Shown: positions 1 through 42,587 of the stretch, piece by piece
How positions within the stretch are numbered: position 1 is the stretch's first letter
How the letters are laid out: each line of letters opens with the position of its first letter
Assembly: GCA_947649625.1 (NCBI GenBank)
Contig: CANSSJ010000012.1
Coordinates: 1-42,587, forward strand
Length of the DNA stretch: 42,587 bases
Reading direction: 5' to 3'
Source of the DNA: an uncultured Bacillota bacterium
GTDB taxonomy: Bacteria; Bacillota; Clostridia; Oscillospirales; Oscillospiraceae
Made by a program: the position numbers and the translations under genes
The notes under the pieces: generated by a model
Database searches by the model: none
What the model saw: the letters and a program-made list of their open reading frames with translations, nothing else
What the model was told of the DNA's origin: nothing

Positions 1-856
1 CTAAGATTTCTTCGCTCATTTTGTCAATGACCTCCTTTATTATCCACGCGGGCGTGGACGCGCCCGCCGTGATGCCGACCATATCCACCTGAGGCAGTCG
101 GCTCAGATCCAATTCCTCTGCCCGTTCAATGAGTAGAACATTGGCACAGGATTCCCGGCAGATCTCTCCGAGCCGCCTGGTATTGGAACTCTGCCTGTCG
201 CCCACTACCACCATCAGGCCGCATTGGGCGGCAAGCTGGCGGGCCTCCTCCTGGCGTTTGGACGTCGCTCCACATATTGTATCAAAAAATTCTGCGTTTG
301 TACATAGTTTTTTTGCTTTTTTCACGCAATCTTCCCAAATTTTCTGTGTCGAGGTAGTTTGGGAAACAAAGGTAAGGGGCATTTCTGTGCGCTTTTCGTC
401 CTCTTTCAGCCATTTTTCCAGGCTTTCCGCTCCGGAAAGTATCACCGGAGCTTCACACCATCCGGCGATGGCCAGCACCTCCGGATGGTCGGTCGCCCCC
501 ACGATCACGGGCCGGCGGCCCCGTTTTTCCGCCTCTGCCACGATTTTGTGGATGCGGGTGACGTTGGGACAGGTGGCGTCGAACACGGTAATCCCCCGGC
601 GGGCAAAGCCCTCATAGACGGCCCGGCTCTCCCCGTGGGAGCGGATGATGACGGCACAGCCGTCGGGCACCTCCTCCGGGCTGTTCACCACCCGGAGGCC
701 CCGGCCGGCCAGCCGGCCGGTCACGTCCTTGTTGTGGATCAGGGAGCCCAGCATGACGCAGAGGACGCCCTGGGCAGCCTTCTCCTCCGCCAGCTCCACC
801 GCCCGGCGGACTCCGTAGCAAAAGCCGGCGGACCGGGCCAGGATCACCTGTCTCAT
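1..856 (-). CDS. ispH: 4-hydroxy-3-methylbut-2-enyl diphosphate reductase (IspH), 3' end beyond the window
   Basis: IspH is the 4Fe-4S enzyme that makes IPP and DMAPP in the last step of the MEP isoprenoid pathway. Reading from ATG at 856, the frame stays open to the left edge (285 codons visible). Visible IspH marks are AGFCYGVRRA with the first cluster cysteine (Cys13), SHGE, DATCPNV with the second cysteine, GATDHPEV, the third cysteine in DTICGAT, and SSNTRRL near the C-terminus. A normal IspH ends near residue 280. Here the frame continues past residue 280 with MSEEIL, so a fusion to ribosomal protein S1 domains, known in Clostridia, is possible but cannot be seen. The start overlaps the plsC stop (ATGA), so translation is probably coupled. 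Confidence 0.95.
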   Translation of the reverse strand, partial: MRQVILARSAGFCYGVRRAVELAEEKAAQGVLCVMLGSLIHNKDVTGRLAGRGLRVVNSPEEVPDGCAVIIRSHGESRAVYEGFARRGITVFDATCPNVTRIHKIVAEAEKRGRRPVIVGATDHPEVLAIAGWCEAPVILSGAESLEKWLKEDEKRTEMPLTFVSQTTSTQKIWEDCVKKAKKLCTNAEFFDTICGATSKRQEEARQLAAQCGLMVVVGDRQSSNTRRLGEICRESCANVLLIERAEELDLSRLPQVDMVGITAGASTPAWIIKEVIDKMSEEIL

Positions 857-1515
857 CCCACGCCCTCCCCCAGGGCCTGCACCCGGTCCATCAGGTCCTG
901 GGCCATGACCTGGAGCTCCTCGTTGGAAGGCTTCCGGCCCTCATACTCCGGATAATAGGGTTCCCCGATTACCACAGTATTACGCCGGAACCGCTTTTTT
1001 TTCCGCTGTATGTACACCGGCAGCAGGGGCACCCCCGTCCGGGTGGCAAAGAGGGCGGCCCCCACCTTGGCCTGGACGTCCTCCCCCTCGTGGACCCGGG
1101 TGCCCTCGGGGAACATGAGCAGCTTGTCCCCCTCCTTGAGGAATTTCATGGCGGTTCGCACCGCTTTCACGTCGGTGGTGTCCCGGTCCACCCCGAACAC
1201 CCCCGCCTTGGACAGCAGCCAGCCGATAAAGGGCACCCGCATGATCTGCACCTTGGCCATAGCCCGCATGGGCCATTTGTAGCCGAAGGCGAAGACCACA
1301 TAGAAGGGATCGCCGGCGGTGGAGTGGTTGGGGCAGATCACCGCCGGGCCCTCCGGGATGTGATCTCTGCCCACCGCGTAAACCGGGTGGATCAGCCGGA
1401 AGTAAGGCCAGACGATGCAGTACAGCAGGTGGAAAAACCAGTCCATCCGCTTTTTCCGCTGCTCCGGCGTTTCTTTCGCTCTCTTCTCCGTTTTGACAGC
1501 TGTTTCTTCGCTCAC
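853..1515 (-). CDS. plsC: 1-acyl-sn-glycerol-3-phosphate acyltransferase (PlsC)
   Basis: This 220-residue PlsC-type enzyme transfers an acyl chain to the sn-2 position of lysophosphatidic acid to form phosphatidic acid at the inner membrane face. The catalytic motif NHSTAGD (residues 63-69, NHxxxxD) and the substrate-binding motif FPEGTR (135-140) are intact. A hydrophobic stretch at about residues 26-42 probably anchors it. The start is GTG at 1515, overlapping the cmk stop (GTGA), with AAAGGAG 11 bases upstream. The first 24 residues are charged and variable, so an internal ATG at residue 24 cannot be excluded. cmk-plsC-ispH is a familiar Clostridia order. Confidence 0.95.
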   Translation of the reverse strand: MSEETAVKTEKRAKETPEQRKKRMDWFFHLLYCIVWPYFRLIHPVYAVGRDHIPEGPAVICPNHSTAGDPFYVVFAFGYKWPMRAMAKVQIMRVPFIGWLLSKAGVFGVDRDTTDVKAVRTAMKFLKEGDKLLMFPEGTRVHEGEDVQAKVGAALFATRTGVPLLPVYIQRKKKRFRRNTVVIGEPYYPEYEGRKPSNEELQVMAQDLMDRVQALGEGVG

Positions 1516-2189
1516 GGGCCAATCTTCTCCTTTACCAGGGACAGCAGCGCCTCCAGGCTCTGGTCCAGATTCAGCTGGGTGGTGTCCAGCAGGACGGCGT
1601 CCGCCGCACGCTTCAGGGGGGCGATGGGACGGTGTTCATCCTTGTAGTCCCGTTCCTGGATGTCCCGCAGAACGGTGTCAAAATCCGCCTCCTGGCCCCG
1701 CTGCTCCAGTTCCAAAAGGCGGCGCTTTGCCCTCGCTTCCGGGGCAGCGGTGAGGAAAATCTTTACGTTGGCGTCGGGCAGCACCACCGTGCCGATGTCC
1801 CGGCCGTCCATGACCACACTGCCCTCCTGGGCCTGTTTTCGCTGGAAGTCCAGCAGGAAGGAGCGCACCGCCGGAATGGCGGAGGTCCTGGACGCCACGC
1901 CCGACACCCGATGCTCCCGGATGGCCTCGCTCACATCCTCCCCGGCCAGGTACATCCGCTGAACTCCGTCCGGGCCGTAGGCCATTTTTATGTCCAGCCC
2001 CTCCAGCAGGGCAGCCACCCCGGCCTCGTCCGCCGGGTCCGTCCCCGCCTCCAGAACCGCCAGGGCCACCGTGCGGTAAATCGCCCCGGTATCCACGTAC
2101 AAAAAGCCCAGCTTTTCCGCCAGCCGCCGGGCCAGGGTGCTCTTCCCCGCCCCGGCCGGGCCGTCGATGGCAACGCTTCTAAATTTCAT
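1512..2189 (-). CDS. cmk: Cytidylate kinase
   Basis: Cytidylate kinase phosphorylates CMP and dCMP with ATP in the cytoplasm, feeding nucleotide and phospholipid synthesis. The protein opens with AIDGPAGAGKST, the family's P-loop, followed by YVDTGAIYRTVAL. MDGRDIGTVVLPDA (NMP-binding region) and a basic lid segment ARAKRRLLE come later. Two in-frame ATGs lie at 2195 and 2189. The second is preferred because GGAG sits 8 bases before it but only 2 before the first. The length of 225 residues is normal. It begins an overlapping operon with plsC and ispH. Its upstream side borders a palindromic repeat pair, and no clear promoter was seen there. Confidence 0.96.
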   Translation of the reverse strand: MKFRSVAIDGPAGAGKSTLARRLAEKLGFLYVDTGAIYRTVALAVLEAGTDPADEAGVAALLEGLDIKMAYGPDGVQRMYLAGEDVSEAIREHRVSGVASRTSAIPAVRSFLLDFQRKQAQEGSVVMDGRDIGTVVLPDANVKIFLTAAPEARAKRRLLELEQRGQEADFDTVLRDIQERDYKDEHRPIAPLKRAADAVLLDTTQLNLDQSLEALLSLVKEKIGP

Positions 2190-2214
2190 GCTCATCGCTC
2201 CGTTCCTGCTTCAT

Positions 2215-2273
2215 AAGCCTCCCTTGTCAAAGGGAGGGGGACCGCCGCCGAAGGCGGTGGTGGAGGGATTCCG
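2215..2273 (+). repeat. Palindromic repeat unit, forward orientation (REPIN-like pair 1, left arm)
   Basis: The unit begins AAGCCTCCCTTG, folds as CTCCC/GGGAG around TTGTCAAA, continues into a second hairpin (CCGCC GAA GGCGG), and ends GGAGGGATTCCG. It faces a second unit of the same design at 2296-2345 in opposite orientation, with the GGATTC ends pointing at each other. A diverged relative is at 34302-34360. The G+C-rich hairpins could act in RNA as processing or termination signals between cmk and the XRE gene. Confidence 0.75.
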
Positions 2274-2295
2274 TTTTTGCAGGAGATTTTCGGTA

Positions 2296-2345
2296 GAATC
2301 CCCCCGCCACTTCGTGGCCCTCCCCCCTTTAGCAAGGGGGGCTTT
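2296..2345 (-). repeat. Palindromic repeat unit, reverse orientation (REPIN-like pair 1, right arm)
   Basis: By eye 49 of 50 bases match 34224-34273. On the minus strand it reads AAAGCCCCCCTTG, then AAAGGGGGG, a CCAC GAA GTGG hairpin, and ends GGGGGGATTC. This is the same design as the unit at 2215-2273 but with a different second hairpin. Its outer edge overlaps the stop codon of the XRE gene (2344-2346). Confidence 0.8.
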
Positions 2346-2562
2346 ATTCTCCTCGACCCAGGAGGTAGTCGGTAGTCACGCCGAAGAAATCGGCGAAGAA
2401 GTTCAGTGTCGTGGCTGGGACATTTACCTCTCCGTATTCATAGCTCTGATACTGACGGCTTGTAATTCCCATAATCTCAGCCATATCAGTCTGTTTAAGG
2501 CTCTTCCCTTGCCGCAGGGCTTTCAAGCGCTTCCCAAATTCTACTAATAATATTTTTTCCAA
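2344..2562 (-). CDS. Small XRE-family helix-turn-helix repressor
   Basis: This 72-residue protein is almost entirely one XRE/Cro-type HTH domain. FGKRLKALRQGKSLKQTDMAEIMGITSRQYQSYE spans helices 1-4 (no 20-residue run quoted elsewhere), and the C-terminus is FFGVTTDYLLGRGE, typical of small phage-like or mobile-element regulators. The start is TTG at 2562 with GAGGTG about 5 bases upstream; no ATG is available in the domain's N-terminal part. The gene diverges from the small gene at 2640, with a consensus promoter and two direct repeats between them, so it probably represses that gene and perhaps itself. Its stop codon overlaps a palindromic repeat. The target is inferred. Confidence 0.85.
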   Translation of the reverse strand: MEKILLVEFGKRLKALRQGKSLKQTDMAEIMGITSRQYQSYEYGEVNVPATTLNFFADFFGVTTDYLLGRGE

Positions 2563-2579
2563 AATATCACCTCAAACTC

Positions 2580-2608
2580 TTGACACTAAGAATTTCTTCG
2601 TATATAAT
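2580..2608 (+). promoter_or_regulatory. Consensus sigma-A promoter with direct-repeat operator candidate
   Basis: TTGACA (2580-2585), a 17-base spacer and TATAAT (2603-2608) match the consensus completely. The decamer-like repeats AATTTCTTCG (2591-2600) and AAATTCTTCG (2615-2624) flank the -10 element 24 bases apart. These are good candidates for binding of the divergent XRE protein; that role is inferred. Confidence 0.85.
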
Positions 2609-2639
2609 ACTAATAAATTCTTCGTGTGGAGGTATTATC

Positions 2640-2858
2640 ATGACCGACCTGATGCGCTGTATGTATGAGCATTATATCAGACCTCAAATCGAAAGCCAAC
2701 CGAAAGATGAAAGCGAAACGATGCAGCTTGACCTTCTGAATAACGAACTGGACCCCCAGCTGCAAAGGACACTCCAGAAAGTGCTGGCGCTTTACGCCGT
2801 TCAGGGCTTCCGCCTGGGTGTGCGCACCGGAGTTGCGCTGCAGGCTGATTTGAGTTAG
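2640..2858 (+). CDS. Small acidic protein, possibly DUF6809-like
   Basis: The product has 72 residues, starting MTDLMRCMYEHYI and ending YAVQGFRLGVRTGVALQADLS. The start at 2640 is set by GGAGG 7 bases upstream; a longer in-frame version from 2580 would begin inside the -35 box and is unlikely. It is predicted helical and cytoplasmic, with no signal peptide or membrane segment. The C-terminal F-x-L-G-x-R segment resembles DUF6809 proteins of gut Clostridia, by memory only. Its stop codon overlaps that of kptA, read from the other strand. It is driven by a near-perfect promoter next to an XRE gene. Function unknown. Confidence 0.7.
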   Translation: MTDLMRCMYEHYIRPQIESQPKDESETMQLDLLNNELDPQLQRTLQKVLALYAVQGFRLGVRTGVALQADLS

Positions 2859-3400
2859 TAAACAAAATATTTCGGCTCCACGTGCTCACACAGCCAAACG
2901 CCGTTCTCTGAGCGGTAGAAGGTCACCCCGTCCTCGGCCATCGCCGCCGCGTCGATGGTGATGACCACCGGGCTCCCGTGGCGCTTGCCTACCGCCATGG
3001 CAGTCTCGAAGTCCCCGGAGAGGTGGACATACTGCCGGCTCATCTTTCGGATGCCCTCCCTTTGGATGGACGGGAGGAAGCGGGAGGCCGTGCCGTGGTA
3101 CAGATATTGGGGCGGCTGCGTCTCTTTCAGCTCCACATCCACCGAAACGGAGTGGCCCTGGTTGGCCCGGATTTTGGAGTGGTCTTCATTGAAGGAGTAC
3201 CGCTGCTTGCTGTTCTCCCGGACAATGCGCTCCAGGGTGTCCATGTCGATTTTCCGACCGGTTCGGTTCACTCCGGCCAGCAGTTCCTTCACGTCCGCCC
3301 AGCCGTGCTCATCCAGGGATATCCCCGCCGCAGCCGGGTCGTGGCGCAGGACCAGACTCAAAAATCGACCCAGCTTTACATCAGAATTACTTTGATTCAT
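2855..3400 (-). CDS. kptA: RNA 2'-phosphotransferase (Tpt1/KptA family)
   Basis: Tpt1/KptA enzymes remove a 2'-phosphate from an RNA splice junction by transferring it to NAD+, giving ADP-ribose 1''-2'' cyclic phosphate. The bacterial substrate is unclear because bacteria lack the eukaryotic tRNA splicing route. The 181-residue protein has the family's order of motifs: LGRFLSLVLRHDP, GWADVKELL, RYSFNEDHSKIRANQGHS, YHGTASRF, RQYVHLSGD and FYRSENGVWLCEHVEPKYF. GGAGGAAACG precedes ATG at 3400. The gene overlaps the upstream flavoprotein gene by 14 bases, so they are probably co-transcribed, and it converges with the small gene on the plus strand. Confidence 0.93.
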   Translation of the reverse strand: MNQSNSDVKLGRFLSLVLRHDPAAAGISLDEHGWADVKELLAGVNRTGRKIDMDTLERIVRENSKQRYSFNEDHSKIRANQGHSVSVDVELKETQPPQYLYHGTASRFLPSIQREGIRKMSRQYVHLSGDFETAMAVGKRHGSPVVITIDAAAMAEDGVTFYRSENGVWLCEHVEPKYFVY

Positions 3401-4658
3401 CGTTTCCTCCTAAATATGCCGTCGCGCCCTCCCCGGCGGCGCGGCCAGTGGCCCAGGCGATCTGGAGGTTAAAGCCGCCGGTGTAGGCGTCCACATCCAG
3501 CAGCTCCCCGGCGAAGAACAGGCCGGGGACCTTCTTGCTCATCATGGTCTTGGGGTCCACCTCGGACACCTTCACCCCGCCGGAGGTGATAATGGCCTCC
3601 TCAATGGGCCGGGGGCCGGACACCGAAACCGTAAAACTCTTGAACAGCTCCAGCAGGCGCCGGCGCTCCCCCTTTGTCAGGTCGTGGGCCTTTTTATTTC
3701 CCGGGATACCGGCCCGCTCCAGCAGGACGGGCGCCAGCTGCCGGGGGGCCAGAGCCCCCAGAAGGTTATCCATGTCCTTGTTGGCCCCGGCGGTCAGCTC
3801 CCGCACCAGACGGGCGTCCAGGGTGGGCTCATCCAGGGCGGGCTTTAAGTCGATAGCGCAGGTGTAGCTGTCTCGGTCAAAATCCCGCATGTGGGCGCTG
3901 GCCGACAGCACCAGCGGCCCGGACAGGCCGAAGTGGGTGAACAGCAGCTCCCCCTGCTCCCGGTAGACCGTCTTTTTTTTGCTGTTTTTTACCGTCAGTG
4001 TGACATTTTTCAGGGCCAGGCCCTGCATCTGGGCACAGAAAGGGTCGGGTGACTCCAGGGGCACCAGGGACGGCTTCGGGTCCACGATGGTGTGACCCAG
4101 CCCCTCAGCAATCCACAGGCCGTCCCCGGTGGAACCGGTGGCGGGATAAGACAGCCCGCCGGTGGCAAGGATTACCGCCTTGCAGGGGATGCCGGTGAGG
4201 GCCCTCCCCTCCCCCATCTCCACGGCACACACCGCGCCGTCCCGGAGGCAGATATTGGACACCCGCCCGTTTACAACCGGAACCCGCAGCCGCTTCAGTT
4301 CAAAAAACGTGGCGTCGATGATGTCTGCGGATTTGTCAGAGGCAGGGAACACCCGGTTCCCCCGCTCCACTTTCAGTTTTACGCCCAGTGACTCAAAAAA
4401 CTCCTCCACCAAGGCCGGGGGCGTGTGCTCCAGGGTGCTGTAAAGGAATTTCCCATTGCGGGGAACGGCCGCCTGGACCTCCTCGGGAGAGCAGTGGTTG
4501 GTGACGTTGCACCGGCCCTTGCCGGTGATGTACAGCTTGCGGCCCACCTTCTGATTGCGCTCAATCAGAGTGACGGACGCCCCCTGCCGGGCGGCGCAGA
4601 TGGCCGCCATCATGCCGGCGGCCCCGCCGCCCACTACCACGATATCGGGCCAGCTCAT
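3387..4658 (-). CDS. HI0933/BaiN-family FAD-dependent oxidoreductase
   Basis: This 423-residue flavoprotein has the N-terminal FAD-binding GxGxxG motif (VVGGGAAGMMAA, residues 8-19), the family signature GRKLYITGKGRCNVTN (about 40-55), a central FTHFGLSGPLVL segment, and a C-terminal FFAGELLDVDAYTGGFNLQIA that closes the FAD site. Members are often annotated NAD(P)/FAD-dependent oxidoreductase or aminoacetone oxidase; no substrate is firmly established. Its ATG overlaps the stop of the RpiR gene (ATGA), so regulator, flavoprotein and kptA look like one operon. It is cytoplasmic, with no signal peptide. Confidence 0.93.
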   Translation of the reverse strand: MSWPDIVVVGGGAAGMMAAICAARQGASVTLIERNQKVGRKLYITGKGRCNVTNHCSPEEVQAAVPRNGKFLYSTLEHTPPALVEEFFESLGVKLKVERGNRVFPASDKSADIIDATFFELKRLRVPVVNGRVSNICLRDGAVCAVEMGEGRALTGIPCKAVILATGGLSYPATGSTGDGLWIAEGLGHTIVDPKPSLVPLESPDPFCAQMQGLALKNVTLTVKNSKKKTVYREQGELLFTHFGLSGPLVLSASAHMRDFDRDSYTCAIDLKPALDEPTLDARLVRELTAGANKDMDNLLGALAPRQLAPVLLERAGIPGNKKAHDLTKGERRRLLELFKSFTVSVSGPRPIEEAIITSGGVKVSEVDPKTMMSKKVPGLFFAGELLDVDAYTGGFNLQIAWATGRAAGEGATAYLGGNDESK

Positions 4659-5518
4659 TCGGGCACCTTTTCATAGACGCCGTACTCCTCCCAGATCTCC
4701 TCCAGGGTGTGGAAAGTACGGGCCAGATCCTCGTTCTTCCGCTGGCTCACCGCCACCAGCAGGGCGTTGACCAGGGACAGCGGGGCCACCAAGGAGTCCA
4801 CAAAGGAGGCCATGTCGCTGCGGGCCATGAGCGTATATCGGGAGATGGGGGCCAGGGGGGAGGTCTCGCTGTCGGTGATGGCGACGGTGGTAGCCCCCCG
4901 GTCCCGGGCAAAACTGAGGGCCTGAACGGTTCGGCTGGAGTACCGGGGGAAGCTGATGCCGACGACCACATCTCCCTCCCCCACTCGGAGCAGGCTCTCG
5001 AAAATCTCGCTGGCGGTGTTGGCCGACACCAGCACCACGTTATCAAAAATCAGGTTGAAATAGAAATGGAGGAAGGAGGCGATGGCCGCCGAGGAACGCA
5101 CACCGATGATGTAAATTTTCCGGGCCGACACGATGGCGTCCACCGCCTTGTAAAAGCTGTCCCTGTCCAGCTCCTCCAGCGTCTGGCGAATCTTCTCCAC
5201 GTCCGACTGGAGCACCATAGACAGCAGGTCCTGGTCCCCAAGGCGGTCGTTGGTCACCTCGATGCGCTGGACGGTGGTCAGCCGGTTGCGGATCATCTTC
5301 TGCAGAGACCGCTGCATGTCCGGGTAGCCGTCGTAGCCCAGTTCAAAGGCGAAGCGGACCACAGTGGACTCACTCACCCCCACCCGCTGGCCCAGGCGGC
5401 TGGCCGTCATAAAGGCGGCCTTGTCGTAGGACTCCAGGATGAAGTTTGCGATCTTCCGCTGTCCCTTGGAAAAGGTGTGCATACTGTCCTGGATCACGGT
5501 TAAAATATCTCGGTTCAT
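4655..5518 (-). CDS. MurR/RpiR-family transcriptional regulator
   Basis: This is a sugar-phosphate-sensing regulator of about 287 residues. An N-terminal RpiR-type HTH (FSKGQRKIANFILES, then VGVSESTVVRFAFELGYDGYPDMQ) is followed by a SIS domain (IYIIGVRSSAAIASF, VVVGISFPRYSSRTV, TTVAITDSETSPLAPISRYTL). Start codons exist at 5581, 5557, 5554, 5527 and 5518. The last is chosen because GGGAGG lies 9 bases before it, whereas it directly abuts 5527. The effector is unknown; no sugar gene is adjacent. A promoter and a 16-bp inverted repeat upstream suggest autoregulation. Its partner genes are a flavoprotein and kptA, an unusual pairing. Confidence 0.92.
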   Translation of the reverse strand: MNRDILTVIQDSMHTFSKGQRKIANFILESYDKAAFMTASRLGQRVGVSESTVVRFAFELGYDGYPDMQRSLQKMIRNRLTTVQRIEVTNDRLGDQDLLSMVLQSDVEKIRQTLEELDRDSFYKAVDAIVSARKIYIIGVRSSAAIASFLHFYFNLIFDNVVLVSANTASEIFESLLRVGEGDVVVGISFPRYSSRTVQALSFARDRGATTVAITDSETSPLAPISRYTLMARSDMASFVDSLVAPLSLVNALLVAVSQRKNEDLARTFHTLEEIWEEYGVYEKVPE

Positions 5519-5552
5519 GGCTTCCATCCTCCCGGTGAAATCAGCATCTTTC

Positions 5553-5581
5553 ATCATACTCGTTTTCCGGGAGAAACGCAA
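5553..5581 (-). promoter_or_regulatory. Predicted promoter of the RpiR regulator operon
   Basis: On the minus strand TTGCGT (5581-5576), 17 bases and TATGAT (5558-5553) form a sigma-A-like promoter. The untranslated leader would be about 30 bases. The upstream edge touches the inverted repeat at 5581-5624. Confidence 0.65.
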
Positions 5582-5624
5582 GAGATTTTTGTGGGAGTTT
5601 CGTGTTTTTCCCGCAAAAATCTCT
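5581..5624. repeat. 16-bp inverted repeat between rluB and the RpiR gene
   Basis: AGAGATTTTTGTGGGA (5581-5596) pairs with TCCCGCAAAAATCTCT (5609-5624) except at one position, around a T-rich 12-base loop. It spans from the stop codon of the pseudouridine synthase gene to the -35 box of the regulator. It may be a terminator for rluB, an operator for the RpiR dimer, or both. Confidence 0.75.
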
Positions 5625-6346
5625 CAAGTATCGCTTAATGGCCCTGTAAGCTCCAATAGTTCTCCGCTGGTGAGATTTCGCCACTGACCTGCTTTCAGGC
5701 TCCGGTCCAGGGCCAGCGGCCCCTCCCGGATACGTTTCAGCCGCAGCACCTCCAGTCCGGCCTGGGCGCACATCCGCCGCACCTGCCGGTTTTTCCCCTG
5801 GTGGATGGTGATAGAGAGCTGATGGACCCCTCCACTGTCCCTCCCCCGGCGCACCCGGGCGGAGGCCAGCTGTTCCCCGTCCAGCGTCATAGGGGCGGAC
5901 AGAATGGACAGGGCCCTGTTTACGTTGCCCGTCACCCACACCAGATACTCCTTGTCCACCTCATGGCTGGGGTGGAGGAGTTGATGGGTGAGGGTGCCGT
6001 CGTCGGTGAGGAGAAGCAATCCCTCGGAGTCGGCGTCCAGCCGCCCCACCGGCCACACCCGCACACCGCAGCCGGATACTAAATCGGCCACCGTCTTTCG
6101 GCCCTTCTCATCGGACAGAGTGGTCACATACCCCCGAGGCTTGTTCAGCATGAGATAGGTCCGCCCGCCGCCAGGGGCCAGCGGCCGTCCATCCACCAGA
6201 ACGGCATCCCGGTCCAGGTCCGCCTTGTCCCCCAGATGGGCTTTCTCCCCGTTCACCGTCACCCGCCCGGCAGCGATCCACCCTTCCGCCGCCCGCCGGG
6301 AGGCCAGCCCACAGGCGGAGATCAGTTTTTGAAGACGTTCCTCCAT
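5624..6346 (-). CDS. rluB: 23S rRNA pseudouridine synthase, RsuA/RluB family
   Basis: The enzyme isomerises uridine in large-subunit rRNA; RluB-type members act near the peptidyl transferase centre. The 240-residue protein has an N-terminal S4 RNA-binding domain (MEERLQKLISACGLASRRAAE onward, about 1-48), YLMLNKPRGYVTT (64-76), and the catalytic motif PVGRLDADSEGLLLLT with Asp104. The family's C-terminal GKNRQVRRM follows. The start at 6346 has GGAGG 10 bases upstream and overlaps the end of the carboxypeptidase gene by 25 bases. Assignment to RluB rather than RluE/F rests on general similarity and Firmicutes context; the exact target base is not shown. Confidence 0.92.
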   Translation of the reverse strand: MEERLQKLISACGLASRRAAEGWIAAGRVTVNGEKAHLGDKADLDRDAVLVDGRPLAPGGGRTYLMLNKPRGYVTTLSDEKGRKTVADLVSGCGVRVWPVGRLDADSEGLLLLTDDGTLTHQLLHPSHEVDKEYLVWVTGNVNRALSILSAPMTLDGEQLASARVRRGRDSGGVHQLSITIHQGKNRQVRRMCAQAGLEVLRLKRIREGPLALDRSLKAGQWRNLTSGELLELTGPLSDT

Positions 6347-7434
6347 GGCCAGCCTCCTCTCTTCGGCGCTGAAATATCAGCAACATCCTGGCCTGCTGCC
6401 AGCGGCACCCTGACCAGTTCTTTAGAGTTTACATAATACACAATCTCCCCCGCCTGGGTCCCGGCAGACACCGGGGCAGTGAGGGCAGCCTCGGACAACT
6501 CCCAGGCCGCCTCCAGCTTCTCGCCGGAGGCCAAGGCGGCGCTCTGGTCCACGCCTGTCACAACAGGACAAACGGGGGACAGTCCGCCAGACACGGGCAG
6601 CTGCCCCACCCGCTCCCCCGCCCTGGACAAAGTCCTGGCCTCATAATGGGCAAAGCCCCAGTCAAAGAGGGCGGCATGGTCCGCCCAGTCACTGGGGGCG
6701 TTGAGGGTGACGCAGATCAAGGTCATGCCATCCCGCTTCGCGGCAGAGACCAGGGTGCGGCCCGCTTCCTTGGTATATCCCGTCTTCAGACCAATGCAGC
6801 CCTCATACCGCCACAGCAGCTTGTTGTGGTTGGTGAAGGTGCGGGTACCCAGGGTAATAGATTTGGTGGCGGCGATTTTGGCCAGCGCCTCGTTCTCCAG
6901 GCAGGCCCGGGCCAGGAGGGCCATGTCATAGGCGGTGGAGCGGTGGTTTTCCGCGTCCAGGCCGTTGGGGTTGGCGAAACTGGTGTCTGCCATACCCAGC
7001 TCCCGGGCCTTAACATTCATTTGGACAACAAAATCCTCCACCGTCTCGCCGCAGTGGCCGGCAATGGCCAGGGCGGCATCGTTACCCGACCGGAGGAGCA
7101 GGCCGTAGAGCAGGGCCTCCAGGGTGATCTCCTCCCCCGGCCGCAGATAGATGGAGGAGCCCTCCACCCCCGCCCACTGAGGGCGAACGGTGACCGTCTC
7201 CTCCAGGCCGTGCCCCGACTCCAGGGCCACTAGGGCCGTCATCAGCTTGGTGGTGCTGGCGATGAGGCGGGGGGTGCGGCCCTCCTTCTCATAGAGCACC
7301 CGCCCGGTACCGGCGTCCATCACCACAGCGCTGGCGGCGGAGATTTTAGGCGGGGCATCCCCCTCCGCCCGGACAGCGGGCAGAGTTGGCAACAACAGCG
7401 CCCCGGCCAGCAGAGCAGAAAAAAACCGCTTCAT
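6322..7434 (-). CDS. Serine-type D-Ala-D-Ala carboxypeptidase (DacF/DacB-like)
   Basis: This low-molecular-weight penicillin-binding protein trims the terminal D-Ala from peptidoglycan stem peptides outside the membrane. The 370-residue protein has a signal peptide (residues 1-23, cut after VRA) and the three catalytic motifs of peptidase S11: STTK (60-63, nucleophile Ser60), SGN (116-118) and KTG (217-219). A C-terminal beta-rich PBP5_C-like segment follows, but no clear amphipathic membrane anchor is seen, so it may be released or weakly attached. AAGGTGG precedes the ATG. It sits next to gerW in a sporulation-flavoured operon, so a role in spore cortex is plausible (inference). Confidence 0.94.
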   Translation of the reverse strand: MKRFFSALLAGALLLPTLPAVRAEGDAPPKISAASAVVMDAGTGRVLYEKEGRTPRLIASTTKLMTALVALESGHGLEETVTVRPQWAGVEGSSIYLRPGEEITLEALLYGLLLRSGNDAALAIAGHCGETVEDFVVQMNVKARELGMADTSFANPNGLDAENHRSTAYDMALLARACLENEALAKIAATKSITLGTRTFTNHNKLLWRYEGCIGLKTGYTKEAGRTLVSAAKRDGMTLICVTLNAPSDWADHAALFDWGFAHYEARTLSRAGERVGQLPVSGGLSPVCPVVTGVDQSAALASGEKLEAAWELSEAALTAPVSAGTQAGEIVYYVNSKELVRVPLAAGQDVADISAPKRGGWPWRNVFKN

Positions 7435-7504
7435 TTTGCCACCTTCTTTTCAGTCGATAGCGTTAGTATGGAGCGGCTTTTTACCTTTCTTCCCAGGAAA
7501 TTTT

Positions 7505-7933
7505 TTATTCAGCGAAATCCCCTTCGGTCTCCTTCTGGGCCTTCTTCTCCTGCTGCTTCTCGATGAAGCCGGTCACCTTGTCCACCACCTCGGGCACCGT
7601 CTCGATAACCCGGTCCACGGTGGTGGCGGGGGGCGGGGCCACGGGGAGCAGCTTCACGCTGCCGTCCTCCCGGACGACGAGGAACGCCACCGGCTCCAGC
7701 TTGGCGCTGGCCGCGCTGCCGCCGCCGAAGCCCTCCTTGGGGGCTCCCGCCTTGGTGGTAAACTCGGTCCCGCCGCCCCCCATGCCAAAGGACATGCGGG
7801 ACACGGGGATGAGGGTAACGCCCTCCGCGTGAATGGGTGTGCCGACAATGGTGTTGGCGTCCGCCATCGTCTTGATATGCTCCATCGTAATCTTCATCAG
7901 CTCGCCAAGGGAGTTCTTCTTCTCCTGTTCCAT
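7505..7933 (-). CDS. gerW: GerW family sporulation protein (YtfJ)
   Basis: GerW/YtfJ is a small spore protein needed for normal germination in Bacillus; its chemistry is not known. The 142-residue protein shows the family core: LGELMKITMEHIKTMADANTIVG, GVTLIPVSRMSFGMGGGG, the glycine-rich FGGGSAASAKLEPVAFLVV, and VKLLPV. The tail is acidic and lysine-rich. It follows the DUF2953 gene by 3 bases, the same pairing as ytfI-ytfJ of Bacillus. Its presence is the clearest sign that the organism belongs to a spore-forming lineage. Confidence 0.94.
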   Translation of the reverse strand: MEQEKKNSLGELMKITMEHIKTMADANTIVGTPIHAEGVTLIPVSRMSFGMGGGGTEFTTKAGAPKEGFGGGSAASAKLEPVAFLVVREDGSVKLLPVAPPPATTVDRVIETVPEVVDKVTGFIEKQQEKKAQKETEGDFAE

Positions 7934-7936
7934 CAG

Positions 7937-8578
7937 TTATGCCGCCTTTCTCCGTTTTAGTTTCAGCCGCTTTCTCGCGGCAAGCGCTCCAAACAGGGCT
8001 TTCCAGCCCGCCCGCAGGCCGATACAGACCACCGTCCCGATTTTGATGGACAGGGCGGCCTGACCGTACACCGTCGTCCCTGGGGCGTCGAAGTCCAGCT
8101 TCACCCGGGCTGTACCGTCCTTCACATGGAACGCCTTGGTCAGAGGGTACCACAGGGCTCCCAGAGCAGCGTTGGCCTGACCGTAAAGCATGGCTGCGTC
8201 CGCCGGGTCAGGACCTCCCGCCGTCAGCTCTATCTCCAGCACATCCACCCGCAGGCCCCGCCACATGCCCTTGCCTGCCTCCAGTCCCACGGGAAGCAGG
8301 GCCTGAGCGTACTCCAGCGCGCCGCCGATCTTCTCCGGCAGAGGGGCTGGGGGCTTCTCCTTTTTAGGCTTCTTGGGCTCTTTTTTCTTTTTAGGCTTCC
8401 TGGGCTTCTTCGGCTTCTCCTCCCTGGGTTTCATGGGGAGGATTTTTATGTTGAATTTCCCCAACCGTATCCACAGGAAAAATCCATCCGCGTTAAACTC
8501 CGCCCGGCCGCCCACCCGGACCTGCCCGATGAGGAACAGGACCAGCACCACAACGGCCAGGATATGGACGGCCCTCAT
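7937..8578 (-). CDS. DUF2953 membrane-anchored protein (YtfI-like)
   Basis: This 213-residue protein has an N-terminal membrane segment (residues about 3-20, HILAVVVLVLFLIGQV), then a long lysine/proline-rich linker (KPREEKPKKPRKPKKKKEPKKPK region, about 49-75), then the DUF2953 core (GLRVDVLEIELTAGGPDPADAAMLYGQANAALGAL, quoted for position only). Members are found in spore formers next to gerW, and the function is unknown. The charged linker is much longer than the compact family average by impression and may lie along the membrane surface. The start codon overlaps the scpB stop by 4 bases, so translation is coupled. Confidence 0.88.
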   Translation of the reverse strand: MRAVHILAVVVLVLFLIGQVRVGGRAEFNADGFFLWIRLGKFNIKILPMKPREEKPKKPRKPKKKKEPKKPKKEKPPAPLPEKIGGALEYAQALLPVGLEAGKGMWRGLRVDVLEIELTAGGPDPADAAMLYGQANAALGALWYPLTKAFHVKDGTARVKLDFDAPGTTVYGQAALSIKIGTVVCIGLRAGWKALFGALAARKRLKLKRRKAA

Positions 8579-9207
8579 GTCTCCTCCGCCGGGGACTCCG
8601 GCGGCTCAGCGGGCGGCTCCTCCTCCAGAGTTTCCGCCTCCCGGAGGCGTTGGAGGCTGGCTTCCAGCTCCAGGGTCATCTGGCTGCCCTCCTGAGACTG
8701 GCTGGGCAGCTCAGGCAGCTCATCCAGGCTGGACAGGCCAAAAGAGCGCAGAAAATTTTTGGTAGTTCTAAACTGTACCGGCCGGCCGGGGACGGCCAGG
8801 CGGCCCGCCTCCTCGATGAGCTCCCGTTCCAGCAGCAGACCCATGGTGTAAGAGCTGTCCACCCCCCGGACCTGGTCCACATAAGCCCGGGTCACGGGCT
8901 GGTAGTAGGCGATGATGGACAGCACCTCCAGCGCCGGCTGGGACAGCCGGGCGGGCTTGCGGCTCTCCAGGGTCTTGCGGACGTATCCGGCGAACTCGGG
9001 GGCGGAACACAGCTGGTAGCTGGTATCCAGCCGCACCAGACGGATGCCCCGGCGGTCGTAGCTGTATTGGTCCATCAGCCGCTGGGCCACCGCGTCCAGG
9101 GTGGGCCGGTCCACCTCCAGCCCCAGGCACAGCCGCTCCACCGCCACCGGCTCCCCGGCGGCGAACAGCACCCCCTCCAGGGCGGATTCCAGCTCTTTGA
9201 TCTCCAT
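8575..9207 (-). CDS. scpB: Segregation and condensation protein B
   Basis: ScpB is the winged-helix dimer that bridges ScpA in the SMC-ScpAB condensin, which compacts and segregates the nucleoid. The 210-residue protein begins MEIKELESALEGVLFAAGEP, as in the family, followed by RPARLSQPALEVLSIIAYYQPVTR and VPGRPVQFRTTKNFLRSFGL. The start at 9207 is supported by AAAGGAG 9 bases upstream; a longer frame to 9492 runs antiparallel to nothing useful and overlaps scpA, so it was trimmed. The last 40 residues are glutamate- and proline-rich. About 100 bases holding a palindrome separate it from scpA. Confidence 0.95.
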   Translation of the reverse strand: MEIKELESALEGVLFAAGEPVAVERLCLGLEVDRPTLDAVAQRLMDQYSYDRRGIRLVRLDTSYQLCSAPEFAGYVRKTLESRKPARLSQPALEVLSIIAYYQPVTRAYVDQVRGVDSSYTMGLLLERELIEEAGRLAVPGRPVQFRTTKNFLRSFGLSSLDELPELPSQSQEGSQMTLELEASLQRLREAETLEEEPPAEPPESPAEET

Positions 9208-9242
9208 TCGGGGGCACTCCTTTCTGGCCTCGCCGGCCGGGC

Positions 9243-9266
9243 GTTCCTTTCTTGAAAGAAAGGAAC
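9243..9266. repeat. Perfect 11-bp palindrome between scpA and scpB
   Basis: GTTCCTTTCTT and AAGAAAGGAAC are separated by GA. A second small hairpin, GAAAAAC TTC GTTTTTC, follows at 9280-9299 on the plus strand. There is no long U-run on the minus strand, so a full terminator is not obvious. It could be an RNA processing or attenuation site inside the scpAB transcript, or a dispersed repeat. Confidence 0.7.
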
Positions 9267-9307
9267 CGAAAGAACTTTGGCGAAAAACTTCGTTTTTCTT
9301 CCAGGAT

Positions 9308-10102
9308 TCAATAATTCTCTGAGGTAAACTCCACCGCGCCCTCCTCCCGGGTGCAGGTGACAGTGCAGTCCGACTCGGTGCCCGCCAGCAGCAGACGGCG
9401 GGCCTTGCACAGCTCCAACACCGCCAGGAAGGTGGCCACCACCTCCGAGCGGCTGCGGCTGCCCTTAAACAGGGCCCGGAACCGGGTGACACCGAAGGAG
9501 ATCAGCCGCCTGATGATCTCCCCCGCCTTGTCGGCCACGGGGTAGGGCTCCCGGCCCACGATGCCCTGGAAGGCGGACACCGGCGGGGGCAGCTTGTTGT
9601 CCAGCCTGCCCAGCACGTCGGTCATGGCCCTGAGCAGGTCGCTCCTGTCGTGGACATAGCGGTAGATTTTATCGGGCTGGACCGCCTCGGGCACTTTGGT
9701 CAGGTAGTCCTGGCCAATCTGATAGCGGCTGTCCAGGGCGGGTACCACCGCTTTGATTTTCAGGTAGTTTTCATTGCGCTGGTGGGCCTCCAGGGTGGCA
9801 ATGAGCTGTTCCATCTCGCTCATGGCCTCCTCGTCGTTGATGGACAGCAGCATCCGGGTCTTGATATACACCAGATGAGAGGCCATGGTCACAAAGTCGC
9901 TGGCCACCTCCAGGTCCAGTTCCTTCCGCTTGTTCATCCACTCCATGTACTGGTCCAGAATGAGGGAAATCTGGATGTCCTTGATCTCCAGCTTGTTCTT
10001 GCTCAGCAGGTGGAGAATCAGGTCCAGAGGGCCCACAAAATCCTCCATGTTCTCCTCTTTTGCCTTCACCACCCCTTCCAGGTGGTAAATGGGTGCCTCC
10101 AA
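9308..10102 (-). CDS. scpA: Segregation and condensation protein A (TTG start)
   Basis: ScpA is the kleisin that closes the SMC ring and binds ScpB. The 264-residue protein contains FVGPLDLILHLLSKNKLEI near the N-terminus (canonical EGPLDLLLHLI), LVYIKTRMLL, and a C-terminal winged-helix ending TFLAVLELCKARRL. The best start is TTG at 10102. GGGGAGG lies exactly 7 bases upstream, and the next in-frame ATG (about residue 19) would cut into the conserved region. A promoter lies about 30 bases ahead of this start. Upstream is the 409-base stretch with the candidate small-RNA locus. scpA, scpB, the DUF2953 gene, gerW and probably the carboxypeptidase gene form one transcription unit. Confidence 0.93.
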   Translation of the reverse strand: MEAPIYHLEGVVKAKEENMEDFVGPLDLILHLLSKNKLEIKDIQISLILDQYMEWMNKRKELDLEVASDFVTMASHLVYIKTRMLLSINDEEAMSEMEQLIATLEAHQRNENYLKIKAVVPALDSRYQIGQDYLTKVPEAVQPDKIYRYVHDRSDLLRAMTDVLGRLDNKLPPPVSAFQGIVGREPYPVADKAGEIIRRLISFGVTRFRALFKGSRSRSEVVATFLAVLELCKARRLLLAGTESDCTVTCTREEGAVEFTSENY

Positions 10103-10139
10103 GGGCCCACCTCCCCATTTTAGGATTATCTTTCCTGTT

Positions 10140-10168
10140 ATTATAACAGTTTGTCCAAGAAAAGACAA
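10140..10168 (-). promoter_or_regulatory. Predicted scpA operon promoter
   Basis: On the minus strand TTGTCT (10168-10163), a 17-base spacer and a perfect TATAAT (10145-10140) precede the scpA start by about 38 bases. The -10 sits inside the small palindrome CTGTTA TTA TAACAG (10135-10149). This gives scpA its own promoter, separate from the minus-strand promoter at 10472-10500. Confidence 0.75.
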
Positions 10169-10181
10169 GATAAAATCACAG

Positions 10182-10193
10182 GAACGTATGTTC
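10182..10193. promoter_or_regulatory. LexA/DinR-box-like palindrome
   Basis: GAACGTATGTTC matches the Firmicutes LexA core GAACNNNNGTTC. The flanking bases differ from the full CGAAC...GTTCG form at both ends. It lies 10 bases upstream of the plus-strand -35 box at 10204 and 13 bases upstream of the scpA -35 box, so it could affect either promoter. Single 8-base half-site matches occur by chance, so this is only suggestive. Confidence 0.4.
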
Positions 10194-10203
10194 TTCCAAA
10201 ATA

Positions 10204-10232
10204 TTGACATACTTCTCTGTTTCTGCTAAAAT
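10204..10232 (+). promoter_or_regulatory. Consensus promoter of the 27-residue peptide transcript
   Basis: TTGACA (10204-10209), 17 bases and TAAAAT (10227-10232): 11 of 12 consensus positions. Transcription would start near 10239 and run toward the shared terminator at 10379-10408. The leader has two competing pairings of ACACC (10293-10297): with GGTGT at 10256-10260, or with GGTGT at 10309-10313, which would cover the ribosome binding site. Confidence 0.8.
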
Positions 10233-10317
10233 CGTACTGGTTCCATTGAGAACCGGGTGTCGCAGTATTTGCTTCGTCTTTGGCGGTCAGCAACACCATC
10301 CGAAAGGGGGTGTGCCT

Positions 10318-10401
10318 ATGCCCCTTACCATTACCTGGCATTGGTTCGGTTTTACTTGGACCATCAGGGTAAAAAGGGACAACCGCCACCCTGCACGGTG
10401 A
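10318..10401 (+). CDS. 27-residue cationic aromatic peptide, candidate type I toxin-like
   Basis: The reading frame starts ATG at 10318 with AAAGGGGG 7 bases upstream and ends TGA at 10401. The peptide begins MPLTITWHW, has FGFTWTIRVKR in the middle and ends DNRHPAR: three tryptophans, two phenylalanines and a net positive charge of about +4, alternating hydrophobic and polar residues. I do not recognise a named family. The last six codons form one arm of the transcription terminator. It has its own consensus promoter, a structured leader of about 80 bases, and a convergent antisense transcript over its 3' end. These traits fit type I toxins, but the peptide has no obvious membrane-spanning helix, and a regulatory leader or other small-protein role is possible. 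Confidence 0.6.
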   Translation: MPLTITWHWFGFTWTIRVKRDNRHPAR

Positions 10402-10412
10402 CGGTTGTTTCT
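10371..10412. terminator. Bidirectional terminator shared by two convergent small transcripts
   Basis: ACAACCG (10379-10385) pairs with CGGTTGT (10402-10408) and CACC (10387-10390) with GGTG (10397-10400), leaving a 6-base loop and one mismatch. Toward the minus strand it is followed by five Us (10375-10371). Toward the plus strand it is followed by a shorter TTTCT. The stem overlaps the last codons of the 27-residue frame. Confidence 0.8.
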
Positions 10413-10465
10413 CTAAAATAACCCAATCCATAAAGGGCTGACCGCTTTACTGCGGCACCTTTTAT
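10371..10465 (-). ncRNA. Predicted ~95-nt antisense RNA opposite the peptide message
   Basis: From the promoter at 10500-10472, transcription would start near 10465 and end in the U-run at about 10371. It overlaps the 3' 40 bases of the plus-strand message, including the codons for the peptide's C-terminus. Its 5' part folds as CCGC AGTAAA GCGG. No start codon with a ribosome binding site was found in it. If it reads through, it could also act as an upstream leader of scpA, so an attenuator is the main alternative. Confidence 0.5.
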
Positions 10466-10471
10466 GCTTTC

Positions 10472-10500
10472 ATTTTACCACTCCGCCGCCGCCCTGTCAA
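10472..10500 (-). promoter_or_regulatory. Consensus minus-strand promoter facing the peptide gene
   Basis: TTGACA (10500-10495), 17 bases and TAAAAT (10477-10472) on the minus strand: the same two hexamers and spacing as the opposing promoter at 10204-10232. It lies just downstream of the engB stop codon, so it is not placed to drive engB. Confidence 0.8.
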
Positions 10501-10511
10501 GGTCGAGGCGG

Positions 10512-11105
10512 TCATTTTTCAATCCCCGCGAAGATGGCCGACAGCAGCTCTTCCCGGCCGGTGCCTTTCTCGGCGGAGAAGGGGATGAGCCGGTCCCCCT
10601 CCCCCAGCTCCAGGGTATCCCGGATGGCCTGGAAGTTGGGCTCCACCTCGCTCTTTTTCAGCTTATCCAGCTTGTTGGCCACGATAATCAGAGGACAGCC
10701 GGTATCCTTGAACCACCGGAACATGGTGCGGTCGTCGGCGGTAGGCTTGTGGCGAGAGTCCACGATCATCACCCCCAGGGTAAGCAGGTCGGGCCGGGCG
10801 AAGTAGTCCTCCATCAGCCTCCCCCAGCGGTCCCGCTCCGCCTTGGACACCTTGGCATAGCCGTAGCCCGGCAGGTCCACCAGATAGAAGGCCCCGTCAA
10901 TATCGAAGTAGTTCACATGGACGGTCTTTCCCGGGGCGGCCCCCACCCGGGCAAAGTTTTTCCGGTTGAGGAGACGGTTAATGACCGAGGACTTGCCCAC
11001 GTTGGACCGCCCGGCGAAGGCCACCTGAGGCCGACCGTCCTGAATGAAGTTTTTCTGAGAGACGGCGGACAGCACAAACTCCGCCTTTTGCAGATTGACA
11101 GCCAT
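10512..11105 (-). CDS. engB: Ribosome biogenesis GTP-binding protein EngB (YsxC/YihA)
   Basis: EngB is an essential GTPase for late assembly of the 50S subunit. The 197-residue protein has G1 GRSNVGKSS (32-40), a G2 threonine in GKTVHVNYF, G3 DLPGYG (77-82), G4 NKLDK and a G5-like FSAEKGTG. It directly follows lon (11 bases), the usual lonA-ysxC order in Firmicutes. Its 3' side borders the minus-strand promoter of the candidate antisense RNA. Confidence 0.97.
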   Translation of the reverse strand: MAVNLQKAEFVLSAVSQKNFIQDGRPQVAFAGRSNVGKSSVINRLLNRKNFARVGAAPGKTVHVNYFDIDGAFYLVDLPGYGYAKVSKAERDRWGRLMEDYFARPDLLTLGVMIVDSRHKPTADDRTMFRWFKDTGCPLIIVANKLDKLKKSEVEPNFQAIRDTLELGEGDRLIPFSAEKGTGREELLSAIFAGIEK

Positions 11106-11116
11106 TGCAGGCCTCC

Positions 11117-13546
11117 TTATTGGCTCATACGGGAACCGCTCTCCCCCTGGGGCACGGGAGGCAGCTCGGGCAGGGCCCCGCTCTTTCTGGGCCGGCCCCG
11201 CCTGCGGGGGGCGGGAACTTCCAGCGGCCGGTTCAGGGCCTGGGTCAGCACCTGATCCGCCCGCTCCACCAGGATGAACTGGAGGGCCTTGCGCACCGTC
11301 TGGTCGATCTCTTCCAAATCTTTGGCGTTGTCAGCGGGGATGATAACTGTTTTAATGCCGTTGCGGAAGGCGGCCATGGTCTTTTCCTTCAAGCCTCCGA
11401 TGGGCAGCACCCGTCCCCGGAGAGTGACCTCCCCGGTCATGGCGAGTCCCCGGCGCACGGAGACGCCAGTGAGGGCGGACACCATGGCGGTGGCGATGGC
11501 GATGCCGGCGGAGGGGCCGTCCTTGGGCACCGCCCCCTCCGGGAAGTGGACGTGAATGTCCTTCTCCTTGTAGAAGTCGGCGGGGAGGTTCAGCCGGCCG
11601 GCCTGGCTGCGGATGAAGCTGAGGGCGGCGTGGGCCGACTCCTTCATCACGTCCCCCAGGTTGCCGGTGAGCTCCACCTTGCCGGAGCCGGGGACCACGT
11701 TGACCTCCACCTCCAACAGCTCGCCCCCCACGGAGGTCCAGGCCAGGCCGTTGACCACGCCCACACGCTCCTCCAGAGCCTGGCGCTCGGGGTGATAACG
11801 GGGCACGCCCAGATACTCCTCCAGGTCCTTTTCTGTAATGCGGATAGACTTTACATTCTCTGACACCACCTTCATTGCCGCCTTGCGGCAGATGGCGGCC
11901 AGCCGGCGCTCCAGCACACGGACCCCGGATTCCCGGGTGTAGGCAGCGATGATCTCCCGCAGGGCGCCGTCGGACACCTTCAGCTGCTGCCTGGACAGCC
12001 CGTGGCGCTTGCTCTCCTTGGGCAGCAGGTGCTTTTTGGCGATCTGCACCTTCTCCTCGTCGGTGTAGCTGGACAGCTCGATCACTTCCATCCGGTCCAG
12101 CAGGGGCCGGGGGATGGTGTCAGTGGTGTTGGCGGTGGTGATAAACATGACCTGGGACAGGTCGAAGGGAATTTCCAAAAAGTTGTCCCGGAAGGTGGAA
12201 TTCTGCTCTCCGTCCAGCACCTCCAGCAGGGCGGAGGCCGGGTCTCCCCGGTGGTCGCGGCCCAGCTTGTCGATCTCGTCCAGCAGGATGAGAGGGTTGC
12301 AGCTCTGGGCCTGATTGATGGCGGAGATGATCCGGCCGGGCATGGCCCCCACATAGGTCTTGCGGTGACCGCGAATTTCCGCCTCGTCGCTGACGCCCCC
12401 CAGAGATATCCGGGCCAGCTTCCGGTTCATGGCCCGGGCCATGGACATGGCGATGGAGGTCTTGCCCACCCCCGGCGGGCCCACCAGACAGACGATCTGC
12501 CCCTTCAATTTGGGGGCCAGCTGGCGGACAGCCACAAACTCCAGCACACGCTTTTTCACTTTGTCCAGGCCGAAATGGTCCTGGTCCAGCACCTTCCGGA
12601 CGGCGGAGACGTTGATTTTCTCCTTGGTCGTCCTGCCCCAGGGCAGCTCCAGGCAGGTATCCAGGTAGTTGCGCAGAACGGTGCCCTCGGAGGAGCTGTA
12701 GGACTGCTTGGCCAGACGGCTCAGCTCTTTGTTCAGCTTCTCCCGCACCGGGTCGGGGAGCTTGGACTTGGCGATCTTTTCCCGATACTCCTCGATCTCG
12801 TCGGCCTCCTCCCCCAGCTCGGACTGGATGGCCTTCATCTGCTCCCGCAGGTAGTAGTCCCGCTGGTTCTCGTTCATCTGTTCCCGGGCCCGCTCCTGAA
12901 TCTCCTGGTCCAGGGTAAGGATCTCCACCTCCCGCTCCAGCAGGCGGTACAGCTTCTCCAGCCTCCTGACAGGGCGCAGCTCCTCCAGGATGGACTGCTT
13001 GTCGCTGTTGCGCATGGGGATGTTCTGGGCAATATAGTCGGCGATATGGCCTGGTTCCTGGCTGGCCAGTATATGCACGATCAGGTCGGGAGACAGCTTG
13101 GGAGACAACTCGGCATAGTTCTGAAACAATTCATAGGCGGCCCGCATCAGGGCCTCCGTCCGGGCGCTCCCCCGCGCGGGGGACTCCCGAATCTCCCGCA
13201 CCTCCGCCTCCAGATAGGGTTCGGCGCGCAGCATCTGGAGCAGGCTGCCCCGGGCCGCGCCCTCCACCATCACCCGCACGTTATCCCCCGGCATCCGGAG
13301 GATCTGACGGATATTGGAGATGGTGCCCACCTGGTACAGGTCGTCCGGCCCAGGCTCCTCCGCCCCAATGTCCTTCTGCCCCACCAGGAACACCGGGCTG
13401 CCGGCAGTCATGGCCGCCTCCAGCGCCCGCACGGACGCCTCCCGGGCCACCTCAAAATGGATCAGCACGTTGGGAAACACCGTCAGTCCCCGCAGGGCGA
13501 TGACAGGCATGGTAGTAGTGTGGAGGATATCCCATTCTTTCGACAT
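11117..13546 (-). CDS. lon: ATP-dependent protease Lon (endopeptidase La)
   Basis: Lon is a cytoplasmic AAA+ protease that degrades misfolded and regulatory proteins. The 809-residue protein has the N-terminal substrate domain (about 10-200), a coiled-coil region, Walker A GPPGVGKTS (356-364), Walker B LILLDEIDK, and the Ser-Lys protease domain with KDGPSAG (Ser679) and GGLKEK (Lys722), spaced as in E. coli Lon. The tail after about residue 780 is basic and proline-rich (PRRRGRPRKSG) and is not part of the conserved fold; it has an AT-hook-like GRPRK. Between lon and clpX are two hairpins, so lon may have its own transcript. No CIRCE element was seen upstream. Confidence 0.97.
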   Translation of the reverse strand: MSKEWDILHTTTMPVIALRGLTVFPNVLIHFEVAREASVRALEAAMTAGSPVFLVGQKDIGAEEPGPDDLYQVGTISNIRQILRMPGDNVRVMVEGAARGSLLQMLRAEPYLEAEVREIRESPARGSARTEALMRAAYELFQNYAELSPKLSPDLIVHILASQEPGHIADYIAQNIPMRNSDKQSILEELRPVRRLEKLYRLLEREVEILTLDQEIQERAREQMNENQRDYYLREQMKAIQSELGEEADEIEEYREKIAKSKLPDPVREKLNKELSRLAKQSYSSSEGTVLRNYLDTCLELPWGRTTKEKINVSAVRKVLDQDHFGLDKVKKRVLEFVAVRQLAPKLKGQIVCLVGPPGVGKTSIAMSMARAMNRKLARISLGGVSDEAEIRGHRKTYVGAMPGRIISAINQAQSCNPLILLDEIDKLGRDHRGDPASALLEVLDGEQNSTFRDNFLEIPFDLSQVMFITTANTTDTIPRPLLDRMEVIELSSYTDEEKVQIAKKHLLPKESKRHGLSRQQLKVSDGALREIIAAYTRESGVRVLERRLAAICRKAAMKVVSENVKSIRITEKDLEEYLGVPRYHPERQALEERVGVVNGLAWTSVGGELLEVEVNVVPGSGKVELTGNLGDVMKESAHAALSFIRSQAGRLNLPADFYKEKDIHVHFPEGAVPKDGPSAGIAIATAMVSALTGVSVRRGLAMTGEVTLRGRVLPIGGLKEKTMAAFRNGIKTVIIPADNAKDLEEIDQTVRKALQFILVERADQVLTQALNRPLEVPAPRRRGRPRKSGALPELPPVPQGESGSRMSQ

Positions 13547-13612
13547 TGTTTGTCACTTCCTTTCAGGGGATATAAGGCTCCCTCAGAGAGGGAGGCGTTT
13601 ATAAGACAGTAC

Positions 13613-13653
13613 AGACGCCCCGCGCCCCGCTGTGGGGGCTCTGCGGGACGTCT
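13613..13653. terminator. Strong hairpin between clpX and lon
   Basis: AGACG/CGTCT, CCCGC/GCGGG and CCCC/GGGG form a stacked stem over 13613-13653, directly after the clpX stop on the minus strand. No U-run follows, so it may be a processing site or weak terminator. A second smaller hairpin, CTCCCTC AGA GAGGGAG, lies at 13578-13594 and resembles the arm of the REPIN-like units. Confidence 0.5.
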
Positions 13654-13668
13654 GGTCAATATCTTATG

Positions 13669-14997
13669 TCAACCGGCGTGGCCATAACGGCCAGTGGAGC
13701 CCGCCTGCTCTACCTGGAGGGAGGCCTTGCCCAGCTTGGGCCGCTGGGTACGCTCCGGATCCCGGACCAGCTCCGGACCCGCCCTGTCTCTGACGCAGCT
13801 CTCGGTGATGACCACTTTGACAATGGTGGGGTCGGAGGGGATGTCGTACATGATCTGATTCATGATCTCCTCCAGGATGGCCCGCAGGCCCCGGGCGCCG
13901 ATCTCCCGCTCCACCGCCCGCTCGGCCACTGCTTCCAGCGCCTCAGGGGCGAAGTCCAGCTCCACCTGGTCGTAATCCAGCAGCACTTTGTACTGCTTGA
14001 CCAGGGCATTCTTGGGCTCGGTGAGAATGCGCACCATCTGGCTCTTGTCCAGGGACTCCAGGGTGGTGACCACCGGCATACGGCCCACCAGCTCGGGGAT
14101 GATGCCGTACTTGAGCAGGTCCTGTGGCTGGATCTCGTTCATCAGCTCGCCCACATTCCGCTCCTTCTTGCTCTTAATCTCCGCGCCGAAGCCCAGAGAG
14201 CGCCTGTCCAGGCGGTTCTCAATGATCTTGTCGATGCCGTCGAAGGCCCCGCCGCAGATGAAGAGGATATTGTGGGTGTCGATCTGGATGAACTCCTGAT
14301 GGGGGTGTTTCCGCCCGCCCTGGGGCGGGACGTTGGCCACAGTGCCCTCCAGGATCTTCAGCAGGGCCTGCTGCACGCCCTCGCCGGACACATCCCGGGT
14401 GATAGAGGTATTTTCGCTCTTCCGGGCGATTTTATCCATCTCGTCAATATAGATGATGCCCCGCTCGGCCAGCTCGATGTCGTAGTCGGCGGCCTGGACC
14501 AGGCGCAGGAGGATGTTCTCCACGTCGTCGCCCACATAGCCCGCCTCGGTGAGGGTGGTGGCGTCGGCGATGGCGAAGGGCACCTTCAGCACCCGGGCCA
14601 GGGTCTGGGCGAAGAGGGTCTTGCCGCAGCCGGTGGGGCCCATAAGCAGGATGTTGCTCTTCTGCAGCTCCACGTCCTCCGCCCCGCCGAAGTAGATGCG
14701 CTTGTAGTGGTTGTACACCGCCACCGACAGAGCCATCTTGGCCTTCTCCTGGCCGATGATATACTGGTCCAGAACGGCGTGAATCTCCTTGGGTGTGGGG
14801 ATAACGTCGGGGATCTCCCCGGGAAACTGGGCGCTGTCCCCCTCCAGGAAGAGGGCGTCCTCCCCCATCGCCGCCATGCACAGGCCCACGCACTCGTCGC
14901 AGATGTAGACGCCGGGTCCGGCGATGATCCGCTTCACCTGATCCTGATGCTTGCCGCAGAACGAACAGCGTATTTTTTTATCCTCATTCCTTGCCAT
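13669..14997 (-). CDS. clpX: ATP-dependent Clp protease ATP-binding subunit ClpX
   Basis: ClpX unfolds substrates and feeds them to ClpP. The 442-residue protein has the N-terminal zinc-binding domain (Cys11, Cys14, Cys33, Cys36), Walker A GPTGCGKT (120-127), Walker [12 protein letters not shown], and a ClpP-docking loop reading LGF in place of IGF. After the conserved end near residue 400 there is an extra tail rich in R, E and G (ending STGRYGHAG), longer than usual. It follows clpP by 23 bases and is probably in one operon with tig and clpP. Confidence 0.97.
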
Positions 14998-15020
14998 GAC
15001 TGCACCTCGATTTCAGTCAG

Positions 15021-15602
15021 TTACCGCTTGTCCAGCACCTTGTCCACCAGACCGTACTCCATGGCTTCCTGGGCGGTCATGAAGTTGTCCCGCTCGCAGT
15101 CGGCGGTGACTACCTCGATGGGCTTGCCGGTGTTCTCCGACAGGATACGGTTCATCCGGGTCTTGATGATCTCCAGACGGCGCAGATGGATGGCCATGTC
15201 GGTGATCTGGCCCTGGGTACCGGCGGAGGGCTGGTGGATCATGATCTCGGCGTTGGGCAGGGCCAGCCGCTTGCCCTTGGCGCCGGAGGACAGCAGGAAG
15301 GCCCCCATGGAGGCCGCCATACCGATACAGATGGTGGACACATCGCACTTGATATACTGCATGGTGTCGTAAATGGCCATGCCCGCCGTGACCGATCCGC
15401 CGGGGCTGTTGATATAGAACTGGATGTCCTTGTCCGGGTCCTGGGCCTCCAGGTACAGCAGCTGGGCCACCACCAGGGAGGCGGTGGTGTCGTTGACCTC
15501 CTCGGACAGCATGACGATGCGGTCGTTCAGCAGGCGGGAAAAGATGTCATAGGACCGCTCGCCCCGGTTGGTCTGCTCTACTACATAGGGAACTAAGCTC
15601 AT
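15021..15602 (-). CDS. clpP: ATP-dependent Clp protease proteolytic subunit ClpP
   Basis: ClpP forms the tetradecameric serine-protease chamber used by ClpX. The 193-residue protein begins [20 protein letters not shown] and carries the triad Ser98 (AASMGAF), His123 (MIHQP) and Asp172 (ERDNFM). The length is standard. AAAAAGGAG precedes the ATG by 8 bases. A perfect TATAAT lies upstream on the minus strand (15639-15634), but no convincing -35 is present. No CtsR heptamer repeats (GGTCAAA) were found. Confidence 0.98.
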
Positions 15603-15679
15603 GATAATACTCCTTTTTCAGTTGGGATACCTGATTATACCCATCGAATGGAAAATTCATTCCTTAGGATATTCTTACG

Positions 15680-15705
15680 CCCGGGGCGGAACAGACCGCC
15701 CCGGG
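15680..15705. terminator. Perfect 10-bp GC hairpin between tig and clpP
   Basis: CCCGGGGCGG and CCGCCCCGGG flank a 6-base loop. It lies 12 bases after the tig stop on the minus strand, with no U-run on either side. It may set the level of clpP-clpX relative to tig, or protect the tig mRNA 3' end. Confidence 0.6.
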
Positions 15706-15717
15706 ACGTGTGCCATA

Positions 15718-17076
15718 TTACTCAGCCGCTTCCTCTTTGGGCTCCTCGGCCTTTTTGGTCCGGCTGCGCTTGGGCTTCTCCCCGTCTTTTTTGGCGGCGG
15801 GCTTCTCGCCCTCCTTGGCGCTGGACAGCACCAGATCGTTGGCCTTGCGCAGAGACAGATCCTTTTTCAGGCTGTCCACAGACACGACGGCCTTCACCTG
15901 CTCGGCGGGCATATTGTACTGCTCGGCCAGCTTGGCCACCTCGGCCTCGCACTCCTCATCGGAGACCTCGATGCTCTCCGCTTTGGCCACGGCGGTGAGG
16001 GCCAGCTCCACCTGCACCTGCTTCAGGGCGGCGGGCTTGGCGGAGGCCCGCATCATCTCGGGAGTCATGCCCATCATGGACATGTACTGGTCCATGGGGA
16101 TACCCTGGCTCTGGAGGCGCATGGCGTAGTCGTCCATCAGCCGGTCGGTCTGGCTCTCCACCATGCCGTCGGGGATCTCGCACTCCATGTTCTCCACCAG
16201 CTGCTCCAGAACGGCGTTCTCAAAGTCGGCCTTAGCCTGGGCCTCCTTCCGGGCCTGGAGTTTCTCGCCCAGGTCCTTGCGGAAATCGGCCAGGGTCTCG
16301 AACTCAGACACGTCCTTGGCGAACTCGTCGTCCACCTCGGGAGACTGAGATTCCTTTACCTCGTTGACCTTCACGTGGAAGACCACGGCCTTGCCGGCCA
16401 GGTCGGCGTGGTAGTCCTCGGGGAAGGTGATGTCGATGTCCTTCTCCTCGCCGGCCTTCATGCCGATGACCTGCTCCTCAAAGCCGGGGACGAACATGCC
16501 CGCGCCCAGCTTCAGATCGTAGTTCTCGCCCTTGCCGCCCTCGAAGGGGGTGCCGTTGTCGAAGCCCTCGAAGTCGATGACGGCGGTGTCGCCCTTCTTG
16601 GCCTTGCGCTTCACGCTGACCAGGCGGGTGGCCCGGTCGATGTAGGGCTTGAGCTCCTCGTCGATGTCCTTCTCGGTGACCTCGACCTCCTCCTTGGGGG
16701 CGGTCAGGCCCTTGTACTCGCCCAGCTTGGCCTCGGGACGGACGGAGACCAGCGCCTTGAAGGTGAAGCCCTCCTTGCCCGCCTCCACGATCTCCATCTT
16801 GGGGTAGCCCACGTCGTCCAGCCCCTGCTCCTTGACTGCCTCCTCATAGGCGGCGGGGTAGACATCGTTGATGGCATCCTCGTAGAACACGCCGGAGCCG
16901 TACATGCCCTCGATGATCTTCCGGGGGGCCTTGCCCTTGCGGAAGCCGGGAACATTGATGCGTCCACGGTTTTTCAGATAGACCTTCTGGATGGCCGCCT
17001 CAAAGGCCTCGGCCTCCACCTGGATGGTGAGCTCTACGGTGCTCTTCTCTTTCTTCTCAACACTGGTGACCTTCAT
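15718..17076 (-). CDS. tig: Trigger factor
   Basis: Trigger factor is the ribosome-bound chaperone and prolyl isomerase that meets nascent chains. The 452-residue protein has the ribosome-binding signature GFRKGKAPRKIIEGMYG near residues 42-58, a central FKBP-type PPIase domain (KKGDTAVIDFEGF through FPEDYHADLAGK), and the helical chaperone domain. The last 40 residues are low-complexity lysine, glutamate and alanine. The start is MKVTSVEKKEKS at 17076 with AGGAGG 11 bases before it; an ATG 23 codons upstream lies before this signal and was rejected. A TAAAAT (17154-17149) may be its -10 element. tig-clpP-clpX-lon is the classic Firmicutes order. Confidence 0.96.
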   Translation of the reverse strand: MKVTSVEKKEKSTVELTIQVEAEAFEAAIQKVYLKNRGRINVPGFRKGKAPRKIIEGMYGSGVFYEDAINDVYPAAYEEAVKEQGLDDVGYPKMEIVEAGKEGFTFKALVSVRPEAKLGEYKGLTAPKEEVEVTEKDIDEELKPYIDRATRLVSVKRKAKKGDTAVIDFEGFDNGTPFEGGKGENYDLKLGAGMFVPGFEEQVIGMKAGEEKDIDITFPEDYHADLAGKAVVFHVKVNEVKESQSPEVDDEFAKDVSEFETLADFRKDLGEKLQARKEAQAKADFENAVLEQLVENMECEIPDGMVESQTDRLMDDYAMRLQSQGIPMDQYMSMMGMTPEMMRASAKPAALKQVQVELALTAVAKAESIEVSDEECEAEVAKLAEQYNMPAEQVKAVVSVDSLKKDLSLRKANDLVLSSAKEGEKPAAKKDGEKPKRSRTKKAEEPKEEAAE

Positions 17077-17272
17077 TTGTACAATTTCCTCCTGTCGGTC
17101 CCGCCTCCGGAACAGCCGGAAGGGGGACCCTTTTACTTTCGCCACGATATTTTACCAGATACGCAGCCGTTTGAACAGTCTTTTTTGAAAATTTTCCAGA
17201 TTATTTCCTATTCTGGTTTTTCAGAGGGCTGAATCAGGCAGTTTGACGGGGGCAGGCTCACATAGACCCATG

Positions 17273-17340
17273 TGTAGGGGCCGACGACCCCGGCGGCCCG
17301 CCTATCAGGAAACGGCGGGCCGAGGTCGTCCCGCCCTACA
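17273..17340. repeat. TGTAGGG-ended palindromic repeat, copy 1
   Basis: The element opens TGTAGGG (17273-17279) and closes CCCTACA (17334-17340), with internal pairing of GACGACC against GGTCGTC and GGCGGCCCGCC against GGCGGGCC. It is 68 bases. Its right end contains the stop codon of the phosphoesterase gene, read on the minus strand. Copy 2 is at 36794-36862. Together with 17077-17272, which holds only the tig leader and promoter region, this fills the tig-phosphoesterase gap. Confidence 0.8.
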
Positions 17341-18022
17341 AAATACACACCGGCTTGAAGCCTACATAATCGGCGGCCACCAGGCGGTAGTCCACAGTTC
17401 CCTGCCGTCCGGTAATCGCCAGGCGGTGGCTCCCTCCGTGGAGGTGGCCGTAACAACACAGCTTTACCTCATACCGCTCCAGCAGGTCGATGATCTCCTG
17501 GCAGCGGTAGCCCTGATACAGAGGCGGGTAGTGGAGAAAACACAGCTTCTCCCGCTCTCCCGCCGCCTTCAGCGACGCCTCCAGCCGAATCAGCTCCCGG
17601 TTGAAAATTTTGGCGGAGTGCTCCCCCCGGTCCTCCTCATAGAACCAGCCCCGGGTGCCGCACAGGGCGGTCTCTCCGTAGAAATGGCAGTTGTTGTGGA
17701 GGATGTCCAGGGTGTGGAAGCCGTTCGCCTCAAAGAAGGCCTGCATTTTGCTGGCGGTGGTCCACCAGTAGTCGTGGTTGCCCTTGAGGAGGAGCTTACG
17801 CCCCCCCGGCAGGGCGTCCAGAAAGGCGAAGTCCTCCCGGGCCTCCTCCAGGCTCATGCCCCAGGACACGTCCCCGCAGACCACCACGGTATCCTCCTGG
17901 GACACGATCTGAAACCCCTCTCTCAGCTTGTCCACATAGCCTGTCCAGCTCCCGCCGAATACGTCCATCGGCTTATCGGAAGCCAGAGACAGATGGGTAT
18001 CTCCAATTGCGTACAGGGACAT
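17336..18022 (-). CDS. Metallophosphoesterase (calcineurin-like)
   Basis: This 228-residue cytoplasmic phosphoesterase shows the five metal-binding blocks of the calcineurin-like superfamily: GDTH (7-10), CGDVSWG (about 49-55), KGNHDYWW (about 78-85), CFLHYPP (about 160) and CYGHLHGG (about 188-195). The natural substrate is unknown; the YkuE/Icc-like names in use are loose. The start at 18022, with GGGGTGAG 3-9 bases before, lies 4 bases after the thrC stop, so it is co-transcribed with thrC. The gene's stop codon TAG lies inside the TGTAGGG repeat; the ancestral gene may have ended elsewhere. Confidence 0.92.
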   Translation of the reverse strand: MSLYAIGDTHLSLASDKPMDVFGGSWTGYVDKLREGFQIVSQEDTVVVCGDVSWGMSLEEAREDFAFLDALPGGRKLLLKGNHDYWWTTASKMQAFFEANGFHTLDILHNNCHFYGETALCGTRGWFYEEDRGEHSAKIFNRELIRLEASLKAAGEREKLCFLHYPPLYQGYRCQEIIDLLERYEVKLCCYGHLHGGSHRLAITGRQGTVDYRLVAADYVGFKPVCIL

Positions 18023-18026
18023 GGGC

Positions 18027-19511
18027 TCACCCCAGCAGATCCATGACCGCGTCCACCATGTTCTCCTTCTCCACCACCTGGGTGAAGCGGACCCGCTTGC
18101 TCCGCAGGCTGGCCAGAGGGGCAGGCGCAGGCTGGCCCGTCCGGGCGGAGAGCCGGTCCAGAGCGTCCAGGCCGGAATCGGGGGCAAAGTCTCCCAGGGC
18201 CTCCAGCACGCTGGAGCAGAACTTAAAGGGGCTGGCGGTGGAGGCCACAATGGCGGGCGTGCCGTCCCCGGTCGCCTGCCGGTACTGCCCCAGAGCGGAG
18301 AAGGCCACGGCGGTATGGGTGTCGATGAGGTAGCCGTACCGGTCGAACATGGCGCGGATCATCCGCTGGGTCTCCCGGTCGCCGCAGAAGTAGCCTTTGA
18401 ACCGCTTCTGCAGCTTGTTCCTCACCCTGTCGCTCACCTGATACCGGCCTGTCTCGGCCAGCTGGGTCATGTAGCTCCTGACCTCAGCCGTATCCTGGGT
18501 AAGGAAGTAGAGCAGCCGCTCCAGGTTGGAGGAGATCAAAATGTCCATGGAGGGGGACATGGTGTTGTAGAAGGTCCGGTTCCGGTCATAGACTCCCTCC
18601 CGAATAAAGTCGGTGAGGACATTGTTGCTGTTGGAGGCGCAGATCAGCTGGTCAATGGGCAGACCCATCTCCCGGGCATAGTAGGCGGCCAAAATGTTGC
18701 CAAAGTTGCCGGTGGGCACGCAGATATTCACCGGCTGGCCCGGGGCGATCTTCTCGTCCCGGAGCAGGTCGCAGTAGGCGGAGATGTAGTAGACGATCTG
18801 GGGCAGCACCCGGCCCCAGTTGATGGAGTTGGCGGAGGAGAAGAAATATCCCCTGTCAGCCAGCTCCTGGCGCAGTTCCTCATCGGAAAACAGCCGTTTC
18901 ACTCCGGTCTGGGCGTCGTCAAAGTTGCCGTACACGGCAGCCACGCCCACGTTGTCCCCCTCCTGGGTAATCATCTGGAGCTCCTGGACCTCAGACACCC
19001 CGTCCTTGGGATAGAACACCAGAATTTTGGTCCGAGGCACGTCCCGGAAGCCCTCCAGGGCCCCCTTCCCCGTATCGCCGGAGGTGGCCACCAGGATGCA
19101 GGCGGTCTTCTCCTCCTCCGTCTTGATCAGGGATGCGGTAAGCAGGTGGGGCAGCATCTGCAGGGCCATATCCTTGAAGGCGCAGGTGGGGCCGTGCCAC
19201 AGCTCCAGGCAGTGGGTGGCGCTGTCGATGGTATGGACAGGGGCTACCGCCGGAGTATCGAACTTGTCCGGGCCGTAGGCGGCGTTGACAAAATTGGTGA
19301 GCTCCTTCACGGAGAACTCCTCCAAAAACTGCTTCATCACATAGACCGCCCGCTGCTGATAGGCCATATCCCGCATGTCCTCCAGCGCCTTGCCCGGCAG
19401 CTTGGGGATGTAGAAGGGGGTCAGCAGGCCGCCGTCTCTGGCCAGCCCCTGTGTGATGGCCTGAGCGGCGGAGTATTGAATGGTATTGTCCCGCGTACTG
19501 ATATACCGCAT
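18027..19511 (-). CDS. thrC: Threonine synthase
   Basis: ThrC is the PLP enzyme that converts O-phosphohomoserine to threonine. The 494-residue length fits the longer class. Visible marks are TRDNTIQYSAAQAITQGLARDGGL, the PLP lysine in GPTCAFKDMALQ (Lys113), LVATSGDTGKGALEGF, SANSINWGRVLPQIVYY and VPTGNFGNILAAYYA. It stands apart from hom and thrB, so threonine genes are dispersed. A promoter lies about 36 bases upstream. The leader is too short for a T-box. Its downstream neighbour is a phosphoesterase. Confidence 0.96.
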   Translation of the reverse strand: MRYISTRDNTIQYSAAQAITQGLARDGGLLTPFYIPKLPGKALEDMRDMAYQQRAVYVMKQFLEEFSVKELTNFVNAAYGPDKFDTPAVAPVHTIDSATHCLELWHGPTCAFKDMALQMLPHLLTASLIKTEEEKTACILVATSGDTGKGALEGFRDVPRTKILVFYPKDGVSEVQELQMITQEGDNVGVAAVYGNFDDAQTGVKRLFSDEELRQELADRGYFFSSANSINWGRVLPQIVYYISAYCDLLRDEKIAPGQPVNICVPTGNFGNILAAYYAREMGLPIDQLICASNSNNVLTDFIREGVYDRNRTFYNTMSPSMDILISSNLERLLYFLTQDTAEVRSYMTQLAETGRYQVSDRVRNKLQKRFKGYFCGDRETQRMIRAMFDRYGYLIDTHTAVAFSALGQYRQATGDGTPAIVASTASPFKFCSSVLEALGDFAPDSGLDALDRLSARTGQPAPAPLASLRSKRVRFTQVVEKENMVDAVMDLLG

Positions 19512-19546
19512 AGTGATCCTTCCTTATCATGGTTATGATGGCTTTC

Positions 19547-19575
19547 ATTATGCCAGTTTTTCTCCCCCGGGTCAA
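19547..19575 (-). promoter_or_regulatory. Predicted thrC promoter
   Basis: TTGACC (19575-19570), 17 bases and CATAAT (19552-19547) on the minus strand, ten of twelve consensus bases. The transcript leader is about 30 bases, leaving no room for an attenuator. Confidence 0.8.
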
Positions 19576-19587
19576 GAGATTTCGGGA

Positions 19588-19956
19588 TCAAAAGGCATTT
19601 TCCAGATGAAAAATCTCCGGTTTCGGGGTCTCGATCCCCCGCGGGGCATAGATCTCCACCACATCAAACCGGGGCTGGAGGTCTGTAGGGTGGCTGAGCA
19701 GATACAGCTCCGCCGCGGCGCGCAGCCTGTTCTGCTTGCGGCGGTCCACAAAAGCGGCCGCCGGACCGTAGGCGGCGCTCTTGCGCAGCTTGACCTCTAC
19801 AAAGCACAGATACTCTCCGTCCTCGGCCACCAGGTCCAGCTCCCCGAAGCGGCAGTTCCAGTTGGCGGCGGTAATACGATAGCCTCTGTCCCGCAAAAAT
19901 TCAGCCGCCCGGTCCTCCCCCCACCGGCCCAGCAGACGGCTCTCCCGGCCGCTCAT
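19588..19956 (-). CDS. YraN family endonuclease-like protein (UPF0102)
   Basis: The 122-residue protein belongs to the YraN/UPF0102 family, which has a PD-(D/E)XK nuclease fold. GRWGEDRAAEFLRDRGYRI, NWNCRFGELDLVAEDG (catalytic E-x-D) and CFVEVKLRKS (E-x-K) are present, so the active site looks intact. Its role is unproven, perhaps in DNA processing. The ATG overlaps the rnhB stop (ATGA), a near-universal neighbourhood (rbgA-rnhB-yraN). Confidence 0.93.
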   Translation of the reverse strand: MSGRESRLLGRWGEDRAAEFLRDRGYRITAANWNCRFGELDLVAEDGEYLCFVEVKLRKSAAYGPAAAFVDRRKQNRLRAAAELYLLSHPTDLQPRFDVVEIYAPRGIETPKPEIFHLENAF

Positions 19957-20567
19957 CGCTCCGCCTTCTTTTTCAAAAAGGTCCTGCGGTGGATGGGGCT
20001 GGGCCCGTGCTGGGCCAGCATCGCATAGTGGAGCTCCGTCCCGTAGCCCTTGTGCTTGTCGAAACAGTACTCTGGATACTTTTCCGCCATCTCCACCATA
20101 TACCGGTCCCGGCTCACCTTGGCCAGGATGGAGGCCGCAGCGATGGAGGCCGACAGGCTGTCCCCCTTCACCACACAGCGGTGAGGGGTGGTAATGGCCG
20201 CGCTCCTGCCGTGGTCCCGGTTGCCGTCGATGAGGGCGAAGCCCGGGGGCTGGGACAGGCCGTCGATGGCCAGCTGCATGGCGCGCATCCTCGCGCTGAG
20301 GATGTCCGTCCTGTCGATCTCCGCCGCGTCCACAAAGGCCACCGACCAGGCCAGCGCCCGCTCCTGGATGACAGGGAAAAGCGCTTCACGGCGCTTCTCC
20401 GTCAGCTTTTTGGAGTCGTCCAGGCCGGGGATATCCTCTCCAAAGGGCAGAATCACCGCCGCCGCGTACACCGGCCCGGCCAGGGGCCCCGCCCCCGCCT
20501 CGTCACAGCCGCAGATCAGAGCGTGGTCCTCTTCTAAAGCCTCTCTTTCGTATTGCCAGAAATCCAT
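19953..20567 (-). CDS. rnhB: Ribonuclease HII
   Basis: RNase HII nicks DNA at misincorporated ribonucleotides to start excision repair. The 204-residue protein has the acidic catalytic pair in GCDEAGAGPLAGPV, a later catalytic Asp in LIDGNRD, and VVKGDSLSASIAAASILAKVSRDR. The usual GRG motif that contacts the ribose 2'-OH reads GAG here (arginine codon replaced by GCG). The start has GGGAG 8 bases upstream. It is in the rbgA operon, 2 bases after the SUKH gene. Confidence 0.94.
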   Translation of the reverse strand: MDFWQYEREALEEDHALICGCDEAGAGPLAGPVYAAAVILPFGEDIPGLDDSKKLTEKRREALFPVIQERALAWSVAFVDAAEIDRTDILSARMRAMQLAIDGLSQPPGFALIDGNRDHGRSAAITTPHRCVVKGDSLSASIAAASILAKVSRDRYMVEMAEKYPEYCFDKHKGYGTELHYAMLAQHGPSPIHRRTFLKKKAER

Positions 20568-20569
20568 GG

Positions 20570-21244
20570 TTATTGCTCCCTCCAGCGGTCCTCATACCAA
20601 TGCCACAGGAAATCGTAGTGGTTCAGCCGCTCATAGGTCACCTTTACGCAGTTCTCTTCCTCGAACTCCGGGATCAGCGTCCCACAGAAGAACCACTCCA
20701 GCAGGGTCTTGAAATCCGGGGCCGCCGGACAGCTCCCCTCCCTCCAATAGTCCTCGTCCCACTCCTCGTCGTGGGCAAAGGAGACCAGGAGCCAGCTGGC
20801 GCCAAAGTTGGGGTCGTCCACCACCACCTGATCCGCCGGCTTGGACAGGTCCCAGAGCAGCCAGTCGCTGTCCCAGTTCCCGATGGGAAGGTATTTCCCG
20901 TACTGCTCCGGCCCGGCGGAGTAGGAAAAATACTCCCGTGCGGCGCGGCGGAACTCCACCATGGCATCCCTCAGCTCCTTTATCCCGGTGTTCAGTGTCA
21001 GCGGGCGGGGGCAGGTGTACATATCAAAACCGTTGGAGATGCCCCAAAAATGGAAGTCCATCTGATAGGACTTGAGAAACTCCCTGTATAGGGAGGGAAT
21101 TTTGATCTGGAACTCCTCCTCAAAGGCGTCGATCTCCTGGTCGGTGACCCCGGTGGGCACCAGCCCGGTCTTGGAAAACCAGCCCCGCTCCTTCAGCTTC
21201 TGAAAGGCCTGCTCTACAAACTCTTTTTCCTCCTGCGTCGTCAT
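20570..21244 (-). CDS. SMI1/KNR4 (SUKH) family protein
   Basis: This 224-residue cytoplasmic protein has the SUKH core: VTDQEIDAFEEEFQIKIPSLYREFL (helix then strand), WGISNGFDMY, YGKYLPIGNWDSDWLLWDLS and a late LLEWFFCG. In bacteria SUKH proteins are often immunity proteins against polymorphic toxins, but many are orphan. No toxin gene is near. It is translationally coupled to rbgA (ATGA overlap) and 2 bases from rnhB, so it has become part of a housekeeping operon. Function not established. Confidence 0.8.
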   Translation of the reverse strand: MTTQEEKEFVEQAFQKLKERGWFSKTGLVPTGVTDQEIDAFEEEFQIKIPSLYREFLKSYQMDFHFWGISNGFDMYTCPRPLTLNTGIKELRDAMVEFRRAAREYFSYSAGPEQYGKYLPIGNWDSDWLLWDLSKPADQVVVDDPNFGASWLLVSFAHDEEWDEDYWREGSCPAAPDFKTLLEWFFCGTLIPEFEEENCVKVTYERLNHYDFLWHWYEDRWREQ

Positions 21245-22137
21245 AACTTCTCCTCCTTTATATCAGCGGGCGGCACCTCCAGGGTAAACCGCCCCAGCTT
21301 ACTCCCCCGGTACTCGTCCAGCAGGACGCGAGCCATGCGCTCGGTGTCCACCTCGCCGCCGGAAATGCGCATCCCCCGCCTGGCGGCGGCGGCCTGGAGA
21401 AGCCGATAGCCCCAGGCCACGTCGTTCTCCCTCTCCTCCCAGGCGGGGACCTCGGTGAGCTTGTAGCTGTCCACCAGCGCCTGGGGGTAGCGCTCCCCCA
21501 GCAGAGCCATGAAGTGACAGCCCAGGGTCTCCACGTCCATGATCTCGTCCTTCACCGCCCCGGTGAAGGCCAAGTTCATGCCGGTGACCTCGTCCTCAAA
21601 CTTGGGCCAGAGGATGCCGGGGGTGTCCAGCAGGTCCAGCCCCTGGTCCACGTGGACCCACTGCTTGCCCCGGGTGACGCCGGGGCGGTCGCTGGCCTTG
21701 GCCGATTTCTTTTTGGCCACCTTATTGATAAAGGTGGACTTGCCCACGTTGGGCACCCCCACCACCATGGCCCGGACCGGCCGGCCCACCTGGCCCTTCT
21801 CCTTCCAGCGGACGATCTGGTCCTTGAGAACGCCCTGCACAACCGTCGAAAATTGGTTGATCCCCCGGCCGGACCGGGCGTCGGTCTCCAGGACCGAGTG
21901 GCCCTGGCTCCGGAAATAAGCTCCCCAGGCCCTGTTCTGGGCGGGGTCGGCCTGGTCCGCCCGGTTGAGGACAATGAGCCGGGGCTTGCCCGCGCAGATG
22001 GCATCGATGTCCGGGTTGCGGCTGGAGGCCGGGATGCGGGCGTCGATGATCTCTGCCACCATGTCCACCAGCTTCAGGTCGGCCTCGATCTGCCGCCGGG
22101 TCTTGGTCATGTGGCCGGGATACCATTGGATGTTCAT
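21241..22137 (-). CDS. rbgA: Ribosome biogenesis GTPase RbgA (YlqF)
   Basis: RbgA is a circularly permuted GTPase that drives a late step of 50S assembly. The 298-residue protein has the permuted order: G4-like NRAD (58-61) first, then the P-loop GVPNVGKST (127-135), then G3 DTPG (171-174). It opens with IQWYPGHMTKTRRQI, typical of YlqF. GGGAGG precedes the ATG at 22137 by 6-7 bases. It heads an overlapping set with the SUKH gene, rnhB and yraN. No clear promoter was found; two direct repeats (TTTGTAAGGAACT at 22162-22174 and TTTGTAAGAACT at 22185-22196) lie upstream. Confidence 0.95.
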   Translation of the reverse strand: MNIQWYPGHMTKTRRQIEADLKLVDMVAEIIDARIPASSRNPDIDAICAGKPRLIVLNRADQADPAQNRAWGAYFRSQGHSVLETDARSGRGINQFSTVVQGVLKDQIVRWKEKGQVGRPVRAMVVGVPNVGKSTFINKVAKKKSAKASDRPGVTRGKQWVHVDQGLDLLDTPGILWPKFEDEVTGMNLAFTGAVKDEIMDVETLGCHFMALLGERYPQALVDSYKLTEVPAWEERENDVAWGYRLLQAAAARRGMRISGGEVDTERMARVLLDEYRGSKLGRFTLEVPPADIKEEKL

Positions 22138-22239
22138 GAGGGACCTCCCAAAATTCAGAGATTTGTAAGGAACTTGACCGCTTTTTTGTAAGAACTATCT
22201 GGTATTCTCCCTGTATCCACTACAGAGAGGAGCTTAATT

Positions 22240-23010
22240 ATGAGTTTTTTTGTCCTGAAAACTGTCGCCCTGCTGTCCATGCTGTGGGACCATGTGACAC
22301 ATGTCTGGCCGCTGGCCATGACATTGCAGGGAATATTTTTCCCCAATGCCGCAGAGACCGTCCCGGCCCTGATGATCCTCCAGCGGGCCACTGGCTACAT
22401 CGGCCGCATCGCCGCCCCCATCTTCCTGTTCTCCATCGCCAACGGCTACCGGCACACCCGGAATTTTAACAAATACGCCCTGCGGCTGCTGGTCTTTGCC
22501 TGTCTGGCGGAGTGGCCCTATTATCTCCTGTTCGGCTTTCACGGCAACATCATGTTTACCCTGCTGCTGGGCCTGCTCACTCTGCGGCTCATGGACTGGG
22601 GCAACGAAAAGCGGGCGGGGCTGGGATATGCTCTGGCCGCCGGTGTGGTGATCGCCGCTGAGTATTTCGCTCTCTTCGAGGGCAAAGGGCGCTATATCCT
22701 GTTTATCCTGGTCTTTTACTGGACGGAACACTGGCCGGTCCGAAAAAAGGCCCTGCTGTGGCTGTTCCTCATGCCCCTGTCCCGGTACAGTCTGATCTGG
22801 ATGGTCTTCTTCGAGCAGTCGTTTAACTATCAGTGGTTTCATATACTGTGCATGAATATTCTTGGGCCCCTGCTGGGGGTGGCGTTCACCTTCTTCTACA
22901 ACGGAAAAAAGGGGCTTTCCTTTCCGGGAGACAAGTACCTGTGGTATGTCTTCTACCCCGCTCACCTTCTGCTGCTGGGGCTGGCACAGAGGGCGCTGCT
23001 GGGAGCGTAG
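22240..23010 (+). CDS. TraX family membrane protein
   Basis: The 256-residue polytopic protein has about seven to eight hydrophobic segments and opens FFVLKTVALLSMLWDHVTHV, the TraX signature region; RIAAPIFLFSIANGYRHTRN and LAEWPYY follow. F-plasmid TraX acetylates pilin, but chromosomal homologues are widespread in gut Firmicutes without conjugation genes and probably act as membrane acyltransferases of unknown substrate. AGAGGAG lies 8 bases before ATG 22240. It is the only plus-strand gene between rbgA and rplS and ends at a bidirectional terminator shared with rplS. Confidence 0.88.
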   Translation: MSFFVLKTVALLSMLWDHVTHVWPLAMTLQGIFFPNAAETVPALMILQRATGYIGRIAAPIFLFSIANGYRHTRNFNKYALRLLVFACLAEWPYYLLFGFHGNIMFTLLLGLLTLRLMDWGNEKRAGLGYALAAGVVIAAEYFALFEGKGRYILFILVFYWTEHWPVRKKALLWLFLMPLSRYSLIWMVFFEQSFNYQWFHILCMNILGPLLGVAFTFFYNGKKGLSFPGDKYLWYVFYPAHLLLLGLAQRALLGA

Positions 23011-23011
23011 C

Positions 23012-23041
23012 AAAAAGGAGCGGCAAAGCCGCTCCTTTTTT
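23012..23041. terminator. Bidirectional intrinsic terminator between traX-like gene and rplS
   Basis: GGAGCGGC AAA GCCGCTCC (23017-23035) is flanked by AAAAA on the left and TTTTTT on the right, so it serves both converging genes. Confidence 0.95.
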
Positions 23042-23043
23042 GA

Positions 23044-23385
23044 TTACAGCGCTTCCTTGACCTTGGCGGCCTTGCCCACGCGGTCGCGCAGGTAGTACAG
23101 CTTGGCGCGGCGCACCTTGCCCTTGCGGACGACCTCCACCTTCTCCACAGAGGGAGCATGGAGGGGGAACACCTTCTCCACGCCGATGCCGTAGGAGATG
23201 CGGCGGACGGTGAAGCTCTCCTCGATGCCGCCGTGCTTCTTGGCGATGACGGTGCCCTCGAAGACCTGGATACGCTCACGGCTGCCCTCTTTTACCCGCA
23301 GGTGAACCCGGACAGTGTCGCCGATAGACACCTTGGGGGGCTCGGCCTTTGTGTACTTCTCGGTAAATGCTTTCATCAGATCCAT
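23044..23385 (-). CDS. rplS: 50S ribosomal protein L19
   Basis: L19 binds at the interface of the ribosomal subunits. The 113-residue protein has the family features [30 protein letters not shown] (described by position 19-48) and [17 protein letters not shown], followed by a basic C-terminus. AGGAGG precedes ATG at 23385. A promoter lies about 95 bases upstream. The leader of about 90 bases contains CCCCTC/GAGGGG pairing; an L19 autoregulatory leader is known in Firmicutes, but I cannot match it with certainty here. The rest of the usual trmD-rplS block is not in this window. Confidence 0.97.
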
Positions 23386-23479
23386 AGTTGTTTTCCTCCT
23401 GTTATATAGGCGTTCATTCCGGCCCTTGTCCCCCTCCAGAGGGGCGCCGCAGAGGACCGCCCGTTATTCAGACTAAGGA

Positions 23480-23508
23480 AGTATATCACAGCGGGCCGGG
23501 GATTGCAA
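23480..23508 (-). promoter_or_regulatory. Predicted rplS promoter
   Basis: TTGCAA (23508-23503), 17 bases and TATACT (23485-23480) on the minus strand. The same two hexamers and spacing recur at 27641-27613, ahead of the DUF1858 gene. Confidence 0.75.
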
Positions 23509-23536
23509 GCAGTTTTTTCCCTTTTTCGGGAGAAAT

Positions 23537-25228
23537 TTAATCCTCCAGCAAATAGCTCTGCTCCGGGGAGAGCTGCTCCGGGCGGCGGATATAGCCAATC
23601 CCATCCTCCTCCCAGATGACGCCCAGCAGTCTGTCCTCCCGGTCCCGTATCTGGTAGGTGTTCTCCGCCAGCTCCCGCAGCACCGCCGGAGTCAGGTTCT
23701 CGCCGTCAAACCAGTACAGCACCTGGAAGCCGGAGGGGTGGTTGGCCTCCCGGTTCCACCCCCGGTACATGGGGTCGGCGGGCAGGGGGGTCACTCCCAC
23801 CCTGCCCCCCAGGGCGGTGAGCAGGCCGGTAAAGGCCCAGTCGCTCTCGGTACAGCCATGAACGTGCTCATGGTAGAAGAAATTCTGGTTGGGCAGGTAG
23901 GAGGGCTCCAGGTTCAGCACCCCGATCCGGCCGGAGGAACCGTCCACCCCCTCCGCCGCCACCGTATCCAGCACCAGCCGGGCGATGCGCTGGTCGTTGT
24001 ACCAGGTGTCGCGGTAGTCCTTGATCTCGCTGGCCCCGGCCACACAGAACACAAAAGCCAGCGCCGCCGCCAGGACGGGCAGCCCTCCCTTTCCCAGCTT
24101 CAGCCTGTCCCACAGCCACAGCAGCAGGGTATCGGCAAGCAGGGCGATGCCGGGGAAGGAGGTCACCGTCCCCCGCAGGGAGAACCAGGGGTTGCCCAGC
24201 ACCAGGAACAGGCTGGCCGGACCGGCGGCAAGCAGCACGCCGGACAGCAGGGCCAGCCAGAGGGGGGCGTCCCTCTCCCCTTCCGGCTCATCCTTCGGCC
24301 TCCACCTCCGGACCAGCAGCCAGAACAGGCCACACAGTACAGCCGCCCCCAGAGCCCACACCAGCAGCTCCCCGGAGAAGATCATCCGCACCCCCCGGAC
24401 AAAGCCCTTGGCCGCGGTGAAAAAACCGCCGCCCAGGAAGGCGCAGAAAAACTGCCACAGGACCTTGGGCAGGAAAGCAAACCAGTAGTAACGGCTGAAG
24501 GGGAGCAGGATCTCCGCCCGGCTGCTGTACACTCCGCCGTCCGCCAGCAGCCGGGTGACCAGGAAATACAGACCCATGGCGGGCAGTCCCCACAGGGACA
24601 GGGCGCACCGGCCCAGGGACTGTCTCTTTCCCGTCCACTCCAGAATGGCCGCCCCCACCGTCAGGGTGATGGACAACAGCCCCGCCTGCTCATAAAAGCC
24701 GAAGGGGATCAGCTGGAGGATCAGATACAGGACCAGCCAGCCCCAGCCCCTTCCGTCCAGCCAGTTCAGGAAGGTGCGGGCCGCCAGAGCAGCGAAGAAC
24801 ATTCCCACTACCACCCGGGTGGAGGCCGACATCCAATAGGTTCCCTCGATCCCCAGGGGAAGCAGGGCCATAATCACCGGGAGCACAGGGCTGACCCGGA
24901 AGTACCGTCCCAGAGTATTCCAGATGAGCAGGACAGCGGCCACATACATGGCCGAGATCAGGGCTACCCCCAGGATCATATGGTCAAACAGGGGCCCCCA
25001 GACGAAAAAATCCGCGATCCCCGCCAGAGGCCGGGAAGCCAGCAGGCCGGTGGCCTGCTGGAGGGCCATAAAATCACCCGAACTGGGATAGTTGTGATAC
25101 TGGATGTAGTCGTCCAGCTGGTGGTAATACTGCACGCCAAAGGCGCAGTACCGGACCATGACCAGCAGGAACAGCACCGCGGCCAGTCCGGCTGTCAGCC
25201 TCCAGTCCGTTTTTTTTCGCTCAAGCAT
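23537..25228 (-). CDS. Large polytopic membrane protein, GT-C-like
   Basis: I do not recognise a named family. The 563-residue protein has about 10-11 hydrophobic segments from residue 12 to about 400, then a soluble C-terminal region of about 160 residues that would face outside. The N-terminal loop has YYHQLDDYIQYHNYPSS, with acidic residues between the first two membrane segments, as in GT-C glycosyltransferases and GtrII/YfhO-type proteins. Transfer of a lipid-linked sugar to a surface polymer is a reasonable guess, not shown. The start overlaps the Nif3-like stop by 8 bases, so it belongs to the flavoprotein-trmK-Nif3 operon. Confidence 0.8.
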   Translation of the reverse strand: MLERKKTDWRLTAGLAAVLFLLVMVRYCAFGVQYYHQLDDYIQYHNYPSSGDFMALQQATGLLASRPLAGIADFFVWGPLFDHMILGVALISAMYVAAVLLIWNTLGRYFRVSPVLPVIMALLPLGIEGTYWMSASTRVVVGMFFAALAARTFLNWLDGRGWGWLVLYLILQLIPFGFYEQAGLLSITLTVGAAILEWTGKRQSLGRCALSLWGLPAMGLYFLVTRLLADGGVYSSRAEILLPFSRYYWFAFLPKVLWQFFCAFLGGGFFTAAKGFVRGVRMIFSGELLVWALGAAVLCGLFWLLVRRWRPKDEPEGERDAPLWLALLSGVLLAAGPASLFLVLGNPWFSLRGTVTSFPGIALLADTLLLWLWDRLKLGKGGLPVLAAALAFVFCVAGASEIKDYRDTWYNDQRIARLVLDTVAAEGVDGSSGRIGVLNLEPSYLPNQNFFYHEHVHGCTESDWAFTGLLTALGGRVGVTPLPADPMYRGWNREANHPSGFQVLYWFDGENLTPAVLRELAENTYQIRDREDRLLGVIWEEDGIGYIRRPEQLSPEQSYLLED

Positions 25229-25997
25229 TGGAATAGACCTCCTTGTGGACCTGGGATACTGTCACCTCGATCTGTGGGAACGCCTTGGCCAGCCGCCGGG
25301 CCAGCGGGGCACACACCACATTTTCTGTGGGAAAGTGGCCGGCGTCCAGCAGGTTGAGGCCCAGAGCCCTGGCCTCCAGGAACTGGTCGTACTTCACATC
25401 GGCGGTGACCAGGGCGTCACAGCCCGCCGCTGCTGCTGTGCGGAAGTAGCCCCCGCAGGCCCCGCCGCCCACAGCCACCCGTCGCACCGGGCGGCCGGTG
25501 TCGATGAAGCGCACGCCGCCCGCACCCAGCTTCTCTTTTACAAGGGCCGCAAACTCTATACAGGTCATCTCTTTGATAGCTCCTGTGCGGAGGATGCCGT
25601 CTCCCCCGTCCAACCCCCGCACCTCGGTCAGGCCCAGCTGCACCGCAAGTGCATCGTTGACGCCGCCCTCCGCCTTATCCAGGTTGGTGTGCATACACAC
25701 GCAGCCCACGCCGCTCTCGATGAGGCACAGGAGCAGCCTGCCCTGGGGATCGTCGTCCCGGACGGATTGCACCTTGTGCCAGGCGCAGTTCATCACCGGG
25801 TGGTGGCTCACGATCAGATTGGCCCCCAGTCTGACAGCCTCCTCCACCACCCACTCAGTCACGTCCAGCGCCACCAGGATCTTGGTGACCTCCCGACCGG
25901 TGTGGCCCACCAGCAGGCCCACGTTGTCCCACTCCTCCGCTAGCTCCTTGGGAGCCAGCGTGAAAATCGCCTGCTCTACGTCACGTAACGTTGCCAC
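25221..25997 (-). CDS. Nif3-like dinuclear metal centre hexameric protein
   Basis: This protein of about 258 residues is of the Nif3/YqfO family, whose members are metal-binding toroidal hexamers reported as GTP cyclohydrolase 1 type 2; the role is unsettled. Visible are EEWDNVGLLVG, VVEEAVRLGANLIVSHHPV with the metal histidines, VCMHTNLDKAEGGVN, a central ARRVAVGGGACGG-like segment, and LLDAGHFPTEN. The preferred start is GTG at 25997, because AAGGAG lies 8 bases before it; an earlier GTG at 26006 overlaps that signal. It overlaps trmK by 22 bases. trmK-Nif3 is a conserved Firmicutes pair. Confidence 0.93.
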   Translation of the reverse strand: MATLRDVEQAIFTLAPKELAEEWDNVGLLVGHTGREVTKILVALDVTEWVVEEAVRLGANLIVSHHPVMNCAWHKVQSVRDDDPQGRLLLCLIESGVGCVCMHTNLDKAEGGVNDALAVQLGLTEVRGLDGGDGILRTGAIKEMTCIEFAALVKEKLGAGGVRFIDTGRPVRRVAVGGGACGGYFRTAAAAGCDALVTADVKYDQFLEARALGLNLLDAGHFPTENVVCAPLARRLAKAFPQIEVTVSQVHKEVYSNA

Positions 25998-26686
25998 TGT
26001 TCCCACTCCTTTTTCATGTCACGGAGGCCGTCACAGACCTCCTCCAACTCCTGCTTTCGGGCAGGCGCGCCCTCTCCCCTGGCCCGGGACATGCCCGCCA
26101 GCGCCCGGCCCGTCCGGGCGATCCACCGGTCCAGCCACGCTCCCCGCAGGGGGTCTCGGTTGTTTTTTCCCGCCCACAGCTCCGCCGGGGTCAGGGGGGG
26201 CATCTCCCCCGCCCGGACCAGCAGAGCGGTGTAAAGGTTTTCCCCTTCCCGGGCCAGCCGCTCCTCTGTGATGGCAAAGCCGCTGTCCCGGAGCCAGCCC
26301 CGCAGATCGGGGAAGGAGGACATGGGCTGTAAAATCAGGGGAATGTTCCGCTCCCGGGTCCAGGGGGCGGCGGACAAAATGGCGGCGATGGTCTCTCCGC
26401 CCATGCCGGCGATGGCGACCGCGTCCACCTCCTCGGGCCGGATTCCCGACAGGCCGTCACACAGGCGAAAGGCCACCTTCCCGGTCAGCCCCGCCTGACG
26501 CACCGTCTCCCTGGCCCGGGCCAGAGGGCCCTGGCGCAGATCGGCGGCGATGGCAAAGGGGATCCTTCCCTCCAGGATCAGGGCGGCGGGCAGGTAGGCG
26601 TGGTCGGTGCCCACGTCGGTCAGCCGGGCCCCCTCCGGCACCAGCTCCCCCACCATCCGCAGCCGGGGCGTCAGTTCGATCCTCAT
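25976..26686 (-). CDS. trmK: tRNA (adenine(22)-N1)-methyltransferase TrmK
   Basis: TrmK methylates N1 of A22 in bacterial tRNA using SAM. The 236-residue protein has the Rossmann SAM site LTDVGTDHAYLPAALI (about 22-37), AADLRQGPL, VAIAGMGGETIAAIL and the NPPY-like LILQPMSSF, with a helical C-terminal arm rich in arginine and glutamate. The start overlaps the flavoprotein stop by 4 bases. The downstream Nif3 gene overlaps its end. Confidence 0.93.
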   Translation of the reverse strand: MRIELTPRLRMVGELVPEGARLTDVGTDHAYLPAALILEGRIPFAIAADLRQGPLARARETVRQAGLTGKVAFRLCDGLSGIRPEEVDAVAIAGMGGETIAAILSAAPWTRERNIPLILQPMSSFPDLRGWLRDSGFAITEERLAREGENLYTALLVRAGEMPPLTPAELWAGKNNRDPLRGAWLDRWIARTGRALAGMSRARGEGAPARKQELEEVCDGLRDMKKEWEQWQRYVT

Positions 26687-27276
26687 AGCCCCTCCGCCCG
26701 GATGGATATGCGGATGGCCTGAGCAAAGTCCCGCACGTCCTGTTCCCGCTCCTCATTGAGGAAGGGCTCTCCCCTGCCCCAGTCCCGGCGGCAGAACATG
26801 CCCATGTACTCCAGACCTCCGTGGCGGCAGAACCGTTTGACGCCCTCCTCCCACAGGTCGGCCCCCTTCTCCGGGGGATAGCCGCAGGTGGCGATGGCGG
26901 CCAGCCGTTTGCCCGCCAGCAGCCTGGCCCCCTTCTCCCGGCCGTAATTCTTCGTCCCGGCGTAGATGGCCCGATCCAGCAGGGCCTTCATGGGGGCGGT
27001 GCAGAAGAAGGCGTAGATGGGGGTGGCCAGAACGATCACGTCGCAGTCCGCCATAGTCTGGAAGATCTCCTCAAAGTCGTCGTCCTGAACGCAGCCCGGC
27101 CCGCCCGCCGCATCCTGGCAGGTCATGCACCCCAGGCAGGGGTTCACTGCCCGGTCGTACAGGGGGATCACCTGAGTCTCCACCCCTATCGCCCCGCACT
27201 CCTCCAAAAAGGGGACCAGCAGGGAGGCGGTGTTGCCCCTCTCCCGGGGGCTGCCCATCAGTATACAGAATTTCAT
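26683..27276 (-). CDS. Flavodoxin-like NADPH-dependent FMN / iron-sulfur flavoprotein
   Basis: This 197-residue flavodoxin-fold protein has FMN phosphate binding at GSPRERGNTASLL (8-20), a compact cysteine motif CLGCMTCQDAAGGPGC resembling iron-sulfur flavoproteins, ATPIYAFFCTAPMKALLDR and a late ATCGYPPEKG. It probably passes electrons in the anaerobic cytoplasm; the substrate is unknown. GAGGTGG precedes the ATG by 4-9 bases. It is the first gene of an operon with trmK, the Nif3-like gene and the membrane protein. Confidence 0.9.
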   Translation of the reverse strand: MKFCILMGSPRERGNTASLLVPFLEECGAIGVETQVIPLYDRAVNPCLGCMTCQDAAGGPGCVQDDDFEEIFQTMADCDVIVLATPIYAFFCTAPMKALLDRAIYAGTKNYGREKGARLLAGKRLAAIATCGYPPEKGADLWEEGVKRFCRHGGLEYMGMFCRRDWGRGEPFLNEEREQDVRDFAQAIRISIRAEGL

Positions 27277-27309
27277 CCCGCCACCTCGTTATATCGAACA
27301 TTTGTGCCC

Positions 27310-27338
27310 ATCTTAGCACAATATTTTCCTGCTGTAAA
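27310..27338 (-). promoter_or_regulatory. Predicted promoter of the flavoprotein-trmK operon
   Basis: TTTACA (27338-27333), 17 bases and TAAGAT (27315-27310) on the minus strand. It lies directly after the terminator of the preceding DUF1858 gene. Confidence 0.7.
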
Positions 27339-27342
27339 GCTC

Positions 27343-27373
27343 AAAAATAATCGCCCTCCCGTGGGAGGACGAT
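27343..27373 (-). terminator. Intrinsic terminator of the DUF1858 gene
   Basis: ATCGTCCTCCC and GGGAGGGCGAT pair fully (one G-U) around a 2-base loop and are followed by TATTTTT on the minus strand (27373-27343). Confidence 0.9.
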
Positions 27374-27380
27374 GATCCTC

Positions 27381-27578
27381 TTATTTGCCAACCAGCTTGT
27401 TGACCTGGGCCAGCAGTTCATCCACGTCCACGCCGTGGACCATGCAGGCCTCCTCAACGGTCTCGCCCTGGGAGGCGGGGCAGCCCAGGCAGTGCATACC
27501 GATACCCATAAAGATGGGGGCGGCCTGAGGAGCGACCTTCAGGATGTCGCCGATGATGGTGTCTTTGGTAATGGTCAT
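27381..27578 (-). CDS. DUF1858 domain-containing small protein
   Basis: This 65-residue protein has the DUF1858 pattern: TKDTIIGDILKVAPQAAPIF, then GMHCLGCPASQGETVEEAC with CxxC-type cysteines, and a C-terminal helix. In anaerobes these small proteins occur alone or joined to hybrid-cluster or ric-like proteins and may bind metal or sense redox; function unproven. The start is the ATG at 27578, with GGAGG 8 bases before; an in-frame TTG two codons earlier is less well placed. It has its own promoter and terminator, so it is monocistronic and likely well expressed. Confidence 0.9.
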   Translation of the reverse strand: MTITKDTIIGDILKVAPQAAPIFMGIGMHCLGCPASQGETVEEACMVHGVDVDELLAQVNKLVGK

Positions 27579-27612
27579 GATCAATTCCTCCGTTTATCTT
27601 TGGGATGGAGAT

Positions 27613-27641
27613 AGTATAACCGATATGCGGTTTTTTTGCAA
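27613..27641 (-). promoter_or_regulatory. Predicted promoter of the DUF1858 gene
   Basis: TTGCAA (27641-27636), 17 bases and TATACT (27618-27613) on the minus strand. Nearby on the plus strand a TATAAT (27676-27681) may be the -10 of the YoaK-type gene, but its -35 is unclear. Confidence 0.75.
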
Positions 27642-27712
27642 TGAATTTTTTCTTCCCTTTTGGAAAAACCAGCGTTATAATCAGATGATTTTTAAGAAAA
27701 GGATCTGATCCT

Positions 27713-28363
27713 ATGGACCAGCAAGCCCATCCCGCCGCCGAGCGGCTGTTTCCCGTGGCCCTGCTCACCCTTTCCGGCGGGCTGCAGGATGCATACACCT
27801 ACCTCCGCCGGGGCAGAGTCTTTGCCAACGCTCAGACAGGCAACATCGTCCTGCTGGGCCAGAGCCTGTTCGACGGGGACTGGTCCCGGGCCGTCCGCTA
27901 TCTCCTCCCCGTGGTGGCCTTCGCCCTGGGGGTAGCGGCGGCGGAGGCGATCCGGCTCCACCCGTCCCGGCTCCACTGGCAGCGGAGGGTGCTGCTGTGG
28001 GAAATCTTCCTGCTGTTCCTGGTAGGCTTCATCCCCCACTCCCTGGACCAGCTGGCCAACGCCCTGGTCTCCTTCTCCTGCGCCATGCAGGTCCAGGCCT
28101 TCCGAAAGATGGAGGGCTTCCTCTTCGCCAGTACCATGTGCATCGGCAACCTGCGCAGCGGCGTGGAGGCCCTGTGCACCTTTTTACGCACCGGAGACCG
28201 CCAGGAAAGGAAAAAGGCCCGGCTGTATTTCCTGGCTATCCTCCTGTTCGCTCTGGGGGCCGAGATTGGCAGCCTGGCCGTGGAGCTTCTGGACCTGCCC
28301 GCCATCTGGCTGTCCTGCGTTATGCTGGCCCTGGGCTTTCGGCCGCTGTCCAAAAGGGATTAA
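27713..28363 (+). CDS. YoaK family (DUF1275) membrane protein
   Basis: This 216-residue integral membrane protein has about six hydrophobic segments. It shows the DUF1275 signature GGLQDAYTYLRRGRVFANAQTGNIVLLG near residues 22-49, then VAFALGVAAAE and NALVSFSCAMQVQAF. The family is broadly distributed and its function unknown; a transporter-like role is often guessed. AAGGAT lies 9 bases before the ATG. It is monocistronic and converges on the XRE/small-membrane-protein pair across a terminator. Confidence 0.92.
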   Translation: MDQQAHPAAERLFPVALLTLSGGLQDAYTYLRRGRVFANAQTGNIVLLGQSLFDGDWSRAVRYLLPVVAFALGVAAAEAIRLHPSRLHWQRRVLLWEIFLLFLVGFIPHSLDQLANALVSFSCAMQVQAFRKMEGFLFASTMCIGNLRSGVEALCTFLRTGDRQERKKARLYFLAILLFALGAEIGSLAVELLDLPAIWLSCVMLALGFRPLSKRD

Positions 28364-28365
28364 AG

Positions 28366-28393
28366 AAAAAGCCCGCTTTCCGGCGGACTTTTC
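28366..28393. terminator. Terminator between the DUF1275 gene and the small membrane protein gene
   Basis: AAAAAG and CTTTTC flank CCGC/GCGG around a TTTCCG loop, with one mismatch. It can act for both converging genes. Confidence 0.85.
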
Positions 28394-28405
28394 TCTGTCG
28401 CATGA

Positions 28406-28546
28406 TCACTGTTTTTTTCCGTACTTTCGCTCCACATAGCGGCGGCCTTTGAAAAAGATCAGCAGGCCGGCGGCAATGAGGGCCACCGGGATCAGGGCGT
28501 AGAGCCCCAGTACCAGGATAAACCGGATTCCTCCAAAAGGATCCAT
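28406..28546 (-). CDS. 46-residue single-span membrane protein
   Basis: The product begins MDPFGGIRFILVLGLYALIP, has one long hydrophobic stretch (about residues 7-32), and ends with a basic tail, FFKGRRYVERKYGKKQ. The N-terminus would be outside by the positive-inside rule. GGGGAGA lies 5-6 bases before the ATG at 28546. It follows the XRE membrane protein gene by 17 bases. I know no family for it; it may be a partner of the membrane-tethered regulator. The short length lowers certainty. Confidence 0.65.
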   Translation of the reverse strand: MDPFGGIRFILVLGLYALIPVALIAAGLLIFFKGRRYVERKYGKKQ

Positions 28547-28563
28547 GTATCTCTCCCCTTTCC

Positions 28564-28926
28564 TCAAAGCATCATAATTCCCACAGAAAACAGCATAATC
28601 ACAAGCTGGAGCAGCATGTATCCGCCCCAGGCGGCCAAAATCAGGCCCAGCCAGTACCAGTGGGTAGCGAACCACCCGGGTTTATTGGGCTGTGAGGGTC
28701 CTGCTTCTCCTGCCTCCTCCTGCTCCTCCGGTACATTGCCCAGCAGCTCGTCGGTGGTGATACCCAGCGCCCGGGCCAGGGGAACCAGCTTGTCCGTGTC
28801 GGGCACCGCGTCGCCCACCTCCCACTTGCTCACCGCCTGGCGGGACACCCCCACCAGTTCGGCCAGCTTCTCCTGGGACAGGCCCCGCTTGGCCCGCCCG
28901 GTCTGAATAATTTCGCCCATTGCCAT
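28564..28926 (-). CDS. XRE-family regulator with C-terminal membrane segment
   Basis: This 120-residue protein joins an XRE HTH (residues 4-62: TGRAKRGLSQEKLAELVGVS, RQAVSKWEVGDAVPDTDKL, ALGITTDELLG) to an acidic linker and one hydrophobic stretch (about 88-118: WYWLGLILAAWGGYMLLQLV then IMLFSVGIMML). The regulator is therefore probably held at the membrane, a design common in Clostridia, where many such proteins act on an adjacent membrane-protein gene. GGAGG lies 8 bases before ATG 28926. The likely partner is the 46-residue membrane protein downstream. The signal is unknown. Confidence 0.9.
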   Translation of the reverse strand: MAMGEIIQTGRAKRGLSQEKLAELVGVSRQAVSKWEVGDAVPDTDKLVPLARALGITTDELLGNVPEEQEEAGEAGPSQPNKPGWFATHWYWLGLILAAWGGYMLLQLVIMLFSVGIMML

Positions 28927-29040
28927 GGATCAGACCTCCTTTCCCCTCCATTCTGACAAAAACCCGGTTGCAGTTCCACCAGTTCCGCCTTGCAATTGCG
29001 CAAACGGGAGTTGCGGCGGCCTGTTTTCTCCGTTTTATAG

Positions 29041-29069
29041 AAAAAGTCCGCCTTCCGGCGGACTTTTTT
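29041..29069. terminator. Intrinsic terminator after the zinc-ribbon gene
   Basis: GTCCGCC TTCC GGCGGAC (29046-29063) is flanked by five As and six Ts, so it ends minus-strand transcription from the sigma factor/zinc-ribbon pair. The remaining 28927-29040 shows no gene. Confidence 0.92.
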
Positions 29070-29081
29070 CCTGGCTTGTTA

Positions 29082-29363
29082 TCAGCCCTGCTGCTCGCGC
29101 ATCTTGGCGAAGCAGTCGCTGCAGTAGACGGGACGGTCAGACTTGGGCTCGAAAGGAACCTTTGCCTCACCGCCGCAGGCGGCGCACACGGCGGTGAAGT
29201 ACTCACGGGGGCCGCGGGCGGCGTTCTTGCGGGCGTCACGGCAGGGCTTGCAGCGCTGGGGCTCGTTCTGGAAGCCGCGCTCCGCATAGAACTCCTGCTC
29301 ACCAGCGGTAAAGGTGAACTCGTTGCCGCACTCTTTGCATACCAGGATCTTGTCTTCGTACAT
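29082..29363 (-). CDS. Zinc-ribbon protein with two CxxC pairs
   Basis: This 93-residue protein is built from two treble-clef/zinc-ribbon units: VCKECGNEFTFTAGEQEFY, closed by RCKPCRDARK, then CAACGGEAKVPF, closed by YCSDCFAK. The first unit is the zf-trcl-type CxxC found widely in gut Clostridia; the second is like the CxxC-x-CxxC of RNA-polymerase-associated small proteins. It probably binds zinc and nucleic acid or protein; function not established. It starts at 29363 with AGAGGGA upstream and follows the SigH-like gene by 58 bases, sharing its promoter and terminator. Confidence 0.88.
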   Translation of the reverse strand: MYEDKILVCKECGNEFTFTAGEQEFYAERGFQNEPQRCKPCRDARKNAARGPREYFTAVCAACGGEAKVPFEPKSDRPVYCSDCFAKMREQQG

Positions 29364-29421
29364 GGAAATTCCCTCTCTTTGACTTTTGCCCGGCGCTTGG
29401 CCTGGGCGTGTGATATTGCGA

Positions 29422-30033
29422 TCAGCTCTCGCTGGATACGCCGGAAGAAATTTGCAGGGCCGTTTTGCGGCGGATACGCTGGATGGCGTTGTCCACCGAC
29501 TTCTGTGAGCGGCCCACCCGCTGGGCAATCTCTCCACAGGAGAGGCCGTTCAGGTAAGGGGGTAGTATTTGCGCTTCAAACTTGGATAATCGGCCCTTGA
29601 GCGCCTCCAGGCGCTCTCTCAGTTCCTCTCTGCCGATGACCACGTCCTCCGGGCTTTCGGCGCTGGAAAACAAATACGCATTGGTTCCGTCAAAAAGAGG
29701 GGGCTCGTAGGAAACGCTGTGATTCAATGGGGCGTGCTTGCCACCCTGGGCCGCGCGTACAGCAGTGTACAGGCGGCTGCGGATGCAAACCTCCGCAAAG
29801 GTGCGAAAAGCGGCGTCCCGCTCCGGGTCAAAGCTGCGGATAGCGGTAAGCAGGCCTAAAAAGCCTTCCTGAATCAGGTCCTCGCTGTCGCCCCCCGCCA
29901 AAAACAGAGGTCGGGCACAGGCCCGGACCAGCCAGCCATACCGGCGCACCAATTCTGTCTCCGCGCTGGAATCGCCCTGGGCCGCGCCCAGGCACAATGC
30001 CTCATCGGATAAATCAAATAATTTCTGTTCCAT
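29422..30033 (-). CDS. SigH-like sigma-70 family factor
   Basis: This 203-residue sigma factor resembles SigH/Spo0H. Region 2 is SEDLIQEGFLGLLTAIRSFD through FAEVCIRSRLYTAVRAA (about 49-99), as in SigH's DIVQEGMIGLYKSIRDF. KHAPLNHSVSYEPPLFD matches SigH's HIPLNSYVSLDKPIYD. Region 4 is LSCGEIAQRVGRSQKSVDNAIQRIRRK (about 163-189). It could start sporulation or competence programmes, but Clostridia often carry several SigH-like proteins, so I do not name it sigH. The ATG at 30033 has a weak GGGA before it. It is followed by a zinc-ribbon gene. Confidence 0.85.
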   Translation of the reverse strand: MEQKLFDLSDEALCLGAAQGDSSAETELVRRYGWLVRACARPLFLAGGDSEDLIQEGFLGLLTAIRSFDPERDAAFRTFAEVCIRSRLYTAVRAAQGGKHAPLNHSVSYEPPLFDGTNAYLFSSAESPEDVVIGREELRERLEALKGRLSKFEAQILPPYLNGLSCGEIAQRVGRSQKSVDNAIQRIRRKTALQISSGVSSES

Positions 30034-30055
30034 ACTATTATCCCGGTTATTTTTT

Positions 30056-30084
30056 ATCATAAACAAAATGTTCAGATTTGTCAA
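30056..30084 (-). promoter_or_regulatory. Predicted promoter of the SigH-like gene
   Basis: TTGACA (30084-30079), 17 bases and TATGAT (30061-30056) on the minus strand: eleven of twelve consensus bases. The leader is about 20 bases. Confidence 0.85.
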
Positions 30085-30152
30085 GGCCTTTCCCAAAAAA
30101 GTTTGTTGATATTTCCAGTCTTCCAATTTTTGAGTAGAACCAGGCAGTCCGC

Positions 30153-31505
30153 TTACAGCTCAGGGATCAGATCAGCCAGCCGCTGAGCGGTCTCCTGGGC
30201 GGTCTCCTGGCTTCTGGCCTCCACCATCACCCGCATGAGAGCCTCTGTGCCCGAGGGGCGCACCAGAATCCGGCCCTCGTCTCCCAGCGCCTCCTCCTCC
30301 CGCTGGACGGCCTGGGCCAGCAGGGGGCTGGCCATGGCGGCCTTTTTCACGTCGTTGTCCGCCACGGGGACGTTGATGAGCACCTGGGGGTACCGGGGGC
30401 AGGCGCTGAACACCTCGCTGGCCTTTTTGCCGCTCTCCTTGAGAAGGGCCAGGATCTGCAGGGCGGTGAGCTGGCCGTCGCCGGTGGTGGCGTGGTCCAG
30501 GAAGATCATGTGGCCCGATTGCTCGCCTCCCAGGGCGTAGCCCTTCTCCACCATCCGTTCCAGCACGTTTCGGTCCCCCACGTCGGTACACTCCAGCTTC
30601 ATCTCGTGCTCTTTGGCGTAGACGTGGAAGCCCAGGTTGGACATGACGGTGGCCACCACCGTGTCGCCGGGGAGCCGGCCTTTGGACTTCATGTCCAGGC
30701 CGCAGGCGGCCATGATCTGGTCGCCGTCGATGAGGTTGCCCAGCTCATCCACGGCCAGGCACCGGTCGGCGTCCCCGTCGAAGGCGATGCCCATGTCGTA
30801 GCCCCCCGCCTTCACCATGGCGGCCAGGGCGTCCATGTGGGTGGAGCCGCAGCGGTCGTTGATGTTCACCCCGTCGGGGTCGGCGTTGATCACGTCGGTG
30901 CGCAGCTTGGAGAAGCGGTCGAACAGCCGGGCGGCGGTGGCCGAGGCGGCGCCGTTGGCGCAGTCCACCAGGATGCGCAGGCCGCCCAGGGTGGAGTCGA
31001 TGGTGGACTCCAGGTGGTCGATGTAGTCCTCGCTGGCCTTGGGGGCCACGTAGCTCACCTTGCCGATATCGCCGCGGGTCTTCATTGGCACGTTGTTGGA
31101 GCCAAAGAGGACGATGTCCTCGATCTTCTCCTCCAGTTCGTCGGACAGCTTGAAGCCCTTGCCGTTGAAAATCTTGATGCCGTTGTGCTCGAAGGGATTG
31201 TGGCTGGCCGAGATGACGATGCCCGCGTCCGCCTCCTCGTCCACCGTCACCCAGGCCACCCCGGGGGTGGGCAGGGTACCCAGGTCCAGCACGTCCGCCC
31301 CGGCGGTGCACAGCCCGGAGATCAGCGAGCCCTTGAGAAGGTCGCCGGAGATGCGGGTATCCTTGCCGATGGTCACCAGGGGCTTGCCCCCCTTGCTTTT
31401 GGCCAGCACCGTGGCCGCCGCAAGGCCCACCTTGTAGGCCAGATCCGCGTCCAGCCCGGCGTTCACCACGCCCCGAATGCCGTCTGTTCCAAATAATTTG
31501 CCCAT
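30153..31505 (-). CDS. glmM: Phosphoglucosamine mutase
   Basis: GlmM converts glucosamine-6-phosphate to glucosamine-1-phosphate for UDP-GlcNAc and cell-wall synthesis. The 450-residue protein starts MGKLFGTDGIRGVVN and has the phosphoserine loop GIVISASHNPFEHNGIK (Ser101), the metal loop DGDADR, and the C-terminal phosphate-binding RPSGTEALMRVMVEA. GAGGTG lies 9 bases before ATG 31505; five upstream codons were trimmed. It is the last gene of the run from ruvB and the three small accessory genes. Confidence 0.97.
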   Translation of the reverse strand: MGKLFGTDGIRGVVNAGLDADLAYKVGLAAATVLAKSKGGKPLVTIGKDTRISGDLLKGSLISGLCTAGADVLDLGTLPTPGVAWVTVDEEADAGIVISASHNPFEHNGIKIFNGKGFKLSDELEEKIEDIVLFGSNNVPMKTRGDIGKVSYVAPKASEDYIDHLESTIDSTLGGLRILVDCANGAASATAARLFDRFSKLRTDVINADPDGVNINDRCGSTHMDALAAMVKAGGYDMGIAFDGDADRCLAVDELGNLIDGDQIMAACGLDMKSKGRLPGDTVVATVMSNLGFHVYAKEHEMKLECTDVGDRNVLERMVEKGYALGGEQSGHMIFLDHATTGDGQLTALQILALLKESGKKASEVFSACPRYPQVLINVPVADNDVKKAAMASPLLAQAVQREEEALGDEGRILVRPSGTEALMRVMVEARSQETAQETAQRLADLIPEL

Positions 31506-31528
31506 GCTGATACACCTCAAATCTAAAT

Positions 31529-31903
31529 TTAGCGTTTTCCAGTCCTGATAAACTCGATCAGTTTCTCCACATCGTCAAAGTCGTCATAGTCTCCGACGAT
31601 TCCCTTCCGATGGTATACAATTCCCCGCTTTTCGTTTTCCTCCAGGCAGTCAAGCAGTTCGTCAAGTCCATATCTCTTTGTAAATAATGTAAATCCATAG
31701 GGTTTTATATTATTCAGCAGTCCCTTTTTGCAATCCCTTTCACAGGCATAGCAGTGGGAAAGGCCCCTTTCCATAGAACATTTTCTGTTTTCGCACCAGG
31801 ACTTGTCGGGACAGCTGCCTGAATCACAGCCACCGCACTCTACATTCTCCGAACACAGGCAGCAGGCCAGCCCACATCTCGCAATTCCCAATTCCCTTTT
31901 CAT
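31529..31903 (-). CDS. DUF3795 cysteine-rich protein
   Basis: This 124-residue protein has a cysteine-rich N-terminal half: RCGLACCLCSENVECGGC, CPDKSWCENRKC and CYACERDCKKG. It is followed by a helical part, typical of DUF3795; metal binding is likely, function unknown. The gene is visibly richer in A and T than its neighbours (many TTT, ATA and AAT codons), suggesting later arrival. GGAGAGAG precedes the ATG. It lies 18 bases after the DUF5655 gene and 23 before glmM. Confidence 0.85.
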   Translation of the reverse strand: MKRELGIARCGLACCLCSENVECGGCDSGSCPDKSWCENRKCSMERGLSHCYACERDCKKGLLNNIKPYGFTLFTKRYGLDELLDCLEENEKRGIVYHRKGIVGDYDDFDDVEKLIEFIRTGKR

Positions 31904-31921
31904 CCAGCTCTCTCCTTTATT

Positions 31922-32302
31922 TTACCGCTTCGCCGCCGCGAAGTCATAGGCCTCCCGGACCCAGGCCATCAGCTCGTCGTCAATCTCCTCCACCGACCCG
32001 ATGACCAGGTGATGGGTCCACCTTCCAGGATATGGCTCGGAGGCCTGGTCGATGCGTGGGGAGCCCTCCCGCCGGTTCAGGCCCAGCGTGATAGTGATGT
32101 AGGGGTCGGGCCGGGCCTTGGCCCGCCGGGCGGCCAGAAAGGACACCGCCCCGAACACTCGCCGGTTTTTCAGGGTAATCTGGCTCTTCTGAGGCTGGAT
32201 GACCACCCCCTCCAGCTCCGCTAAAAGCCGCCCCTCAAAAGCTCTGTAAAGGGGAATCGCTTCCGGGTGTTCGTTAAAAAAGAACAGGGTATTCTGGTCC
32301 AT
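31922..32302 (-). CDS. DUF5655 domain-containing protein
   Basis: The 126-residue product reads LFFFNEHPEAIPLYRAFEGRL, QKSQITLKNRRVFGAVSFL, ITLGLNRREGSPRIDQASEPYPGRWTHHLVI (given in part) and a C-terminal helix DDELMAWVREAYDFA. This order of motifs matches DUF5655, small proteins sometimes attached to transport or nuclease proteins, with no known activity. GGAGG lies 8 bases before the ATG. The stop is 18 bases from DUF3795, and the gene is 3 bases after the GNAT gene. Confidence 0.85.
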   Translation of the reverse strand: MDQNTLFFFNEHPEAIPLYRAFEGRLLAELEGVVIQPQKSQITLKNRRVFGAVSFLAARRAKARPDPYITITLGLNRREGSPRIDQASEPYPGRWTHHLVIGSVEEIDDELMAWVREAYDFAAAKR

Positions 32303-32305
32303 ATG

Positions 32306-32770
32306 TCAGTCCTCCCGCAGACGTTTTTCCATCACGTCCCACACCAGCACACAGCCGCTCTCCGTCTCCTCGCTCTGGTGCTCCACCGTGTAATACCCCC
32401 GGCGCTCATAGAGCCGGACAGCGGGCAGAGAGGCGTCCAGTTGAACAACGTCATGATCCACTGCCACGGCCTCCTCTAGCCGGTCCAATATGTAGCGGCC
32501 GTACCCTCTGCCCTGGTATTCCGGCAGAACGAACACGCGCTCGATATGGTTTTTCTTCCGGCTGCCCGTGCCCACCAGCGCTCCGCCGTCCAGCAGGACA
32601 TTCACCTGCCCCGCCGTTATGGCGGCGGACACCCGCTCCGGGCCGTGCCAGCTCAGAAAATAGTCCACACAGCCCTGAGGGTAATATCGGGGGAAAACTG
32701 TGCGGATGGTATCCTGTATCAGAGCCAGCACAGCGGAAAAGTCCCGCCGAGACGCTTTTCGATATTCCAT
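32306..32770 (-). CDS. GNAT family N-acetyltransferase
   Basis: This 154-residue acetyl-CoA-dependent acyltransferase has YRKASRRDFSAVLALIQDTI at the N-terminus, IERVFVLPEYQGRGYGRYIL (motif A, with Q-x-x-G-x-G/A) and LPAVRLYERRGYYTV at the C-terminus. The acceptor is unknown. The segment YYPQGCVDYFLSWHG resembles small GNATs that follow metabolic genes. It starts 9 bases after ruvB and is co-transcribed with it. Confidence 0.9.
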   Translation of the reverse strand: MEYRKASRRDFSAVLALIQDTIRTVFPRYYPQGCVDYFLSWHGPERVSAAITAGQVNVLLDGGALVGTGSRKKNHIERVFVLPEYQGRGYGRYILDRLEEAVAVDHDVVQLDASLPAVRLYERRGYYTVEHQSEETESGCVLVWDVMEKRLRED

Positions 32771-32779
32771 GGCCGCCTC

Positions 32780-33844
32780 CTAAAAGCTCAGCTGGTCCAG
32801 GCCGCCCGGCTCGCCGGGGACGGGCAGGCCCAAATGCTGGTAGGCCTTGGGGGTAACGCACCGGCCCCGGGGGGTGCGGGTCAAAAAGCCCAGCTGCATC
32901 AGGTAGGGCTCGTACACGTCCTCCAGGGTGACCGCCTCCTCGTTGATGGTGGCGGCCAGGGTGTCCAGCCCCACCGGGCCCCCCCGGTAGTTGTCCATGA
33001 TGGACCGCAGCATCCGGTGGTCGATGGAGTCCAGGCCCAGGTGGTCGATCTCCAGGGCGGTGAGGGCCTCGTCGGCCACCTTTTTGGTGATGACGCCCCC
33101 GGCTTTCACCTGGGCGAAGTCCCGCACCCGGCGCAGCATCCGGTTGGCGATTCTAGGCGTCCCCCGAGAGCGCCTGGCGATCTCCATAGCGCCGTCGGCC
33201 TCGATAGGTACCTCCAGAATGCCGGCGGAGCGGGTGACAATCCAGGACAATTCCTCCGGGCTGTACAGCTCCAGCCGCAGGGTGACCCCGAAGCGGTCCC
33301 GCAGAGGGGCGGACAGTTGGCCCGCCCGGGTCGTCGCCCCGATGAGGGTGAACTTGGGCAGGTCCAGGCGGATGGAGTTGGCCGAGGGGCCCTTGCCGAT
33401 GATGATGTCGATGGCGTAGTCCTCCATGGCGGGGTATAAGATCTCCTCCACCGCCCGGTTCAGGCGGTGGATCTCGTCCACGAAGAGGATGTCATTCTCG
33501 TTCAGGTTGGTCAGCAGGGCGGCCAGGTCCCCCGCCTTCTCAATGGCCGGGCCTGAGGTGATGCGTATGTTCACCCCCATCTCGTTGGCGATGATGCCGG
33601 AGAGGGTGGTCTTGCCCAGGCCGGGCGGGCCGTGGAGCAACACGTGGTCCAACGGCTCATTGCGCATTTTCGCCGCCTGGATAAAAACCTCCAGGTTGCC
33701 CTTGGCCTTCTCCTGGCCGATGTACTCCCGGAGGGTCTTGGGGCGTAAAGAAAACTCCCCCTCATCCTCCCGGGTCAGAGAGGTGGTCACCAGAGGTTCC
33801 AGTTCCTCGGCGTCCAGTCCCGCGCCGGAAAAATCAATACTCAA
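32780..33844 (-). CDS. ruvB: Holliday junction branch migration helicase RuvB (TTG start)
   Basis: RuvB is the AAA+ motor that, with RuvA, moves Holliday junctions. The 354-residue protein has [18 protein letters not shown], Walker [10 protein letters not shown] (72-80), Walker [13 protein letters not shown], sensor 1 [11 protein letters not shown] and a C-terminal winged helix with RTPRGR. The start is TTG at 33844 with GGGAG 7 bases upstream; no ATG precedes the conserved region. Four small genes (33860-35622) separate it from ruvA, an unusual break in an otherwise standard ruvCAB set. Confidence 0.96.
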
Positions 33845-33859
33845 AATGTCACTCCCTAT

Positions 33860-34222
33860 TTACAGCTTCATTTTCGCTGTAACGATTTGGTCAATACATC
33901 TGCAAGTATCCTCAAATTTATCTCTTACCACACTGTTTGGGAAGCGAATAACTTCTATCCCCCATGCCGACAACAACTTATCCCGTTCTCTATCATATTC
34001 TGTTCCATCTTCCGTATAATGCTGTGCGCCGTCCAATTCAATCGCAATTCTGACACTGGCACAGTAGAAATCAACAATATAGCCATCTACTACTTTCTGA
34101 CGCAAAAAACGAACAGGGTAGTCTTTCAAAAAATCATACCACAAATGCCGCTCCTCCGGCGTCATATTCTTGCGCAGCTCCTTTGCCCGAGGCGTCAGTT
34201 TAGGCACATGTTTGCTTCTCAC
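33860..34222 (-). CDS. DUF559 endonuclease-like protein
   Basis: This 120-residue protein is of the DUF559 family, with a very-short-patch-repair-like PD-(D/E)XK fold. LTPRAKELRKNMTPEERHLWYDFLKDYPVRFLRQKVVDGYIVDFYC is the family core (described, not quoted beyond this position range 8-52), followed by IAIELDGAQHYTEDG, YDRERDKLL and VIRFPNSVV. The best start is GTG at 34222, at the edge of a palindromic repeat that runs on in frame to 34369. That readthrough is repeat, not protein. No normal ribosome binding site is seen. The gene is A+T-rich relative to ruvB, and the family often moves between genomes. Activity not proven. Confidence 0.8.
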   Translation of the reverse strand: MRSKHVPKLTPRAKELRKNMTPEERHLWYDFLKDYPVRFLRQKVVDGYIVDFYCASVRIAIELDGAQHYTEDGTEYDRERDKLLSAWGIEVIRFPNSVVRDKFEDTCRCIDQIVTAKMKL

Positions 34223-34223
34223 G

Positions 34224-34274
34224 GAATCCCCCCGCCACTTCGTGGCCCTCCCCCCTTTAACAAGGGGGGCTTTT
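34224..34274 (-). repeat. Palindromic repeat unit, reverse orientation (pair 2)
   Basis: This near-identical copy of 2296-2345 (49 of 50 bases by eye) abuts the start of the DUF559 gene. On the minus strand it supplies GGGGGG just before the GTG start. Confidence 0.85.
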
Positions 34275-34301
34275 GTGCGCTGAATGTCGCCGTTCTCCTT
34301 C

Positions 34302-34360
34302 AAAGGCCCCCTTGTGAAAGGGGGCTGTCGCCGCCGCAGGCGGTGACTGGGGGATTCCGT
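34302..34360 (+). repeat. Palindromic repeat unit, forward orientation (pair 2)
   Basis: It begins AAAGGCCCCCTTG, then GAAAGGGGGC, a GCCGCCG/GGCGGT hairpin, and ends GGGGGATTCCGT. It is a diverged relative of 2215-2273. Here the two units point away from each other, the reverse of pair 1. The right end touches the stop of the DUF6054-like gene. Confidence 0.8.
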
Positions 34361-34362
34361 CC

Positions 34363-34695
34363 TCACCACCGCCGGGCCAGGTCACGGAGGGTGTCCAAAA
34401 AGGCCTCCTCGCCGAAGGTGTTGAATTTCAGGAACATGCCCTGGCTGCCTCCGGCGGTGATGCCGGAGAGGTAGATTTTGTTTTCATCCCCCACCAATGT
34501 CAGCGTCATGGACAGGCGGTTGCCGCCGGTCATGCTGTACCGCTCGTAGACCCGGACGGTCACCCGCACGCCGAAGGACTGGAAATAGCTCTCCTCCTCG
34601 AAGCTGGCCGACGCGCTGCCGTCCAGGATGCCGTCATGAAAGTAGCGCAGAGCCTGGTCGTAGTCGCCCTGGAGGGTACACTCAAATTTCGCCAT
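34363..34695 (-). CDS. DUF6054 family protein
   Basis: This 110-residue protein has KFECTLQGDYDQALRYFHDGIL, RVYERYSMTGGNRLSMTLTL and AGGSQGMFLKFNTFGEEAFLD, a pattern I recognise as DUF6054, common in gut Clostridia and of unknown function. It appears cytoplasmic with alternating strands and one helix. The start is ATG at 34695 with AGAGGAAG 7 bases before; a start 7 codons upstream lies ahead of that signal. It is in the small-gene block between ruvA and ruvB. Confidence 0.8.
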   Translation of the reverse strand: MAKFECTLQGDYDQALRYFHDGILDGSASASFEEESYFQSFGVRVTVRVYERYSMTGGNRLSMTLTLVGDENKIYLSGITAGGSQGMFLKFNTFGEEAFLDTLRDLARRW

Positions 34696-34708
34696 ATTAT
34701 ACTTCCTC

Positions 34709-35056
34709 TCACCCAAATATCTCCAGCAAAACGCAAAGCCCTGCTACATTTATTTGCTCATCCTGATACCCATCAGGACAAGGATGCACCACCATGGATA
34801 TGCAGTGGTTCGCTCCATAGAAGTCCAGCTCATAGCCCGACTGTGACCGGGCAATCCCGTGGAATAAATAACATCTGCCGTCCCCCACACAGCATACCGG
34901 CCTCGTCAAGTCAAGGCCAAGCCGCTCCGCCAATTCGTCCAAGGCGGGCACAATTCCATTTAATCCAAATACTTTTTGTGGAAATCTTCGGGCCAAATCT
35001 ACTGTTTTTTCCGGGTCAGAACAAAACTCCCACCCTTGGACCGAATATCGGACCAT
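34709..35056 (-). CDS. Hypothetical protein, ruvA-ruvB insert
   Basis: I do not recognise this 115-residue protein. It reads MVRYSVQGWEFCSDPEKTVD, a helix DELAERLGLDLT, a strand-rich middle (CCVGDGRCYLFHGIARS) and a C-terminus LDFYGANHCISMVVHPCPDG then NVAGLCVLLEIFG. It has seven cysteines and no membrane segment or signal peptide. The start at 35056 has AGAGG 7 bases upstream and lies 2 bases after the stop of the next gene. Its base composition is lower in G+C than ruvA. Immunity-type proteins of similar size and style exist, but that is only a guess. Confidence 0.75.
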   Translation of the reverse strand: MVRYSVQGWEFCSDPEKTVDLARRFPQKVFGLNGIVPALDELAERLGLDLTRPVCCVGDGRCYLFHGIARSQSGYELDFYGANHCISMVVHPCPDGYQDEQINVAGLCVLLEIFG

Positions 35057-35058
35057 GT

Positions 35059-35622
35059 TTACCTCTCCCATTTTTCAGGATTCCGGCAATAATTATACAA
35101 CACATCTGATGCTGGAATCTGTTGACTTTCCTCACCAGGAAGGTTCATCCCCCAAACATTAACAAAAACCCGAGGCGGCTTCACGCTGAACACATCCACC
35201 CACATATCTTGCGCGGCTAAAACATAGTGCCAGCCGTTCTTTTCCAGGTATTCCCGATCAAGAGACTGGCGGATACACCAGTTAAAGTAGTTGGTATACC
35301 GGCACCGAAAAGCCCAAAATTTCACTTTATCCGCGCCAGACTTCTCTTGAAAAAAGAACAGCTTGTTATCCTCAAACACAGACAGCGCCTGCGTTCTAAA
35401 ATTTTGAAAGCCTCCAGAAAATACCACCTGCATTTCATAGGTCTTAGGCTTCTGATTGCTTCCATCGCAGAATAAAAATACCAAACCCCGTTCGTCGAAA
35501 TGGATTCCATCAAAGAAATGCCCACCTTCCGGCAAATAGGGGGACAGTTCCAGCAGTTCCACTTTCAGGCGCTCATCTGTCTCGTCCCCGTCATAATAGT
35601 CATATTCCGGCTTGCTTTCCAT
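35059..35622 (-). CDS. Hypothetical acidic-aromatic protein, ruvA-ruvB insert
   Basis: I do not recognise this 187-residue protein. It is rich in D, E, F, Y and W: an acidic N-terminus (KPEYDYYDGDETDERL), FFDGIHFDERGLVFLFCDG, MQVVFSGGFQNFRTQAL, NKLFFFQEKSGADKVKFWAF and a WHYVLAAQDMWVDVF segment. There are no membrane spans. The gene is clearly more A+T-rich than ruvA, 4 bases upstream, from which it seems to take its transcription. It resembles immunity-like or phage-type small proteins in general character only. Confidence 0.75.
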   Translation of the reverse strand: MESKPEYDYYDGDETDERLKVELLELSPYLPEGGHFFDGIHFDERGLVFLFCDGSNQKPKTYEMQVVFSGGFQNFRTQALSVFEDNKLFFFQEKSGADKVKFWAFRCRYTNYFNWCIRQSLDREYLEKNGWHYVLAAQDMWVDVFSVKPPRVFVNVWGMNLPGEESQQIPASDVLYNYCRNPEKWER

Positions 35623-35626
35623 TTTT

Positions 35627-36235
35627 CTACCCTTTCACCATCTTTTTCAGGGCCTGCTTGATGACCTGCTCCAGGGAAAGGCCGTCCAGGTCGACGCCCT
35701 TGAGGGCCAGATTGATCTCCCCCTGGGAGTAGCCCAGCACAGCCAGGGCGGCGGTGGCCTCGGACAGCTTGTTCTCCGGGATGACGGTGACCCCGGTGCC
35801 GCCGTAGCTCTCCCCGGCGGCGTTGATGGTCTGGCCCTTGGCCAGCTTGTCCTTCAGCTCCAGGATGACCCGCTGGGCGATCTTTTTACCGATGCCCTGG
35901 GCGCAGGTGAGGGCCTTCTCGTCCCCGGTGATGATGCTCAAAGCCAGATTGGCCGGGGTGCTGGCCGACAGGATGGACAGGGCCGCCTTGGGGCCCACTC
36001 CGGAGACAGAAATCAACTGCTGGAACAGCCGCAGCTCCTCCGCCGTGGCAAAGCCGTAGAGCTCCACCGCGTCCTCCCGGACATTCAGGTGGGTAAAGAG
36101 CTTTCCCTTGTCGCCCTTCTTCAGCGCGGACAGGGTGTATGTGGTGGTGCGGCAGGCGTAGCCCACCCCGCCACAGTCGATGACGGCCAGATAGGGCTCA
36201 ATGTGGGCTACGGTACCATTCAAGTAGTAAAACAT
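35627..36235 (-). CDS. ruvA: Holliday junction branch migration protein RuvA
   Basis: RuvA binds the four-way junction and loads RuvB. The 202-residue protein starts MFYYLNGTVAHIEPYLAVIDCGGVGY, has FTHLNVREDAVELYGFAT, two helix-hairpin-helix motifs (LISVSGVGPKAALSIL and LTCAQGIGKKIAQRVI), and a C-terminal domain III (EATAALAVLGYSQGEINLAL) that contacts RuvB. GAGGTAAC precedes the ATG. It follows ruvC by 5 bases. Its normal neighbour ruvB is displaced about 1.8 kb away. Confidence 0.97.
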   Translation of the reverse strand: MFYYLNGTVAHIEPYLAVIDCGGVGYACRTTTYTLSALKKGDKGKLFTHLNVREDAVELYGFATAEELRLFQQLISVSGVGPKAALSILSASTPANLALSIITGDEKALTCAQGIGKKIAQRVILELKDKLAKGQTINAAGESYGGTGVTVIPENKLSEATAALAVLGYSQGEINLALKGVDLDGLSLEQVIKQALKKMVKG

Positions 36236-36240
36236 AGTCG

Positions 36241-36762
36241 TTACCTCGTATCATATTTCTCCGGGTCAAAGACCCGCTCCGTATTTAACAGGCTGGTGGC
36301 CGAACGGGCGTGGCAGATGGCAATAGCCAGCGCGTCGGCGGCGTCGTCGGGTCGGGGAATCTCCTTCATGTTGAGCAGACGCTGGGTCATCAGCATCACC
36401 TGCCGCTTGTCCGCTCCTCCGTAGCCCGCCACGGCCTGCTTCACCTGCATGGGGGTGTACTCAAAGATGGGCACCCCCAGCTTCTCCGCGGCCAGCAGGA
36501 TCACCCCCCGGCCGTGGGCCACGGCGATGCCGGTGGTGATGTTTTTGGTGAAGAACAGCTCCTCCACCGCCATCTCGTCGGGGTGGAAGGTGTGGATGAG
36601 CTCCTCCATATCGTCCGAAATCTGAAGCAGCCGGCGGGACAGGGGGATGCCCGGCGGGGTGGTGATGACCCCGTAGCGCAGGAGGGCGTTCCTCTGCCGG
36701 TCCGCCCGGATGACCCCAAAGCCAATGGTGGCCACGCCGGGGTCGATGCCCAGGATGATCAT
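36241..36762 (-). CDS. ruvC: Crossover junction endodeoxyribonuclease RuvC
   Basis: RuvC resolves Holliday junctions. The 173-residue protein begins MIILGIDPGVATIGFGV (Asp7), with MAVEELFFTKN (Glu67/Glu68) and RPDDAADALAIAIC (Asp140, Asp143) completing the acidic active site. The start is ATG at 36762 with GGGGAG 5 bases upstream. An in-frame extension to 36867 is only the translation of a palindromic repeat and was rejected. A promoter at 36882-36910 leaves a leader of about 113 bases that contains the repeat. Confidence 0.97.
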   Translation of the reverse strand: MIILGIDPGVATIGFGVIRADRQRNALLRYGVITTPPGIPLSRRLLQISDDMEELIHTFHPDEMAVEELFFTKNITTGIAVAHGRGVILLAAEKLGVPIFEYTPMQVKQAVAGYGGADKRQVMLMTQRLLNMKEIPRPDDAADALAIAICHARSATSLLNTERVFDPEKYDTR

Positions 36763-36793
36763 ATACTCCCCCCTGCTCTCTTTGGTACGCACC

Positions 36794-36862
36794 TGTAGGG
36801 GCCGCCGCCTTCGGCGGCCCATTTTGCCAACATGCGGGTCGCCCAGGGGGGCGACCCCTACA
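36794..36862. repeat. TGTAGGG-ended palindromic repeat, copy 2, in the ruvC leader
   Basis: It opens TGTAGGGG (36794-36801), closes CCCCTACA (36855-36862), and holds two internal hairpins (GCCGCCG CCTT CGGCGGC and GGGTCGCC CA GGGGGCGACCC-like). It is 69 bases and shares its ends and size with 17273-17340. Confidence 0.8.
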
Positions 36863-36881
36863 CCCACAATATGACATGGTA

Positions 36882-36910
36882 ATTATAGCACAAGGGTGGT
36901 AAAATGGGAA
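36882..36910 (-). promoter_or_regulatory. Predicted ruvC operon promoter
   Basis: TTCCCA (36910-36905), 17 bases and a perfect TATAAT (36887-36882) on the minus strand. It is divergent from the ECF sigma gene. No LexA box was seen next to it. Confidence 0.7.
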
Positions 36911-36979
36911 GAAAAGTTTTTCTCCCCTGTGACATTCCCCCTCTCTTCTTTGAGTTATAGGTGAAAGGAGGTCTTGCGT

Positions 36980-37483
36980 ATGGAAGCTCTGCCGCTGCGC
37001 GCGGGCGGTGAGATGGATTCGATCATAGACCGCTATCAAAACACGGTGTACGGCCTGGCCCTGGCCCGGACGGGCAATCGGGCCGACGCCGACGACGTAT
37101 TTCAGGAGGTCTTCCTGGCCTACTGCCAGTGCGGAAAGACCTTCCGGGACGAGGAGCACCGGAAGGCCTGGCTGCTGCGCACCACCGTCAACCAGTCCCG
37201 GCGGGTGACCGCCTCCACCTGGAGGCAGAAGACCGTCCCCCTGTCGGAGCGGGAGGACGCCCCGGTCCAGTTCCGGGAGCCGGAAGAAAACCGGGTGTGG
37301 GCCGCCCTCCAGGAACTGGCCGAGGACTACCGCCTGCCCATCTATCTGTTTTACTTCCAGGAGTTGTCCACCCAGGAGATCGCCAAGGTGCTGGCGATAC
37401 GCCCCGGAGCCGTCCGGATGCGGCTGACCAGGGGGCGGGAACAACTCCGGGCAAAGCTGAAAGGAGAATTTTTCGATGAATAA
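36980..37483 (+). CDS. ECF-type RNA polymerase sigma factor
   Basis: This 167-residue extracytoplasmic-function sigma factor has region 2 (IIDRYQNTVYGLALARTGNR, ADADDVFQEVFLAYC, HRKAWLLRTTVNQSRR; about 12-75) and region 4 (LPIYLFYFQELSTQEIAKVL, IRPGAVRMRLTRGREQLRAKL; about 113-160). GGAGG lies 8 bases before ATG 36980. Its end overlaps the next gene by 8 bases, the classic sigma/anti-sigma pairing. ECF factors of this style in Clostridia respond to envelope stress; the trigger here is unknown. Confidence 0.93.
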   Translation: MEALPLRAGGEMDSIIDRYQNTVYGLALARTGNRADADDVFQEVFLAYCQCGKTFRDEEHRKAWLLRTTVNQSRRVTASTWRQKTVPLSEREDAPVQFREPEENRVWAALQELAEDYRLPIYLFYFQELSTQEIAKVLAIRPGAVRMRLTRGREQLRAKLKGEFFDE

Positions 37484-38621
37484 GGAATTGTTTGATTCTA
37501 TGCAAAAGCAGATGTCCCCCTCCCCCCAGGTCCGAGCGGAGTTGTCCGAGAAGCTGGCCCAGCCGGTGAAAAAGCGGCCCGCCGCGTGGAAGAAGTACAC
37601 CGCTGTCGCCGCCTGTGCCGCGCTGGTGATTGGGGCGCTGGGCGCTTCTCGGTATCCAAGCTGGGAACTCATCCTCCAAAACTTCCGTCCCAGTATTCTG
37701 GAGACCCCCCTCCACAGCTATGTGACGGTGGACGATCTGACCGGCTACATTACCGAGAACACTACCACTGAAACCGGCGGCGGGGACACAGGCGCCATCG
37801 AAGTCCTCCCCGGCCCCAATACCGGCGACCTGCCCGGCGGGGCGCTGGCCCCCAGCGGTGCGTTACCCGGCGGGGCCTATATCGGGGACGCCCCCTCTCA
37901 GGAGGAGGCGGTCAACGCCTACCAGAAGCTGATGGACCACTTCGATGGCGACTACCCCGACTGGTACGGCGGGGCCTATATCGACGGTTCCGGCTATCTG
38001 GTGGTCCAGCTGGTCAGCGATGAGGACCCCGGGGACAAGACTCTGGAACTCCAGGTGCTGGACTGGACGGACAGCGACCATATCATGTTCAGTTCCTGCA
38101 AGTACTCCCTGGCCCACCTGAATCATCTGATGGACCAACTCAACGCCCTCCCCGCCGAGCGCCAGGACTGCCACGAGTTCATGGCAGGCTGGGGGATCAA
38201 TGAGGAGGCCAACCGCATTGAACTGACCCTCACTGAGGTCAACGACCCCATCCTCATCGTTTTGGCGGAGCTTGACCCGGACGACGACGCGATTTACGTC
38301 CGGGTGGGCCAGCGGGCCACTGCCGACGTCGGCGGCGAGGACGTCCGCACAGATACCGCTGCAACTGAGGACCCAGCGGTCCACCACAAGATGCCCGGCG
38401 GGGTGACCGCCCCCGTCCCCGAGGACGACGCGGACCTCATCGCCGTGGAGCCCTGGGTGGACGAAGATCTGGATGGGGCCCACTACGATATCCGGGACCT
38501 GCCCGAGGAGAGGAAGCCCGCCGCCACGGATTCCGTCCCCGAGGAGGACGCCAGCTCAGACACCAGTTCTTTTACCCCCGCCTATAACCCCGATGTTGGC
38601 TTCATTTACCCCAAAGAGTGA
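37476..38621 (+). CDS. Single-span membrane protein, probable anti-sigma partner
   Basis: The 381-residue product has a short cytoplasmic N-terminus (residues 1-40: MNKELFDSMQKQMSPSPQVR, a helix that could grip the sigma factor), one membrane span (about 42-57: YTAVAACAALVIGALG), and an acidic extracellular part of over 300 residues, rich in D, E, T and P. No zinc-binding HxxxCxxC motif is present, so it is not a ZAS-type anti-sigma factor. The role as anti-sigma is inferred from the 8-base overlap. The outer region has a compact middle (YQKLMDHFDGDYPDWYGGAY) but no domain I can name. Confidence 0.78.
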   Translation: MNKELFDSMQKQMSPSPQVRAELSEKLAQPVKKRPAAWKKYTAVAACAALVIGALGASRYPSWELILQNFRPSILETPLHSYVTVDDLTGYITENTTTETGGGDTGAIEVLPGPNTGDLPGGALAPSGALPGGAYIGDAPSQEEAVNAYQKLMDHFDGDYPDWYGGAYIDGSGYLVVQLVSDEDPGDKTLELQVLDWTDSDHIMFSSCKYSLAHLNHLMDQLNALPAERQDCHEFMAGWGINEEANRIELTLTEVNDPILIVLAELDPDDDAIYVRVGQRATADVGGEDVRTDTAATEDPAVHHKMPGGVTAPVPEDDADLIAVEPWVDEDLDGAHYDIRDLPEERKPAATDSVPEEDASSDTSSFTPAYNPDVGFIYPKE

Positions 38622-38623
38622 CG

Positions 38624-38654
38624 AAAAAGCCCCGGCCAGCGGCCGGGGCTTTTC
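38624..38654. terminator. Bidirectional intrinsic terminator between anti-sigma and Bax-inhibitor genes
   Basis: GCCCCGGCC AGC GGCCGGGGC (38629-38649) is flanked by AAAAA and TTTT, ending both converging transcripts. Confidence 0.95.
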
Positions 38655-38662
38655 AATAACTG

Positions 38663-39379
38663 TCAGTTCCTCTTATTGCCCAGGAAGCGCAGCAGATACA
38701 GGAACAGGTTGACAAAGTCCAGATAGAGCTGGAGAGCGGAGAAAATAGAGGCCTTGGCCAGCATCTCAGGCGATGCGGAATAGTAGTTATAGAAGGCCTT
38801 GATGCGCTGAGTGTCATAGGCAGTGTAGCCCAGGAAGACGGCGATGCCGATGAGGCAAACGATCCGGTCGAACATGTCCAGGCCGGGGATGAACATGGAC
38901 AGCAGGCCAAAAACGACCAGGAAGATCAGCCCGGAGAACAGGATGACCCGCAGGCTGGACAGATCCCGCTTGGTGAGGTAGCCGTAAGCGGCCAAAGCTC
39001 CGAAATAGACGGCGGTGAGCAGGAAGCTGAAGCCCAGGCTCTCCAGGCTGTAGCGCCAGAAGTAGATGGACATGGTAAATCCGAACAGGGCGGAGAAGGT
39101 GACAAACATGGCGATGGCCGTTCCCACGCGCATCTTCTCAATGCGGCGGACCATGGTGATGGACAGCACCAGAGTGGCCACCAGCACCACCAGAGAGACC
39201 GCGGGATACCAGATCAGAATATGGGAGGCGAGCTGGGTCACCCAGCAGCCCACCGCCACCCCGAAGGTGACCAGCAGGCCCAGCACCATCCACAGGAAAG
39301 TCTTGGCGGTGTACTGGCCAATGGTATCGCCCTGGCTGGAGGCGTAGCCCCTGTCAAACTCATAGGGATCAAAGCTCAT
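38663..39379 (-). CDS. Bax inhibitor-1/YccA family membrane protein
   Basis: This 238-residue protein has seven membrane segments, belonging to the BI-1/YetJ/YccA family, which forms pH-sensitive calcium leak channels or modulates membrane proteases. It shows QYTAKTFLWMVLGLLVTF at the first span, FSALFGFTMSIYFWRY, and LGYTAYDTQRIKAFY near the end with a conserved Asp, followed by ALQLYLDFVNLFLYLLRF. It has its own promoter and terminator, so it is monocistronic. AAAGGAG precedes the ATG. Confidence 0.95.
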   Translation of the reverse strand: MSFDPYEFDRGYASSQGDTIGQYTAKTFLWMVLGLLVTFGVAVGCWVTQLASHILIWYPAVSLVVLVATLVLSITMVRRIEKMRVGTAIAMFVTFSALFGFTMSIYFWRYSLESLGFSFLLTAVYFGALAAYGYLTKRDLSSLRVILFSGLIFLVVFGLLSMFIPGLDMFDRIVCLIGIAVFLGYTAYDTQRIKAFYNYYSASPEMLAKASIFSALQLYLDFVNLFLYLLRFLGNKRN

Positions 39380-39439
39380 AAAAAGCGCTCCTTTCTTTGC
39401 GGACAGCTTTTCTCAGTCTGCCCGGTTGAGGTTGTTTCT

Positions 39440-39468
39440 ATTATAGCGCCGCATAGAGAAAAAATCAA
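39440..39468 (-). promoter_or_regulatory. Predicted promoter of the Bax-inhibitor gene
   Basis: TTGATT (39468-39463), 17 bases and TATAAT (39445-39440) on the minus strand. It overlaps no other gene and starts 6 bases after the LTA-synthase stop. Confidence 0.8.
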
Positions 39469-39474
39469 CTGATT

Positions 39475-41628
39475 TTACTGCCCAAACACAACATCGTAAA
39501 AATCATTTTCCACGATCATGGCGGTGGAGTCCAGCTTGTAGCCCACCAGCTTCTTCATGGCGGAGACGTAATTATCCTGCTCCTCGGCGGTCATGGTGAC
39601 TCCCTCCGCCGGGGTGAACTTGCCGGTGTAGCGGTTGTAGAAGCCCCGGTCGGACTTCCAGCACCGGGAAGAGAATATCACCAGCCCCTCGCTGTCGGAC
39701 AGGGCGTCAGAGCCAGCCAGCATCCGGGAGTCGTACTCCAGCCCCAGCAGGTTGGACAGGGTGGGCAGGATATCCACCTGGCCCACCACCTTATCCACGA
39801 CGACCGGCTCCTCCATGGAGGAGGTCCAGAGGATCAGAGCGCTCTTGTACACATCGAAGTTGATGCTGCCCTCTTTCAGGTACTCCAGGTCCTCGGAGCT
39901 GCCGAACTTCTGCCCCGCCAGTTCCTCCAGGGTGGCCACGTCGAAGTAGGGGATGTGGTCGGGGGCGGCCACGATGAGGGTCTTATCCAGCTTGCCCGCC
40001 GCCTCCAGCTTGTTGATCAGGGTCTCCAGCGCCCGGTCCACCTCGATGCAGGTGCCGATATAGTTCTTGGTGGTGTCGCTGTAGGGCAAGGGGTCCAGAA
40101 TATCCCGGTACTGCTGGGGGACCCGGTTGTTGGAGTAGGGCATGTGGCCGCTGATGGTCAGGTAGTAGACATGGAAGGGCTTGTCGCTGTTGATATAGTT
40201 GTCCACGCTGGCCTCGATCATGTGCTTATCCCGCTGGGGCCAGAGGAGTTTGCCGCTGTTTGCCACCTCCAAGCCGTCAAAATTGACCAGGCTGCCCCGC
40301 TCGCCGGTGACCGGCTTATCCACGCCGAACTGGTGCCACTCATAGCCAAGGTTGGGGTGGGACAGGTCCCGGCCGTACATATTGCTGTTTGGGTGATAGC
40401 CCTGGACCAGATAGCCCTTCCGGCCCAGCTGCTGAGCCAGGGAGAAGTAACAGTTGGTGCCCAGCTCGCCGGTGCGGGACATGGTAACGGGGAAGTTACC
40501 CTTGGGGTACAGGCCCAGCAGGTTCTGGCACTCGCCGTTGGAGGTGCTGGTGAAGTGGAGGGGGGTATAGAAATTGTTGAACACAAAGCCCTCGTGGGTC
40601 AGCTTGTAGAGGGTGGGGGTCAGCTCCTGGCTGATCCCGTAGCCCGAGAAGCCCTCCAGGGTGAGGAAAATCACGTTGTACCCCTCAAACATGCCGGTGT
40701 ACTTGTTCTTTTTGGTGGGGGTGACGCTGTTGAAGTAGCTGGCCAGGGTCTTGACCTCGTCATTCTTCCCGTTCGACCCCAGGGCGGCCAGGTCCACGTC
40801 CATCACATTGGGGGAGGTGTCGATCACCGGGCCGGGGTCGGGCTCCGAGGTACTGCCCGCCGGGTCCGCGCTGCCGGAGGAGCTGCCGGGATTCAGCGTC
40901 CCGATGTCGTCGAAACCGCCGCCCATGGTGTTTTTCACCGGGACAATCATATGTTTAACGTCCAGCCGGAGCATGGTAAACAGGCCCAGCTGCTCCACCT
41001 GATCGTCGATGTTGGTGTCCACCTTGTAGAGGCCTGCGGGGGTCAGGTCCCCTTTCCAGGGCAGATGGAGCACTCCCAGACCCACGATGTGAAATACTAC
41101 GCAGGCCCCCACCACCAGCCCGGCGAAGCGGATGTCCAGCCGCTCGAAGCCCAGCAGCCGGGTGCCGAAAATAATCAGCAGGATGGAGGGCAGCAGGAAC
41201 ACCAGAATGATAGGGAGCTTGGACAGGACGGTGGAGATGATCACTTCGGCGTAATCAGTGAGCCTGTTGCCCGCCGCCACCTTCAGCGAGCTGGGGCCGT
41301 AGTAGGTCTGGAGGATGGTCTTGGCAATCATCTCAGCCACATAAATCACGGAGAGGACCACCGCCAGGATCTTGGCCGCCAGGCCGTTGCCCAGCCTGCG
41401 CCAGGGCAGGGCCAGGGCGGACAGGAAAAAGCCCCCCGCCAGAGAAAAAACCAGATACACCGGCGTGTAGGCCAGGGACATCTTCATATAGATATGGAGC
41501 GCCAGCTCCAGATAGAGCAGCAGCGCCGGAAACAGCAGCACCCGGGCCATGGTCTGGGCCAGCACGGCGTCCCCGCTCCGGCGGGAACGCCCCCGCCCGC
41601 TGCTCATACGTCTGCCGTTATAAGCCAT
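39475..41628 (-). CDS. LTA synthase family phosphoglycerol/phosphoethanolamine transferase
   Basis: This 717-residue membrane enzyme has an LtaS-like fold: an arginine-rich N-terminus, five membrane spans (about 28-48, 56-76, 84-104, 135-155, 168-188), a serine/glycine/proline linker (about 237-272), and an extracellular sulfatase-type domain. Likely metal and catalytic residues are Glu325 (FLTLEGFSG), Thr360/Thr362 (FTSTSNGE) as nucleophile region, His495 and Asp557-His558 (VAAPDHIPYF). It probably transfers glycerol-phosphate or a related group to a surface polymer; substrate not shown. GGAGG lies 9 bases before the ATG. Confidence 0.92.
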   Translation of the reverse strand: MAYNGRRMSSGRGRSRRSGDAVLAQTMARVLLFPALLLYLELALHIYMKMSLAYTPVYLVFSLAGGFFLSALALPWRRLGNGLAAKILAVVLSVIYVAEMIAKTILQTYYGPSSLKVAAGNRLTDYAEVIISTVLSKLPIILVFLLPSILLIIFGTRLLGFERLDIRFAGLVVGACVVFHIVGLGVLHLPWKGDLTPAGLYKVDTNIDDQVEQLGLFTMLRLDVKHMIVPVKNTMGGGFDDIGTLNPGSSSGSADPAGSTSEPDPGPVIDTSPNVMDVDLAALGSNGKNDEVKTLASYFNSVTPTKKNKYTGMFEGYNVIFLTLEGFSGYGISQELTPTLYKLTHEGFVFNNFYTPLHFTSTSNGECQNLLGLYPKGNFPVTMSRTGELGTNCYFSLAQQLGRKGYLVQGYHPNSNMYGRDLSHPNLGYEWHQFGVDKPVTGERGSLVNFDGLEVANSGKLLWPQRDKHMIEASVDNYINSDKPFHVYYLTISGHMPYSNNRVPQQYRDILDPLPYSDTTKNYIGTCIEVDRALETLINKLEAAGKLDKTLIVAAPDHIPYFDVATLEELAGQKFGSSEDLEYLKEGSINFDVYKSALILWTSSMEEPVVVDKVVGQVDILPTLSNLLGLEYDSRMLAGSDALSDSEGLVIFSSRCWKSDRGFYNRYTGKFTPAEGVTMTAEEQDNYVSAMKKLVGYKLDSTAMIVENDFYDVVFGQ

Positions 41629-41670
41629 TGGGATCGACCTCCAAATCGGAAAACCTGTTTTTACCTACTT

Positions 41671-41699
41671 ACTTTACTCACTTGTCCCCTGTCAGTCAA
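41671..41699 (-). promoter_or_regulatory. Predicted promoter of the LTA-synthase-type gene
   Basis: TTGACT (41699-41694), 17 bases and TAAAGT (41676-41671) on the minus strand, giving a leader of about 37 bases. Confidence 0.7.
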
Positions 41700-41720
41700 G
41701 GGATATTTCTTTAATTTTTC

Positions 41721-41757
41721 ATAAAATTTGCCGCCGTCACAGCTGTATGACGGCGGC
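41721..41757 (-). terminator. Probable polC terminator
   Basis: GCCGCCGTCA (read on the minus strand, 41757-41748) pairs with TGACGGCGGC (41739-41730) around 8 loop bases, followed by AAATTTTAT on the minus strand. The U-run is short but present. Confidence 0.8.
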
Positions 41758-41762
41758 CGGTT

Positions 41763-42587
41763 TTATCCAAACATGGAAAACAGGTCCATCTGGCTGGTCT
41801 CGGGCAGGCCGCCGAAGGCCCCGGCGTCCCTGAGCAGCTGGATATGGGTCTTGGACACCTTGGGGCAGGCGGCGGACACCTCCTCGATGGAGATAAACTG
41901 CTTCCCCTCCCGCTGCTCCGCCAGAGAGATGGCGGCAGTCTCCCCCAGCCCCGCCACCGACACGAAGGGGGGCCGCAGGGTGCCCTTCTCCTCGTCCATG
42001 GTGAAGTGGATGGCCTGGGACTGGTAAATATCCATCCGGTCGAACTGGAAGCCCCGGAGATAGAACTCGTAGCACACCTCCAGGGTGGTGAGCATGTCCT
42101 GTTCCACGGCGGTGGCCTCCTTGTCCTTGGCCACAATCTCCCGCATCTTCCGCTGGCACACATCCATCCCCCGGCACATGAAGGCCTCGTCAAAGGCCTT
42201 GGCCCGGATGGAGAAGTAGGCCGCGTAGAAGGCCAGGGGCCGGTGCACCTTGAACCAGGCGATGCGGAAGGCCATCATCACATAGGCCACGGCGTGGGCC
42301 TTGGGGAACAGGTAGGCGATCTTCTTGCAGGAGCCGATGTACCAGTCGGGCACGCCGGCGGCCTTCATCTCCTCCTCCGCCCCGTCGGGCAGGCCCCGGC
42401 CCTTTCGGACGGCCTCCATAATCTTAAACGACCGCTTGGGGTCCATCCCCTTGGAGATAAGAAACAACATGATATCGTCCCGGCAGCCGATAGCCTGGCC
42501 GACCGGGATGCCCTGCTGGATAATCAGGTCCCGGGCGTTGCCCAGCCACACGTCGGTGCCGTGGGAGAAGCCGGACAGCCGCACCAG
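41763..42587 (-). CDS. polC: DNA polymerase III PolC-type alpha subunit, C-terminal part (cut by right edge)
   Basis: PolC is the replicative polymerase of low-G+C Firmicutes. The visible 275 residues are its C-terminus: LSGFSHGTDVWLGNARDLI, IGCRDDIMLFLISKGMDP, FKIMEAVRKGRGLP, WYIGSCKKIAYLFPKAHAVAYVMMAFRIAWFKVHRPL, then PPFVSVAGLGETAAISLAE (helix-hairpin-helix) and a final QMDLFSMFG that includes a DLF-type beta-clamp-binding end. These match Bacillus PolC in order and wording rather than DnaE. The 5' part, with polymerase and proofreading domains, is outside the window. The first visible codon is not a start. Confidence 0.97.
   Translation of the reverse strand: MVRLSGFSHGTDVWLGNARDLIIQQGIPVGQAIGCRDDIMLFLISKGMDPKRSFKIMEAVRKGRGLPDGAEEEMKAAGVPDWYIGSCKKIAYLFPKAHAVAYVMMAFRIAWFKVHRPLAFYAAYFSIRAKAFDEAFMCRGMDVCQRKMREIVAKDKEATAVEQDMLTTLEVCYEFYLRGFQFDRMDIYQSQAIHFTMDEEKGTLRPPFVSVAGLGETAAISLAEQREGKQFISIEEVSAACPKVSKTHIQLLRDAGAFGGLPETSQMDLFSMFG

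Follow-up and report, generated by a model that had tools for sequence, protein, structure and literature searches.

The locus at 10204-10500 of the window (the whole 42,587-nt stretch of DNA that was analysed, from an uncultured bacterium of the Oscillospiraceae) probably functions as a type I toxin-antitoxin module, one of an undescribed family, a reading to which we give a probability of about 0.7. The locus is a conserved element of ~300 nt, whose terminal inverted repeats take in both of its promoters and whose neighbours in the window are scpA and engB. On one strand it carries a small protein-coding gene under selection, and on the other a predicted antisense gene that overlaps the presumed toxin mRNA and whose promoter and terminator are conserved across copies. 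The unusual features of this probable type I variant are the beta pattern of the peptide and the replaceable spacer. A type I arrangement had been proposed in a preliminary description of the same DNA; selection on the peptide, its coupling to the antisense promoter, solitary antisense halves and the several, sometimes tandem, copies per genome speak for that proposal, whereas two of its parts, a shared terminator and an overlap of 40 nt, found no support.

A promoter scan of 9500-11500 found three sites, compared with 0.5 ± 0.7 in shuffled sequences. Two of them are TTGACA-17-TAAAAT promoters that face each other, one per strand (10204-10232 on the + strand and 10500-10472 on the - strand), with 11 of 12 matches each; the third, TTGTCT-17-TATAAT at 10168-10140 on the - strand, lies upstream of scpA. 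The facing promoters with identical hexamers and a nearer promoter of scpA's own are both present as first described, as is a 27-codon frame; this frame occupies 10318-10401 (27 codons plus TGA) and is preceded by AAAGGGGGTG. The element is made up of the following parts.

10204..10232, + strand: sense (toxin mRNA) promoter TTGACA-17-TAAAAT (scan; family counts)
10239..10254, + strand: 5'-terminal hairpin of the predicted mRNA (RNA fold)
10255..10267, + strand: P1, 5' strand of the long-range helix (RNA fold; covariation)
10282..10291, + strand: P2, 5' strand of the long-range helix (RNA fold; covariation)
10293..10313, + strand: hairpin predicted to pair the Shine-Dalgarno (SD) sequence (RNA fold; family local folds)
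10318..10401, + strand: presumed toxin, 27-codon ORF MPLTITWHWFGFTWTIRVKRDNRHPAR (homologues; dN/dS 0.15-0.19)
10371..10375, - strand: U-run of the antisense terminator, opposite the Val-Lys-Arg codons (sequence; Lys codon bias)
10379..10408, - strand: central hairpin, the predicted antisense terminator, overlapping the ORF end (scan, family, fold)
10409..10434, either strand: hypervariable spacer, presumed recognition segment of both RNAs (family comparison)
10437..10446, + strand: P2', 3' strand of the long-range helix (RNA fold; covariation)
10448..10460, + strand: P1', 3' strand of the long-range helix, followed by TTT (sequence, fold, covariation)
10371..10465, - strand: predicted antisense RNA, ~95 nt (promoter and terminator positions; fold z -4.4)
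10472..10500, - strand: antisense promoter TTGACA-17-TAAAAT (scan; family counts)

Scanning 263 loci with a profile yielded 248 unique matches, 209 of them at 20 bits or more; the hairpin was present in 205 of the 209 (L068, L097, L112 and L116 were dropped), and 174 complete, non-redundant copies form the working set. The sense promoter reached at least 10/12 in 104 of these 174 copies (shuffles, 0/174) and the antisense promoter in 163 (shuffles, 1/174), suggesting that the antisense promoter is the stronger of the two across the family. Homologues of the 27-residue frame were found in relatives, and the opposing promoter is conserved beside nearly all of them.

Central hairpin and folding of the predicted RNAs

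The central hairpin (12 bp, 10379-10408) contains the ORF stop codon within its 3' arm. It had been described as one shared bidirectional terminator, at which the two RNAs would overlap by about 40 bases. In such an arrangement, which follows the design of txpA/RatA and bsrG/SR4, two short convergent RNAs would end at the same hairpin with a 3' overlap of ~40 nt, and the mRNA would make no use of the flanking inverted repeat. The hairpin can be folded from either strand, and on the + strand a T-run of at least 4 follows within 14 nt in 29 of the 174 copies, with TTTCTCT in this place in the window. In the terminator scan, however, the hairpin was terminator-like on the - strand only, and such T-runs follow it on that strand in 107 of the 174 copies. 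In addition, a conserved C.A mismatch of the sense strand, which corresponds to a G.U pair in the antisense strand, was seen in 67 of the 69 copies found through the peptide alone, and sense-strand G.U pairs in the hairpin were seen in none of the 69. Together with a right flank that lies in a helix whose wobble pairs favour the sense strand (see below), these results led to the rejection of the two-way terminator, and the arrangement built on it is unlikely.

The Lys codons under the antisense U-run are AAA in 132 cases and AAG in 59, as against 21 and 101 for the other Lys codons. The wobble bias, the U-run and the AAA preference suggest that the main use of this single DNA palindrome is to terminate the antisense RNA, and that the last codons of the ORF are tuned to this terminator. 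Since the hairpin is terminator-like on the - strand and not in both directions, the two predicted RNAs probably overlap by ~95 nt (10371-10465) rather than by ~40.

For the flanks, the long-range pairing P1/P2 was stronger with the copy's own partner than with swapped partners in 160 of the 174 copies (-54.8 vs -43.2 kcal/mol). By symmetric alignment, the own partner was the better one in 154/173 copies, with 5 ties, compared with 63/173 for a leader-versus-ORF control. All four Watson-Crick pairs occur at many positions of P1/P2. The G.U pairs number 315 when counted on the sense strand and 102 on the antisense strand (144 anchored copies, 30 left out); they remain at 244 vs 102 when the commonest position is excluded, the counts in the earlier symmetric-alignment set were 271 vs 135, and a control gave 71 vs 69. 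These comparisons indicate that the flanks form a predicted long helix that covaries and favours the sense strand. From the sense-strand G.U bias, the outer repeats would serve the sense RNA, and a right flank that takes part in a sense-favouring helix implies that the sense RNA contains it; the mRNA thus probably reads past the central hairpin and folds 5'-to-3'.

In the window copy, the symmetric alignment of leader and right flank falls below the cut-off that defines a 146-copy set, and a 14-nt bulge splits P1 from P2; the RNA fold shows both. The window sense RNA taken to 10464 folds at -95.3 kcal/mol (z -6.2), whereas its z is -2.3 when it is cut at 10412; the predicted antisense RNA folds at z -4.4. 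An SD sequence is present in 164 of the 174 copies, and at least 4 of its 6 bases are paired locally in 160 of these 164. The local fold around it beats shuffled sequences in 159/174 copies, although only 67 have a perfect 5-bp stem. Many leaders, L076, L078 and L136 among them, also have a strong hairpin at the extreme 5' end without an antisense counterpart, and hairpins in this position are typical of stable mRNAs.

Peptide and family assignment

The peptides are mostly 20-32 residues long (27 in the window). Among the 102 copies with an alignable 20-codon core, dN/dS was 0.15 over 40 independent pairs and 0.19 over 400 pairs, indicating that the predicted peptide is under strong purifying selection. 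On either side of a turn-like Gly or aromatic pair at the centre, the sequence alternates between hydrophobic and polar residues. In the 155 peptides that fit the core pattern (19 of the 174 were left out), the beta moment exceeded the helix moment in all 155, compared with 66/155 for shuffled peptides; their mean charge is +4.5 and their longest apolar run is 6. Judged by residue pattern, these peptides are cationic and beta-patterned and not transmembrane-helical, and the hydrophobic transmembrane alpha-helix of membrane type I toxins is not seen in them. The beta pattern counts against a membrane type I toxin, since a review describes a helical transmembrane domain in all such toxins (PMC8309996).

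The peptide could instead be antisense-controlled without being a self-toxin, acting as a secreted or membrane-active agent against competitors or as a small regulator, the antisense RNA then damping its expression. Beta-hairpin antimicrobial peptides have the cationic amphipathic beta pattern that was seen in all 155 peptides (shuffles, 66/155), and nothing in the sequence requires a signal peptide. However, the near-universal antisense promoter, the solitary antisense halves, the locked SD and the spacer turnover suit an addiction module better, and no export gene was seen at the window locus, where the neighbours are scpA and engB. This alternative is accordingly given a low probability, about one chance in ten.

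Neither the window peptide nor 46 family members gave any match over the curated cut-offs of Pfam and NCBIfam, which hold models of TxpA/BsrG, Fst/Ldr and Hol-Tox; none of these models was matched. PADLOC matched 0 of the 46 members, and Rfam had no match in the window at the gathering score, a further search giving two chance-level matches (E 2.1 and 3.9). No chain among solved structures was related at E 10, none of the papers searched contained any of six family peptide words, and searches by topic showed no description of the family among the matches listed. The earlier suggestion that this could be a new family has thus gained ground, and these database and literature searches support the view that the peptide and the RNA design make up an undescribed family.

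Membership in YrzI (TIGR02413 / PF09501) was considered and rejected: 4 of the 46 members matched, with a best E of 0.01 and 16 bits against a cut-off of 47.05, and the YrzI family was not found in the own genome at E 1. The yrzI genes occur in tandem arrays. YrzI is longer (46 positions) and its likeness to the peptides is sub-threshold, and tandem arrays are common to both. A phage family with function unknown, phrog_4193 (PHROGs), matched 8/46 members with a best E of 0.0033; the sub-threshold likeness of some peptides to YrzI and phrog_4193 could be a distant link to Bacillus. In L155, L182 and L183, the leader, spacer and right flank are at least 0.91 identical, and the L155 ORF is only 0.70-0.74 identical to the others, as if the ORF had been exchanged.

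Element halves, spacer and proposed mechanism

An antisense promoter of at least 10/12 accompanies 163 of 168 intact peptides and 4 of 6 non-intact ones; five intact peptides are without a strong antisense promoter. A profile of the right half gave 263 matches with room upstream, 50 of which have no left half; 20 of these solitary right halves are strong and nearly full length (at least 59.7 bits), and 30 are weak, partial or chance matches. A profile of the left half gave 209 matches with room, of which two, L116 and L190, have no right half, and that of L190 is probably just displaced. Among the 20 solitary antisense halves, 14 were seen to have an antisense promoter of at least 10/12, whereas that of L008 reaches 8/12. 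Because many right halves were found through the hairpin itself, the two half counts differ in ascertainment and the two loss rates are not strictly comparable; as they stand, they suggest that antisense halves persist alone and toxin halves hardly do, which is the genetic logic of type I toxin-antitoxin systems. It is a feature of this class that the toxin gene is not kept without the antitoxin gene, and such is the pattern here (163/168; 2/209). A broken frame with both promoters and the terminator retained, which the preliminary description had named as evidence to the contrary, occurs in only 3 of the 174 copies; the commoner decay removes the whole sense half, promoter included, and leaves the antisense half. 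In L173 and L177, solitary right halves adjoin complete elements, like extra antitoxin genes.

The scpA-engB site was compared in 30 loci. A complete element is present in the window (L264), L271, L273 and L277, the last with two tandem copies, the first of which has no start codon; the right half alone is present in L266 and L268; and the element is absent, with a gap of 82-109 nt, in L265, L267, L279, L285 and L292. The scpA of L265 is 97% identical to that of the window. Relatives without the element keep scpA and engB, with a plain terminator between them. In the gap of L269 there is a decayed remnant, with a ACAACCGCCACC-like hairpin and part of the right flank, and in those of L273, L276 and L284 another small gene lies behind a TTGACA-type promoter, ribbon-helix-helix-like by eye. 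The site is seemingly an insertion hotspot.

These observations bear on a further possibility, a MITE-like mobile element, or a structured element of DNA or RNA, for which the inverted repeats and the antisense RNA would be what counts and the peptide a by-product. The terminal inverted repeats that include the promoters, the presence and absence of the element at one scpA-engB site in near relatives, and the tandem and scattered copies would all fit it. However, the repeats covary instead of staying fixed, the peptide is under strong purifying selection, and no target duplication was noticed by eye at the filled and empty scpA-engB sites, making this possibility very improbable.

The spacer between the central hairpin and P2' is about 23-44 nt long and 64% A+T, as measured in the 146 of 205 copies with a clear helix. 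In nine same-contig pairs, the spacers are 0.41-0.75 identical (random pairs, 0.54) and the ORFs 0.93-1.0; in six of the nine, the leader and the right flank are also 0.89-1.0 identical. Tandem arrays carry different spacers. For L195 and L049, the ORF identity is 1.00, that of the leader 0.93, of the right flank 1.0 and of the spacer 0.65. Unchanged synonymous sites beside a changed spacer exclude neutral drift and point to replacement or diversifying selection. Identical spacers are found in some pairs from different assemblies, and one exception, L098 and L114, has the same spacer on two contigs of one genome. Of 77 pairs whose ORF, leader and right flank were each 0.8 identical or more, none of the 7 from the same genome reached a spacer identity of 0.83, as against 10 of the 70 from different genomes; the contrast of medians (0.57 vs 0.65; 7 and 70 pairs) gave p 0.08 and is not significant, so that a barcode reading rests on the rate of turnover. 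These results suggest that the spacer, which is common to both predicted RNAs, turns over much more quickly than the sequence around it, as a specificity barcode would. In a set preselected for a clear helix, which formed in 146/146, no other part of either predicted RNA is less paired: 0.53 of the spacer is unpaired in each. The window spacer (query 10413-10435) has a single site in the own genome at up to 3 mismatches.

In the type I reading, the sense RNA would start at ~10239, pass through the central hairpin and end near 10463. In the full-length mRNA, the leader would pair with the mRNA's own 3' end (P1/P2) and the SD would be locked in its hairpin, so that the mRNA would be stored silent. 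The stronger opposing promoter would give rise to the ~95-nt antisense RNA, which would end in the central hairpin and cover the 3' half and the last codons of the mRNA. The single-stranded spacer would be the likely first contact, making the antisense RNA specific to its own mRNA, and pairing of the two would lead to loss of the mRNA. Once the antisense RNA is gone, the translated peptide would harm the cell, probably at the membrane. Since the 5' part of the antisense RNA has nearly the sequence of the mRNA leader, it should displace the leader on binding to the mRNA 3' end. Taken alone, this release could make the message accessible instead of silent; degradation of the duplex would be expected to outweigh it.

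A more far-reaching version is tentative, and we hold it slightly less probable than its negation: a widespread family in gut Clostridia, with beta-hairpin-like cationic toxins, that is addictive because its barcode spacer keeps duplicates from covering for one another, and in which one wobble pair per helix sets the strand. If true, an overlooked peptide gene of the addiction type, shorter than annotation usually accepts, would be present in several copies in many gut Clostridia, cultured and uncultured, and a non-helical class would join the membrane-type toxins. Tandem copies alike except in one spacer of ~25-35 nt would then be a natural experiment on antisense RNA specificity. The asymmetric wobble pairs offer a testable rule, by which one DNA palindrome gives different folds to the overlapping RNAs of its two strands.

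Known systems and distribution

In par (Fst/RNAII, pAD1), convergent RNAs are arranged around a common hairpin, and direct repeats make both RNAs complementary. The repeats here are inverted, in contrast to those of par, so both predicted RNAs would begin with nearly identical sequence. The txpA/RatA and bsrG/SR4 systems of Bacillus subtilis consist of convergent toxin and antisense genes that overlap at the toxin 3' end; we know of no covarying long-range helix or replaceable spacer in them. Their convergent 3'-overlap design is like that predicted for the present element, whereas their toxins are larger and have a transmembrane domain (PMC6563280). The type I modules of Clostridioides difficile (CD2517.1-RCd8 and others) have convergent overlapping genes, multiple and prophage-borne copies and mostly cognate-only antitoxins (PMC6563280). 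Their bacteria belong to the same class as the present one; their toxins are described as having 34-59 residues, an N-terminal transmembrane stretch and a Lys-rich end (PMC6563280), whereas the peptides here have mostly 20-32 residues and a longest apolar run of 6.

The aapA/IsoA modules of Helicobacter pylori are described as having a cationic peptide of ~30 residues that ends in Lys-Arg, SD-sequestering hairpins, a cis-antisense RNA of ~80 nt and module-specific antitoxins (PMC6733600, PMC10537873). Translation there is confined to a 3'-truncated form, the full-length mRNA being kept silent by long-distance pairing of its 5' and 3' parts (PMC6733600). The short cationic peptide with its Lys-Arg end, the 5'-3' pairing, the SD hairpins, the short antisense RNA and the module-specific antitoxin have counterparts here, of which the pairing is predicted and covarying and the antisense RNA and its specificity are predicted. 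The systems differ in that IsoA, which is antisense to the small ORF itself, covers the SD region, whereas the antisense RNA here would cover the 3' half of the mRNA, and in that AapA1 is helical by NMR (PMC8309996), whereas the present peptide is beta-patterned. Homology to AapA1, suggested by eye, was rejected at -1.5 bits, a score reached by 1181 of 2000 shuffles, so that no sequence relation to AapA1 is seen. By its sequence, the element lies outside every known family that was compared.

The own genome contains three DNA-similar places, the window included. A peptide search over 60 relatives gave matches in 24 at a loose E of 10. The profile for wider searches was an alignment of 27 peptides; matches were found in 26 of 64 same-genus genomes (E 0.01), with up to 15 in one genome, and at order level in 22 of 394 genomes (E 0.001, own included), in 15 of 168 genera and five families. 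At phylum level, 5 of 398 genomes matched (E 0.0001, own included; 46-row alignment). The copies are several per genome, scattered and sometimes tandem. A search by hairpin pattern matched at least 119 stretches in genome contigs and 23 viral contigs. The titles among the matches listed include Lawsonibacter, Oscillibacter, Gemmiger, Evtepia, Dysosmobacter, Pseudoflavonifractor and Lachnospiraceae assemblies; the hairpin without the element appears in unrelated organisms (Pelagicoccus, Marinospirillum, Anaerolineae, Verrucomicrobiae and Nitrospirae). Such recurrence with covariation in many predicted copies indicates more than chance. The place of the element, at the meeting ends of two housekeeping genes and where relatives carry a plain terminator, might suggest chance or a leader or terminator region of scpA or engB. 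Copies at unrelated places of the own genome, scpA's own promoter and the relatives that retain scpA and engB without the element speak against this, making it extremely improbable; the chance reading is refuted, and the scpA leader was rejected.

By scan, the family peptide is present in 17 of the 23 viral contigs, and L242, L245 and L255 apparently have chance hairpins. L259 carries a terminase and a portal gene ~2 kb from the element, the sole such case among four contigs tested (PHROGs). Eight proteins neighbouring the element, from five contigs, gave one Pfam match (Big_3); no scpA relatives were found in the viral contigs, and phage records searched for the family gave weak matches or none. 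In the plasmid collection, 2-3 matching places lie in Vescimonas fastidiosa NZ_AP023416.1; its gene table, which is incomplete, lists no gene there. In L125:396-2206, five hairpins lie ~435-453 nt apart, corresponding to four peptide-bearing tandem copies after a solitary right half.
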